Source: Serendipita indica DSM 11827 (lineage: Eukaryota; Basidiomycota; Agaricomycetes; Sebacinales; Serendipitaceae). Taken from it: a stretch of DNA of 64,000 nt. A program made the position numbers and the translations under genes. Under the pieces are notes generated by a model. The model had not been told where the DNA came from and ran no database searches. It was given only the letters and a program-made list of their open reading frames with translations. Within the stretch, counting starts at the first letter, position 1, and every line of letters starts with the position of its first letter. Where the stretch lies: assembly GCA_910890315.1 (NCBI GenBank), contig CAJVGD010000002.1:2777226-2841225 (forward strand), in the 5' to 3' direction. Positions 1 through 64,000 of the stretch are shown in pieces.

Positions 1-1754
1 GCTCGCGGTTTCTTCTCTCGGGATCCTTGCTGCTTGATTCCACTTGATTTCTTGGATGGCTTGCCCGATGAAGTTCTTCCATGCGCACCCAGGGGTTTGC
101 GGTTGAAGTGGGAGAAACCTTCATCGGCACTATCCTCGTCGTCCTCCGGTGGGTGAGGTTCTGGCGGCAGCTCCTTCTTTACATCAGTAACGGTGCGGCT
201 CTTTCCCATCGCGCGTTCAAAGTGAGTGCGTCGCCTTGCTTCAAACTCTGCCTCCTTTCCACGTGCAGTTCGCCACATATAAACAGAACCGTCTCGCGTC
301 TCGCGCCAGAAATCACGAAAGTCCATGGCGTTGAGAAAGGCTGGGCCTTTGGGCGTCATTTCTGAACGATCTGCCTTCCGGTATGGGATATACGAGAAGC
401 AGCTTACGTGGAGAAATGCAAAGAGCCTAAGAGATGTGAATGTAAACTCTCGGATGCCAACTTGAAACGCACATCATCTCAAATGTCTGCAAAAGAGCTG
501 CAAATCCGACATTGATATCTCGCGCGGTCATATATTTAGTCTGAGTCAATGTCATAAGTGGGACTACCCGAAGAATGGAGGGACATACATCCTTGATGAC
601 GTCGAAGGAGTGCAAAGCGCTCAAAAAGGCGGTTTGCCAGAACATCAAAAAGATAATGGCTTTGATGGAGAAGAGCTGGAGTATGGGCCGATGCTGCTTG
701 ATTCTGTCCGAGATGGACAGGTAGAACTGAATCAGGCAGTACATTGCCACCGTCACTGACAAAGAGACGATGATCAGAATCTAAGGAGGAAATGAGAATT
801 GAAAATCCAAATGTGTTGGAGCGCGTACCCATACACTGCCAAAGCGCGGACTCCAGGATGCCTCGCAGTAAATACCTATCATGTTCATAATGATTGCTGC
901 CTACAAGAATAGTCAGATTCAATCCATCGGTATAGATTTACGCACAAAGGTGGTCAAAGGTCTGACCCAGCAATATTGAAGGATGGCCCATTTCATGAGC
1001 TGAAGAAAGTAGAGACCATCCTACGCCTTGTCAGATCCAAAAATTTTGCTCTGAAGGTCACATACCGGCTTTCTTTTCACCCATCCAAAAGGCCAGGCCC
1101 ATTTCTGAAGCTTGTAGGTCCGGAAGTACTCTTTTTGCTCTGCCTGGGTAGGTGCGAGGTATTGTAAGAGGAGATAAAAGAAGGCGGCGAGAATAATGCC
1201 CTCGTAGGCGTCACGAATAAGGCTGAGAGGAATAGCGTGATTCTGTTCATCGACACGGGTAAGCGCTCCGCAATGAAGGCCCGACTTTGAGTGCTCACCC
1301 AGAAGAAATAGCAACCGCAGCTGATAATCGCGTAGATTGGAACCATGAGGAGTAGTCTTACAATCTGACGTTGTTGTCGTCGATTGGTGTACCAGGAAAG
1401 GTGCTACAGGCGGCAATGTTAGAAACGCCGCAGGTGGCTGCCAAGTGCTGTAACTAGCCTTGATAATCAACCAAATCGAGACTGCTGTTGCGACTATGGC
1501 AAAAAAGCTAGCAACAATCCATCCGACCTGAGCAGTCAGGTTAGGAGGCGGCAATTAGTAGATGATTTCAAACGACGTACATGATGGGCTGGCCAGCGCA
1601 ATGAATATTAGCCATAAAGTAAAATAATCAACGATAAATACTTACCCTGAAAGGTCAGGACGCCATTCTGGAAGAGTGGCGGCGCTTCATGGACCTCTGC
1701 GTGCGTCGGACATGCTCCAGGCGGAGCGGTGGTCGTATGCGTAGCTTCCGCCAT
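1..1754 (-). CDS. TMEM184/DUF300 (Ost-alpha-like) multipass membrane protein, 3' end cut by window edge
   Basis: The reverse strand encodes a polytopic membrane protein of the organic solute transporter alpha/TMEM184 (DUF300) family. The start ATG is at 1754; exon 1 ends near 1646 with a GTAAGT donor and the protein resumes near 1531 with VGWIVASFFAIVATAVS, the first helix. Later exons carry family motifs: DAYEGIILAAFFYLLLQYL, a segment reading LMKWAILQYCWVRP, then SVTVAMYCLIQFYL and IIFLMFWQTAFLSAL. The C-terminal cytosolic tail (NAMDFRDFWRETRDGSVYMW, then an acidic/basic stretch) runs off position 1, so the stop is outside the window. Homologues act in vacuolar or endosomal membranes, but the transported substrate is not established for fungi. 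It is divergent from the VAM7-like gene with 137 bp between start codons. Family call is confident; function is not. Confidence 0.85.
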
Positions 1755-1891
1755 GGAATCTAAACGCCAAAGAGGCGTCTCTCGTCGCGTCTGACGACCT
1801 CTGGGACGCGCTAACGACTAGGGTGGGTGACCGGAGGGAGCAAGCGGTGAAAGCCACTTTGGACCGCCCACAAACTGTGAATTACCAAAGG
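1755..1891. promoter_or_regulatory. Bidirectional promoter region between TMEM184-like and VAM7-like genes
   Basis: Only 137 bp separate the two divergent start codons, so both 5'UTRs and core promoters must lie here or overlap the coding starts. No clear TATA box is visible. An in-frame upstream ATG for the plus-strand gene lies at 1823. Confidence 0.5.
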
Positions 1892-2973
1892 ATGGCGACA
1901 GCAATCCAAAGCGTAGCAATCACTGGAACAAAGGACCGTACAAGTCCTAAACCACACACAGTCTATGAAATCACCGTCACCACGCCGATGCGCTCATGGC
2001 AAATGTGGCGACGGTACTCGGAATTTGACGACTTGCACGACGAGCTCGTCAAAACATGCTCAGCAGCACCTCCAGCGCCTCTCCCGGGCAAGCACTTCTG
2101 GTCCTTGAAGAGCAGCTTTCACAACGAGGCGCTGATCCAGGAGCGCAAGGCCGGGCTGGAGACATACCTGCGTGCCATTATCGCGTCCAAGGATTCTCAG
2201 TGGAGAGACAACGCTGCATTTAGACAGTTCTTGGGTGTCCCAACGTCCAAGTACCAGGAAGCCCAGGCAGCGAAATCGGTTGGCCCCGTGTTCTCCACGG
2301 CGTCATGGATCGAGGAGCATTCAGAACTCCAGACGCTTGCGAGAAACGTTCGAGCATCTCTTAACAAGCGCGATTCACTCTGGGACTCCGGTGACACGCG
2401 CGCGTCGAGCTCGTCCAACATTCAGGCGAAACGACAGCTCGCCGACCTTGCCGACCGCGTAGGCAATCTAGCAAAGGGACTACAATCCCTGAGCGAGGCA
2501 GGACTCAGCCCCGGAGAACTCCAACGCCGTACGGATATGGTGACAAAGCTGCAAGACGACTGCGAGCAGCTGACGCGCATCGTCGCTATTGCGCGTAACC
2601 CCAACCGACGAGCAAACGCACCTACCTCAGCGGATGCGATGCCCTCTGGTAGTGCACGTTCAAACCTGCTCAGCGGGCAACTCGTCCCGTCACGCGCGTG
2701 TTCGGTGCGCCTCAGCATGCCCCCGAAGAAACGGCAGAAACGCGTCCTTTGGACAACAAGGGATTGCTACAGCTTCAGAAGCAAAAGATGGACGACCAAG
2801 ACTCGCAGCTCGACAATCTCTCCGCCATCCTACAGCGGCAGATGCACATTGGAATGGCGATTTCAACAGAGGTAGAGGAACAGAACAAGATTTTGGACGA
2901 GATGAACGAAGACGTTGACCGGGTCACGGACAAGCTGAAGCGGGGTAATAAACTCATGACCAAGATTTCCTAG
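1892..2973 (+). CDS. VAM7: VAM7-like vacuolar t-SNARE (PX domain plus SNARE motif), with one apparent frameshift
   Basis: Qc-SNARE for vacuole/endosome fusion. The N-terminal half is a PX domain: phosphoinositide-binding MWRRYSEFDDLHDEL, then a proline-rich turn and the ERKAGLETYLRAII helix. The middle is a helical linker. The C-terminal part, ending RGNKLMTKIS, is the SNARE heptad region (QNKILDEMNEDVDRVTDKLK), with no membrane anchor, as expected for VAM7. Start 1892 (MATAIQSVAI) is preferred; an in-frame ATG at 1823 adds 23 residues without PX similarity. The PX and SNARE parts are in different frames: the frame breaks near 2674-2677, and one extra G in the GGG run would join them. No intron of the right length and phase is visible between 2594 and 2690. 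I read this as an intact gene with a sequence error. Confidence 0.85.
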
Positions 2974-3045
2974 ATTTACTTCATAATAATCTCATGGACG
3001 GATTTAATACACTAGAATTACAGCCTTAGACACCATACAGTAAGA

Positions 3046-5240
3046 TCAAAGACAAAATACTTCGGTGTGTAATGCGACTCCTCCAACTCGGGCTGCTCGG
3101 AGACCTAGCTTTGCGACGGTGTTTCTTGCCTCTGATACGAGTGAATGAGGTCCACTTGCAGCAATTCCTATCCCCCCAGTACCGTGCGAGGCTCCAGAGA
3201 CAAACTCATCTAGCATGTCGGCAATCGAAGGCTTCTCCATCGTGGCCTCGCTATTGGGTATATCTGGAACTTGCTCAGGATCACACAAGCAAGTGACGAA
3301 AAACTTGATGTGAAGCTCCAGTGATGGATCTTTCGCAGCTGCAGTGGCGACGTCGTCTAACTGTGATGCAAACCACTTAATCGCTCCTATGCAGATTAAA
3401 GGGTCAGTGCATTACCAATTCACTGAGAAGGACTCACCAAACGACTTGATGCACCAAGCCAACTCGATCTTATTCGTCCGTTCTCCATAGGGTCGACCCA
3501 GTCTGACAATCCTCCCAACGAGATCATCCAATACTCCAAGAGTGAACGTAATCCCAGCTCCACCTGCGACAAGGAGGACGTGCTCATATGTCCCCAAGTC
3601 GAAACTAATCCCACCGTACGGGCCATCAAGCATGACCGTAATCTGCTGCTCCGGGAGCTTATCATCACAACATTGTTCTTCCGTGGAATGATCATCGATC
3701 GCTTGCGCAAAGGCGTTGAGAGAGCGCGTCCAATCACCAACGACGCGCGCGGCGAGGAAAATCTGTCCGTGCGAGGATGAGATGGTAGAAATGTTGGCGG
3801 GTGCGTTGCAAATGGAGAGAGCATGGGATTCAAAGACGCGGCCTCCGTAGAGCGCACGCACTCGGACGTGTTGACCTGCAACCCACCCAAAGTCGCATCC
3901 ATCAACGTTAATCTGGAAGTAGAGAGCTGTTAGCAAGTGAGCTTGATATAGAGGGACAGAAGACGGACAAAGGTTATCTGGCTATCCGGGGCGGACAAGG
4001 TGGCGGGCTTGAAGCGGAAGCGGAAGAGGCGCATCAGCATATCCAAGGCGTAAAAGGCAATGGCTGGGAATATCCACGGTTGAGCATATGGCGTGTGATA
4101 GCAGACAAGCACAAAAAATGCAATAAAGCCAACAATACTGATTCAAGTCAGCATAATACTCGGTTCCTGTGGTAGAATCAACGAACTGTGTCATGAAAAA
4201 GAACTGGTATGCTAGCTTCCGGACGGGTTTGACTGAGGTGAGGACGATCAAACAGAGGATAGCATATGCTGCCAAGCCTCTCATTTCCTTATCTTGATTA
4301 AACTTGACACCAATCCTGAGGTGACTTTGTATCCATAGAGCCCCATGAATGGTCGCCGAGAGGAATATAGCGCGGCCAGACCAGCGGTGTAAGAAATTGA
4401 GTTTTTCGTAGCCACGGCCCATCAAGGTTGCTAAGATATTGTTCTTCGTGGCGAGAAGAAAGACAAGAGGCAGTTGTGCGACTGCAAGGAACCCTGGAGC
4501 GGGCTCAGCGAATATGCCTCAGAGGATAGAGCACGGCTAACCTGCCCTGTTGGCATTTGTTCGTAACTGTGCATCCTTGAGAATGCAAGCCAACAGCGTA
4601 CTCAGGTAACCGAGAAGAAGAATGACTAGCAAGACCCCCAAGACTGGTCAGTAGTTGGCCAATAACAGCGTGATAAATTTGGCTCACTCTGCCCGACGTC
4701 CAGTCTGAGAAAGGGAGGTTCATACAAGCTCCAACCCGCCAGCGCGCTCATCCATCCGCGCAATCGCGTTGCCGGTCTACGGCTTGATTGACCAGAGGAG
4801 TGCTTTTCGCTCGAGGTTGCAGTGTCGATACTTTCATAAGACGTAGGTCCATAGTCCTCTCCAACACCTCGGAGCGCAGCCCAAAGCCGACCAGTCTTGA
4901 TTGATCTGGCTATTCGAGGGCTGCTGATGAGGACGCAGAACACAGCAACAGAGACCCAAGTGTACGTAAATGCCTTTGCAAATGGCGGGTCCTGCTTGAA
5001 CGAGCTAGTAGCGAAAATGGCGCAGAATTCATTAGAGTGATAGCGGAGCAGCCAAGATAAACAAAACCCACTCGTACAACTGGAGCGACTCTGGGACGAT
5101 GGGGATGCCGTTCTCGTCGTAGGACATGTAGTGGAAGAGTTCAAGATGCGAGTTGCGGATTATCTCGACGTTTATATGCTTGCTTCGGCTGGGCACCCTT
5201 CCCTTCCCAGCCTCACATAGAAGTTAGCGGTGGAGGACAT
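3046..5240 (-). CDS. Ferric/cupric reductase, FRE/NOX family transmembrane metalloreductase
   Basis: Multi-exon gene for a plasma-membrane flavocytochrome that reduces extracellular Fe(III)/Cu(II) using cytosolic NADPH. The ferric reductase membrane domain has two haem-ligand pairs with HX13H spacing: HRWSGRAIFLSATIH, and HIVGFIAFFVLVCYH (the latter created by splicing out the intron near 4190-4143). It is followed by an FAD-binding barrel (VAGQHVRVRAL) and an NADPH-binding lobe (LLVAGGAGITFTLGVL), ending ...VALHTEVFCL at 3046. The usual FAD signature HPF(T/S) reads HALS here, which is unusual. The first exon (MSSTANFY) starts at 5240 and is spliced to IIRNSHLELFHYM; if this exon is wrong, the next ATG is near 5128. 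It starts only 14 bp after the stop of the upstream BIM1-like gene, and both belong to a three-gene same-strand metal cluster. Confidence 0.85.
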
Positions 5241-5254
5241 GTGTATTCAAGTAA

Positions 5255-6172
5255 TTAGAGCATGGACGACACTAGGCCTATCAGAGCGAGAATAGAGGCC
5301 CCAGTTGCTGCCGAGATACTTCGCTCGGTACCACCGGTCGAGCTCGTCGTGGAGGATGATGCAGTGGGAGTTCCACTAGAGCCACCCGTTCCTGTACCAG
5401 TAGGTACATTATACTCGTTGGAGCACGTCACATTAGATGGAATCGTCGCATTGCTCAATAGAACAATATCCGCACACTAAAACTTGGGTTAGAAATCTCG
5501 TCCCCTCCTTGTAGATTATCGACTCACCTGGAACAGGTTTCCATCGCCGCCTGCATACTGGACAGCTAGAGTTGCTGGAGTCCCCTCTGTGACATTCTGG
5601 TAGCCAATCGACTTGACATTTACTCCAATGCAAATGTCTTCACCGTCGACTTGGAAAAAGTCACGCACAGGGGCTTGGGTTTGGCCTGTCGTGGAGTTTG
5701 TAAAGTCGGAGATGTTGGTCGGGTTTGTTTTGAACGAGATCATTACGCGAACTGTACCAATCTGTCGTCAGGCCCAACTTAGAGCTCAGACCACAAAGTG
5801 GGACGCACCATTGGCTTGCTCGTGCTCACTCGCGAGTTTGATGTATGCTGCACCTAGGGGAAACGGCACCCGTTCGCCGACAGTGTCAAACCCGCCTGTG
5901 GAAGTCTATTAGATCGAATCCGAGCCATTTGTGCTATAGGGCACAGGCGCACCGCATGGGGCTGTCGGTTCCTTAGTCTATTATTAGAGTCAGTACAGAT
6001 CTCTAGGGCGTCCAGCTCGACCTACCTCGTCAAACCCTCGACTGGCGGGGTACGTGAGCTGGAAATGGGCAGAAGCATAGCCTAGAGAACCATCAGAGGT
6101 TTGTATCGGTGAACGCGGACACAATCTACCCAGGAGCGCTGCAAATGCGAAAAGGTGGGCAACAGTGAGCAT
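5255..6172 (-). CDS. BIM1-like copper acquisition protein (X325/LPMO-like, GPI-anchored)
   Basis: Secreted LPMO-like copper-binding protein of the X325/BIM1 family (PF20238). Splicing five or six exons gives a signal peptide (MLTVAHLFAFAALLGYASA) and a predicted mature N-terminus His-Phe-Gln-Leu, so the amino-terminal histidine can form the copper brace. The next motif, YPASRGFDE...PTAPCGGFD, is the family hallmark. The body includes DFFQVDGEDICIGVNV and a cysteine pair (LFQCADI, NVTCSNEY). The C-terminus is a Ser/Thr/Gly-rich stalk and a hydrophobic tail (ATGASILALIGLVSSML) typical of a GPI signal. In Cryptococcus, BIM1 helps copper import through a CTR transporter; here a CTR gene lies just upstream and a metalloreductase just downstream on the same strand. 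The X325 call is strong; a role in copper uptake is inferred from family and context. Confidence 0.85.
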
Positions 6173-6297
6173 CGTGGGGGAGTCAAGATTTCGACAATTG
6201 GTAGTCTTTTATATCCTGTCGGGTGGCAACCTCCAGCCGTAGAAACGATAATTATAGACGGAGAGTTTCAACACAGAGATATTGATTGATTACAAGA

Positions 6298-7028
6298 CTA
6301 GTGGTCTACATGGGCGGAAGCATAGGCAAGTCTCCCAAAGAGAACCTCTCCAGTACCGAGACCGAGGAGTATAGAGAGAATGAAAGAGGCGTTGAAAGTC
6401 CTTCAAAGATGCAATTAGATCAATTTAATATTGTTGTGGTGGGTACTCACATCACGGTCAGCATCAGCGCATAGGTTATGGCGGTCTGGCAGACTACGAA
6501 CGCTCCCCGAGCGAGGTCGTGAGAGAGAATGAATGGAGGGATTGCTTCGCGAGAGAAGCGTGCTGTAGGCTGCGTCTGGCGCTTCGAGCCACTGGCCGGT
6601 CTGATGTTGATCTCGCCCAGCTTTTCCTCCTCTGAACGCGACTTGTCTGAAAGTTCGACGAATCGACGTGTAATAGCTGATCGTGCACTATTCACCGCAA
6701 AGAGACATTTGTGCTATCAGTCCTGTGCCCTTGAAACGACGAATAAGACTCACCGCTGTGCCCACCAGAGTTCCATAAGGCGGCGCATCGCAGCGAGCCA
6801 TCTGTCGAGAATTGCAAGCATAAAGAGGCCGATGCATGCACCAAAGATGGCGCCTGGCTTTCTGGGGATCCAGTTCTTGAAGAGGAGGGTATCTCCTGGC
6901 GTGAAATGAAGCCAAGGAACCATCATGACCATACTGGAATCTGAGCTTCCAGACGTGGGTCCATGGTCGTGCTGTGCAGCGGCGTGCTGAGCGGTGAGCG
7001 CAAGGACGAGGAGTGGGAGAGTGAGCAT
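6298..7028 (-). CDS. CTR-family high-affinity copper transporter
   Basis: Three exons encode a Ctr (PF04145) copper transporter. Exon 1 gives a signal-like N-terminus (MLTLPLLVLALTAQHAAA), a His/Met-bearing ectodomain (QHDHGP, SSMVMM), then PWLHFTPGDTLLFKNW and TM1 (AIFGACIGLFMLAIL). Exon 2 holds the cytosolic loop, and TM2 (FVVCQTAITYALMLTVM) contains a YALMLTVM stretch in place of the usual MxxxM pore motif. The last small exon, reached by a GTGAGT intron near 6450-6402, gives TM3 with the packing motif GLGTGEVLFG and a tail ending SAHVDH. The stop is at 6298-6300. The stop-proximal exon is supported by the match to the TM3 pattern. CTR proteins form trimers that import Cu(I), so a neighbouring reductase and a copper-binding surface protein fit a single uptake route. 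Confidence 0.85.
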
Positions 7029-7480
7029 GGGTGGGGTGCAAGGTTTATGGGAGGCAATACACGGCCGCTCGCGTATTTATGCACTAGAGCCAAGGCCATT
7101 GGAGACCGAAGTAGCACATACACTGACAATTGTAATCTCCGATAAGCCCAGGCTGCAGAGATTCCTGGTCGTTGCTGGACAACTTGGACTTGGCATCATC
7201 AACCGCGTATAGACTCCTAAGCCAGCCAGCAACACGAAAACTACCGATATTGTCTAACATGCCTTGCAGATACTACGCTCAGTTCACCCGCCTTCGTATT
7301 CCCGAGCAGTCCTGGCCCTCTCACGCACATGGTTGAAATAACGTCAAGATACCAAGTATATGGCGGATGCGGCCAGGTTACCAGTTCAGGCGCTTTTTGA
7401 TAGAGGTTCCCAACCCAGTCTTAGGTGTACTCATCTGTAAATATATTCAAATAGAACAACGAATAAGGAGTTACACCTGA
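7029..7480. other. Intergenic region upstream of the CTR gene and downstream of the FunK1 gene
   Basis: No coding sequence is supported. The part next to 7028 is the CTR promoter; read on the minus strand it has a TATA-like GCATAAATACGCG at about 7070-7083. I did not find a convincing copper-response element by eye. The part near 7440-7520 may hold the poorly defined 3' end of the FunK1 gene. Confidence 0.4.
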
Positions 7481-7523
7481 TGCGGCCTTTTGTACTGTCG
7501 AACCCCCTTTTCGAAACATAGCC

Positions 7524-9739
7524 TCAGCAAGAAAACAGTTTAGTGAGCAGACTAACACATGGTTCTCCGACCTTTCGGAACTCTGGATCCCGCTCGAGTG
7601 TCAGAAAGAGTGAGCCTTGATATTCGACGAGGCAATTGAGGATGAGCCGCTGGAACACTTCACACAGGTATTCGGGATTATTCCGTTTCCTTTCGTCTTC
7701 AGAGTACTTGAGGTCGACCTTGAGGTATTCCCTCATTTGATCGAGCAGCTCGTTGACGGGCCCGTAGTCTTGGTGGAGAGGAAATGGCTCGGTGGTGTTG
7801 ACGTAGCAATGGTAGCGATGATCCTTTTGATCGTCCGTGAGGTTAGTCCAATACGACTGTAGCAACTCGCTCCGGCCTGAACCTTTGGGTTTGACTTGGA
7901 TCGACCACCACACCATGCACCAGAACACCGACTCGGCATCGTGCCGAAGAAGGTGCTCAAAATCTTTATCCGAGCGTTTTTCCCCTTTCGGATTGGCTTC
8001 AATTCCTCCTCGTTCTCCGGAAATCTCGTCAGTCGATCCGGAAGTAGTGACTGATAGCGAGAGATCAAGTCGGAATGAACTTGAGGTATCGCAGGTATTG
8101 TTTTATTGCCGGTCTGGTACACATTATTTCGCACCATGTACGCCATGAATATCGAAGTACCCTGGAAGCTTGTCAGCGGAGGAGTTATGGAGGAGCAGAG
8201 TACCACTACCGTTCGAGGCATACTGCTTTGGGTCTTGACTTCTTTATCTTGTCCACAGTCAAAGTCTGTCAGCAGAAGCGAGGTGGAAAGGCGATCCTCG
8301 ATCGTAGGTCTACACATATCCGGGTTATTCGTTGTACACCACATCATCACCTACTCACTCTTCCTGCGACTCAAGTAGACAATGGATGAAGCACATGTCC
8401 GAGTCCCGCAGATCAGGTGGGATGCATCGTGATTCCGGTTTGGTCATCTCTCGGAAGAGGATATTCCCAGAACTGAGATCCCGATGCACTATCTGTCGCT
8501 TCCGATGAAGCATACGTATCACTAAACAAGTTTTAGCAGACGAAGAAGCGTGCTAATAGACCACTGACCTTCTAAGACGTCGTACATGATCATCAACATC
8601 TGGCGGAAGGTTTTGACCTCCTGAAACTGCGTTCCTTTGTCAAGAAGAACTAGGCGCGTTTGACTAGATCAGATGTGGCAACCTCCTTGCCTTGATAAGT
8701 CACTTTTTGTTCAACGTGTTTGACGCGGACGCCAGGGAAGTACCCGCCCTTATGGATCTTGTTCAACAGATCTCCTTCTTTAAACCGTCGGTCAGGTTCC
8801 AGGTATTGTTCCTTTATAACCAATGAAGGATTTGTTGACTGCTCGAGGATTGTAGTCCTACGACCGATTGCATCGCCAACATAGAGGATGGAGAGATTCT
8901 CGTAGACTTCGTCAGAGGTGACAGTAAAAGTCGGAATAAGGGATTTGAGGTCGATAGTAATTGTTGGATCTGTATTTGGGTGATAGAGATGCCAAACGAA
9001 TGCGTAGATCAATAGGCGACCATTTCTCTCATTGAGTTTGACGATTGGCGAATGGTAGACCCTGGACGCGTTGGTGAAGAAGATAATGAGTTTGTCGCCT
9101 TTGATCCACAGGCCGGGTACGGAGACCAAGTCTGGTCGAGCTAGCAGGTTGAATGCCGTATACGCTCCTCCTTTTGCTTCCGTTTCTTCTTGGTTGTTAC
9201 CCGCTGACCGTGATTCCCCGGTCCCTCCCAAGTGCAACCAGGTGACTTGGTCGTCTTCAGGAGCTTTATCTGGATATTGTCTGTAGGCCGATATGTCTGG
9301 TCGACAACCAGTCACAGTTGGGTGCAGTTCAAGTGTCTGGTTCTCTGTTTCCAGAAATGCTATTCCGTATTCGTGCTCTAGAAGGATCGTCAATGTATAA
9401 ACTCGATGAGGTAGCTCGGAACATACGTTCAGCTTCTTGGATTGAAGCACTAATCTTGCTCAAATAGGTGACAATTTTGGAGTTTGTGGTCCAAGGCTTG
9501 ATAAGCTTCGCTTTTTTGAGCCACTCGCTGTCGCTATAATGCAAGGGACATAGATTGCGAATCATATCCTCAATCTGAATCTGCCGTTTGACTAGGGGAT
9601 ATACGTGCTTGCTCCACTCATCCCGCTTGTCGAAATTTATCACTGGTTTGAGTGGAAACTTGATGGGTGACGAATAAATCGGGGTGTTGGTTGCAACCTT
9701 GGGGGTGACTGGCCGAGGTTCTGGTGAATCCTGCTCCAT
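7524..9739 (-). CDS. FunK1 fungal-type protein kinase (two apparent frameshifts)
   Basis: Member of the basidiomycete-expanded FunK1 kinase family (PF17667). Start ATG at 9739 (MEQDSPEPRPV). The N-terminal region reaches the weak nucleotide-binding part (IKEQYLEPDRR). The catalytic loop is IVHRDLSSGNILF; the metal-binding site is LTDFDCG, where DFD replaces canonical DFG, a known FunK1 habit. GTSIFMAYMV and HDAESVFWCMVWW follow, both typical of the family. The frame breaks twice: near 8655-8675 (between EVATSD and TRLVLLDKG) and at 7965-7967 (before KDFEHLLRHD, an AAA run that would read through as AAAA). Both are repaired by one added base. The C-terminal end is uncertain: the frame stops at 7524, or a further exon could extend to about 7440. 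Function of FunK1 kinases is largely unknown. Confidence 0.75.
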
Positions 9740-10021
9740 CTTTCAAGTCGGTTGGGCCAAGGCCAGCCGTCCATGGTCAGAAACCAACGGCCTTGCGTGC
9801 GTACGATGGAAGCCTGGAAAACGAGGACTTGAAACAACTAAGCTTGACTAACGCGGCCGTACGCCCAAGAACTGCCCGTCGGCTGGAAGAGGCAAAGGTC
9901 AAACAGTCACTTACCACCTGACTGCATCCCTGCCCATGCACTCCTCAAGCCCATCTGGCCAGCCAGCAATGCAATGATTTTCGAAATGATCTTATAGTTC
10001 CTTCAGGCTCTACGTCGCAAT

Positions 10022-10613
10022 ATGGCGAGGCCGTCCATGTTCCACTCGTCAAATCGCCCAGCCTTCGCGTTCCCAAACTTGTACGTCAGATAATAACCGT
10101 TGTTATTAATGGTTTAACAACACCTAGGTACAAGTTCCACCAGACATCCACCCCTTCCAGACTCGGTCACGGCATACGTGCGCATATTCATACTTCAAGC
10201 GTGATCATTGCTGACGTTCGTTATATTTTGTCTATCCATACACTCTAGAAGAACATATCATAGGTCTAGAGAACAAAAGACGATCGACACTCGCAACAAA
10301 CGACGCCCGGCGCCTCGCCGTCCTGCAGAGACATGAGCACAAAAGGGAAGAACAACGTCTAGAACTGGAGAGGCTTAAGCGCCTCCAGCAAGAAGAGCAG
10401 GAGCGTATGCGGAAGGAGCAATTGCGCAAAGTGGCGCCGGGCTTTGATCCAAGCGTCGGGGCGCTGGTCCCAAAGAAATTTGGTGCGACTGCGAGTGCAG
10501 GCGCTTCAACGTCCTCCTTGATGCTCCCTCCGCCGCCGCCTGCAGCGGCACCCCAGAGAGACGTGGTGGCTGACTTGGTTGACCAATTGGCAGCACTAGA
10601 TGTGGCCCATTAA
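10022..10613 (+). CDS. Small coiled-coil protein of unknown function
   Basis: Three exons (10022-10080, 10128-10177, 10249-10613) with consensus splice sites give a 157-residue protein. It has a basic N-terminus (MARPSMFHSSNRPAFAF), a highly charged helix rich in Arg/Glu/Gln (about residues 45-100, e.g. RLKRLQQEEQERMRKEQ), the motif VAPGFDPSVGALVPKKF, a proline run, and a C-terminal helix DLVDQLAALDVAH. I do not recognise a named family. The clean splicing and the short conserved-looking motif argue for a real gene. It is convergent with the uL16m gene, 256 bp between stops. Confidence 0.65.
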
Positions 10614-10869
10614 GAATCTGTGCCTAGTCAATGAACGCATGTCGACCGTGTCTTTCGATCCTATCCTGTGATGAGAAGGGTTCGTTGATGGTTGAGAACA
10701 ACCACGACATGGTTGCGTCGATATTGCACGGTTACATCCTTCAAGGAAAGTGGTGGGATATCCACAGCCCTTGTACACACTCGTGCGATAATCCTTGCTA
10801 CGAAACGAGACCTTGAGTGACAATGCAGTTGGATTATACAGCGTCTATGCAAAGGTGAGATAGATATGA

Positions 10870-11639
10870 CTAGCAGCGCGGCTGGTTCTGGATGCCCTCT
10901 GTGTTCCGGGTGCATGTAAACTCGGGACCAGGCATCTTGACAGGAACGCCAGGGAGTACGTCCATGTTTCCTATTCGCGGTGGTGTCGATTTGGTGATAA
11001 AGTCGGTGGTGACAGGCAGCTTTCGCTGTGCCAGTTTCAAGACTAGAGAGAGGTGAGAAGGTGGAATGCACGTCGGCCAAAGACTGACTGCTTTTTGCAA
11101 TCTCCTTGTCGATCAGCGCGCCCTTTGGTGACTGCAGCTCGAACATGACCTTTCCTGTCGAAACCCTATACATAGAACGTCAATTCAGCATTACACATAA
11201 AACTTTTGACAACGAACCATTTCGCCCAATACTCGAAACCTCCTTTTCCTTTACCCATTCGAGTCTCGTTTCCCTTAACACCAACTGGCATATCTGGGAA
11301 TATCCTCATGTGAATCTTTGAGCCCTTGATGAGCTTGGTCTTGTGTCGCATAGCGGCCTCTGCGACCTGGAGTTGTTTTGCCGTTACACGCTTGCCCATT
11401 CCACGCACTCGAATGCCATAATCGCCAAATGCGAGTGTCGTACCCTTTGTGCTACCACCGACGGGGATGTGAACGCGGCCCTTGTGCTGTCGTGGCCATT
11501 TTACTCGACGCGGTGCGAGTGCGGATCGTAGACGGCTAAAGATCTGAGGCAGCGAGGGTCCAATGCGTGTTCTAGAGCCCTTTGCGTGCAGCAATGACCG
11601 TGATTGTAAAGTCGGTCGGGACAGGAAGGAGAGAAACAT
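10870..11639 (-). CDS. MRPL16: Mitochondrial ribosomal protein uL16m
   Basis: Large-subunit mitoribosome protein uL16. After a basic mitochondrial presequence (MFLSFLSRPTLQSRSLLHAKG) the core reads RVKWPRQHKGR, GDYGIRVRGMGKRVTAKQL, and IFPDMPVGVKGNETRMGKGK, the diagnostic uL16 segment. A GT...TAG intron falls after GGFEYWAKW (11210-11160), followed by STGKVMFELQSPKGALIDKEIAK. A second intron joins to KLAQRKLPVTTDFI, ending at the TAG at 10870 after IQNQPRC. The C-terminal extension past the bacterial core is normal for fungal uL16m. Confidence 0.9.
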
Positions 11640-11709
11640 GGTTGAGCAACAAACTCAGGGTTTCGACTGTGGATTGCATGCGAGTCTAGGATACAGAATA
11701 ATAATGTAA

Positions 11710-12162
11710 TCAGTCGTAGACTAGATATTAAAACCAAGTAAGCTGCATTTCGAGGCCTGGGGATAGAACACGAACCGTGGATGATTCCTGGCCATTGTTT
11801 CAGCAATGTAGGCCAGTAGGAATAGAATCGTACGCACCATATAAGAGTGTCCATGTCAGAATAAACCCAAAGAAGTTGTCTACACCTGGCAGTAGCAGCT
11901 GCATCACCGCTCCGCGCGTGCTGAGCGTCTTGCCATCGCCAATATACAGACTTGGCTTGCCCCCACACTTGAGAAATACAACCAGAGCTGCAGATACAAG
12001 GGTGCTGACGGCAAAGAGTAGAAAGCCAGCCAAGTTTGTGAGACCGAGGACGCCTGCTGTCGCGCCAGAAAACACGGCAGTGAGGAATTTGATGGTGAAT
12101 ATTGTAGATAGATTGCTCTGGAGATGTGGAGCGTAGATCAGCGACGCCGTCTGGTCGTCCAT
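11710..12162 (-). CDS. EMC6: ER membrane protein complex subunit 6
   Basis: Subunit of the EMC insertase in the ER membrane (PF07019). The 115-residue protein starts MDDQTASLIYAPHLQSN at 12162 and has helices FLTAVFSGATAGVLGLT and FLLFAVSTLVSAALVVF, then LPGVDNFFGFILTWTLLYG. The family ends in a short tail like YGIVHVYD; two more tiny exons provide it. Exon 1 is 12162-11838, exon 2 is 11787-11776 (12 nt, with the codons for IIH), exon 3 is 11720-11710 (11 nt, VYD and stop). All splice sites are GT/AG. Without these micro-exons the protein would read on into unrelated sequence. Divergent from RPN1 with 81 bp between start codons. Confidence 0.85.
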
Positions 12163-12243
12163 GGTAAAGTCCAAAGAAGCCAAAGTCAAAGTTACGCGTT
12201 ACGCGTCGCTCAAACTTGGACTTGACCATCACTCGTCGCTGAT
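12163..12243. promoter_or_regulatory. Bidirectional promoter between EMC6 and RPN1
   Basis: Only 81 bp separate the divergent ATGs of two housekeeping genes. It contains two ACGCGT(T/C) words (about 12193-12206), but no TATA box. A further minus-strand ATG at 12189, in frame with EMC6, would shorten it; I consider it less likely to be used. Confidence 0.5.
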
Positions 12244-15200
12244 ATGCCCGTCGAACTACCAGTAGCTCCAGTAACATCAGACGATCGTAAGAAGAAGGAC
12301 AAGAAGAACGACGACGACAATACGGCGTCGGGGAGCCGCCCAGGTGCCCCAGGCAAGGATGGCAAGCCAGATGAAGAGGAGCTCGTGAGTCAATACTTGT
12401 ACACATCGAGCTCATTATTCATAAGCATCAGTCTGAAGAGGACCAGGCGTTGAAAAATGAGCTAGAGATGCTCGTCGAGCGCCTCCAGGTAAGTATTCAA
12501 GAGTTTATAGTCCATTACTCATTCCCTATCCAGGAATCAGACACCCGTCTATATAAGCCTGCTCTCGAAGCGTTACGAACACTCATCCGGACATCGACGT
12601 CCAGCATGACCTCCGTCCCAAAACCACTCAAGTTTCTACGTCCCGTATATCCATCACTACAAACTCTATACGAGACATGGCCAGCGTCGAGTGACAAAGC
12701 GCTCTTTGCGGAAATCCTATCTGTGCTCGCGATGACCTATTCGGATACGCAACCGCGAGGCACGCTCAAGTATCGTCTTCTCAGTGACGAGATTACAGGT
12801 GGTGAGAAGAGCGATCCAGGTTCGTGGGGTCACGAATACGTACGGCACATCGCCGCCGAGCTCGGTACCGAATACAACATGCGAAAGGAGGCAGGCGAAC
12901 CAACAGGGGACTTGGTGGCGCTCTCGACGACGTGTGCAAAGTTTCTGCTTCAGCACAATGCGGAAGCAGATGCCGTCGACTTGCTCGAAGAGCTGGAATC
13001 CATCTCGGCCATCGTCGACCTCGTAGATGCAAACACGTTTGGTCGCGTGTGTCTTTACATGGTCTCATGTGTCAACTTTCTCGCGCCTCCGGACGATGTC
13101 ACCTTTTTGGAGACAGCACACACACTATATGTCAAGTATTCCAAGTTTCCTGAGGCGTTGGCCCTATCCATCCGACTCTACAATCCAGATCTCATCCGTG
13201 CCGACTTTAATGCCCCAGCGAATCCGTTGATGAAGCGTCAGCTTGCGTTTATCATTGCCCGAGCGGGTATTCCACTTGATTGGGTCATTGATCTCTCCGA
13301 CGATGATTCCGTCGAACCAGATCTCAAGGAGTGCCTGATGAACGCCAAACTTTCCACGCACTTTAAAGCGTTTGGAAAGGACGTTGGGGCGTTGGAGCCA
13401 AAGTCGCTCGAAGACATTTACAAATCGCATCTCGAACAGAACCGACTTGCGACTGGACCAGGTGGCGACTCGGCGCGGGCGAACCTTGCGGGAACATTTG
13501 TCAATGCCTTTGTCAATGCTGGGTTTGGAAACGACAAGTTGATGGCCAAGGCAGAGGCTGGAGACTCGTGGGTGTACAAGAACAAGGATCATGGTGTCAC
13601 CAGCGCTGCTGCGTCGCTGGGCATGTGTGTTCTATGGGACACGGAAGAAGGCTTGACAGAAGTCGACAAGTACACCTACCTCAACGATGAAAAGATCAAG
13701 GGAGGCGCTCTCATGGCTACCGGGATGCTCCATTGCAATGTATGGGACGAGAACGAAGCCATTATTGCCCTCTTGGAGGAATCCGTGGCGGAGAAGAGTG
13801 CCCTGTTGAGGAAAAGCGCCATTGTTGGGTAAGTAGGAAATATCCGTCTGATTCGTTCTCACTCGTTCTAGGCTCGGCATGGCGTATGTTGGGACCCACA
13901 AGGAGCGCATCTTGGAATTGCTATTGCCAGTAGTCTCAGACGAGACACAGTCTATGGAGATTGCGTCGCTAGCGGCGCTGTCCATCGGATTCACCTTTGT
14001 TGGCAGTTGCAACGGCGACATTGCTACGACGATTGTTCAAGCGCTCATGGAGAGAGCCGAGGCGGATCCAAACCAACTTGACGAAAAGTTTACCCGCTTT
14101 ATGTTGCTCGGACTCGGACTCCTCTTCATCGGTATGTGTCGTTGAATCCAGTTGAACTGAGCTTACCCTCGTTCAGGCGGCCAAGACAAGTCGGACGTCA
14201 TCATAGAAACGCTGAAGATTATTCAACACCCATGTTCAAAGCAGGCCCAGGTCATTGTGGAGATGTGCTCGTTTGCTGGAACCAGCAATGTGCTCAACGT
14301 ACAGAGTATGCTTCACTACTGCACAGAAGTAAACGACAAGGAGAATGGCGGTGATGATATCTATCAGGCATACGCCGTAATGGGCATTGCACTTACCGCA
14401 ATGGGTGAAGATGTCGGCGCTGAGATGGCGTTGCGCACGTTCAGCAACCTGGTATGCACAACTAATAACGATCTTCATCATACTTATGCCGCATAGATGC
14501 ACTATGGCGAGCCTACTGTACGACGGTCTGTTCCTCTGGCGCTTGCACTGTTGAGTGCGTCGAATCCACAAGTCGGCCTCATCGACACTCTATCCAAGTA
14601 CTCTCACGACTCGGACATTGGCGTCGCAATGAATGCCATCCTCGCCATGGGCTTCATTGGCGCAGGCACCAACAATGCTCGTCTAGCGCAGATGCTTCGA
14701 CAACTTGCCGTGTACTACCATCGCGAACCGGATGCGCTTTTCATTGTCCGAGTAGCGCAAGGAATACTGCACATGGGCAAAGGAACTATTACCATCAACC
14801 CATTCTATAGTGACCGCACTATCATGAACAAGAATGCCATTGCTGGACTCCTGTCAACATTGCTGGCGTTTTCGGACGCGAAGAACTGTGCGTAAAGTCA
14901 CGAGTGTGCTGATTAAAGTTGACTTTGTTGTAGTCATTCTGTCCGATTCGCATTGGATGCTCTTCTGGCTCATCACGGCGATGCAGCCACGGTTCATGAT
15001 GACGTTGGACGAAAACTTGGAGATGTTGCCAGTGACAGTGCGGGTTGGTCAGGTGCGCCACTCTGCTTGTTCTATTCCATCTCGTGCTGACCAGTTTGTA
15101 GGCCGTCGATGTGGTTGGCCAGGCGGGCAAGCCCCGAACAATCTCTGGCTTCCAGACACACCAGTCTCCTGTCCGACTTGGCTACGGAGACCGAGCGGAG

Positions 15201-15302
15201 CTAGGGACGGAAGAGTACCTCAGCTTTGCGAGCGTGCTAGAAGGCTTGGTGATCCTGACCAAGAACCCAGGGTACGAAGAAGAAGGAAGAATGGAGCTGT
15301 AA
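12244..15302 (+). CDS. RPN1: 26S proteasome regulatory subunit RPN1
   Basis: Base subunit of the 19S regulatory particle; scaffold for ubiquitin receptors and shuttle factors. Eight exons (12244-12384, 12432-12488, 12534-13828, 13872-14131, 14177-14451, 14497-14887, 14934-15052, 15102-15302) splice to 912 codons plus stop, the usual length. The N-terminus is Lys/Asp-rich ([14 protein letters not shown]), followed by [19 protein letters not shown] and [13 protein letters not shown]. The toroid of proteasome/cyclosome repeats includes [33 protein letters not shown] and [15 protein letters not shown]. It ends [17 protein letters not shown]. All phases check, so no frame errors are visible in this gene. 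Confidence 0.95.
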
Positions 15303-15534
15303 TAGAACTCGAGCCTATTGTACTTGTTTCTGCATCTTGGTATAATGGACCTGCTCACGCCGAGCTTGCCGGAAGGATCTTCGCTAGACTTGCCCGGCTG
15401 CTGGTCACGCGACATATGGTCAATTAAGTAATCTCGGAAGGAGCCTATAGCCGCATGCAAGATGGTTCGAGTCGAGCGGCACAAGTTGGACTCTGCCATG
15501 ACCGTCGCCTCTGCCTAAAAGACTAGAGTTTGCC

Positions 15535-16744
15535 ATGACAATCCAGGAAGGAACGGCAATGCATGAGGCTGCTTCAAACGATGCGCTTCGTGCGCTCAAA
15601 GATGTCGCCTTTGGCTCTGTTCGTCTGTTTTTCTCTAGCCACGACGCTACATCTCACCCATTTGGCTTCTTCTTTGACCATTTTATACTGAATGGATCAT
15701 AAATATGGGGGCGCAGGCGGCGGGAATGGCGTCCAAAGTGCTCGAACACCCTTTGATCTTACCAAAGTGCGGCTGCAAGCCCAGGTACTCGACAGCAACA
15801 AGCGCTTCAAGGGCCCAATTGACTGCCTCACAAAGACGTGGACAAATGAGGGTATCCGAGGCTTGTACCGCGTACGTCCTTTTCTCTTCGAGTTTTGGAA
15901 AAACCCGTGGTTTCTGAATGATTGCTGTAGGGCTTGCCCGCGCCCGTGGTCGGCGCTATGGCGGAGAATGCGTCCCTCTTCTTGTGTTACAATCAGCTTC
16001 AATCTCTTATCCGCGGCGCAAACGGTCTCTCGTCCTCTCAGCCGCTCACACTTGGTCAACTCGCCCTTGCAGCGGGAGGTGCAGGCGCCGTGGCAAGTTT
16101 TCTCTTGTAAGTTCCCTCTTTATTCTTCCGCCTATAGCTCTGACATCCGTAGAACGCCCATCGAACTTGTCAAGTGCAAGATGCAAGTCCAAATGCTTAC
16201 AACTGGGTCACTCCTTACAGCACCAGCACCGGCGTCTGCAAAGATAAAGACGCTCCAAGGACCGTTTTCCATCCTCTTCTCCGTCATCCGCACAAACGGT
16301 CTGCGCGGACTATGGCTTGGACAAACCGGAACGCTCTTGCGAGAGAGTGGCGGATCCGCAGCATGGTTCACGATGAACGAATTCGTCTCCTCGCTCTTCA
16401 TCCGCCGACGGGAACGTCTGGCCTCTCTCCCTCCACATTCATTGTCCAAAAAGGATCTCGGTGCTCTGGAACTTGGACTGGCCGGTGCGTGCGCGGGCAT
16501 CGCGTACAATGTATCCTTGTTCCCTGCAGATTCCGTCAAGAGCGCGATACAGACAGAGGAAGAGCTCCGGCCGCGTAAGCCTGGTCAACCACGCCCGACA
16601 TTCTTCGGGACATTCATGAGCATGTATCGTGCACAAGGACTCAGAGGGTTGTACGCTGGGTTGGGCGTAACGGTGGCGAGGAGCGCACCGAGTAGCGCCC
16701 TGATCTTTCTCATTTACGACGGACTCAACAAGCGGTTTGGATAG
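15535..16744 (+). CDS. ORT1: Mitochondrial ornithine carrier (ORT1/ARG11-like), one apparent frameshift
   Basis: SLC25 carrier of the inner mitochondrial membrane; this subfamily exchanges ornithine across it for arginine metabolism. Exon 1 starts at 15535 (MTIQEGTAM) and ends ALKDVAFGS; an intron of about 100 bp leads to AAGMASKVLEHP. The three carrier motifs are present: PFDLTKVRLQAQ, TPIELVKCKMQVQ, and FPADSVKSAIQTEEE, each followed by a second helix motif (GLYRG-type, GLRGLWLGQTGTLLRE, GLRGLYAGLGVTVAR). Between LEHP and FDLTKV the frame shifts at 15752-15754, where TTT would have to be TTTT. Three further introns interrupt the first two repeats. The ornithine assignment rests on the N-terminal AFGS...GMASKVLEHPFDL pattern; other basic amino acid carriers cannot be excluded. 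Confidence 0.8.
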
Positions 16745-17019
16745 TGACAACGCGCTCTGTGGATGCTTCAGTACTCTGGAGAGCGGAAGGGCAAGTGCTC
16801 TAGCCAAAACTGTGTTCCGAAACCGCAATGAAGTCAATTCAAGAGTTCGAGCTCATAGATCTATTTATCCCACAATGTTATCTGAATAAGAACTTGTATA
16901 GAAGTGAGTAACGATATGTGAAAGATATATACACCAAGTCCAAACGTCGCGCGACGAATGGACACGCCGATGGCACCAAAGGTCCAAACACAAGGTTTGG
17001 AACTAGAATGCACCTTGAT

Positions 17020-18419
17020 TTAGACTGGAAGAACGGTCCCAAAGACGTAATCCCAGACCTTGGCTACAAAACGAGTTAATATCGTGGTTATGCACGGCAT
17101 CAGGCTACGCACATGTGACGCCAAACCCAAGGTCAAAGTTTTTGTAATGATGGGCGAGGTGGTACTTTTTCATCTCGCGCATGTACTCTGGGAGCTTGGT
17201 GTGATGAAGTCTGTGCGTGTCTCAGTATCGGAGCAAGGAGTATCGAAAGGAGTACGTACGCGTAGTGCATGCAGTCGTAGAGGACATCTAGATATGATAG
17301 ATTAGTATTCGGACCAGAATGGGCATCAAGAGGACGTACAAAACGCAAATGAACCCGAGATGATCCCATTTGCCATGTGCACAGGGAAGAGCAGGTAGGC
17401 CAAGCGCGTCATCGGGAACGATAGCACAAAGAAGAGCACTGGCGGCATGACGAGTCTAAGCCTATCCATGGGCAAGTAATGATGGACACCATGGGTGAGG
17501 AAATGGAGAAGAAGGAAAGCTGGTCTGTCGGGAAGGAGGCGGTCGACGTGGAATAAGAACCGATGGAAGCCATACTCGAGCAACGTCCACACGACGTTTC
17601 CTACGAGAAAGGACGCAAACGTGAGTGCCCAGGCATTTGCGCTCACACTCTCCAAGTCTCCATTGTCGGGATCGAGTATGCCAGATTGGTGACCGACTGC
17701 GCTGGTGCGAGGGGGGAAATTACGACCGGAAGGAGGTACTTGAGTGGCGTACGTTGACCCATGGGATCCGTGGAAGATGCAGAGAATTGGAGACCAGAGC
17801 GAAGGAGGAGGTAAAACGAGATGGGGAGCCATACGAGTGGCACCACATACCATTTCGTCTTTGTAAAGATTTCGAGGTACTCTGGTCCAAAAAGACGCGC
17901 AGAGTGGGCCAAGTGACGGGGTTGGTGGACTTGTTGGAGATAGAATGATTTGCTCCAGTTGCTTTCCCAGACCTGACGGATGAGCGGCTTGCGCAGGTCG
18001 AGGAAGGAGGACTGAAGATAATCGTCATCCACATTCGTATCATCCGGATGGAAATCATCTTCTGCGACCCAATCTGTCCCATGGTCCACATCAGCATCGA
18101 GAAAACAGGATAAGTGAAGAATATGGGACGAACCGTCGCTGACTGTCAACCCGGCATCTGAAGCAAGTCTACCGACGAGATATTCGTCGAGTACGGCATA
18201 CGCAGATGCACTGTGCTCATGCGAGTCCTTGTCCTCCATCTTGCCGTCGATGACCTGGCCCGCAAACTGGGTGATCAAGTCGTCTCCTCCAGGATGATCT
18301 GCGACGAATTCTGTCACGTCGTAGACCTTGTTTCCGCGCGCGACCCACGTCTTGCCGTCCTTTTTGGCCAGCAAGAGATCTTCAGCCGTAAAGATTTTGA
18401 GTACGCGTTTGCGTTCCAT
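17020..18419 (-). CDS. SCS7: Sphingolipid fatty acid 2-hydroxylase
   Basis: ER enzyme that 2-hydroxylates the very-long-chain fatty acid of ceramide. The start is the ATG at 18419 (MERKRVLKIFTAEDLLLAKK). The N-terminal cytochrome b5 domain has VTEFVADHPGGDDLITQFAG and a second haem histidine in DSHEHSASAY. The hydroxylase domain contains the di-iron histidine clusters: EYGFHRFLFHVD, HFLTHGVHHYLP, then, in the last exons, YDCMHYALHHTKLP and YHLAHHYKN. TM segments flank them (FASFLVGNVVWTLLEYG, LVMPPVLFFVLSFP). The protein ends VWDYVFGTVLPV with a TAA at 17020-17022. The neighbours, RPN1 and a carrier, do not suggest a pathway cluster. Confidence 0.93.
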
Positions 18420-20590
18420 TATAGTCAATCTCTAATTACTCGTTGTCGTCGTTGTCTCTCTTCTGTCACTTGTCTCGTCTCGTCTTTCGTAAAACTGCGC
18501 CGTCTTTCTAAGGCGTCCGACTGTCGCGGCCTATTCGTTACGCACGAATGAGCACTGTCAAGTTGGAATAATGTGTATACAAGCTGTTGTACTCACAATT
18601 TATAGGCGACGGGTGTAGTCGCAAAGGGAGGATTTTGTTTGGGTGGAACGAGTCGGGTCCAAGGGCCACTCGCGCGACCTAGAACGCGGCGGACTGTCCA
18701 GCTCGCAAATTGACAGTGTTCTAGGTTTTGTTCTGGACATTCTACCTGTCGTAAAAAGATGCGATTAGGTGCACAGAATCTAGGCGTTGGCTGGCAAGTC
18801 AAGTATATGTACTGAAAGGCCCTCCGGGCGGACCCCTGTTCTTTATGTCCTTTTGGGCTCGACGATTTATCACGGAATATACGTTATACACACAGCTCGC
18901 GTGGGACCCCTTAGACGCTCGCAATGAACAGGGAGGAGGGTGTGAACGAAATAGGAGATTTCATCAGAGACCTAAATGACAAACAAAAGCAATCGCGCTA
19001 TCTGGATCCCGGAGGAGACAGAGCACGCGGGCGGAGATTGTGAGGGGCACTAAGACTATGGGCCCGAGCCTTCAGTCCTCTTTCCCTTGATCTGCTGGAG
19101 CTCGCGCTCAGGTGCATAGGAGTAAGCTGTTCGACAAAAGAACGTAAAGTTTCAGCTGGCGATACACTCACAACACTCAAAGGAGCAACGTCTCTCCTTG
19201 GAACAACAGATGCATCCAAATTCAATGGATAACAAGTGACCGTACAATCCATGGTGATAGGGAGAACGTACTGGTGAGAGTCTGTCGCGTGTAACAAAAC
19301 TCAATGAATTGGGTGAGGTGACCCAGACGTTGATTGATATTTCCAATCAGATGAATGTGGCGAGCCAGAGTGTCGGGCGCCAGGGAAGCTAATGGTAGCA
19401 TTGCTGGTTCCTTAGTATGCAGAAGCATTGAAAGATACTGATAGAACCCCCAAATTGTTGAGCGAAGGGTGGGCAAGCTTGACTCGCCTTTCAACATTGG
19501 TGCTGAAGTCAAGAAACCGGGGAGCATAGGCCAAGAAGTTGCGGTCAGCCTATACAATTAGCTGACAGAGTTTGCTGATATGCATTGGGAGCGCAAGGGA
19601 AGCCAGTGAGCTCGAGCCAAGAGAATAAAGACTTTAGGACAAAGGCTCGAGCGGGGCTTTGAGGTGGCCACAGTTTGACAAGGAGCCAAATATTAGTTGA
19701 AAATTGTGCAGACATTTCAATCACTGTCCCTGGTAAGACCCTTCCCTCCACTTCGTTACGGTCAGGGGATATTTCGTACGAATCCTATTATATATAAAAG
19801 CAAAGTTTTCTTTATTTTACTTCTTTTATGCTCACGTTGCTTTCGAGACCAGGCTCTTGCGGTGGCCTGTGTAGGCCAAACTGGTCAACCCGAAGTCCTG
19901 TGAACGGAAGCAAGTCGCCTGTGCAACCCCTCTTGACACGAGAAAGACTCCTCACGGCCAGCAATAGGTCTCGTGCCACAGGGTGTGTCGTCAAAGAGGC
20001 AAGTGCAGGCCGTTACCATGCTCTTGCCGCAGTCCAATTCCACCCGTGAGCTCCAACAAATCATATTCCATGTCCACGTCCACCCTCGGGAAGGGTTACA
20101 TCTGAGCTCCAATATCGATGTGGGATTCGGCACATAATTTGTTCCAAAGTTGCCTGTATTCTGCTTATTCGGCAAGTATCCCAGGTGATTTTACGGTAGC
20201 CAAGTGGACGTGAGCCGGTTGTTCCGCCTCAGCCTCCAACGAGCAGAGTAACAGGCAGAGCCCCACGTTGACCACCGTATCGTAGTGATCTAAATCTAAT
20301 CAGAGGGTGCAGTGGTCGGAGCCGTGTATAGTCTATCTGATGGACTCCACTTTGGCTTCTGCCGGGTGGGATCTCCAGTAGAGTCGTTGAGTGGCTTGGC
20401 TACGCATAGAATGCCGACTGTATGACCTCCTAGTGAAATAAAGAGTATACACCATGATCATTGTGATCCACTTTTACTGTCGTCATTGTCGGAGTGAGAC
20501 GACTCCGCTGCTGAGTTGACTACGTCGTCTCGCCACCCAGCGCAACCCGAGCGCATCTAGGGCTACGTCATGTCATCGTCTCATACGCGT
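18420..20590. other. Gene-poor stretch with fragmentary minus-strand ORFs
   Basis: No recognised gene. The left end is the SCS7 promoter. Minus-strand ORFs at 18593-18802, 19222-19557, 19545-19751 and 19885-20175 lie in a row and could be exons of one unrecognised gene or a decayed one; none has a motif I know and start/stop cannot be settled. GT/AG sites are present, but any AT-rich 1-kb region would show some. A short pyrimidine/AT tract lies near 19780-19830. Confidence 0.3.
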
Positions 20591-22640
20591 CTTTACTCCT
20601 CCTTGACGCATTCCATCACTCCAACCAGACCATTTACACACTTTATTATTCTCTTCTGCAGCTGTGTGCGGTGACAATTTTCCGCCTTTTGATACTTTTT
20701 CCATCCAAACATGGACATTTCACATTCCGGACTTTCGAGTTTTGCCGCGCAGCTTGTCGACCTCGTCCATGTCCCCAAAAGCAAAAACTCTACGCCTCGC
20801 CGGCGCTCGAGGATTGATTCGCAGATGGGTATTGTGCTATCATCGGATAGCCGGCAGTGGCATCCGACGACTTTTAGATGCGAAGCGAGAGGGAACACCT
20901 CGACCCTCGTGCATCTTTTTTTTTGTGTGTGTGTTTACCTTACACCCGATGGAGGAGACTGGCAATGACAACGACCACCAGACGACGCTATCAACGTGCG
21001 TTTTGTTTTTTCGACTATTGAGAAACGTGTCAGGACAGATTCGCCATTTGCATGCCTGCAGGCTACTCGGTGGACGGGCGATAAGGCCATACGTCACTCT
21101 CTTCCGGGTCTGCTTCGCTGTCCATAGTCATATCATGACCTGCACATGCACATTCTCCGGTCATTCACCCGTCCGCCGGCTCTCTCTCTGCACAACGAGG
21201 ACACGCAACGGACACGAGTTTGGGTACAAATCTTGCTTACGCTTGTCAGGCTGGTTTTCTGTCTCTCTCTCTATCTTTGCAGAGCGCAATACCTCGTAGA
21301 ATTCTCAGGAGATAGACGGGCGGTTGTCGGCCAATACGCACGAGGTCCACTATCAGTCCGTCTTCTGTACTTGCTCGATCCGGTCACATCCCGCATTTCC
21401 CACTCACCCCGTCTTCAATGTCCTTTCCTTTTTCCTCGATATCATGCACCCAGTCATGCGATTGTCGTAGATTGCGCGCCAGACAAGATCACCCACCCAC
21501 CCCTTCCCCCTCGCCAACAAAACTGTAACCCTTAGCCCACAAGAGGTTTACATCCAGCTCACATTCTCCCAAAGTGAATATGGTAAAAAGGCGCACACTG
21601 CATTCTATTTTCTTTTGGCTTGTAGTCTAGTCGTAAACAATCTATAGTTGTAAATACCATTCCGAATAAAATAAATCAAAAGGCCACCACCACGACCGAG
21701 TTGGATGCGCGACATTTCCGTCTGGCACAAAGAGAAGCCGTCGCCACAAGGCTCTTGACTTGCCTCTCCGCCGCCGACGTATCGCTCTTCTCTTTCCACT
21801 GCCGATGTGTATCGTATCTCGGCACGAAAAACCAAGCCCGTGGCGGTGGGTGTACGAAGGGCCAAGACGACACTCGATATAGCCCAACCCATCCAACTTT
21901 TCTTCGTGCTCGGGATAAAGGACCAGGACCAGGGCTCGTGTTCTCTGTCCAGAACGTCCAGGGATCCCAAAAGGTAGTCATGAGATGGACCCGGCCACAA
22001 CCGACTGGTTCTCCTTGGTTCCGACTCGCTGCAATATCGGTGCGTTCAACCTCCGCGAGACACAGAGTCCATCACGACATTGAGATTCCGTAAACCCGCA
22101 TGCATCCATCCATCATGCATTGCCTTTCCCCGCACAACGATCGCAACCGGATTCCCGGCTCATGGTCGGCGCGGAGAATGGCAAACACTGATTTTGGTTG
22201 GACTTCTTTTGCGAATTGAACGTGTGTCAATGACGATCAATGTAACATTCCACCCATCGACTCGTTACAAAACGAGAAGAGTCAAGCGAAGTAGTCGACC
22301 AAAAACGGTGACAGGTATGCTCTCCAAAGGGGAGGAATGGGAGGAGGGGCAAAGACAATGGAGGGGGAGACACCTAGTGCAGGCAGAGTAGGTAGCCACA
22401 ACAGTTGATGAGATGATAGTGATGAGATGTCGTCGGGAAAATATGCACAAAATGGTAGTAGGTTTGGCTTGTGTACAAGGAAGCGGGAACCGAGTCGAAG
22501 AGCGAGCAGCCCCAAGCGGTCTTGATAAGAATAAAAAAAAAGGTGGGGGGACAAAAAGAGTCAAAGGAAACGCATGCTGAAGTCGAAGGAAGTGCTGGAG
22601 AGAAGAATTGTGCCAAGCCAAGACTGACCCAACTGCCGTT
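20591..22640. other. Intergenic region with possible unrecognised plus-strand gene start
   Basis: The only protein-like start is an ATG at 20711 (MDISHSGLSSFAAQLVDLV). It can be spliced across a GTATTG...TTTTAG intron (20829-20877), but then runs through a T9 and GT-repeat tract and loses coding character. Pyrimidine-rich, CT-repeated sequence (about 21,180-21,290) looks like UTR or promoter DNA. The right end holds the 3' UTR of the minus-strand gene ending at 22641, with A9 at about 22,532-22,540. I see no RNA gene. Confidence 0.3.
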
Positions 22641-23684
22641 TCAGAATCCACCGAGCACACCCTGGTCTGCCGTCCATGACGGTGCGGGGGGGACGACGCG
22701 CGCACGCTTCTTCTCAGAAGTCGGCGATCCAGACAAAGAAGACTTTGATTTCTTCGTCTTGACCTTTTTAGGCGTCGTGGGTGAACCAGGATTGAGTTCG
22801 AGTCCGTTGAGGGCATTGGTAATAGCAAACATGTCTGCACCACGTCCGGTGGGAGACATGCTCAGCCCAGGTATTGGTGGATGACTCGGGGCGTCAATGT
22901 AGAGTTGCATGCCCATTGCATTGTTCGACAGTGCGGTTGCGCTGCCTCTACGCGATAGGGAGCGTGGCGAGGGAGCCTGCGAAGCCATGTCAGGCGGCGT
23001 CGACAGACCCTGATCCGAGTCGTCTGAGATTGGGGGAGTGTCCGTTGCGAGCTGCCGAGCTGCACCGACACGGGGGGATGGAACAGGGGAAGGGAATGGG
23101 TATTCGTCTGGAGATTGGGATTTGTTAGACGGATGAATTCGTTGGGAACAGCAAATCTTCTTACCTGGGTAGAATATATGCTTTGCGTAGAATGAAGGCG
23201 ACGGCGGCGGGGACATGTTACTCCTACTGCGTGAATTGCCACGACTTGCGGCTGGAGTTGCACAGCGGGTTATTCGACGACCGGTGCGTGCGACGGTTGC
23301 AAAGTACGTCTTGCCCGGGCATCCACGCGCAGGAAGCGCACATTCGTTGGGCATGACGACCGTGGGCGAGCGGTCATACTCGTAATCGACGATATACGTC
23401 TGATAGAGGTTTAGAAAGTGTACGTGCGGGCTCGGAGGTTGTGGTGGGTACGCGGTCGGCGAGGGCATCGAGGAGCTATCGGCGGACGAGGGCATTGACG
23501 ACGAGTAGCAAGAGCCCTTGCAGGCTTCCATCGAGGAGCATGGAGGCGTACATGAGCAGTTGTATGAGCCTCCAGCGGGCGTCGAGTTTGCCGTCGTCGA
23601 CGACGAACGTGACGCGCGAGACGAGCAGTTTGCCGACTTGAGAGACGGACGGGGAAGAGGATAAAAGCGATAATGATGATTCAT
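22641..23684 (-). CDS. Hypothetical Ser/Pro-rich protein
   Basis: Two exons (23684-23165 and 23107-22641) with GTAAGA...CAG splice sites encode 328 residues; the phase checks. The N-terminus (MNHHYRFYPLPRPSLK) is followed by a Cys/Ser-rich segment (YNCSCTPPCSS), then a more ordered part with FLNLYQTYIVDYEYDRSPTV, TYFATVARTGRRITR. The second half is disordered and rich in SP/TP pairs (PTTPKKVKTKKSKSSLSG), with a Lys-rich stretch that could be a nuclear signal. There is no known domain or signal peptide. The ordered motif and clean splice make it likely to be real; function is unknown. In-frame ATG codons upstream (23741) add nothing recognisable. Confidence 0.6.
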   Translation of the reverse strand: MNHHYRFYPLPRPSLKSANCSSRASRSSSTTANSTPAGGSYNCSCTPPCSSMEACKGSCYSSSMPSSADSSSMPSPTAYPPQPPSPHVHFLNLYQTYIVDYEYDRSPTVVMPNECALPARGCPGKTYFATVARTGRRITRCATPAASRGNSRSRSNMSPPPSPSFYAKHIFYPGKKICCSQRIHPSNKSQSPDEYPFPSPVPSPRVGAARQLATDTPPISDDSDQGLSTPPDMASQAPSPRSLSRRGSATALSNNAMGMQLYIDAPSHPPIPGLSMSPTGRGADMFAITNALNGLELNPGSPTTPKKVKTKKSKSSLSGSPTSEKKRARVVPPAPSWTADQGVLGGF

Positions 23685-26364
23685 TTGGACGTTATTAATG
23701 TTCGTAGAGTCGAATTGGTGAGAACCCAAGGACGTGAGCAAAGTCAGAGTCTGCCAGTTGTTGATAACAAGGCAGGGCCAGAGCGCGAGGGGAGACCACG
23801 CAAGGAAAATGCCACAAAAAATGAGGATTATGAGCTACAGCGCATTGAGAGTGCTAGAATGCGCTCACATCAAGTCTTGTATTCCGTTCACAACGCAAGC
23901 GACATAAGGCCAGCGGCAGTGGGCAAGATGCAGGGGGGGGGATGGGTAAAACCACCAACGACGACGAGCCCCAAACGACGAGCGTCAAGAGCGAGTAGAG
24001 CGAGCTAAACAAGGACCAGCCACGGCCGCAGCAACGCGCAAAGGCGAGGGCGGCAAAGAGTCCGTGAGGTGCGAGGAAAGTGGTAGCAAAGGTCTTCCAA
24101 AGGCCTGACCTTTATACCTGAAGCGACCCCAATGGGCTCTGGCTCACCCGCCAATTTCTCCCAAACAAGTCTCAAATTGGCACCACCGGCACGTTGGATC
24201 GACAAAAGGCTGTCTGCGAAAAAAAAGTCCTTTTTTACAAAAGTTCTATTGCTCGCTCATATTGTCTAGGATATTCTCCTCACCGCTGCGCCGCCGCCCC
24301 GCCGTGAGGCCACCACGCTGCAACCAGCGGCGACGACTGACGGGTCAACAGCCCCAGCGCCAGTCAGCCCATCACGCATCCAGTGTCGTCTCTTCTCATG
24401 CTCCGAGCGGTACACTCATTAATCGGCTGAGAAAAATACAAGGAGCAGAGGCCGGCATGTGCTCCCGGATCAGCCGCATAACCTTTGGGAAATTTGGGTT
24501 CAGGTCATGCCACTCTATCAACAACATCTTCAATGAGACTCTATCTCGTCTCTTGGAGCCCCTATAAATTCGCCCACCCGCGTTCTGTGATGAACCCCCG
24601 ACCGTCGTAGACCGACACAGAAGGGTCCTCCACACTATTCTCTCTCCATCGCCGCCCCCTGAAGAACATGCTCCGCAATTCGTGTTCAGTCGCACGCTTA
24701 CGGCGCGTTATTCGTCCAATCCTATTTCGGTCCACTGCCCACACCCCCAATGAGCTCGCAATTCCTGACCAAATTGCTCTCATCACGCCTTGATTTTGTC
24801 GCTCGGGACTCCGTCGAACAACTCCCAGGACGCTCCCAGTGGTGGTCCAATCAGAGGCCGCCGTACAATCTCCTATGCCGACATCTGCTGTGAGCCTTAG
24901 CGAAACCGATCAAAATTCGTCTCGAAAAGTGATGAAATACCTGACACTCACCTGGTCAGTTGACCTTTGTTCTTGACGGGCCTTGTACGGCTTTCTACTG
25001 CACGCCGGGGGCGCGACCACCACTACGCGCGCACGATCGTCGAGTATAATTGTCTACTCCACCACCGCACCACGGACGGGAAAAGGACAATGATCGCGAT
25101 GAGTGGCATTTCAGTCAGCACCTCTTTGTGACCACGAGTCGCCGTCGAGGCTCGTATTCATCCCACACGCGCAGAGGGGCTAAGATAGATTGAAATCGAA
25201 TGATCCTGGATTTGCGCCCGGTCTTGCAGAAGTTGCCTTCTGTTGTCCTTGCGACGCGGCCATGAGGCCTCTTCTCGCACGACGGCGTATAAACGAATCC
25301 CCTCGTGGGCGCTTACGCTCCCAGCTGGTTTCCCCGTGGAACAAATGGGCGGCAGCGATATAGAGAGGTTTTCCGCTAAACGGCCAAAGGACGACCGTTT
25401 GGCGCATGATTGGACGCTTAGACCCAAACGTGCGTTTTCGACAACAAAATGGCGTGTCTGTGCGAAAAGGCGAGAGCACTAAAGAAACGTAAAACCGATC
25501 AATGGGCAGCTCTAGCCGTGAATGGATTGACACTTTTGTCACGGCGAATTCCGTCTAGACGGGACACTGCTTGCACAAAAGAACAAACTAAGAGTGTGGC
25601 GTTGTGTAAAAAGTCGCATGATCCGGGCAAGGCGAGGGGAGGGGTGAGCTGAGATACTGGTGCCGGTGGTGGAGTGCTCCGTGAATATTCTCCTGTCGAA
25701 TAGCGATCGTGCATAGTGTCAACCAAGTGGTATAAACTCGTCTGGGCAAAGGTCGTTTGACCAGGTCATTCCCCAGGAGCGAGTCCCGACCGCCACCCCG
25801 CTACAAGTGTCGAAGCGCGAGTGAGCGGTGGCAAATGATGGATTACGGAAAGATAAACGATGCTCGTCGTCATCGATGAGCCTAGTTTTACCCGTTTATT
25901 CCCAAACCTGGCCAATATCTTCCAGTGGCGGACCGCGTCAAGGCAGTACCAAGCGTTTTGACGCGTGTTGTGACCGGAAATACGCGTGTTCTCTCATCAG
26001 AATCATCATATTTTGGACCATAATCCTGCACAAATCGGGCTCGAGTAACAGAGGGGAGCAAGGAGGAGCCCCGATGTTGATTCCCAACCAATATCCAATT
26101 TTGGTAACAAGACTTTTAGACGTGGGTTTAGGGTTCGACGTGTGTCTCTTTTGCTCTTTGAAAGTGCTCGTCGTGCGTGCCTCTGGTTCTTGTGCTCGTC
26201 GTACGATCGCTCACTGCACGTTGATTCCCACCAGAATCACCAAATTTCTACCTGAAAATGTACAAATTCGCAAGTGGTTCCGACGACGTCTTGGGAGCCA
26301 TTTTACGACGTCCAATCCGCCCACTGCACTGCTCCACCGAATCTTGAACCGCTACGCCGACACG
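23685..26364. other. 2.7-kb intergenic region between divergent hypothetical genes
   Basis: No gene supported. It separates the minus-strand gene starting at 23684 and the plus-strand gene starting at 26365, so it holds both promoters. Features: a G9 run near 23,932-23,941 inside the sequence next to the first gene, scattered CGACG words and several short ORFs (24262-24567, 24396-24695, 25180-25542) without protein-like composition. The plus-strand frame is open from 25828 into the next gene but lacks family-like sequence before 26365. Confidence 0.35.
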
Positions 26365-27517
26365 ATGGACGACTTGTATGCGAGATTCAACCCGAATCCC
26401 AACAAAATCGCTGCCTGGGGACGTCTTCTCATGCTCTCAGACGATCCCAGTGGCGGCTCGTCCACGGCGTCGAGCGTCCCATCGCCCGACGAGCTCTACA
26501 CACGCGCCATTCCAACGCTTTTGCAGATGAAGGACGATCTCGTCCGTCTAGGATGGTCAGAAATACCCACTCAAGACGTCCCCGAGGGTCTCCTCTTTGT
26601 CGTCGAAAGCCCAAAGCCTGCCGCCGGAAATCTTTGTGACGAGCCCTCGGTTTCGCCCTCTGAACCCAGCCGGCTTTCGAGCCCTTTTTTCCTCTCGACG
26701 TCTGTGCAATCAAGATCTTCCTTCTTTCACGACCTGCCGAGGTCCAGCGACCCCGTTCGTTTTGCGCTCCCGGCCGACCTCTCGGGTTTCCTCGAGTTTC
26801 GCCGCGAAATGGAAGAAGCGCTTCATAATCCAGAACTCTTCAGGCCCATACTCGATCATCGAGGAAACCTCGTCCTCGCCAGCTCGCATGACCTTGACCC
26901 ACTCAATTCCCCGCCACTTAAAAACATTTTTCATCTCCTCCAGCTCATTGTCCCCGGCATGTTCTTACTCGTCCACGACTCGCTCTCGTTTACACGTGAA
27001 AAGTCACTTTCGCTGCGAATACCAGACTCTCGCAGTGGCAGTCAACGACAGTCTCGACAAGGAACATTGGACTCTATGGGCTCGACCAGGAGTACGCAGG
27101 TGTTTTTGCGACGCACGCGCCGAGCGCTGCCACCGGCTGAATGGATCTCGAACAGGCTCGAGGTGCTCGAGACCATTTTTGGTAAACATCATCTACACAA
27201 TCTCATCGATTGCGCACGAGATGTGGAACTGACAGTGTGGAGAACTGTCCATGGACCAGAAGACCAGATGGACACTGGGTATGTCAACTTTGATTCAAAT
27301 GCCAGGCAGACCCGAGTTTCTCACCAGTTTAAACCCCCCCGTTAGATCCGACGCTGGATTCGATGTCGCAATGGCGAGTCCCATCATCCCGAGCCCGACC
27401 TGGTCTCGCGAACCCACGACGCAAACCCGCAGCGAACCTATCCTTATCCCATCGATTACGCCTGGTGCCACAGGTGAACGTCCTACGTACCAGCATGTGC
27501 GTGCTCGTTCTTTGTAA
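26365..27517 (+). CDS. Hypothetical protein, basidiomycete-type
   Basis: Two exons (26365-27278 and 27346-27517) joined over a GTATGT...TTAG intron in phase 2 give 361 residues. The protein opens MDDLYARFNPNPNKIAAWGR; the N-terminal half is acidic with helices (PTLLQMKDDLVRLGW) and a disordered Ser/Pro section. The middle is more ordered (FLEFRREMEEALHNPELFRPI, LKNIFHLLQLIVPGMFLLVHD), then a basic region (FLRRTRRALPPAEWISNRL) and NLIDCARDVELTVW. The tail after the intron is disordered. I recognise no domain. The open frame extends upstream to 25828, but 26365 is chosen because protein-like sequence starts there. If the intron were retained the protein would stop at 27345. Confidence 0.6.
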
Positions 27518-27914
27518 ATATTATTCTGTAGGACTAGTTCTGTTCCCTTGGTTCTCTCCCCTTATAGAGCTTTATGTTGTAGCCTCCCAAAGAAGTCGAA
27601 TATAGAATATGTGTGGTTGCTGTCATCTCTGGTATCCATCCCGTTCTGTTAGGCCGTTGCCAGTACAACCCCGGTCACTTACCCGAACCTGGCGACCAAA
27701 CGAGCCGCTCCAACTTTGAACCCGCCCACAACACTCGTTTTTCTACCAGGTCCCCCGGAGGATCGATTCTCTTTCTTTTTTCCCAAACCCATCTTTCAAG
27801 TGCTACTCATCGCTCAGGCCAGCAGGACCAGCCTCTAGTTTTCTGCTCTTTTTCAGCAAAAATCCCTTCTCTTCCAATCGATATCATCACTCTATCACTC
27901 TCTTTGAACCGAAA

Positions 27915-28728
27915 ATGATGTTCAAGACTGTCTTCTTTGCTATTGCTGCCGCCCTTGTTGGCTCCGTCACCGCTCTCCCGACCCCAGACAGGGAAGTCCG
28001 CTTTGCCGTTCGGTGTGTATTCTTTCCTCGAGTGTTACGGTCATACTGACTTGTGTAGGGATGTCCAAGTCATGTTCGTCGTTACCACTTCCTCAAGGCC
28101 GAGTTACTGACCTTTATTTAGTGGCGTTCGCTCCATCCCCGTCCAAGCTCCTGAACTGATGTGAGTCTCTTGACTTTCATGGTATATCATATAACTCATC
28201 TTTGCCTAGTGTCCGTGGCGAGTCAGTATTACGTTCTTCCAAACGCGACAACTTTGCTCATGTAATATAGGTACATGATCCCCGTCGAGAAGCGACAGAT
28301 CCCAGAAGAGGTTCCAGTTCGAGCCACCAATGGTCAAATCACGGCTATCAAGCGTCAGACCGCAGAGGAGGATCCCGTTACCACCGAGTATGTCCAACTC
28401 TTGATTGAATATCATCAATCTAACGCGTTGTGCAGTAATAATGGCAACGTGATTCCGTACGTCAAGCGTGAGCCTCAAGGAAACATCCCCGCCGAAATTG
28501 CCGTTACCACCGAGTATGTCGCTCTTGATGCTTGAAAGAATATGCACGCTAACATTATGTAGCGGTTCGGGTAACATTATCCCATACGGCAAGGTCAAGC
28601 GTGAGGCAGAGCCCCAAAAGTTTATCCCTCTCGAACTCGCTGTGAGGACCGAGTAAGCGTTCGAAAATGACATCCATGGGTAATCTCTAACATCCTCTAG
28701 TGAATTCGGAAACATTGTCCCTTATTAG
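27915..28728 (+). CDS. Secreted repeat-peptide precursor with Kex2 sites (KEP/RiPP-like), exons equal to repeat units
   Basis: Eight exons (27915-28012, 28059-28073, 28122-28160, 28210-28221, 28271-28387, 28436-28513, 28563-28652, 28701-28728) splice to a 158-residue protein. All seven introns are phase 2 and 45-50 bp, so every internal exon is a multiple of three (15, 39, 12, 117, 78, 90 nt). Residues 1-20 are a signal peptide (MMFKTVFFAIAAALVGSVTA). Dibasic KR sites, where Kex2 would cut, end at residues 63, 83, 105 and 133. The last three exons each begin with a related core: NNGNVIPYVKR, GSGNIIPYGKVKR, and EFGNIVPY followed by the stop. After two KR sites come EP or EAEP, which resemble Ste13-type trimming dipeptides of yeast alpha-factor. 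This is the layout of fungal Kex2-processed repeat proteins, some of which feed cyclic RiPPs. No DUF3328/UstY-like or other tailoring gene is visible in the window. Peptide function is unknown. Confidence 0.75.
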
Positions 28729-28913
28729 ACGCATTCGTTTTCGTTGCCTCACACTGCTCAGCGGGGCTGATGGTGTGTTTCTATCGTGTTTTTGCTGAAA
28801 TCTGCGTAGTACTTTAAGACTCCCTACCGCTCCGCTTCTTTCTTTCCTTAGCACATTGTAGCTAGCCCCACTTATTCACTCGTTGGGCGGGCACATATCG
28901 TGAGGAGTAAAGA

Positions 28914-30026
28914 TTAGACAAAGGCCTTTGAGTACGCGTTTCTACCTATCTGTGCTTCTAACCCTGCTCGAAGAGACTCGCGGAGCCATTGACGGACGCT
29001 CTCCGTGTCTTTGGCTGCGACACGAACGATAGCACCCACGCCCGTTTCCTTCTGACCGGAATTCCGTTTGCCGTTGTTGATACTCGTCTTGTACTCGAGG
29101 GGACTATATGACCATATCAAGTCCTCGGGTACTTTACGCTGCATCTGGCTTAGTCCGTCATACCGCTGCGCAAATTCCTTGGACAGCGCGTGGGTAGCGG
29201 GTCCAAACAAAAGAAGCGTAGCGTAGCAAGCGTAAGGTGCGAGCGAGTCGCGTAGCCGGTTGATCTTCTTGGCAGTTTCGTCGACGGAGGAAGAAGACGG
29301 GGGTTGTTCAAGCAACAGGACATCCGAGGCCACGCGCTCATTACCAATCCATATCTCATTTGCACTCCTGTACCGATCAAACTGCCACTCTTCGCCGCGG
29401 GACATGCGACCGGATGTGAACCAGTCTAAAAGGACAATCGAGCCACCGGCTGAGATGATTTGTGAGTAGTAGCATTCAAACTTTGTATAGGGGTACGCAC
29501 CAGTGTCCTTTGTTGGTGCGGCTAGTCGGAATATCTGAACCTGCGAATAGGACGAATGGCTAAATGGCGTGACAGGGTCGGGGAGCATGACGAGACATGC
29601 ACCAGAACCTATTGTCGCAGAAAGTCTCTGACGTGTATCTCCTACTTCCGCCCGTCCAGTGGCCAAACGTGGACGAGCTCGCGAGGGAAAGATTTTGGTA
29701 GAGCCCTACTGGACGGAGTAAGTCACCAGACTGCTTAGGAAGTGGGATGTGCCTACCTGAGTCAAGAAGAGGAGCTTGACATCGGAGCCTAGCTCGAGGG
29801 TGAGTGCAAGCTGATCGCCGCCAATCAGGCCACCACCATAGGAGAGATTGTAGAGAATTGCGAGTCTTTCGATATTTGTTGCTGTCGTTTGGCGCGGTGA
29901 CAGCAATTTGAGCGGGTACGTGTACGAGAGCTCTGCAAAGCTCGCCGTCGTGCCAAATCCGACGAGTTTAGCGCGTCCGGTGCCATGGATGGCGTTTCTT
30001 GCTGGCACTAGCGTACTCTTGGACAT
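28914..30026 (-). CDS. ureD: Urease accessory protein UreD
   Basis: Nickel-loading chaperone (UreD/UreH, PF01774) for urease. Three exons. Exon 1 from 30026 gives GTGRAKLVGFGTTASFAELS, YPLKLLSPRQ and the hallmark YNLSYGGGLIGGDQLALTL, ending LFLTQ. The first intron (about 29757-29707) is spliced to GSTKIFPSRARPR, then VGDTRQRLSATIGSGACLVML and PDPVTPFSHSSYSQVQIFRL. A second intron after KDT leads to AGGSIVLLDWFTSGRMSRGE, another family motif. It ends QIGRNAYSKAFV. Acceptors were chosen so that LTQ-GST and the VLLDW motif stay intact. The window does not contain urease itself or UreF/UreG, which in fungi are usually unlinked. Confidence 0.92.
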
Positions 30027-30197
30027 CGGCGGCGACGTGTGAAACGCAGAGGATAGTGGCAGAGATGTCCAGGCTCTGAACCCGACGCTGACATGGGCGA
30101 TTAGCCGCTGCCCAAAACGACATCACGGAAGCGGATGTAAACATTCGGAACGTTACAAAAACACCATATCTCGCCTGAATTTACTAGACTCTTTACG
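30027..30197. promoter_or_regulatory. Divergent promoter between UreD and an F-box-like gene
   Basis: 171 bp between divergent start codons. No TATA box is clear; the sequence has GACGT/ACGTC-like words. No other coding sequence fits. Confidence 0.4.
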
Positions 30198-31556
30198 ATG
30201 CCAGACTGGCCCACAGACATTCTAGGCCTCGTCCTCGGGCATCTATGGCATCTCCACACAACGAGCTGGGATCAAGAATTTCGTCCAGAGGCCTTTCGCC
30301 GCTTCTTTATCGCTTATGCGCTTGTTGCCCGCGCCTGGACAATCTACGCCCAGCGTTATGTCTACCGTGTTGTCCATCTCACTTGGGACTCGCATATGTC
30401 CTCTTTTATTCTCGGAGTCACCCACCCTATTCGCGGACAGGCACTCCAAGACGCCATCCGTGTCCTCGACGTCACACTCTCCCACAGCAGACTCGGCATC
30501 CCTGTCGCAAAGCTCGATAAGCTCTTGAAAAACACGCCAAATCTCGTTGAACTTCGATTGAGGATCGGTCCCGAGGTCAACACCCTCTTCCTCAAGGTAC
30601 CACAGAAACAGCGACTCGAATCCGCGTTCAAAGCCCTTCGGCCGACACTCAGAGCACTTCAAGTTTCGCTCGATGAACGTAGGACAAAGTCTCAAATCAT
30701 GGAACATATTCAGCACCTCGTCGATTTTGCCACCCTCGACTTTGTGTCCATCATGTGGCCCGGCAAACACGTCGAGCTCCCAGCCAATCTCTTGGACAAG
30801 GACAAATGGGACGTTCGCAGCTCGAGCTGGGCACGCGTACCATGGCCGCTCGAAACTACGGCCATCGATATGCCGATCGGGCTCTTACTCGCCGCGCGGG
30901 AGAAACAAGATGCGTCTCCAGAAGAGAAGGGGAACTTGTACGTATACCCATCGGCTCTTCGCGTCTACTCGTACAGATACGAGGAGCGACCCGTGTTTGT
31001 CGATCTCCTCGGTCCCTTTCTCCGCACTGTACTCTTCCAGTCCGACTTTCGTTCCGCACGCTGGTCAAAGCTCAGTGACTCTGTCGCTCGAGCCTGCCCA
31101 AACTTGGACAGGATGATCATCCTCGACTGCCACACCGGCGGTTCTTCCATCTACTGGAACGGATATCCAGTATCAATCATGTACGTCTTGGAGCCACAGG
31201 ACTGGCACAAGGGGCCTGCAATTACTACCAAAAACGACCTGGACGAAATACTCAACGAGCACGAAGACGAAAAGGGCTCACAACTGCTCGAAATCGGAGG
31301 CATGGTCGAAACGGCGTCACATTACGTCCAGTTTCGGCGCCGATGGGGTCAAATCCCTGTACGACCCTTTTGTCGTCGTCTACCAGTCTTTGACGAGCGC
31401 CTTCCCAGTCATGCCTTTTCGGGCATCGAAGATACTCGCGACACGACAAAGCTTGCATGGGATTATAGTTGGATCTGGGCAGAACCGGTCGTTCCGGTCC
31501 CTGGTAATCTCATAGTTGCCCTTCGGCAGCCAAGTACGGCCAACGACGATTCTTGA
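30198..31556 (+). CDS. F-box-like/LRR-like hypothetical protein, single exon
   Basis: A 452-residue intronless gene, unusual beside its intron-rich neighbours. The first 60 residues (WPTDILGLVLGHLW, then ALVARAWTIYAQRYVYRVVH) match the shape of a fungal F-box: a short helix with I/L pattern, then the W...R..Y/V..V end. The remainder has leucine-rich stretches (LKNTPNLVELRLRIG, ALRPTLRALQVSL, FATLDFVSIMW) and is probably a substrate-binding region. Large F-box-like families are common in Agaricomycetes, where they likely serve SCF ubiquitin ligases. The F-box match is weak and the specificity unknown. Confidence 0.6.
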   Translation: MPDWPTDILGLVLGHLWHLHTTSWDQEFRPEAFRRFFIAYALVARAWTIYAQRYVYRVVHLTWDSHMSSFILGVTHPIRGQALQDAIRVLDVTLSHSRLGIPVAKLDKLLKNTPNLVELRLRIGPEVNTLFLKVPQKQRLESAFKALRPTLRALQVSLDERRTKSQIMEHIQHLVDFATLDFVSIMWPGKHVELPANLLDKDKWDVRSSSWARVPWPLETTAIDMPIGLLLAAREKQDASPEEKGNLYVYPSALRVYSYRYEERPVFVDLLGPFLRTVLFQSDFRSARWSKLSDSVARACPNLDRMIILDCHTGGSSIYWNGYPVSIMYVLEPQDWHKGPAITTKNDLDEILNEHEDEKGSQLLEIGGMVETASHYVQFRRRWGQIPVRPFCRRLPVFDERLPSHAFSGIEDTRDTTKLAWDYSWIWAEPVVPVPGNLIVALRQPSTANDDS

Positions 31557-31708
31557 CTCACTTTATTACCACGAGATTCCTGTAATTTATTTGCTTTGTT
31601 ACTGTCACATTACATTGCCTCTTGTACATTCGCTAGATCGCTCACGTACGAATAGTCACACAGTATTCCCTAAAGCCCGTCCAATGATCCCATAAAAGTC
31701 CATTTGCA

Positions 31709-34700
31709 CTAATCCGTAAAGTCCGATTCAGAGGGCGGAGGTGGCTCCTTGTACGACACAGCGGCACGGATACCATGTGCGCCAACACCCGCCATGCCAA
31801 CTTCAGAATCCTCATTCCAATGCACGAGCTCACCGACGCTATGCAGGTTCTTGCTCTGCCCAGACGAGTAAAATTCTTGTGTCGAAGGATGCGGGCGTGG
31901 AATGCCATATACACCCGCGCTGAGGTACGGCTCTTCCATCCCGGATGAATGTCCTCCTGCGTTTGCACCGGGACTGAGCGGCAAGCTCTGCTGCGATCCT
32001 TGATAGGACATGCCCATACCGTCCCCTCCTGACCCTTGCGGACTGACTCCCTCTCCCAACGGACTCAAAGGCAAGCTACTTCTCGAGCCACCGTCCTGAC
32101 CCTGGTAGGAGCGCGCTGGATGAGGTACCGTAAAGTTTTCGCGCAGCTCGACGCCGAGGGACGAGATGGACGACTTCTTCCCACTTCCTGTATTGTCTGG
32201 AGAAAGTTCGAGGTCGACTGCGGCACTCATCGCGCCGAGGTGGTCGTATCTCGGCCGTGATTGCGATTGCTCGCTTGGGGATCCAGATCCACGTCCAATG
32301 GCGGCAGCATCCCATGCGATGCGGCTCCATAGATCTGCACGCCATTCTGGTGTCATACCCGCCATGGGCCCCACATCGACTTCCTCTGCCTCGACGTGAA
32401 GTACTTCTTCCGATGGGATAGAAGGAATATAGTACTGGTTCCCGACAAACGAGCCACTAGGATTGACGTCGTCTCCGTGGAAGCTCAGCTCGCTCGTCGT
32501 GTCGCGTTCTGAGATACCAGGCAATGGACTCCGCAAAGAGGCGCGCAGAGTGGATACCCTAGTCGACCTCATTGATGGTACACCAGAGATGGGACGTGAG
32601 GGTAAGGAGACCCGAGAGTTGTTTCGTGAATCCTGCAACGGTCGAGAGTCTTGCATTTCACGGAACGTCGCCGTCGTCCCCGTTGGCAATCCAAACGTAT
32701 GCGCGCTGTTTGGTTCTACAGCCCGCGCGTCCGAATGTTCCGGCATAGTCACATACTGCCCTCCTTCCTCGGAAATGTCCACACTGATCGGCGATGACCC
32801 ACCATCTGACCTGAGAATATCTTGTTGAGCCGCCCCTCTTCTTCAGGAGGTGGATGAACCAGGTTCCCTTCGTTGAAGCTGTCGCTATCTGAGTAGACAA
32901 TCTGCGTATGTGATGTGCCGGCGTGGAGACCTTTTGTACGACGCAAGCTATGATGTCGTTGAGAGCTCCCCTGCTCTTGAGTTTGCCTTGCATCATCAGA
33001 CGTCGAGCTCTGACTGCGACTATGCACAGACGCCTTGATGGTGCTCCCACTTCCATCTGACGAGGCTTGCGAACCCTCTGGCTTGGGTCTCCGTTTCTTC
33101 GAAGGACGCCGCTCGGCGTTCCGGAGCGTATTCTCCACCACGTCCGCTTCGACATCCCCCATCGCACCAGTCGAACTCGTCTTGGCCGACTTGCCAGACG
33201 CCAACGAGGTCGTCGACTTTAGTGGATCCTGCAGGGTAGAGTAAGAACCAGGAGGCTGCTTGAACATGCTTCCCCGGGGCGTCTTTGAGCCGCTAGAATA
33301 ACCTGGCGGTAGTGTCTCGCGCGACTCTCCCTTTTGGCGGTAATAAGACGTTCGCGTCTTTTGATCGTCCTCGAGCGCATCGGGATCAAATTCTGGCTCG
33401 GTCACAACCGAATGCGTCATGGTGTACGGTGTCCCAGGGAGCGATTTGTCCACGTTGGGAGGGTTGCCGGAGGATCGCAGGGACGCGATCGCTGGATGTG
33501 TTGGTCGTCGTGACATTGACCTTGGCCGCTGTTTAGGTGTCGGTGGTTCCTCTGTCCCGTCCTCTCCGACTTCCTCTGCGCGCTGGGACCTGTGTCCCTC
33601 GGAGACGGCTTCGACTTGATCGTTGATGCGCACTGCACTACGGCTGAACATACCAGGGACGGTAAAGCTCATTTCTCGCAGATAATTGGGTTGGTCGGAT
33701 CGTTGGCAGCGTCGATTGCCAGCTGTCTGAATGACTGAGCGAGATGAGAAGGGGGAGAGACCAATCTATCAGCTGCCACTAGCGTCGTCATAGATGGCTC
33801 GCTGAACCCATGAATTCCAGGCAAGACTCCTTCATCCAGAAGCATTTCGTTATCCGGAGGTGGCATTCCTCTCCACGAGGACGAAGAGGTCCTGACATGG
33901 TTGTTTTCATCGTCCCTCGACCGCTCCATCGTTCTGAGAGAGGCAGTTTCCTTGGTCCTAAATGAGACAGCATCCTATTCAGAGAACCAGTTTCTCTCGT
34001 CTTGAACGAGGCATCACGGTTTAGAGAAGCAGTTTCTCTCGTCTTGAATGAAGTATCCCTATGCAGAGAAGCGGCTTCCTTCGTCTTAAAGGATGCTTCT
34101 CGATTCAGCGAAGCCACCTCTTTGGATTTGAGAGACGCTATATCCTGTCCTTTGAGGTTGACCTGGCTTTCACTTGCCATTACGTGGAACGACATTGGCC
34201 TTTGCTTGATAGACGGCACCTTTTCACTCTAGAACTCAAAGTCAGTCGTCGCGTTGACAAAGAAAAGCTGCCTTGTCACCTTTTTAGGGCTCATTTGTCG
34301 ACTCATAGACGAACTAGGTCGAGTTCGTACTTTGGTCGACGCCTCTTCCGGACCCGGACTGAAAATATGGATCGGCTCGGGCCCGTCCTCGACATCGGAA
34401 CGTTCTGAGCGCCTCGACTCCGTCTCCATTGAATCCGGCGACCCACGACCAGAATCCTTAGACGGCAAAGAGGGTGGTATAGTTAACGGGATGCTTTCCG
34501 CTGCGGAAAACATGGAGATTCGGGCCTTGAAATCCGGGCGTGGGATGTGTTCGGATGATGCCTCAGACGGGATGGACCTCACGTGTTCGGAATCTGGTTC
34601 AGAGGGGATGGATCTGACGTGCTCCGAATCCGGCTCCGAACCAAGTGACCGTACGTCTGACCTAGCATCCGACCTGGACTCTACTCGACTATTGGATCTC

Positions 34701-35668
34701 CCTTTGGAGCGACGTTCCGACTTCGGGTCGCTACGAGCAGATGCACGAGACGGACCTCTGCGCGAGGTTGTCTCGATGGACATGGTCTGCATGAGCGACT
34801 TTGGCGATTCGATATATTCGGGTTCTTCGTCTTCTGCTTCTGCTTCTCCATCTTTAGGCGGTAGAGTTGGTGCCCTCGAAGTGTGGGTGGAGCGTCTACG
34901 AACGGGGGCGTCGTCTTTGGATTGTCGCTTGGAATACGCATCGCCCTCTCGTGCCTTTCTACGCATCTCCTCTTTGAAAATCTCCATTGTGCGTACCTCG
35001 TTGGGCTCGGTGGGATCGCCATAATAATCTCTGACTCCCGCATGGTCGCCTTTGCCGCCTACCCAAGCTGACGTCCGTGCAGTAGGGTCTGCATCGTGGA
35101 GTTGTGGACGCACATAGCTCTCGTTGAGTCGTCGCGCGTCAACAGGTGTTGGCAGGGCAGGCACGCTGCTGCTGTGCCTATGTTCTACAAACGATAAGAC
35201 TCAAAATATACACCCAAAGTGAAACCCACTCTTTGAAGGAGGCGCAATGCCTTCCAACTCTCTCTGTTCACGAGCCCAAGCCTCTTCAACACTCTTCTTT
35301 GCCTCTTGTACATCCGCATCATCTATAGCCCAGATAGTCTTCATCTTTCTATCATCCAATTCTCGAGATCCACCTCTGCCAGCGTCTTCGGCTCGCCAAC
35401 CTTTGTCTGCCTGATCGCGCTCTCGTGCCCATTGGACAACACTGACTTCCCAATCCCGCTTCAAGTCCCCACGCGACTTGTACGCGTAGGCATCTGTATC
35501 AAATCCCCCTCCCGTGTGCTCGGAGCCGTCAAAGTGCCAGGCATGCGACGAGTTTTCGACGGATGGAAAGTAGTCGCCCAGACGCTTATCCGCGCGTGAA
35601 AGCGCGAATGCACGTTCCAAGTCATCTTGCAAGCTCTTTCCTCTGCGTTCTGGAGCCTGCAAGGCCAT
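31709..35668 (-). CDS. Large disordered protein with tandem repeats, three apparent frameshifts
   Basis: About 1,250 residues. Start at 35668 (MALQAPERRGKSLQDDL). The N-terminal 150 residues look ordered (ERAFALSRADKRLGDYF, AWHFDGSEHTGGGFDTDAYAY, VSVVQWARERDQADKGW). An intron near 35210-35165 leads to HRHSSSVPALPTPVDARRL; another precedes SEKVPSIKQRP. The rest is Ser/Arg/Glu-rich, with two tandem repeats: a 12-residue VRSIPSEPDSEH unit in about 3 copies (34,550-34,650), and a 14-residue SFKTRETASLNRDA unit in about 5 copies (33,960-34,150). Frame breaks at about 33,968 (AGG to AGGG), 33,673 (AAA to AAAA) and 32,829 (GGGG to GGGGG) each close with one base. The protein ends EPPPPSESDFTD. No domain recognised; perhaps a scaffold or cell-cortex protein, which is a guess from composition only. 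Confidence 0.6.
33960..34150 (-). repeat. 42-bp coding tandem repeat (14 residues, about 5 copies)
   Basis: On the minus strand the unit encodes variants of ASFKTRETASLNRD. Copies begin at roughly 42-bp spacing (for example AGAGAAGCAGTTTCTCTCG words on the plus strand near 33,980, 34,022 and 34,063). The outer copies are diverged. The periodicity keeps the reading frame until the break near 33,968. Confidence 0.7.
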
Positions 35669-36120
35669 TGTGCCGCGCTGTACGGCGCGAACAGGTCCAA
35701 GTTGAGAGACAACCTGACGCCTGCTGGTGGGTGGCAGGCAAAGACAGGATTACAGATGGGTTCAGGAGAGTGAGAATAGGGATTATTGATCGATAGGAGT
35801 TATATTCACAGTGTGTCAACGACAGTGGCTATAGGGAACAGTCCTACATCGCTTTGAATATCGATTGATCTGGACAATCTCCGTGAGCAAAGCTTCCCCA
35901 CATAACCACAAACGGTCAAAAGGCCCACGTTTCTTCAGCGATCAAGTGGAACACGCCGCCACCGGTCGGCCAGAGATCGATTACTTACGGACCCTAAGAG
36001 ATTATAACATGCACCAATAGTCTGGTAAAGGCGTGTCGCTGTCCTAGAAAGCGCTGCGTCCAAAGCGGGCAAGCCCTGAATCTGCTCGCCCAGCTCTTGT
36101 TCCTCCACCTAACGTGTGCT
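35669..36120. other. Intergenic promoter region between divergent genes
   Basis: 452 bp between the start of the minus-strand repeat protein (35668) and the plus-strand fimbrin start (36121). It must contain both promoters. No gene, RNA or clear TATA box is visible. Confidence 0.4.
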
Positions 36121-38693
36121 ATGGCCTTTAGACGCTACGACGTGCAATCCGAGTCTGCACAGTCGAGCTGGGCCCGACGGCGGGCGTCGCTGCCTCCCAC
36201 TGGGCCCGCTGCTACTGCTGCTGAGCCTGCTGCGGCCGAGAGCAATCCTCAAACTCCAGAAGGAAGTCCAAAGGCTCCAAAAGCACTCTTATACGAGGCT
36301 AAACGACGGCCATCGTGGGGCGTCGGTCACCGTAGGAGTTCAAGCTCGAGCACGGGCTCGCAGACAAACTTGATCCCCATCAAAGACAAGCCCGCCGTTG
36401 AAAATCCAGCGATGCAAGCCCTCAAGCTGCAGAAGAAGTATGCGGGAGTCGTTACACAGGAGGAAATGTTAGAGTTGATCAACAAATTCAAGTATGTACA
36501 CTCCTAAGGCCAGTGGCCGGCCGCAGCAGCTCACACGGAAACACGTAGTGCGATCGACACGGATAGCACAGGACGCGTAACAAAGACGGCAGTCATCAAC
36601 GCTATTCAGAGCAGCGGCGCGGCCACCTATGATCGTGCACGAGAGACGCTCAAGGACGTCAGCGTGGACGCGTCGGGAAAGGTGGAACTGGAAGATTGGG
36701 TCGAGGTATTTAGATTACAATCACACCGGGATACACTCTTACACTGTCTAATAGCTCAACGTCAAGCTCAAGCAGCAGGCCCAGCCGGTGCTACCCACCA
36801 GAGCAGGCAAAGTCACCGTCAAAGGTTCAAATGCAAACGTCAGTCATACAATAAACGAAGATGAGAGAGAACAGTTTACCAGTCACATCAATGGCGTGCG
36901 TACTAGCCCTTGCCAAGTCCACCATACCTATTTACGCCCACTCTAGGTCCTGGAAGGCGACGAGCACATCGGAAGCCGTCTGCCGATACCAACCAATAAT
37001 ATGCAAATCTTTGACGAGTGCAGAGATGGCCTCTTACTTTGCAAACTCATCAACGATTCCGTCCCCGACACGATTGATATCCGTGTCTTGAACATGCCGA
37101 CAGCCAAGAGGCCCCTCAACAACTTCCAAATGACCGAGAACAACAATATTGTCATAACATCTGCCAAGGCCATTGGCTGTTCGGTTGTCAATATTGGCTC
37201 CTCTGATATTGCCGAGGGACGGGAACATCTCATCCTCGGTCTCATTTGGCAAATCATTCGACGTGGACTCTTGAAGCACGTCGACATCAAGATCCATCCC
37301 GAACTCTACCGTCTCTGCGAAGAAGGAGAAACCATCGACGACCTGCTCAAGCTCACCCCCGACCAAATCCTCATCCGATGGTTCAACTACCATCTCAAGG
37401 CAGCAGGATGGCATCGACGAGTGGCCAACTTTAGCAAAGACGTCTCGGACGGAGAGAACTATACCGTCTTGCTTAACCAACTCAAGCCCGACGAATGTTC
37501 GCGGGATCCGCTAAAGACGACGGACAAGTTGAAGCGTGCAGAGCAAGTGCTCCAAAACGCAGACAAGATTGGGTGCCGCAAGTATCTTACCCCTCCGGCC
37601 CTCGTTGCGGGTAATCCGCGTCTCAATCTAGCCTTCGTCGCCAACTTGTTCAACACGTGGCCTTGCCTAGAACCGCTTGAACCAGGACAGGATCTTGGTC
37701 CCGTCGACGACTTTGACGCAGAGGGAGAACGCGAAGCGCGTGTGTTTACCCTTTGGCTCAATTCGTTGGACGTCGACCCTCCAGTCTACAACTTGTTCCA
37801 AGACCTCAAGGTTGGTGTAATCCCTATAAAATCCATTCTTCTGCTCACATTTTCACAGAACGGTGTCGTCATTCTATCCGCGTTTGACAAAGTCGCACCA
37901 GGATCCGTCGTATGGAGACGAGTCTCCAAACCAAGAAACGTACCTGGGTCTCAAGACTTTGGCCAGAGTCCCCCTGAGAACGAAGACGAGGAAGAGACGG
38001 GTGTGACCCCGAATATGCCGCAGCTTTCGCGCTTCAAGTGTGTCGAAAATACCAACTATGCCGTCGACCTTGCCAAGGCCAACGGTATGCACCTCGTCGG
38101 TATTCAAGGTGCCGATATTGTCGACGGCAAGAAGACACTGGTCCTTGGTCTTGTTTGGCAATTGATGAGGTCGGTCTTATCGAGCCTTCTCTTTATTTCA
38201 GCAGCTTATATTGATTGTAGATTGAACATTACCAAGACGTTGACAGCGCTCTCTGGGAACAACAAGCCCATTTCGGATACAGAAATCCTCAAATGGGCAA
38301 ACAGCAAAGTGGCGACCAAGCCAGGATCCAAGCCAATTCGCAGCTTCAAGGACCCGTCCATCTCCACTGGTATCTGGTTCTTAGACTTGCTCGACGCGAT
38401 GAAACCTGGCATTGTCGACTATTCGCTCGTGTCCAAGAATCCTCAAGAGTACGAGGAGAAGAGGCAGAATGGTGTGTGCTTCTTCTCCATCTTAGATTTT
38501 TTCTAATGATTTTTCACAGCCAAACTCGCCATTTCGATTGCGCGCAAGATGAACGCGCTCATCTTCCTCGTTCCCGAGGACATTGTCGATGTTCGCGCGA
38601 AATTAGTCAGTTCTACTCGTTGCAGGAGTGTGTCATCTAACCGAATACTAGATCCTCACGTTCGTGGGCAGTCTAATGAGCTTAAAGGTTTAA
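36121..38693 (+). CDS. SAC6: Fimbrin/plastin actin-bundling protein
   Basis: Actin cross-linker of cortical patches and cytokinetic structures. The ATG at 36121 opens a Ser-rich leader (MAFRRYDVQSESAQSSWARR), longer than in yeast SAC6. An EF-hand-like region follows (QEEMLELINKFK; DTDSTGRVTKTAVINAIQ). Four calponin-homology domains: CH1 with IFDECRDGLLLCKLIND and MTENNNIVITSAKAIG; CH2 with ILIRWFNYHLKAAGWHRR; CH3 with FTLWLNSLDVDPPVYNLF and FKCVENTNYAVDLAKANG; CH4 with ILKWANSKVATK and FLDLLDAMKPGIVDYSLV. It ends ARKLILTFVGSLMSLKV, the last piece from a small exon after an intron at 38605-38651. TAA is at 38691-38693. At least seven introns; no frame errors seen. Convergent with a reduced paralogue, 159 bp between stops. 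Confidence 0.93.
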
Positions 38694-38852
38694 AGATACC
38701 CAGCGCTCTCAAGTCGTCTCAGGTAGATATAATGGGGCGTATCAATGAAATGTATAATGTTTACAACCCACGACGAGTCAACATCGGGAACCCTAAGAGT
38801 ACAACAATAAGTGAAATCGCTCATAGATTAGCGGGTAATGGCCATCCTCGAC

Positions 38853-40607
38853 TTAACCGCGGCTCTTGATTGAGTAAAGAAGCGCTCTGCGCTGCGCAAT
38901 GATACCCTCGTCGATGCCATAGTTGGCAACCTGGACGGGGCTCGTAACGAGATCCTTGCCTGGGATGATGAGGGGTGGTGGACTGGGTTTCATCGGTGCT
39001 TCTTTGGCTGCTGGCACAGGTCGGATGGGTTGTTTCTCCTTTGCACCGATGATCACCGGTCGAGGGTCGGGATTCGACAGTGTGCGTTTGGGTGCCGGCA
39101 CTTTGTATGGCAAGGCCATTGGCGTCGTCTCATGTCTGCGGACTCCTGGAGGGCTCGATGGCCGACTGCCGACTCGACTCGCGGGTGCCTTGACCTTTGT
39201 CTCAGGTGTAATCTTCTCCAGTGTTTCGAGAATGATAATCCCACCCTGCGTTCCAATAGTCAGTATACATTCATATTTAATCAAAAGAGTCTCACCTTGA
39301 GATCCTCAAACAATTTAAACGTGCCGCGTTCCATCATCTTGCTCTTGAGTTGGAGTTGAGTGATGCGTTCTGCAGTCTTGTCGCCTTGGTGGCCCGAAAC
39401 GGATGCAGCACGGTGCGGTACATCCTCGTCGTCATCACGCACAGACGCACGGGACATGCTACGGGGATGCGAATAGGGAGGCGGGCTCGTCGCCTGTCGC
39501 GAACGCGGGCGCACTGGCGCGGACAAAGAGGCGCGTCGGACCATGCCATTGTTGGGCGTGACGGGTCGATATGATTGTTTGGGTGGCATCGGTCGCGGCT
39601 TGTCCGAGGTGCCTTGACGAATAATCTGTCCCACGAGGGAAAGGATCAAATGCTCTCGCCCCTCTGCGATGTCCTGCGCGCTCATATTGACGACATTCAC
39701 GCCAATAGCTTCGGCTGCGAGAATCGCAATGTTGTTGTTTTCGGCAATCTGAAACTTGTTCAGAGCGTGGTTGTTTGACGGAAGATTGATATAGGTCGTC
39801 CCACGACGTCTCCTGACACCCATGACGCTGTCGATGGTACCAGGGAAAATATGGTCGATGAGCTTGCAGATGATGAGACCATCTTTGCACTCGTCGAAGA
39901 TTTGCATCGTGTCCGTCGGGAGCGGGAGTCTGGAGCCCACATCTGGATCCGAGGCAAGTGCAGTGTTGATGTATTCAATGATGCCGACTCTCTCGTCTTC
40001 GTCGAGCGAGTGCTGAATCTCGTTGTGCGAGCCGCGCATCTTGAAGGTACCACTTCGTGAGCCCGGCGTCATTTTCTCTGGTTGCTCCGAGCGAAGATGA
40101 CTCATAAACTAGAAAGCATGATGAGCGAGGAGAAGACTATCAGCTGCGGTGTCCTCACCTCGATCCACTCTTCGAGTCCCACCTTGTCCGTAGCGTCTGG
40201 TAATATAGATTTCATTGCGTCGCGCGCGCGATTGTAGCTAACGTTCTCCTTTGCTTGAGCAGCGTTGAATGCTGTGCTTTGCGTGATCCATCCGACCTTG
40301 GATGACGGAATTGCACTGAACATATTGGCAAAAGGGAAAAAGGTGCCGAAAGAACTACTCACGTAAACTGATCGATGAGTTCCGAAATTTCGTCCTTAGA
40401 AAGGTCTGGAAATCGCCGCCTTAGAGCCGCGAGCTGGGCGGCCGCTTGCCCAGCCGACTGGAGAGTCGAGCCGGATGGTAGAGGGATTTTACTTGGTGGT
40501 GGTGGCGGCACTTCATGTGCGACTTCCTTTGGCTTTTCTGTCGATTGAGTCCAGCGACTTGAGACGGAATCGCGGCGGAGAAGGGTTGGTCGATATCGAA
40601 TGGACAT
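38853..40607 (-). CDS. Reduced fimbrin paralogue with one complete CH domain and a CH3 remnant
   Basis: Start at 40607 (MSIRYRPTLLRRDSVSS). The N-terminal region parallels fimbrin's helical/EF-hand part (FPDLSKDEISELIDQF; YNRARDAMKSILPDATDKVG). After HSLDEDERVGIIEYINTAL there is one full CH1: IFDECKDGLIICKLIDHIFP, HALNKFQIAENNNIAILAAE, QDIAEGREHLILSLVGQI. Fimbrin would now begin CH2, but here a Pro/Arg-rich linker follows, and then FKLFEDLKGGIIILETLEKI, which aligns with the start of fimbrin CH3. The C-terminus is disordered (PAPKRTLSNPDPRPV) to the TAA at 38853. CH2, most of CH3 and CH4 are absent. Frames and splice sites are clean, so it is a functional-looking derived gene, not an obvious pseudogene. 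It lies tail-to-tail with intact fimbrin, consistent with an old inverted duplication. Actin bundling needs two ABDs, so it can hardly bundle alone. Confidence 0.8.
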
Positions 40608-41112
40608 CTTGGGGGCGAGCCGACGAAGGAAGACTCGAGGCTTGTCTGAGACACAAGGGGATGGATAAAGAGAAACGGGAGACGAGAGTACGCTGTGGTT
40701 TGCCCTGTCGAGAGTTCGCAGGTAATGTACGGATTGGCCTCGTGGCCTAGTTGCGGAGGCGTGCTGCTTTGAGGCCTCGACGGCCGTTGAATGCGCAGGA
40801 ACCCGCTGTACGAAGAGAATCACTGGGAGTATTCTGCACCACTCGATATACGCGAGTTACCCACACGGATGTGCCCCCGCCTACGGGCGTAAACACAGGA
40901 TGGCCACTTTGGCAAGGACAGGGGTACCCATCTGGTATCAACGAATCCCATTGGCTGTTGTATGTATTCAGAGACGATGTGGTGCGCTTACAGCGGCGAG
41001 GCTGGTTGGCGAAACCGGCCATTGACCTCGATTGACCGCTACGCAGTGCTGTGGAGAAGATTATGCCATTGGGACAAGCTACAGACTGCAAATGTTAAGT
41101 TATGCGCAAACA

Positions 41113-41780
41113 TTAGAATGGGAGTTTGGTTCCTGCAGTCCTGCCCGCTCTTCGCTGTACGAGAATCAGAGTGTGCAATGGCACCAAAGCGGTTTACTCA
41201 CGTTTCTCCATTCGTCTATACGCTTTTCCATTCCTTTCATCTGGGTTCGAATAGTATCCGCCTTCCCTTGCCTCTCCCGCTCGCTCTTGGGACGTTTAAA
41301 TGCAATCTTACGGCCTTCGTACATTCCAATTGTTTTTCGTGGCCTAGGCTTTCCAACCCAGACAACCTCCTTGGGTTCTTGGGATATCGACGGGTCCAAA
41401 ACATTTGCGACGCCGGCTACAGAGACGACATCTTCCTTTTTCTTGATTGATTTCAGTGCCTTGTCGACACCACCGCCCGTGATGCGCGACTGGGTTTTAG
41501 GACCAGGAGGCAAAAAGTTGAGAGCTGTCGGATCCTGGCCAGTTGCAACAAGCAGCCGGGCAGCCTTCAAGAGCTCTTTTTGTCTCCTGAGCGAGTATCT
41601 ACTTGGGAGACTCCTAGTTGAGGATGGAGTGCGAACTCCGGGGACGAACGGATTGTGAAGATGAGGTAATTGTCCGTTTGTAGCGTTCTTTGGGACGAAG
41701 AGCGGCTTTTGACAAAGTTCTCTGGCTTTAAAGCGTTCAAATAGCCTGGCTGCGCGGACGACGGTTGATGCTTGAGACAT
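41113..41780 (-). CDS. MRPL25: Mitochondrial large-subunit ribosomal protein mL59
   Basis: Two exons (41780-41202 and 41154-41113) give 206 residues ending TKLPF. The protein has RLFERFKARELCQKPLFVPK, HNPFVPGVR, and the core motif SRYSLRRQKELLKAARLL followed by NFLPPGPKTQ, which is the fungal mL59 (yeast MRPL25) signature. KEVVWVGKPRPRKTIGMYEGR and a long basic helix (RPKSERERQGKADTIRTQM) complete it. The last exon was chosen because it gives the short basic end and LPF stop usual in the family. It is divergent from an F-box-like gene with only about 40 bp between start codons. Confidence 0.75.
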
Positions 41781-41820
41781 GTCGGTACGATTCAACCTTA
41801 GCTTCCACCGTCACCACCGA
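41781..41820. promoter_or_regulatory. Extremely short divergent intergenic region
   Basis: 40 bp lie between the mL59 ATG (41780, minus) and the F-box-like ATG (41821, plus). An in-frame plus ATG at 41779 would make the two start codons overlap. Promoter elements of each gene must lie inside the other gene's transcribed region. Confidence 0.5.
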
Positions 41821-43165
41821 ATGGTCGGCCTCAATCTGGATATTATACATCTAATCCTTGATTTTATCTACTGGGAGGATAATGGGATAATCGACCGGAA
41901 CACTCTGGCCACAGCCAGCAGAATCTCTCGCAGCTGGCGGTTGCCGGCCCAAACAAGACTGTTCCATACGGTGACCATCGAATCGAGAGGACGGCTGTTA
42001 GCGTTTGGGAAGAGTGCACCACGGAACTCTGCAAGGGGACGCCAGCTTCGAGCGATGGTCATTGACCTCGTCTTCTACCTGTCAGGTCATAGTGCCATTC
42101 TCGGCCTATCTCCATATCGTTCTTTACTAGAACGAGACATGTTGTCACTCCTCCCAACGCTGGGGAGTCTATACCAGCTGAGAGTATGCTCGTATGCGTC
42201 TCAAATCTCCGTCGCCACGCAGCGAAATCTTTCGTCACCCAAAATGCCGCCAATACGCGCGCTCGAGGTGATTTATCTTGATGATCCACCGGATAGGGAC
42301 CATCGGATCTTCTTCCACTTGCTCTTTTCGATACCTACCGTCGAGCGCGCGTGGTTTGTTGGCAAGGGCACCTATCAGTGGCCTACATCGACTACATCGG
42401 TTGAAACTCGATCCGTGGCCCTGAAGGAGCTTCGAGTTAACCTGCTACACTCTCAACCAAGTGTCAAGGGATGCCAACTGGAGTGGTTGCTCAAACACTC
42501 CAAGGAGACACTGGAGGTCCTTTGTCTCTACGATCTGATATTAGACGAGTCAATGTCAGATTTTATCCTTTCCTATGCGCCTCGGTTGGTCTCGTTCCAC
42601 GTCAGTAGTAGCGGTCATTCCGACCTGGTGCATTTACCGACTTGGGTCAAGGCCATGACGCAACTCAAGGAGCTTGTTATCCGCAATGACCTGCCGTCAG
42701 CGGATTGCTTTCGCGTCACCACGGATCTAGTCCGCTTGATTGCGGCACTACCACCTACACTTGAGCACCTTGGCTTGCAGTGGACGACCATGCAGCTTTA
42801 GAGTTGGCATTCACTTGTATCAGTGAATGGAGGCGACAGCTGCAGAGTCCCTTACCTACATTGACGATTGTGCTGACTTCGATAAAGCCCCTGACTCAAA
42901 GGAACGCAGTGCCTGGAGTGGACAGACTGCGGCTATATTATCACAAGGATCCAGACGTAATATTTGCCATGGTAAGCACGTCGGACGTTGGATCCCTTTC
43001 TAATATGACTAGATGTCTCCGATGTTACCCAGCAATCACTTTCCCCGCCTCACAGACGCATCTCTACGTGGTCGTATGATCGCAGCGAGGAACGAAGGCG
43101 AAGATATTCGGCGAGATAACGGCCTATGGAGTACAGTACGTCGAGCTCTCTTGGGAGCCTCATAG
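41821..43165 (+). CDS. F-box-like protein, one apparent frameshift
   Basis: The N-terminus MVGLNLDIIHLILDFIYWED, followed by ATASRISRSWRLPAQTRLFHTVTI, is a good fungal F-box-like pattern. The rest has leucine-rich strands (LHSQPSVKGCQLEWLLKHS, TLEVLCLYDLILDE, AMTQLKELVIRNDL, LPPTLEHLGL). The frame stops at 42801, but the plus-one frame continues as AVDDHAALELAFTCISEWRR, which is the natural continuation; one extra G at about 42,777 joins them. An intron of about 46 bp after PDVIFAM leads to MSPMLPSNHFPRLTDASLRG and a clean end at 43165. The gene is therefore likely intact. Likely an SCF adaptor by family; target unknown. Confidence 0.7.
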
Positions 43166-43345
43166 ATTCAGTTGTCAAACTGCATGCATATATGAAGTCA
43201 ACCCATTGCAAATTTGGTGAGATTGCAACCAAGATAGCACTTCTTTTGAGACCTGCTCAGTGGCGACTAGATGTAAGAGAGCTGTAGTTGGTTTGATTAA
43301 AACTTGAGTGATTATAGTTATTATTTTGCATTGCCTTCCAGTATT

Positions 43346-43426
43346 GGGTTCGTAACTCAGTGGTAGAGTGCCTGCTTTGCATCTCGCGATTGCATGAAGT
43401 CCAGGGTTCGATCCCCTGCGGATCCA
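43346..43426 (+). tRNA. tRNA-Ala (TGC) with a 9-nt intron
   Basis: Acceptor stem GGGTTCG (43346-43352) pairs with CGGATCC (43419-43425) using two G-T wobbles. D stem is ACTC/GAGT. The anticodon stem starts CCTGC (43371-43375), with loop TTTGCA and anticodon TGC at 43378-43380. An intron TCTCGCGAT (43382-43390) sits at the canonical place after position 37, then T and GCATG; this stem has one C-T mismatch. T arm is CAGGG, TTCGATC, CCCTG (43402-43418). Removing the intron leaves 72 nt. A TTTT terminator follows directly at 43430-43433. It sits between two protein genes in the plus orientation. Confidence 0.85.
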
Positions 43427-43429
43427 TTG

Positions 43430-43433
43430 TTTT
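43430..43433 (+). terminator. RNA polymerase III T-run terminator
   Basis: Four Ts begin four bases after the tRNA discriminator base, the expected position for Pol III termination. Confidence 0.7.
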
Positions 43434-43584
43434 GCCAATGAGACTCGTTCTCTTTTCCCAATGAGACCGTTCTCTTTTCCCATGAGTTTGCGGCGATTCG
43501 AGGTGTGCTTTGTACGTTTTACTTGGGAATCAAACACTTGAAGCTGAGAGAGCCTCAAGCACAACTTGGAATCTTACTACGACA

Positions 43585-44506
43585 ATGCCGTCCGCCGCCC
43601 TCTTCGGTGCCACCGGTGCAACGGGTAAACATATTTTGAAGGAACTTCTCTCGAACAAGGAAATCACCAAAGTGGGCGAGTATGGTCGACGGGTGACGGC
43701 ATTGGACTCGTTGAAAGATGTTGACACGTCCAAACTCCACCAAAAGGTTGTGGATTTTGAGAAGATAGAAGAAGATCAGGATCTGAAGCAAGGCTGGGAT
43801 ATCGTCTATATTGCGTACGTCCTTGTGCCCCTTGCTAAACATGCCACCAACCTCTTTGGTAGCCTGGGCACGACGCGCGCTGCAGCCGGAAGCGCAGCTG
43901 CATTCGAGAAGATTGACAGAGAGTGCGTGAGAATGGGAGTTCACTCTGGATAGCTGAATTAAGAGAACCCTAGACATGTTCTCGCTGCTGCACGTGCAAC
44001 CAAGACGACTGGCACGCAACGTCTCGTGTACATTTCGTCTGTTGGAGCCAACCGAAATTCAATGTTCCTTTATTCAAGGTTGGAGAAGCACACCAGCCCT
44101 TGAACGTCTCATTGTTTCCGCTTTACAGGAGCAAAGGCTTGACCGAGGATGGTCTTTCGGCCCTCGGATACAGTGACACCATTATATTCCGCCCTGGGTT
44201 TCTCAAGGGTCGCGACACCAAGCAAGCCTTTATGGCAAATGCACTCGAGTAAGCACTGCCGTTCTGCGACCGTAGATGGGCACTCATGAACAACCCAGTG
44301 GCTTTATGAGCATTCTTCCGGGTTACAAGAACCATATGCAGATCCATGTCGCCGACCTGGGCAAAGCAGTCGTGACTGCTGGGCTGCTGGGAACCGCCGG
44401 CCTCCCCAAGGCGGCACAAGCGACTGAACAACCCGCAAATGGACACAAGTTTACATTGATTGGCAACGTTGGTGCACTTGGTCTGGCAAGCCTATCCTCC
44501 GCGTAG
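43585..44506 (+). CDS. FMP52: FMP52-like mitochondrial NAD(P)-binding protein
   Basis: Rossmann-fold atypical short-chain dehydrogenase related to yeast Fmp52 and TIP30. MPSAALFGATGATGKHILKEL has the glycine-rich nucleotide motif GATGATG. Four introns; after splicing: WDIVYIA-LGTTRAAAGSAAAFEKIDRE, HVLAAARATKT, RLVYISSVGANRNSM and TIIFRPGFLKGRDTKQA. It ends ALGLASLSSA at 44506. Substrate unknown; Fmp52 is mitochondrial outer membrane/ER associated. The 3' two-thirds of this gene (from 43972) is copied at 58079-58977. Confidence 0.8.
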
Positions 44507-44870
44507 GCCGATGTATCGGAACATCGCTTTGGCCTTGTGATAGCAATTGTCGCGCATCGCCATTGAACTAATTTTGCGTAATAGATACTCATTAAAATAT
44601 TGCAAACGATTCGCATGCTCAGGCTTGACCAGAGTGGAGGGATCGCCCATATGGGGCCCGCGGAAGAATTCGAGGAGGATTCTTGATGATCAAAACGCGC
44701 GAGAAATTCGAGAAATGTTAGCGTACGAAACATAAAAAGTATGATTCAACACACGAGACAGTAGCTACAACGCCCTGAGCCATAGCCGACCGGACATAGA
44801 TTCACCTCTTGTCCTCGACCGCCATCGTCCATTTACCCAGCGGGCGGCTTGTAAACGACGATTGGAGCCT
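43972..44870 (+). repeat. Direct repeat copy A (899 bp), covers the 3' part of FMP52-like gene
   Basis: Identical in length and nearly identical in sequence to 58079-58977 (constant offset 14,107, no net indels). Both copies start at AGACATGTTCTCGCTGCTG and end at GACGATTGGAGCCT. The repeat starts at the boundary of the third exon of the FMP52-like gene and runs about 360 bp past its stop. This copy is in its native context. Confidence 0.9.
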
Positions 44871-46516
44871 GTGAAACGGCCATATACTGGGTTGGTGAGC
44901 GACAACGGATGTGGGTTGAAGATTGACATACTCTGGGTTCCAAGCCAACGGGTCAGCGGGAATCACAACAATTGTTATAATCATATCTAGAAAGGTGAGA
45001 GAAGAATGCACAGATCCGTAATTCTCACCCTTGTGTAATCTTTCGACAAGTATCGTCGACCCCTCCCAAAACCATTACGGCCCGGTCACGATAACGCGAC
45101 AAATACGGCAATACTTGGGATGATAACGGGATGATAACACCGTGTATGATTGAACGAACATGGAGAGATCATTCTACAAAAAGCTTAATCTAGGTCCAGG
45201 AGAACAGCGGCACCGACGTTTGTTTGGAGTCGCTCCGAGAGCTCTCTACAGCGTTATTGCTCCTGTTTTCCGCCGCCATTTGTCACCTTGAGAAGCGATT
45301 GATCAGCTTTTCGGCGTCGTGCATGCGACATGGCCACCTTACGGGGATAAACGGAGACTTTCTGCCATTGTTTAAGGGCGCAGGGACTGAGGATAGCAAG
45401 TCACCGACTTGTTCCATTGGTTTTCACCGTCCAAATATCATAGTATTCGTCGAGCTGGAAGCAAAACATGAGAGCCTCGAGTCAAAACGCCGTCCTAGAC
45501 ATCGCCAACCGTATGGGATCGCAAATCAACTAGCGTGTCCGATGCGTAAAACTCGTTTGCTCACAATGTCAACCGCAAAATGCGGCTCTTGTGGCTTGTG
45601 TGACGGTGAACGCGCGAGATTGGAAGCATGTCTGGCCGGTTTCCATCTCTGCATCTGCCCCAGAGTTGGGAATATCCGTTCATGGTTGAAGTAAGGGCGT
45701 GTCGATAAACGAAAAGAGGTTGTGACGTTGCGGGGTTCATGGCTAACCGTGACCAGGCTAACCTTTGTCATTTGACTTGTTGTCAGATACGCTCCGTCTT
45801 ATTTGTCTGTCGCTCCGCCGTATTGGCACACCCGTGACACTTGTCTCCGCTATCAGCAGTGGAGCTCAGAAAGGGAAGATGGGGGTTGGATGGAGCTCAC
45901 CTCGAGGCGACATTGGATGTACTCACGCCGGGTTTCGGTCATCAACAGTGTCTTTCAAAACATGCTCATGTGCTCGTTCATGAGTTCCCGTACAAACTCA
46001 TGATCGAGCTTGGGCTCGGCCAACCCAAAGTCAAAAGTTTGGATCCGGGAATGATAACAAACAGTGTCCGACGGGTTCATTGGGCATTCGTGTGATGGAT
46101 CCCAGGGGAGTCAGCACGCGCCGGTGACAGTTTTGACCGTTGACAGCTCGGGTGTTCTGAAATGAAATGCTGTCTGGCTTATAAAAGTTGGAGATCAAAG
46201 ACAGACATGGTTTGCATTCAAACTTGTCTACTTCCTCAGCCCGTGTCTCAGCATGCTTGGTTTAAGCCAAACGTCCCGCGCACCGCAGCGCCCCGGACGC
46301 CACCAACCTTGATGAATATGACAGGTAAATATGTTGCTTTGGAGCTCTCCTTTTGACGAACAGTGGTAGGAATTGTGTCCTCTGGACAGTATCTTCACCC
46401 TTCAGGACGACCCTACGTTTCCTTGAGCCCTAATTCAGGTCAAAGTCCAGCATTTGGGCATAAATCAACCAGTAATACTTCATCTCATCAGCAATTTCTG
46501 TAATCTGACCCGTTGC
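44507..46516. other. 2-kb stretch without a supported gene
   Basis: Ends of the FMP52 repeat (to 44870), then unique sequence. A minus-strand ORF at 44802-45011 can be extended upstream by a GTGAGA...TAG intron to an ATG near 45073, giving about 60 residues with no known motif; its last 50 bp lie in the repeat. Plus-strand ORFs at 45224-45694 and 45765-45983 lack protein-like composition. The right end is the promoter of the DUF6535 gene. Confidence 0.3.
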
Positions 46517-48325
46517 ATGTCAGATTCCAGGAGGCCAGATCCGAGTGTTCCGACCGCCGTCGACATAAAACCACAAGCACCGGAAACGACGGAGTCAAAC
46601 AATGAGAACAAGTCGGAAGATGCGTCTCAGAAAACCTCGTGGCATGTTTACAACGAAAAAGCCGATCGAGATGACGCCGAATTTATCGAGTCGATCAACG
46701 GTTCCATGGACGTACTCTTGATTTTTGTGAGTGCGACTAATTTGGACCGCTGAATATACCATTGACTTAGTTGCTACGAATAGGCGGGTCTCTTTTCGGC
46801 AACGGCCACAGCATTCTTGGGGCTAACTCGACCATTGCTCCAAGAGGACGAAGTGAGCAAGACCAATGACTTGCTTCTCGCCCTCTTTTACAAGATGGAG
46901 AACTCGTCGTATGCTCTACCAGAGTCCAAACCTTTTGTCGTTCCCGTTGGAGCATGGGCGATTAACTGCCTTGTGTTTGCCAGTATCGCCGGGAGTCTCG
47001 TCGCCGCCTTCTTTGCCATTCTAGTCAAACAATGGGCGGCCTCTCTCACTAGCGGCCTTGCGAGTATCCCTACTCCCCAACTACGCGCTCGAACTCGTCA
47101 CTTCCGAGCCGAAGGCGTCCGTCGGTTCTATTTTGCACATGTTGCATCTTTCCTTCCGGTCATCGTCCATATCTCGCTGGTGCTCTTTGGTATCGGCATC
47201 GTCGAGTTTCTCTTTTATACGAAAGAGACGTCGATCGCCATCGTGGTCACTACTTGGCTAGTAGTCGGAGCCGGCGCATACCTTTTCTTATCTCTCCTCC
47301 CTCTTTTCTCAATGGCCGCGCCCTTCCGATCCCCAATGACGACAATCCTCATGTTTCTCCACACTCTTCTTCGAAGGTTCATCAAAGCTTGCTCGGGTCG
47401 CCCGCAAGCGAAGATGTCCCCAAAGAAGCAAGCCCTCAACGAGCTCATTGGAAAGCAAGATGCAGTCTCAAAGCTGATACATCTCTCCTGGAAGCTAGAC
47501 ATGGACGTCTTAGTCTCCCTCATGGCCATGGCGGACAAACACACCGAACGATGGGTGCTCGAGCAAATCTTGATGGACATGCAGGCGTTGACAAAGATTC
47601 AAGAGGAGTCACCGCAACTCCTATGGCATCCCGCCGTCTTGCGTACATTTTCGTATCTGGTATCCACCTCTATCGACGAGAGTGGGAGCAGAGTGACGCT
47701 TGCTCAGGGCCGAGAGCATAGAGCACGTACACTGTGCCGTTTCATAATCTGGCTAGGCTCTGTGGCAGGAGAGAAGACATCCGTGCAAGATCTCGGTCGT
47801 ATCCTCCAGGAACAAACCATAGGCAATGATAACACGGGATTGCCGACTGCGCTCTACATGTATGGCACCTTGCATAATCGTCTCGACGACGTTGTATTGG
47901 GCGAAATGGCTCTCAACGAGCTCGGTCACATTGGTCAGACAACGAAGCAACAATGTACCAAATGCGTCGATTTTGTAGTCAACGGAGCAAGCACAAATCC
48001 AGAAAGCGAAATGCACAACTATCTCATCGATATCGACCCGGAAGAGTATAGCAATGACACCAAAGAGGCTAGGTTGAAAAGGGAGCATATTATTCGTTAC
48101 ATTGCGTCGCAGACACGCTGCCTCGCAACTTTCGCTCCTCTGCAAGGGCCGTCGACGCTCGCAGTCTCACGATTGGAGGAGTTGATCTCAACATTCGAAC
48201 TTGGCGATCCGATCTTTGCAAACCTTTGGCGAGAGTTGGTGCCGGTTTCGAAGATCCGGTCTGAGCGTCCTCACCTCGCTTCGTGGCTCAATCTCATCGA
48301 ACCTCTGCAGAAAGATGCGGCCTAA
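46517..48325 (+). CDS. DUF6535 fungal membrane protein
   Basis: Two exons (46517-46726 and 46784-48325) give 583 residues. The diagnostic start of DUF6535 (PF20153) is present: TSWHVYNEKADRDDAEFIES, then NGSMDVLLIF-AGLFSATATAFL across the intron. At least four TM segments: the one just named; WAINCLVFASIAGSLVAAFF; FLPVIVHISLVLFGIGIVEFL; VTTWLVVGAGAYLFLSLLPLF. The C-terminal 350 residues are cytosolic and helical. The family is expanded in Agaricomycetes and its function is unknown. It is convergent with the NLR gene, 188 bp from its proposed stop. Such DUF6535 genes are often lineage-specific and lie in variable regions, matching the duplications around it here. Confidence 0.85.
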
Positions 48326-48513
48326 CACCTCTTTGATCTGGTTAAACGCCGTGCGAACCTACGCATGTATCTTTTGTTAGAATAACGCCATCTGTCACTT
48401 CTCATCTTCGTGATAAAATAATTAATGCAGTTGCTTTCATCAGATTTACCGAGCCTAGGCTACCGGCCAGTCGAGAACAGGATGGGGCGAGAGACAACCC
48501 AACTACACATCTT

Positions 48514-51500
48514 TCAGATATCTTTAGGTATCGTTCCACCTTCCTTCACCCGTGTCCATTCTTCTCCGTGCACAAATTGGGTTGTATCGACACCCAGCCT
48601 CTGGACTTGACCTATGATGCGGACTCCTGGCCGCTCGATCCCAGCACGAAACGGAGGTGGTACCCAAAAGAGTCGCTGGCTAGTTGGACCAAATAACCAT
48701 CCATCGTCGCCCACCCGGCAGTACTGATTTAGAAATGAATGTATCTAGACAAATCAGAATATCACAAATTTACAGATCGATAGGACGCACACTGTCTTCT
48801 GTAGCACTGGTATTCGTTATGCGTACAGTTCGGTCTTCAGATCCAGAGGCAATGTGCTGGCCATCTGGCGAGAACGCGGCTGAGTAAACCGGAGTCGTAT
48901 GTCCCTCGAGTAGCGACCCAACCTGTGCGCCCGTTTCTACATCCCCAAGACGCACCGTTCGGTCCTCAGATCCAGAGACAATGCGCTGGCCGTCTGGCGA
49001 GAATGCAACCGAGCGGACATAATCTGTATGTCCTTCAAGCGGGGATCCAATCTGTGCGCCCGTTTCTACATCCCACAGACGCACCGTTCGGTCATCAGAT
49101 CCAGAGACAATGCGCTGGCCGTCTGGCGAGAATGCAACCGAGCGGACATAATCTGTATGTCCTTCAAGCGGGGATCCAATCTGTGCGCCCGTTTCTACAT
49201 CCCACAGACGCACCGTTCGGTCTAAAGATCCAGAGACAATGCGCTGGCCGTCTGGCGAGAATGCAACCGAGCGGACATAATCTGTATGTCCTTCAAGCGG
49301 GGATCCAATCTGTGCGCCCGTTTCTACATCCCACAGACGCACCGTTCGGTCATCAGATCCAGAGACAATGCGCTGGCCGTCTGGCGAGAATGCAACCGAG
49401 CGGACATAATCTGTATGTCCTTCAAGCGGGGATCCAATCTGTGCGCCCGTTTCTACATCCCACAGACGCACCGTTCGGTCAAAAGATCCAGAGACAATGC
49501 GCTGGCCGTCTGGCGAGAATGCAACCGAGCGGACATAATCTGTATGTCCTTCAAGCGGGGATCCAATCTGTGCGCCCGTTTCTACATCCCACAGACGCAC
49601 CGTTCGGTCATCAGATCCAGAGACAATGCGCTGGCCGTCTGGCGAGAATGCAACCGACATAACCCAGTCTGTATGTCCTTCAAGCGGGGATCCAATCTGT
49701 GCGCCCGTTTCTACATCCCACAGACGCACCGTTCGGTCTAAAGATCCAGAGACAATGCGCTGGCCGTCTGGCGAGAATGCAACCGAGCGGACATAATCTG
49801 TATGTCCTTCAAGCGGGGATCCAATCTGTGCGCCCGTTTCTACATCCCACAGACGCACCGTTCGGTCATCAGATCCAGAGACAATGCGCTGGCCGTCTGG
49901 CGAGAATGCAACCGACATAACCCAGTCTGTATGTCCTTCAAGCGGGGATCCAATCTGTGCGCCCGTTTCTACATCCCACAGACGCACCGTTCGGTCTAAA
50001 GATCCAGAGACAATGCGCTGGCCGTCTGGCGAGAATGCAACCGACATAACCGAGCCTGTATGTCCTTCAAGCGGGGATCCAATCTGTGCGCCCGTTTCTA
50101 CATCCCACAGACGCACCGTTCGGTCTAAAGATCCAGAGACAATGCGCTGGCCGTCTGGCGAGAATGCAACCGACATAACCCAGTCTGTATGTCCTTCAAG
50201 CGGGGATCCAATCTGTGCGCCCGTTTCTACATCCCACAGACGCACCGTTCGGTCTAAAGATCCAGAGACAATGCGCTGGCCGTCTGGCGAGAATGCAACC
50301 GACATAACCGAGCCTGTATGTCCTTCAAGCGGGGATCCAATCTGTGCGCCCGTTTCTACATCCCACAGACGCACCGTTCGGTCATCAGATCCAGAGACAA
50401 TGCGCTGGCCGTCTGGCGAGAATGCAACCGAGCGGACATAATCTGTATGTCCTTCAAGCGGGGATCCAATCTGTGCGCCCGTTTCTACATCCCACAGACG
50501 CACCGTTCGGTCTGAAGATCCAGAGACAATGCGCTGGCCGTCTGGCGAGAATGCAACCGAGCGGACATAATCTGTATGTCCTTCAAGCGGGGATCCAATC
50601 TGTGCGCCCGTTTCTACATCCCACAGACGCACCGTTCGGTCTGAAGATCCAGAGACAATGCGCTGGCCGTCTGGCGAGAATGCAACCGACATAACCCAGC
50701 CTGTATGTCCTTCAAGCGGGGATCCAATCTGTGCGCCCGTTTCTACATCCCACAGACGCACCGTTCGGTCATCAGATCCAGAGACAACGCGCCGCCCGTC
50801 TGGAGAGAACGCAACTGCATTCACACTCCTGGTATGCCCGCGGAGTATGAAAAGGAGTGGTGACCACCGTTGATATCCACCTGAGTGGACGAATAATGTG
50901 TTGGGGTATTGATATCTGTATTGTTGGTGCACCTTCGAAACCGCAGGCGATAATGGCAAAGCCGACAGGTAGATGCCCGCTACGCTTTGTGAGATCACCT
51001 CAATGAAGTGCACCGTGAACTGGCGCATGTCCTCTGCAAGCGATATCAACTCGATGATATCATTCTCCTAAGAAGATTCAATCAAACAGTCTATGGCTGT
51101 GTTAGATTTACCTTCAACCATGAGGCCAACGCCGTAAGCATAGACGGTACCCTGTCCACAATCTGTAATAAACTTGCGACCTCGAGCCACAAAAGGAAGT
51201 GAACCTTGAGAACATATTGAACGAGGGTGATCGTTTCCTCACTTGGAAGATTCAAATGATCCACCCAATACTGCGACGCATACTGTAAATGGCGGGGAAT
51301 GTAGGTCTCAATAGATGAGAGTCCATTCAAAATCTCCTGATTTAGTAAATAGGACGATGAGATCTCGCAGATGTTGAATCGTAGCCTCTCCTTCATGATC
51401 CGTAGACATTGGTCTGCAAGAATCCGGTGGAGGTGTCTGTCGTGATTCTAGGGACAAAATAAGTCGTATTCGGGTTCAAGAAAAAGTCCACAAATGACTG

Positions 51501-53498
51501 GTGGCGAAACCGAAGTCCCCCATCGAATTCTAGCACCGGTCGTAGCGCGCCACAGATGTGTTCGACCGTCCAAGGATCCATTGCGAGGAGATCCGTTAAG
51601 GTTTTCATGTCTAAAGTCTCCTTGGCGACAGCGAGTACGCCCAGAATTGTTCTTATATCCTCCGGTGAAGTTGCACTTGTATTTGGAAACGCAGTTTGGA
51701 GGACTGTGGTGTAGAGTGAGCCCATGCCTGTAACACGGTCTTCCTTTATAATCTCCTCCAAAAGTTTCATCGGGTTACCAGCACGGAGATACTCTATCAC
51801 CGTCGAGGCCCAGATGAATAGCCCATTGGCTTTGATCGCCAAGGTTTCAATAGTCGTTGTTTGAGGCCATTCGACGGATCGAATGGTATATTTGGTGGCA
51901 ACTTTCCTAAGCTCCTCAGTCAGGAATGCCTGAATGTCTCGTTTGGACTGGCTGACTGTCTCCTGTGTAGCGAGCAGGTCGATGGTGTGTGGAGGGTTGA
52001 GAGCGAACATTCTCGCTATGTCGTCCTCCTCGCGACTGGTGACGATCAACTTGCAACTGGTTGGAAGACGAAACCAGGCAGTGAGGGTTTGCAAAAGTTG
52101 TCGAAATTCGGTCGATCGCGCGCCGGCCAGTCCACCACACTCGTCCAATGCATCAATGATGACCACAGGTAATTGGTCCTGTGAAAGGTTGCCGATTTTG
52201 GACAACGGCCTTTCAACCAACTGCTGAAAAAGAATGTTGATATTCGGTGTTGTCAAGTCAATCTCCTCGTTTCTCATCTTATCCGCGAGGTATTTGCGAA
52301 TGGTAGGATGTCGCGCAAGGTCGTACGCAATCCCCTGCCACAGTGCGCTAGCAGTCGTAGTTGCAGTCTCTTGTCGACGGAAGAAGAAGCTCGATCCTAG
52401 ACGCGTCTTTTTGATACCGAGTGTAGTCACCAAGGTAGATGCTATGGTCGACTTGCCCGCTCCTGGTGCAGCTTTGATCCAGAGGATGTTGGGAGCGTCT
52501 GGGTTTTTGGACCAGGCTTCGCATTCAGCCAATATTTCCGCACGTGTACCCGGCTGGCATTCCTGCGGACGTTGACGTTGTTTAGATTGGAGTTCCTTCA
52601 ATATGTCCCGCTCCGCCGTAGCTCTAACAGACACGGTGACATAGAGAATCAGAGCATGCTGGAACAGAATAAGCTTTGGAACATGTCTTCCAGGCGGAAT
52701 ACGAACCATCAATTCGTTCCTTGCATCCGTTAGGCGTTGCTTGTATCCATTGATCGTGTCCGCTTCCAGCTTTGTAGTGCCGATGCGTTGGACCAGTACT
52801 TTCCAAGTCAGACCCTTATCAAACTCGGATTCATCGAGCCCAGAATCTACGCATATCTCGGCTATCAACTCTTTGAGGGTACTATTCGAGATGAGATTGT
52901 GTCCAACAGACGATGATGGACATACATGGAGTAGTTTGTAAGTGGATCCTTGATAGAGTCCTCGCACTCTTCGAGTACATCTTTGATACCTAGCTGATCT
53001 AGTTGTCGTTGAAACGTCCTCGTGTGTTCTCTAATGGTCTGCAAGAGGTCTGACCAGGCGTATTGGTTATCTTTGATGGCCTGGAGTGTTCTTAGAGTGC
53101 ATTTATTGAATAAAATTTGAAACCTACCTGAACGGAATCCAGGATTGTTACAACAGCTTCGCAGGCTCCTTTCAATGGTGCAAACTCGGCAGCATCCGCG
53201 ATACTTTTGTCAAACTGAGCATGAGAGCTACACGAGCAAGCCATTTGTCCATTTTGGATCGTCGTGTCTGTTCATGATCCGGGCTCGGATGTTGTTGATC
53301 GGTGGTAGATTGCGTCGTCGGTAATGCCACTGTAGTGACTACAGATTGCTGAAGAGATGGGTCTTGTTCAACAACAGGCGGTGCGACGAGCCTCGTGCTG
53401 GCTTGGACCAGACTCGCAGATGCACCGGACGTAGTGGGGGTCAAGGTGGTACCCTGAGTCTTCTTAGATTTTTTGCGTATTTTACGGAATATATCCAT
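48514..53498 (-). CDS. NLR: NACHT NTPase with 16 WD40 repeats, two apparent frameshifts
   Basis: STAND-class sensor like HET-E/HNWD. The N-terminus (53498, MDIFRKIRKKSKKTQ) is basic then low-complexity; next is a helical region (ADAAEFAPLKGACEAVVTIL; WSDLLQTIREHTRTFQRQ). NACHT: Walker A WIKAAPGAGKSTIASTLV, Walker B PVVIIDALDECGG, sensor KLIVTSREEDDI, and the winged-helix region FRHQSFVDFFLN. Then a helical spacer and 16 WD40 units of 43 residues; units 2-15 are nearly identical. Reading stops at 48770 if unspliced, but a GTGCGT...CTAG intron (46 bp) before it leads to NQYCRVGDDGWLF, RLFWVPPPFRAGIERPG and FVHGEEWTRV, the usual post-WD40 tail of Agaricomycete NLRs, ending at 48514. Frame breaks at about 53,212-53,214 and 51,417 each need one base. 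Probable role: immunity or allorecognition by ligand-triggered oligomerisation. Confidence 0.85.
48955..50830 (-). repeat. 129-bp WD40-coding tandem array, about 14 near-identical units
   Basis: Plus-strand text repeats a unit with GACGCACCGTTCGGTC and AATGCGCTGGCCGTCTGG at 129-bp steps from about 48,955 to 50,820. Differences are confined to a few codons: after HT (GWV, DYV, GSV, DWV), the next M or R, and the residue before DRT (S, D, L, F or E). The first and last units are more diverged. Such arrays expand and contract by recombination, so copy number may vary between strains and may be collapsed in assemblies. Confidence 0.95.
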
Positions 53499-54789
53499 CG
53501 TAGGGTTTATGAAAGACAATCGGCTGGTCGAGGCGAAAGCAGGTTGACACTCTCCTCATATTTGGTGCCCAGTTTTTCCGATGGCTACGAGTGCGTCGCT
53601 CATTCTCGGTTCGCTATGCTTGTAAGAGTGTCTGAAGGTAATATATATGTAGAGGGTTAGGATACATAACGGGGGTTTGGTGAATACGCGCACTATCCGT
53701 TTGTGTGGGGGGGGGGCGTAGGTGATCGGCAGGCACGGAAAACGGGATGGGTGGGTGGGAATACAATCAACTAGCAACAAAGTTGTGAAGTGAGAGGGAG
53801 AGCACGCCGAGGATGCCAATCGACGCCACGCGGAAGCACCCAGGAATAGTGTTGTCGGGCGAATAGTCGTTTGTTCCGAACGGAATCGCGCGCGTGCGTG
53901 AAGTGCGGGAGACAAGCTAGTGGGCTTATGTAGCTTACCGAGCACCTTCGCCTCCTCGCTCCCTCCTTCTCGTAGCCCTTAAAGGATCTACGACCCTCAG
54001 CCCAATAGAGATCTTAGTCATTGTACTCTGCGGTCTCTAAGTGTTCTTGCATGGATTTGTACGTGACAGAAACAACGGAACAAAGAACAAAGGTGAGACA
54101 TCTCTGTATATCGTAAATCCATAATTCCCCTCTAGAAGCCGACTTTTCCCAAAACGAGGAATGCAGTCTGATCGCCTACAGACTGTACGCGCTTAATTGC
54201 CAGTCGCACATACCCACCTTCTGCATCTGCACCGCCTAGATGTGCCCCGGTTTGTAGCTGCCTCGATGAGATGGTTGATCTGCGTGTGGTGATGTGTCCA
54301 GCTTATCACCTTTGCGTTTGCGGAGTTTGAAGCGCATGGAGTCTGCTGTTGGTGCAGGTGATAATTTGTTCGCGCAGGCTGTCATTCCATGCTTTTGAAC
54401 AGAGAAGCGCTAATCGCACGCCCTCCCTGGAAACGAGGAGAATGGAGGAAATTCAAGGTTATAATTGTATCGACGCGGTCCCAAACACCTGAGGAGTCAA
54501 GAACCGAACAAGCCCTTGGTTCAGGACAAACGTCGCGGCTCTGTCAAAACTTGGGGCAGGGCGAGTGACGAAGCACCTCAAAGGAAACGGGATGAATGCA
54601 CAAGGAGTGTCTGCGGTAGCCATAGTCATACCGCTCATGGAGACAACGGAGTCCAGGATTATGCGCCGGTGGTACTGGGGATCCGTAGGAGGGCTCGCTT
54701 AAAACAGGCACTAGGCCAGGAAGTATTACAACAGGCTTTACCAGCAAGTCAAGAACAGGGGTGGAGCGACAGACAATCAAACTAGCAAT
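53499..54789. other. NLR promoter and uncharacterised sequence
   Basis: Upstream of the NLR start, with ORFs at 53556-53945 (minus) and 54465-54785 (plus) that lack recognisable sequence. A G9 run is at about 53,707-53,716. No gene supported. The right boundary is the start of the NLR remnant. Confidence 0.35.
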
Positions 54790-55231
54790 CCTTCAGATAT
54801 CTTCAGGTATCTTTCCACCTTCTTTCACCCGCGTCCACTCCTCTCCGTGTACAAATCGGGTTGTATCGACACCCAGCCTCTGGACCTGGCCTATGATGCG
54901 AGCTCCTGGCCGCTCCATCCCAGCACGAAACTGAGACGGTACCCAAAAGAGTCGCTGGCTAGATGGACGCAATAACCAGCCATCGTCGCTCACCCGACAA
55001 TACTGATTTGGGAGTAAATGTATCTAGACAAATCAGAATGTCACAACTTTACAGATCGATAGGACGCACACTGTCTTCTGTGGTACTGGTATCCGTTATG
55101 CGTACCGTCTGGTCCTTAGATCCAGAGACAATGTGTTGGCCATCTGGCGAGAATGCGACTGAGGGAACCAGAGTCGTGTGTCCCTCGAGTGGCGACCCAA
55201 CCTGTGCGCCCGTTTCTACATCCCACAGACG
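54790..55231 (-). pseudogene. Remnant of an NLR gene: last WD40 repeats and C-terminal exon
   Basis: About 442 bp aligned without indels to 48511-48952 (constant offset 6,279), with roughly one in ten bases changed. It encodes the C-terminal tail (DDGWLLRPSSQRLFWVPSQF, FVHGEEWTRVKEG, end at 54793) and part of the last two WD40 units (LWDVETGAQ is cut off at 55231). The upstream NACHT and WD array are absent; the homology stops abruptly at CACAGACG and unrelated sequence beginning TAGTGTTGCC follows. Hence a truncated paralogue that cannot be expressed as an NLR. Confidence 0.85.
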
Positions 55232-55242
55232 TAGTGTTGCCG

Positions 55243-55990
55243 ACTAGAACTAACGTTTAGAAGCTGATAGAATGGAATCCCTTTTGCACCTAGAACAATA
55301 CTTGGGACACGACCAGCTCAGGCCGCGCAAGCAACTGAGCACACTGGCGCTGTAGGCTCGCGCGCCAGCTCTGGGCGAGTCTACTGGGACGCGCAAACCC
55401 CGGAGCACTCTTTGTATTGTTAGTCCTTGTCCCAAACACAATTCCCAACCTTATTACTGTTCCACTTGTCTCTTACTCGGTTTATGACCGTTGCCACTCG
55501 TTTAGGCCTTTGTAGGTAGTCAGCTGCCGTCTACTCATTCCGGTTTCCATCCTCAGTTAGTCCAACCCAACCGAAATGTTTCTTTTCTGTCTATTTAAGA
55601 CTCGTAGTCTGGTATCTCGAACTGTAGACGTAGAAGAGGAGTAGACTTGTACTACCCAGTCTGTCGTAGTTAATATTGCGCGACTTAGACCGGTTCTCTT
55701 CGTTTGAGTCAACTTTATTCATCGTTCTACGAATATAAAGTCTCGACTCACCAACTTCACAGACAGTCAAGGCGATCGAAAGCAAGCAAAAGTAGCATAG
55801 CAGAGCCACACCCAGAGGGAGATCTCGGCGAGGAGAGCGACAACTGCCTGCCTACAAGGAGATGCACGCGCCAATGAAACCGAGGGTAACCCAGTAAGTG
55901 GGCTCCAGTTAGACAATGTGCTATATTGGCGGTGCCACTGCACAATAATACTTAACCCAAAAAAAAAAGTCTCGACTCGACGGCACATTT
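55243..55990. mobile_element. Possible LTR or transposon debris abutting the NLR remnant
   Basis: Sequence starting TGTTGCCGACTAGAAC directly follows the break point of the NLR remnant. It contains a TATA-like TCTATTTAAGACTCG at about 55,590-55,604 and a word GTCTCGACTC repeated at about 55,740, 55,969 and 55,993. An A10 run is at 55,960. No transposase, integrase or reverse transcriptase is readable, and I could not find a matching LTR, TG...CA end or target duplication. The call is weak. Confidence 0.25.
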
Positions 55991-56960
55991 TGTCTCGACT
56001 CCCTCTGAAACGTTACAGGCGCCTACATTTGCACCGCGCCCTGAATGATATTCTACAAAAGTGGAATCCGCTGAAAAGTTGAGCTCATTCGAGAAGTCTA
56101 ATCTATTCTCTACACAAGGACACCCGACACCTGGTCGCGGCTGCATACATGTAGCAAAAATGCCGTGTAAAGCTATCGCAGAGGGACCTTATTCTCTGTG
56201 CAGCTTATATCACGGCTTGTCAGATCATGCGACCTTTAACAGGCTAGATAGTCTACACCCATCCTCGCACTCTAGTCAAATTCTACAGTCCACAAGATTC
56301 CAAAATTCATCTATATCATCACCAAGCTTTGACTTTTGTCGCTGGAGCCTCGCTTATTTGACTTTGACGCCCGTCAAGCGCATGTATCCCGGACTACAGC
56401 ATCGCAACCGCCTCATCAGCTTCACGGCCATACCTCATTCTTCCAAAATCAGACTTCTATGCACCAATGCAAAATTGAAAGCTCCGGCGACAGCCAGCAA
56501 GAGCTCAAACAGTATGAAAGTAAGCTCTATGCTACTATTCAGTCAACTCCTTGTACACTTTTTGTCGCAACATGCGCATTCCCGCGTTGCTAATGTCCTC
56601 TACCACCGCCTTACCCATCAAAACTTGCCACGCGTCGTTGATGAGATAGAACCCGCACGCGTATCGGTTCCTTTGTGCTTGCACTAGTAGCTCGTCACAT
56701 ATGACGACCGTATCGACTCCAGGCGGCCTTCAGAGCAGATAGCAAAGGCCCTGAGCATACACTGGACCAATAGTACGCACATAAGGTGAACAGAGCCGTT
56801 CCGAGCGTCACCCTTATTTTTTTAACATTTTTACTACATTTAGATACTGCTGTGCGACTCATGGTTGCTAGCCAGCCAGTTGTTATCAACCACTTTCTCA
56901 TTTTCAGTCACTCGCCCTAGTTTTCCTCAAGGCCTCTCGTCTTCGCAGCTGTCCAGCTGT
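55991..56960. other. No supported gene
   Basis: A 208-residue plus-strand ORF (56061-56687) has no known motif and poor coding character. A T9 run is near 56,820. Nothing else stands out. Confidence 0.3.
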
Positions 56961-56962
56961 CC

Positions 56963-57881
56963 ATGCCACCACTGCGCTCTAGATCATTTTCTATTCGTTT
57001 AGATTGTTTCCCTCTCCGTTCCGCTCATCTCCTCTATTGTCTTCGACGTTGTCATTGTTCTATAAAGGCACAAGTTGTACGCCTGCGCCACACACCGCTG
57101 TTCAACGGGTTCAATGGTCAATATCAGTTCTTTGGAGCATGCCAAAGAACTCCGCTTACCAGTCGATCTACATCGCCCTCCTTTGTTGACAGAAATTTTG
57201 GTCAGTTGCTAGAGATGGTAAGGTGTTGCGAGTATGCCAAAGCGGCTATCAAATCCATCGGAAGGTTTTGCCACTTGCACGTGGTCATAGGTGTACCTGT
57301 ATATACAATACTTGGTTAGCCATGTCTTTGCAATCGGAATGTAGTCATTTAGAGTTCGAAATCGATGCAGAAGGTCATTATTCACTACTCATGGTGCCCA
57401 GAATACGTCATGACAATCATGGAAAATCAGAGATACGCATCTAGCAGATTTGAAGACAATGGTTCTTTGCATTTCAGCATCCTGGAGATATCAAGTCAAT
57501 GGCGCAGTCGAAACAAAGAGACTTGGAGTTTGTATCAATCTATTAGATACATCTACAGTACAGCTGGACGGTGATAGTGGCATCGAATTTGAAGAGGGTG
57601 GTAAAGGTGTTGAAACATCTTGGGACAAGTTGATGATTGATTCGTCCAATCTAAACGCAATATTTTCGATCGATTCGACGTCAATTTCTTGCATTATTGA
57701 TGTTCGCTTGACTTGTTCCAGCCATCCTCGCTCTCGCAGCACCTATGAGATCCACGATCCACTTCTTGCAGATCTCAACCACGGAGCGATGTCTCAATTC
57801 CCAGACCGCTTATTCTGGAGCTATTCAACATCTTATACGGCTAACAAACATTCAAACACGCTGACTGGCGATCCCACCTAG
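56963..57881 (+). pseudogene. Possible broken hypothetical gene
   Basis: Protein-like segments occur in a row on the plus strand in different frames: LEFEIDAEGHYSLLMVPRIR (to 57444), then LKTMVLCISASWRYQ, VETKRLGVCINLLDTSTVQL and GIEFEEGGKGVETSWDKLMI up to 57881. The shift near 57,440 fits one missing base, as in other genes of the window. Upstream ORF fragments (56963-57319) could be earlier exons. I do not recognise the family. It may be a gene with a sequence error or a pseudogene in this duplicated area. Confidence 0.3.
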
Positions 57882-58078
57882 CTCAGTCATTATAGATGTC
57901 TTTATATGACCAGTGAATCGCAACTTTATGACCTTCACTCATGAGTTCTGAGGCCAAAAGACTCGAAAATACACTAGCTGGAAATCGCACTGACTGTCGG
58001 GAGCATAGGGAGTTGTTGGAAGCGCTAGCATGGTTGACAGAGAGTCAGCAGAGCCACGCTCTCCGCGGGATAAATGAA

Positions 58079-58977
58079 AGACATGTTCTCGCTGCTGCAC
58101 GTGCAACTAAGACGCCTGACACACAACGTCTCGTGTACATTTCGTCTGTTGGAGCCAACCGAAATTCAATGCTCCTTTATTAAAGGTTGGAGAAGCACAC
58201 CACCACTTGATCGTCTCATTGTTTCCACTTTACAGGAGCAAAGGCTTGACCGGGGATGGTCTTTCGGCTCTCGGATACAGTGACACCATTATATTCCGCC
58301 CTGGGTTTCTCAAGGGTCGCGACACCAAGCAAGCCTTTATGGCAAATGCACTCGAGTAAGCACCGCCGTTCTGCGACCGTAGACGAGCATTCATGAACAA
58401 CCCAGTGGCCTTATGAGTATTCTTCCGGGTTACAAGAACCATATGCAGGTCCATGTCGCCGACCTGGGCAAAGCAGTCGTAACTGCTGGGCTGCTGGGAA
58501 CCGCCGGCCTCCCAAAGGCGGCACAAGCGACTGAACAACCCGCAAATGGACACAAGTTTACATTGATTGGCAACGTTGGTGCACTTGGTCTGGCAAGCCT
58601 ATCCTCCGCGTAGGCCGATGTATCGGAACATCGCCTTGGCCTTGTGACAGCAATTGTCGCGCATCGCCATTGAACTAGTTATGCGTAATAGATACTCATT
58701 AAAATATTGCAAACGATTCGCATGCTCAGGCTTGACCAGAATGGAGGGATCGCCCATATGGGGCCCGCGGAAGAATTCGAGGAGGATTGTTGATGATCAA
58801 AACGCGCGAGAAATTCGAGAAATGTTAGCGTACGAAACATAAAAAGTATGATTCAACACACGAGACAGTAGCTACAGCGCCCTGAGCCATAGCCGACCGG
58901 ACATAGACTCACCTCTTGTCCTCGACCGCCATCGTCCATTTACCTAGCGGGCGGCTTGTAAACGACGATTGGAGCCT
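58079..58977 (+). pseudogene. Truncated FMP52-like duplicate (direct repeat copy B)
   Basis: 899-bp copy of 43972-44870. It keeps the exons from HVLAAARATKT to the end but lacks the glycine-rich NAD(P)-binding N-terminus and the first exons, so it cannot be a functional reductase. A new upstream sequence supplies an ATG at 57941 (MSSEAKRLENTLAGNRTD) that reads in frame into HVLAAARATKT, so a short chimeric protein is possible. Substitutions versus copy A: a few tens, spread evenly. The copy ends 254 bp before the start of the 59232 gene. Confidence 0.85.
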
Positions 58978-59231
58978 TTTGAGCTACTCTGGCACATCTT
59001 ATCTTATCGTACGTACTGCCAATCTTCCCGCTTTGCCCAGGTTTCCAGCGTCCGACGCTAGGCCACCCTAGCTCGCGCCCGTTTCCTCGGTGTAGGGCGT
59101 TCAGCAATGATATGAACACGAGCTGATGCACATCTCCATCCTGCAGTTCAACTCCCGCCGACATTGTTCATCCGTGAACTTGGGTTTGTGGGTACGATAG
59201 CGCTACGCAGCGTCACCCCAGCTCGACCGCC

Positions 59232-62200
59232 ATGTCTCTGCGAAAGCTAGCGAGTTCTCTTAGCAAAAACAAGGACAAGTCGCGTGGAACGAGCAGCTCG
59301 TCGACCGCGTCCTGGTCTCCCTCAAACTCACGATCCCACACTCCCCTAGCATCGTCGGTCTCACTTCCAGACTCTGCTTCGACTTCAAGTCTACAAAGAT
59401 ACTCTTCTGCTTCAACATCGACACATTCGCAGCACTCTACCGGCTCTACTTACAATCCCAATCAGACCCCGCTTCGGATCGTCGCTCCGTTTGCGACCAT
59501 TGCTCCTCCCGAGGCACGCGAATCGACGTCTTCGCTTGGGAGTAATGAGACGCGCGATTCTGAGACAGCAACGCTACGCCTCAAGCGGTCGCTCACCAAG
59601 TTGTTGTCTCCCAAGGACTCGGAGTCCACATTTAGCCCATCGTATACAGGGCCTGCACCAGTCATCAAGTTAAAGGAAGGGACCAGGTCACGAAAAGGCT
59701 CGATACAAGGGAGTGATGGCCAGAGCGACGCGTCGTTTTTCAACGATCCAAATGCGTCCACCTCACGCTCGAGTACATCGACCAGCAGCACAAAACGGCT
59801 TGTCTCGTGGATTGGTCAGAGTAATATGGCGAAAAAAGTGCAAGACGCGCTCAAAAGCAACAATGGATCGACCAGCTCGCTTCCAGTCAGCCGTCCTCCC
59901 ATGGGTGGCAGAATCTCAGGCGAGTACCACGACGACGAAGATGATCGTTCTTCAATCTCTTCTGCCGCCTCGTTCGTACAAAATGCCCCCGAGGATGACT
60001 TTTCCCGTATCCTGTCCGAACCAGACATTCCAGCAATGCAGATGAATCAAGCGCCTTTTCAGATACCCGCTGAAGTATATCTCCCTCGGTCCCACACAAA
60101 CTTGCATGCTTTGACGTTGGCATCGCTCGCGTTTCCCCCTTCTCCTCATCCTCTTCTCTACAATCCGCATCTCCCAGCCTTTCCTCGGTCCTCTAATCCG
60201 CCATCCAAATTACCTCGGTTACCCACATTTCGTGCACATCTCGCCAAGACACGGATCCTTGATCGCCTAGAGGCGCAAAACCTCACACATGCGGAAAACG
60301 AATCAATTTTACCCTTTGGAAGAAAGGAACAAACGACTACAGGTAATAATAATCAGCCGGTTCTCACCGAAGGAGAGCAAGAAGAAGGGCGCAAAATCAA
60401 TGATAGCCCCGGCCAAAGCGTTGGCCTGGAGGCGTGGACACGACGACCGCCATTCATGCAGCGCGCGCGTGTCTGGCAATATGATAGCTCCTCGGGCACA
60501 CGGTTCAAATCTGGTGATGGTGACGACATTCGGTACGAGGCCATTTCGCACAGCAGAAACCTCCGGACCGAACTCAAGTTTACTGGGGGTATCCGAGCCC
60601 TCGCTGGTCTCGTCATGGCTCGTCCAGATTCGCGCGAGCTCCCAGACCTTCCGGTATCAGCTCCTCCATCAATCTCGGCGCTGTCCCCCGCGCCCATTAT
60701 CGCGCCGCCGTCCATCGTTGAATCCATTTCGCCACGCAGTCTCAATTCCTCGCTGGTGATTGATGAGTCTATGCTCATTGATCCGTCGGAGGCTGTTCCT
60801 CAGTTTACGCACTCCACGACGGCTATCGCGCTACTTCCCACTCCATCCCCTCGTCCTTTGCCTTCGATCCCCTCGTTGACGGATGTTCAGACTATACCCT
60901 CTGGCATCAACAATGGGCAGCGAACAGAACTACCAGACGATGGCTCGCCTATCATCCCCGTCCGACCACTGCCTCCACGCCCAAGGCCGCTTCCTGTACC
61001 TCCCGTTGCCGTGTCGACGCCCAGTCCTCGTGTTTCTATCGACGAGCTCGAATCGATAGATGGTCCAGTCGTTGCTCTTCATACTATCGACAACTGTAAG
61101 TCGTTTGCTGTGTGTGAGGTATTGGCTAACATTCACCAAAGCAGCATCCCAAACACAGTTTCTCTCTCCACCGAGCTCCGCCCATGGACACACTGTCATG
61201 TCTCATTCACAGACCAATGGACCGTCGTCCTCGACAATCACGTCGGCTCCCAATACCCCGCTTGACCCTCTTGATACAGAGAGCGTGCGCCGGTTGAGCA
61301 TTGGATCCATGAGCATCATAATGCCTGCTCCGAGTATCTTCTCCCTGGAGGAGATGGATGGTTTGGAAGCAACGAGCCCACACGATTTGGATAATCGACG
61401 ACGCAGCGTCGTTAGCCTGAAGATGAGCGTCCACAAGCGTCTCTCCATGGCGTCACGTGCCTCCCGCGCGTCGTCACCTTCGATCCGCAACCATCCGCTA
61501 CCACCCGTGTCCGAGTCATCCCGTCACTCAGAATCCTCGCATTTCTCGTCTCGACACACACCAAATGGCTCCGCTACTCCGTCTATGGAAAAGCTTCAGC
61601 GCCGAACAAATCCAAGCATGAGTTCATTGTCGTTTGAACCTTCGGAGCCCCAGGAGCAGAATACGAGCATACCTTCGAGCCCAGTGGTTGTCGTCGAACC
61701 TTTGCAACCAGTTATCGAGAATGTCAAAGGAGAGGAGCAGGCCCGTTTGGAACCATCCCCGATGTCGGAAGAGATTGATCCTTTCATCTTGCAAAAGCAG
61801 AGTATAGGGGGATTGTCTGACACAAAATTGGAGTTGGTTCTGAACGGAAAGCCCTCTCCAATTATCACCAATGCAGAAGTAACTCGCTTGCTGTCACCCG
61901 AACTTCCCCATCTTTCGCTCGCGACTACAGACTTGCCTACTTCGGCCGGACTCAAGACGGACCAGAGGTCCATCGGCGCAGGTAGTCCCCCTGGAGGCTC
62001 CGTTCAGTCACCTTCGACATCGGACTCTGCTGGTTTGAGTGACTCTGCTGCGCCAGTCAGATTTGTCAAACTCAAGCGCTCTGGATCGCAGATGGCGAGC
62101 GAGACCAGTCTAGGAAATGGTTCGCCTTCTAGCGCGGGTACTGGACGTTCCCTGCAACGAGCATTGAAGGATCCGTCCAAGTTTTGGCCGCATAATCGTC

Positions 62201-63177
62201 GCGTGGATGAGGAAGGCGAACAATCAACGTCTGGAGAGCCATGTATCATGGCTCGCACGTCCTTTGCGGAAGAGAGGAAGAGTTTGGTTGAACCGTCGGA
62301 ATCCATGTCCTCGAGTGCGCCTTCGCGTGTGAGTGGGTCTCAAGGCTCGGATAAGGCGGGAACCACGTCTCTTTCCGGAGACATGGAACTCACCGACGCC
62401 ACGCAACCCGCGATGAATCACGACGGGGATGATCCGCTCACCTCTCTCCCTCTCTCCATCGCTTTGGACGTTGCAAGATTATCGGATACCAGCAGGCTAG
62501 ATCTCACTCTTTTCAATTTCCAGTCTACTAGCGATGCACCTCGCTCCTCAATCTCCTCCCACCTCTCCGAGAGTGAGACGGCAAGAGCAGCGTCGGTCAA
62601 GGAGATTGCGGCTAATATGTCTGTACTTCCTTCAACACCGACTGGACGGCTCACGACGCAAACGAGACACCATCGCACTCACTCCAATGAGCGTGCGGCA
62701 CGAATTGAGGCGCATCTCAATAGTGTTTCATCTTCACGTAATAGGCCTTCGACGGCACCACAACGGCGCCCCGATTTCCTCCCGTACCCGGGCACACGCC
62801 CACATCCGAACGGTGGGCCACACCTCATGCGTCAGTCGAGTGAAGACAGTCTTGGAGGTAGCTTGCGGGGGTATGCAAGTGACTCCTACGACGCCGAAAT
62901 GTCTGGAGATGACCCAATGACACCACCTCCAAACGGATCCTTTGTCATGCGTGGGCCACCGCCACCATCGAGGTGGGCCAGTCCCGACTGGAGGCGACCG
63001 TCGAATACGTTGCCATTGCCGTCTGCATCCATCTTGCCGTCTGCAACACGACCCGTACCTGCTGGAAGGGCACTCAATAGGACAGGATCGATCATGTCTT
63101 CGAGTACACCTGCAATCTTGAGGGGTACGGCTCACTCACAATCTCATACCGTTCGTGGGCGGACGTTACGGATGTAA
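59232..63177 (+). CDS. Large Ser/Pro-rich disordered hypothetical protein
   Basis: Two exons (59232-61095 and 61145-63177) joined by a GTAAGT...GCAG intron in phase 1 give 1,298 residues. The protein is nearly all Ser, Pro, Thr and Arg. An ordered island near residues 225-330 has FSRILSEPDIPAMQMNQAPF, SHTNLHALTLASLAFPPSPH and LPRLPTFRAHLAKTRILDRL. The second exon has helix-like DLDNRRRSVVSLKMSVHKRL and the C-terminus is PHLMRQSSEDSLGG...VRGRTLRM. Many SP/TP and RRxS sites suggest phosphorylation, perhaps as a signalling or polarity scaffold; this is from composition only. No domain recognised. Confidence 0.7.
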
Positions 63178-63506
63178 GATCCGGTGTCTTCATTATCCGT
63201 ACAACGCATATAATAATCTGTCCGCATCTGTCTTACAAGGAACTCCCTGTCCTTTTTGTGTTCTCAGTGTCATGTCTCACTCTCTTTTCGATCCCTGGGG
63301 GATATTTTATGTCCACTTGTCGCTGGTCTGCGAAATTACGCAACCACAGACACTCAATCTTCCTGTACTACTCCATCTCCTCTCATCTACACAAATGTCG
63401 TGCATCCTTCGTCTCAATATAACAGCTCTATTGTGCAATCAAAACAATAAGTAGACATATAAGAAATACTGCGAGGAGCTGATATACAACCATCCATGCG
63501 TGGCTT

Positions 63507-64000
63507 TCATCGTACATATTGTGGTGGGGGCGTTGGTGTACGGTAACTGGTACCCATGCTACTACGCTCAACGGCACGTCGTCTATCCGAGCTGAGATAT
63601 TCCGTGCCACTGGTAGTACCAGTGTTGTCAAAGCTGTCGAATGGGGAAACTGTAGCAGTGGCTGGCACCCGCTTTTCGTCCATGGCAGGCGTGTGCGTTA
63701 TGTGCGTCGCGCTGCCCTCGGGCAAAGGCCAGGATGATTCTTGGTACGAGTTTGGTGACACGGGAGCATGACCGTTTTGCACAGGCGTGGGGGGCGCCCG
63801 GTCCGTCGTGGGAGACGAATCCGTGTTCATCGTCCCACTGCCCACATTTGAAGGTGACCGCAGGTAGCCATGTCCATGGGGGTTATTGAGGTCATTGTAT
63901 GAGTCCTGGTATGGTAGGTTACGCCGTGAGGACGACCCTCCCGCAGGCGTTTGATCACCAAGTGAGTTTGTGCTTGCAAACGGATCGGCATTATAAGGCG
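63507..64000 (-). CDS. Partial hypothetical protein, 5' end beyond the right edge
   Basis: The frame is open from 64000 to the TGA at 63507-63509, giving about 164 residues of the C-terminus. It is disordered and rich in Ser/Pro/Asn: DPFASTNSLGDQTPAGG, NNPHGHGYLRSPS, APPTPVQNGHAPVSPNS, SSWPLPEGSATHITH, ending RTPTPPPQYVR. No domain. The gene is convergent with the 59232 gene (329 bp between stops) and continues outside the window. Confidence 0.6.
   Translation of the reverse strand, partial: PYNADPFASTNSLGDQTPAGGSSSRRNLPYQDSYNDLNNPHGHGYLRSPSNVGSGTMNTDSSPTTDRAPPTPVQNGHAPVSPNSYQESSWPLPEGSATHITHTPAMDEKRVPATATVSPFDSFDNTGTTSGTEYLSSDRRRAVERSSMGTSYRTPTPPPQYVR

What the first reader, a model, noticed from the sequence alone, without database searches (positions are those of the whole stretch)
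27915..28728. Kex2-processed repeat-peptide precursor in which each exon is a repeat unit
Seen: an eight-exon gene with a signal peptide, four KR sites, and a core (NGNVIPY, SGNIIPY, FGNIVPY) at the start of the last three exons. All seven introns are phase 2, so units can be gained or lost as whole exons without frame damage. EP and EAEP follow two KR sites, like Ste13 trimming sites. Established: fungal KEP proteins and dikaritin RiPP precursors (ustiloxin, phomopsin, epichloecyclin) have signal peptide plus KR-separated repeats with a Tyr in the core. Inference: this encodes a family of secreted peptides, perhaps cyclised or pheromone-like. Copy-number growth by exon duplication would be a neat mechanism not usually described for this class.
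Basis: partly seen in the sequence, partly recalled or inferred. Interest (0 to 1): 0.85.

Follow-up and report, generated by a model that had tools for sequence, protein, structure and literature searches.

The report
Exon-partitioned repeat-peptide precursor of a root fungus
This gene, from a root-dwelling fungus (most likely Serendipita indica), encodes a secreted protein that is probably cut into four short related peptides; it belongs to a peptide family already known from mushrooms, but its repeats are split into exons by introns lying inside the peptides, a layout that I did not find described for this family.

Summary
Eight exons, seven phase-2 GT-AG introns of 46-49 nt, a signal peptide and four KR sites give an open 158-aa frame. 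A 157-aa protein identical to the spliced product is in the protein collection, and close relatives align across the junctions. The genome is very probably Serendipita indica.
It is a Kex2-processed repeat protein (KEP) of a known family. The unit consensus (Q)IPAEIAVKS-NG-IVPY-KR matches Coprinopsis cinerea KEP 497993, whose linear pyroglutamyl peptides were detected by mass spectrometry (PMC9769878). It is probably also Umemura's most widespread KEP type, with 0 of 64 genes near DUF3328 (PMC7329392). Cyclisation is therefore unlikely.
"Each exon is a repeat unit" needs correction. The introns lie inside the peptides, so exons 6 and 7 are permuted units, and unit 1 has no intron. The same phase-2 position can be inferred in a Serendipita vermifera protein and in an unnamed contig; a third relative has uninterrupted tandem units. 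A 20-nt exact repeat spans two exon-intron junctions.
What is new: a Sebacinales member, its exon layout, and a conserved pro-segment encoded mainly by the three small exons 2-4.

The parts
27915..28012 (+). exon 1: signal peptide (about M1-A20, judged by eye) and start of pro-region
   Evidence: P0001
28059..28073 (+). exon 2, 15-nt microexon (DVQVI) of the pro-segment
   Evidence: segment conserved in relatives
28122..28160 (+). exon 3, 39 nt (GVRSIPVQAPELI) of the pro-segment
28210..28221 (+). exon 4, 12-nt microexon (VRGE) of the pro-segment
28011..28219 (+). conserved pro-segment RDVQVIGVRSIPVQAPELIVRG (introns 1-3 inside)
   Evidence: 80% mean pairwise identity in 12 chosen sequences (P0001 among them), against 52% for the last 17 residues of 11 of them
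28271..28387 (+). exon 5: end of pro-region, KR, whole unit 1, KR, first half of unit 2
28296..28349 (+). peptide unit 1 QIPEEVPVRATNGQITAI, intronless, KR on both sides
   Evidence: similar to the C. cinerea peptide, 0 of 5000 shuffles as good
28356..28463 (+). peptide unit 2 QTAEEDPVTTD^NNGNVIPYV, split by intron 5
   Evidence: 1 of 5000 shuffles as good
28436..28513 (+). exon 6 (78 nt): second half of unit 2, KR, first half of unit 3
28470..28596 (+). peptide unit 3 EPQGNIPAEIAVTTD^GSGNIIPYGKV, split by intron 6; EP is a possible Ste13 site
   Evidence: 0 of 5000 shuffles as good
28563..28652 (+). exon 7 (90 nt): second half of unit 3, KR, first half of unit 4
28603..28725 (+). peptide unit 4 EAEPQKFIPLELAVRTD^EFGNIVPY, split by intron 7, ends at the stop; EAEP is a possible Ste13 site
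   Evidence: 2 of 5000 shuffles as good
28701..28728 (+). exon 8: second half of unit 4 and stop
28375..28394 (+). 20-nt exact repeat copy 1 (CCGTTACCACCGAGTATGTC), across the exon 5 / intron 5 junction
   Evidence: longest repeat in 500 shuffles of the gene was 13
28501..28520 (+). 20-nt exact repeat copy 2, across the exon 6 / intron 6 junction

Best explanation
The gene encodes a secreted KEP of the Agaricomycete family typified by Coprinopsis cinerea KEP 497993. Shown here by sequence: signal peptide, conserved pro-segment, four related units separated by KR, and phase-2 introns inside units 2-4. Inferred steps: the precursor enters the secretory pathway; Kex2 cuts after each KR and Kex1 trims the basic residues; N-terminal Gln of units 1 and 2 becomes pyroglutamate, as shown by MS in C. 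cinerea; a Ste13-like dipeptidyl peptidase removes EP and EA-EP from units 3 and 4, leaving Gln N-termini there too. Four linear, slightly different 18-24-residue peptides result. They most likely act outside the cell on other organisms or other hyphae rather than in axenic growth, because C. cinerea knockouts had no phenotype. Unit number and sequence change by tandem duplication of the exon-plus-intron period. Because exon borders lie mid-peptide, a new exon adds one peptide in frame and recombines front and back halves of neighbouring units.
For: Open spliced frame, all introns phase 2. Identical spliced protein P0001. Family with the same layout. Unit regex: 95 of 148 units with a preceding dibasic site begin with Q (window sequence counted twice, as itself and as P0001). 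Against the C. cinerea peptide, 0, 1, 0 and 2 of 5000 shuffles were as good for units 1-4, and 1 of 5000 for the whole protein. Kex2-type and DPPIV-type matches present. PMC9769878 (abstract and sections 3, 6, 7, 8, 10 read, passages of 9): pyro-QIPAELPTKSINGNIEPY detected, lost in the knockout, no axenic phenotype. In-unit phase-2 intron also inferred in P0012 (57 nt) and P0040 (72 nt). 20-nt repeat across two exon-intron junctions. Unit number by regex runs from 1 to 7 (0 in the read-through fragment P0040; the regex misses some units).
Against: No RNA-seq reads or genomic DNA of a relative could be read here. P0001 sits on a 4886-nt contig of unstated type. Unit 1 has no intron and the units of P0023 are uninterrupted, so the link of intron and unit is not universal. 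One search offered 4 possible donor-acceptor pairs for P0012 and 2 for P0040; I chose the one that restores the unit. These read-through cases are biased to stop-free introns of 3n length. Of the 20-nt repeat, 13 nt are coding (PVTTD/AVTTD) and the next 6 a common donor sequence, so unconstrained shuffles overstate it. Introns 5 and 6 resemble each other only weakly (p 0.008 of 21 uncorrected pairs; introns 3 and 5 gave 0.005). Units 2-4 have T or R at the usual K and S positions, and unit 1 lacks the Tyr. The extracellular function is shown in nothing I read.
Confidence: 0.72

Rival explanations
1. Dikaritin-type RiPP precursor: core tyrosines are oxidised and cyclised by UstYa/DUF3328 proteins after Kex2 cutting.
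For: Signal peptide, KR-separated repeats, Tyr in three of four cores.
Against: No UstYa match in the genome at E<=1 (its control rang nowhere, so weak). None among 37 of 156 window ORFs scanned; recognised neighbours are UreD, a mitochondrial carrier, RPN1, ferric reductase, cytochrome b5, CH-domain proteins, PX, DUF6535 and NACHT/WD40. Unit 1 has no Tyr. The C. cinerea relative gives linear peptides (PMC9769878). Probable matching type #7: 0 of 64 near DUF3328 (PMC7329392).
Confidence: 0.06
2. Alpha-pheromone-like hormone: Ste13-trimmed peptides act on a self receptor of the GPCR kind.
For: EP and EAEP after two KR sites; a DPPIV-type gene. Le Marquer 2019 (PMC6339444; abstract, passages and sections 7, 10, 17 read) reports Basidiomycota KEPs with Ste13 signatures and speculates on GPCR-sensed roles.
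Against: No STE2-type receptor found (control silent, so weak). STE3-type receptors are there (22 matches), but basidiomycete mating pheromones are of the prenylated a-type (PMC9769878; that STE3 proteins are their receptors is recalled). In the unit list most units start with Q and few carry X-A/X-P repeats.
Confidence: 0.2
3. The main product is the pro-segment (mainly exons 2-4), and the repeat region is a spacer or chaperone.
For: The pro-segment is the most conserved of three stretches compared: 80% mean pairwise identity against 61% for the signal peptide and 52% for the last 17 residues, in 12 (11 for the last) sequences that I chose because they show it. P0031 and P0033 carry a second LGVRSVP-like copy.
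Against: Named Agaricales relatives lack this exact segment by eye but keep the units. In C. cinerea the detected peptides include the unit peptides (PMC9769878).
Confidence: 0.15
4. Introns are passive passengers: units multiply by unequal crossing-over of a DNA repeat, and the exon structure has no part in it.
For: Unit 1 is intronless, the units of P0023 are uninterrupted, and intron-intron similarity is weak.
Against: All seven introns share phase 2; the same in-unit position recurs in P0012 and P0040; the exact repeat runs over the junction.
Confidence: 0.35

Closest known systems
Coprinopsis cinerea KEP 497993 and homologues (Vogt et al. 2022, PMC9769878)
   Same: Signal peptide, KR-separated units, peptide QIPAELPTKSINGNIEPYKV aligned with all four window units, best with units 1 and 3; kept across Agaricomycetes (at least 13 homologues in the paper).
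   Different: The window protein has a long conserved pro-segment, longer N-termini with Ste13-like EP/EAEP on units 3-4, and repeats split by introns. The paper's main text has no 'exon' and one 'intron', about cDNA cloning.
KEP type G-1/P-2 (#7) of Umemura 2020 (PMC7329392)
   Same: Most widespread KEP type by genera (64 KEPs, 62 strains, 49 genera, including Coprinopsis and Termitomyces), none near DUF3328; DUF2188 and DUF1648 among its profile hits, as.
   Different: Identity with this family is inferred: the motif logo is in a figure not held. Serendipita is not in its genus list.
Dikaritin precursors (ustiloxin, phomopsin, epichloecyclin)
   Same: Precursor layout.
   Different: No UstYa partner found (with the limits stated); the relative's peptides are linear.
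Honeybee apidaecin gene
   Same: Multipeptide precursor in which several exons each encode a peptide (stated in PMC3415428, passages read).
   Different: An insect antimicrobial gene, not compared here by sequence; in the window gene the exon borders lie inside the peptides.

Membership tests
KEP (Kex2-processed repeat protein) | N-terminal signal peptide | tested here: met
   MMFKTVFFAIAAALVGSVTA by eye, similar in close relatives; no signal-peptide program was available
KEP (Kex2-processed repeat protein) | similar repeats separated by dibasic Kex2 sites | tested here: met
   four units, four KR sites
KEP (Kex2-processed repeat protein) | peptides actually released by Kex2 | not testable with these tools
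   two P_proprotein (Kex2-type) matches in the genome only make it possible
KEP 497993 family | unit like QIPAELPTKSINGNIEPY | tested here: met
   0, 1, 0, 2 of 5000 shuffles as good for units 1-4; 1 of 5000 for the whole protein; linked through P0018, P0028, P0030
KEP 497993 family | linear, pyroglutamyl peptides | not testable with these tools
   needs mass spectrometry; N-terminal Q present in units 1 and 2
Dikaritin RiPP | UstYa/DUF3328 protein encoded nearby | tested here: not met
   none among the 37 of 156 window ORFs scanned with Pfam; short exons could hide one
Dikaritin RiPP | UstYa protein somewhere in the genome | tested here: inconclusive
   0 matches, but the control rang nowhere
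Alpha-type pheromone precursor | X-A/X-P dipeptides after the Kex2 sites | tested here: inconclusive
   after two of four KR sites only
Alpha-type pheromone precursor | STE2-type receptor | tested here: inconclusive
   0 matches, control silent

The most novel reading that the evidence does not exclude
In this widespread peptide family a phase-2 intron placed inside the peptide makes internal exons of the array in-frame, circularly permuted repeat units. Peptide number and sequence then evolve (and may be tuned by exon skipping) by exon gain, loss and shuffling, each event joining the front half of one peptide to the back half of another: exon shuffling at the scale of a 20-residue hormone-like peptide.
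Probability: 0.3. Interest if true: 0.62.

Novelty: new variant of a known kind. Interest (0 to 1): 0.45.

Why it matters
The family is probably the KEP type found in most fungal genera (PMC7329392), and the one study of its peptides that I read found no function. A Sebacinales member in a plant-root endophyte takes it to an early-branching Agaricomycete order (branching position and lifestyle recalled) and to a system where effects on plant partners can be tested. The exon layout gives a concrete, checkable route by which such precursors change peptide number, and the conserved pro-segment points to a part of the precursor that the KEP passages I read do not discuss.

Tried and rejected
Paralogues in the own genome: the 75-aa repeat query found only this gene, in two pieces. 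The IP[AE]E[ILV]AV pattern had three matches, one here; the other two (L012, L014) have no KR-repeat surroundings. So the gene looks single-copy, but short exons limit this.

DNA of relatives: viral contigs (12 and 31 pattern matches, none confirmed) and genome contigs (39, none confirmed) gave none, as expected of viral and prokaryotic collections. So exon structures of relatives rest on back-translation of read-through proteins.

Intron homology by shuffling: suggestive only. Its printed header says 2000 shuffles but 1000 were run.

Pfam hits of the precursor and of ten relatives (Tir_receptor_M, DUF7330, CoV_S1_C and so on) are all below the curated cut-offs and taken as chance.

P0037 shows a donor-like site at the same place but its phase is ambiguous.

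Papers on one exon per repeat in fungal Kex2 precursors: searches listed none whose title or abstract start describes it, and one search listed no paper at all. One search, meant for epichloecyclin gigA, matched 6,517 papers through 'giga' and answers nothing, so the exon structure of gigA is unchecked. The library lacks most subscription papers; this is not proof of absence. PMC8786786 (passages) concerns other repeat proteins with one or two introns.

Full report
What is there. The gene at 27915-28728 (+) has eight exons and seven GT-AG introns of 46, 48, 49, 49, 48, 49 and 48 nt, all in phase 2, and encodes 158 aa ending at a TAG. Layout: signal peptide (by eye); pro-region; then KR-separated units. 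Unit 1 is QIPEEVPVRATNGQITAI, unit 2 QTAEEDPVTTDNNGNVIPYV, unit 3 EPQGNIPAEIAVTTDGSGNIIPYGKV, unit 4 EAEPQKFIPLELAVRTDEFGNIVPY (end of protein).

Is the exon model real? A protein search returned P0001, 157 aa, identical to the spliced product from the second Met. Its only listed source is 'lgn' and its contig is 4886 nt. I take it as transcript evidence because a gene finder that ignores introns cannot produce it from genomic DNA, but the contig type is not stated. Relatives P0002-P0004 align over the whole length, junctions included. The rows for P0001 list no NCBI or UniRef source, so the protein may be missing or differently modelled in reference annotation.

Which organism. Named relatives are Serendipita vermifera (P0012, P0016) and, weakly, Amanita muscaria (P0025). 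A phosphate transporter gene of the same genome is identical over 248 consecutive residues, as printed, to PDB 7sp5, which I recall as PiPT of Serendipita (Piriformospora) indica; the tool gives no organism. The genome has 24.7 Mb.

The family. Three protein searches gave 41 proteins, P0001-P0041. Rows used to build the profiles match by construction, and P0025 scored only E 0.68 before it was included. From the profile (window protein and P0001-P0004), P0018 scored 3e-17 and P0022 2e-7. Searches scored only the about 8000 candidates sharing most words. Named members: Serendipita vermifera, Amanita muscaria, Lentinula raphanica and L. edodes, Termitomyces, Desarmillaria tabescens, Russula decolorans, Agrocybe chaxingu, and one ascomycete (P0036). 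A regular expression found 156 units in 42 sequences (the window counted twice, some units missed); 95 of 148 units with a preceding dibasic site begin with Q, and unit numbers run from 1 to 7, with 0 in the fragment P0040.

What is known. The unit is that of Coprinopsis cinerea KEP 497993 (PMC9769878; abstract and sections 3, 6, 7, 8, 10 read, passages of 9). There pyro-QIPAELPTKSINGNIEPY and its +K form were detected mainly in premature fruiting-body caps and disappeared in the knockout, the knockout showed no phenotype, and at least 13 homologues were reported. Window units against that peptide: 0, 1, 0 and 2 of 5000 shuffles as good for units 1-4, and 1 of 5000 for the whole protein. Umemura's type G-1/P-2 (PMC7329392, section 6 and passages read) is probably the same family: 64 KEPs in 49 genera, none with DUF3328 within 15 genes. 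Le Marquer 2019 (PMC6339444; abstract, passages and sections 7, 10, 17 read) names XSDW as the conserved Basidiomycota motif in section 10. The word 'exon' occurs in none of these three main texts and 'intron' once, about cDNA. Of 17 papers holding one of six peptide strings (16 listed), only PMC9769878, among those listed, held more than the five-letter string.

Exons and units. Exons 6 and 7 (78 and 90 nt) have the repeat period, but their borders lie in the middle of the peptides: each intron follows GA of the D codon in TTD/RTD. Exon 8 is a half unit, exon 5 holds unit 1 whole plus half of unit 2, and exons 2-4 are not repeats. The same place carries what looks like an unremoved intron in the Serendipita vermifera model P0012: of four donor-acceptor pairs that its letters allow, one (57 nt, phase 2) restores QLPAEVASKSDGGAIVAYPKR, equal to the unit before it. 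In P0040, one of two possible pairs (72 nt, phase 2) joins two identical copies of the unit as KSE-NG, the family consensus. P0023 reads through three tandem copies, the middle one in the +1 frame (24 of the 24 residues that could be tested of 26); its units are uninterrupted, so any introns lie between them (exact borders not computed). These cases favour stop-free introns of 3n length by the way they were found.

Duplication. A 20-nt exact repeat runs over the exon 5/intron 5 and exon 6/intron 6 junctions (28375 and 28501); 500 shuffles gave at most 13. Thirteen of the 20 nt are coding and the next six a usual donor sequence, so the shuffles overstate it. The rest of introns 5 and 6 is only weakly similar, and no more than introns 3 and 5. 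Duplication of an exon-plus-intron period is thus likely for exon 6, less clear for exon 7. Since all introns are phase 2, exon gain, loss or skipping keeps the frame; intron 5 (48 nt) is also stop-free in frame.

Pro-segment. RDVQVIGVRSIPVQAPELIVRG, mainly from the 15-, 39- and 12-nt exons 2-4, is the most conserved of three stretches compared among 12 sequences that I chose because they show it (P0001 among them): 80% mean pairwise identity, 12 of 22 columns invariant, against 61% for the signal peptide and 52% for the last 17 residues of 11 of them. Ten further relatives printed there have a variant or partial form.

Surroundings. Pfam scans of 37 of the 156 ORFs of 110 aa or more found UreD, a mitochondrial carrier, cytochrome b5, RPN1, ferric reductase, PX, CH-domain proteins, DUF6535, WD40 and NACHT/NPHP3 domains and no RiPP tailoring enzyme. 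In the genome, Kex2-type (two matches) and DPPIV-type (three neighbouring pieces) genes are present; UstYa and STE2 gave nothing, with silent controls; STE3 gave 22 matches.

Verdict. A genuine, probably expressed precursor; a Sebacinales member of a known KEP family; cyclisation unlikely; exon-wise growth plausible and partly supported; function outside the cell unknown, most likely in interaction with other organisms.

Noticed in passing
window 28011-28219: Pro-segment encoded mainly by three small exons (15, 39, 12 nt) is more conserved than the last peptide unit in 12 chosen sequences; P0031 and P0033 carry a second copy of its LGVRSVP-like core.
   Followed up: partly
window 48770-53030 (-): NACHT/NPHP3 plus WD40 gene pieces; the WD40 part holds a 129-nt tandem repeat, 15.4 copies, 94% matches, like STAND receptors with highly alike repeats (comparison recalled).
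   Followed up: no
window 33969-34114: 42-nt tandem repeat, 3.5 copies, 73% matches, overlapping minus-strand ORF 33788-34228, which has no Pfam hit.
   Followed up: no
G000 C1, C13, C36, C40, C43: Many STE3-type pheromone receptor matches: 22 pieces, the stronger ones on five contigs.
   Followed up: no
P0036: An ascomycete (Naviculisporaceae sp.) protein carries the same unit with PF instead of PY.
   Followed up: no
window 43345-43427: ARAGORN calls a tRNA with a four-base anticodon (ttgc), type undetermined.
   Followed up: no
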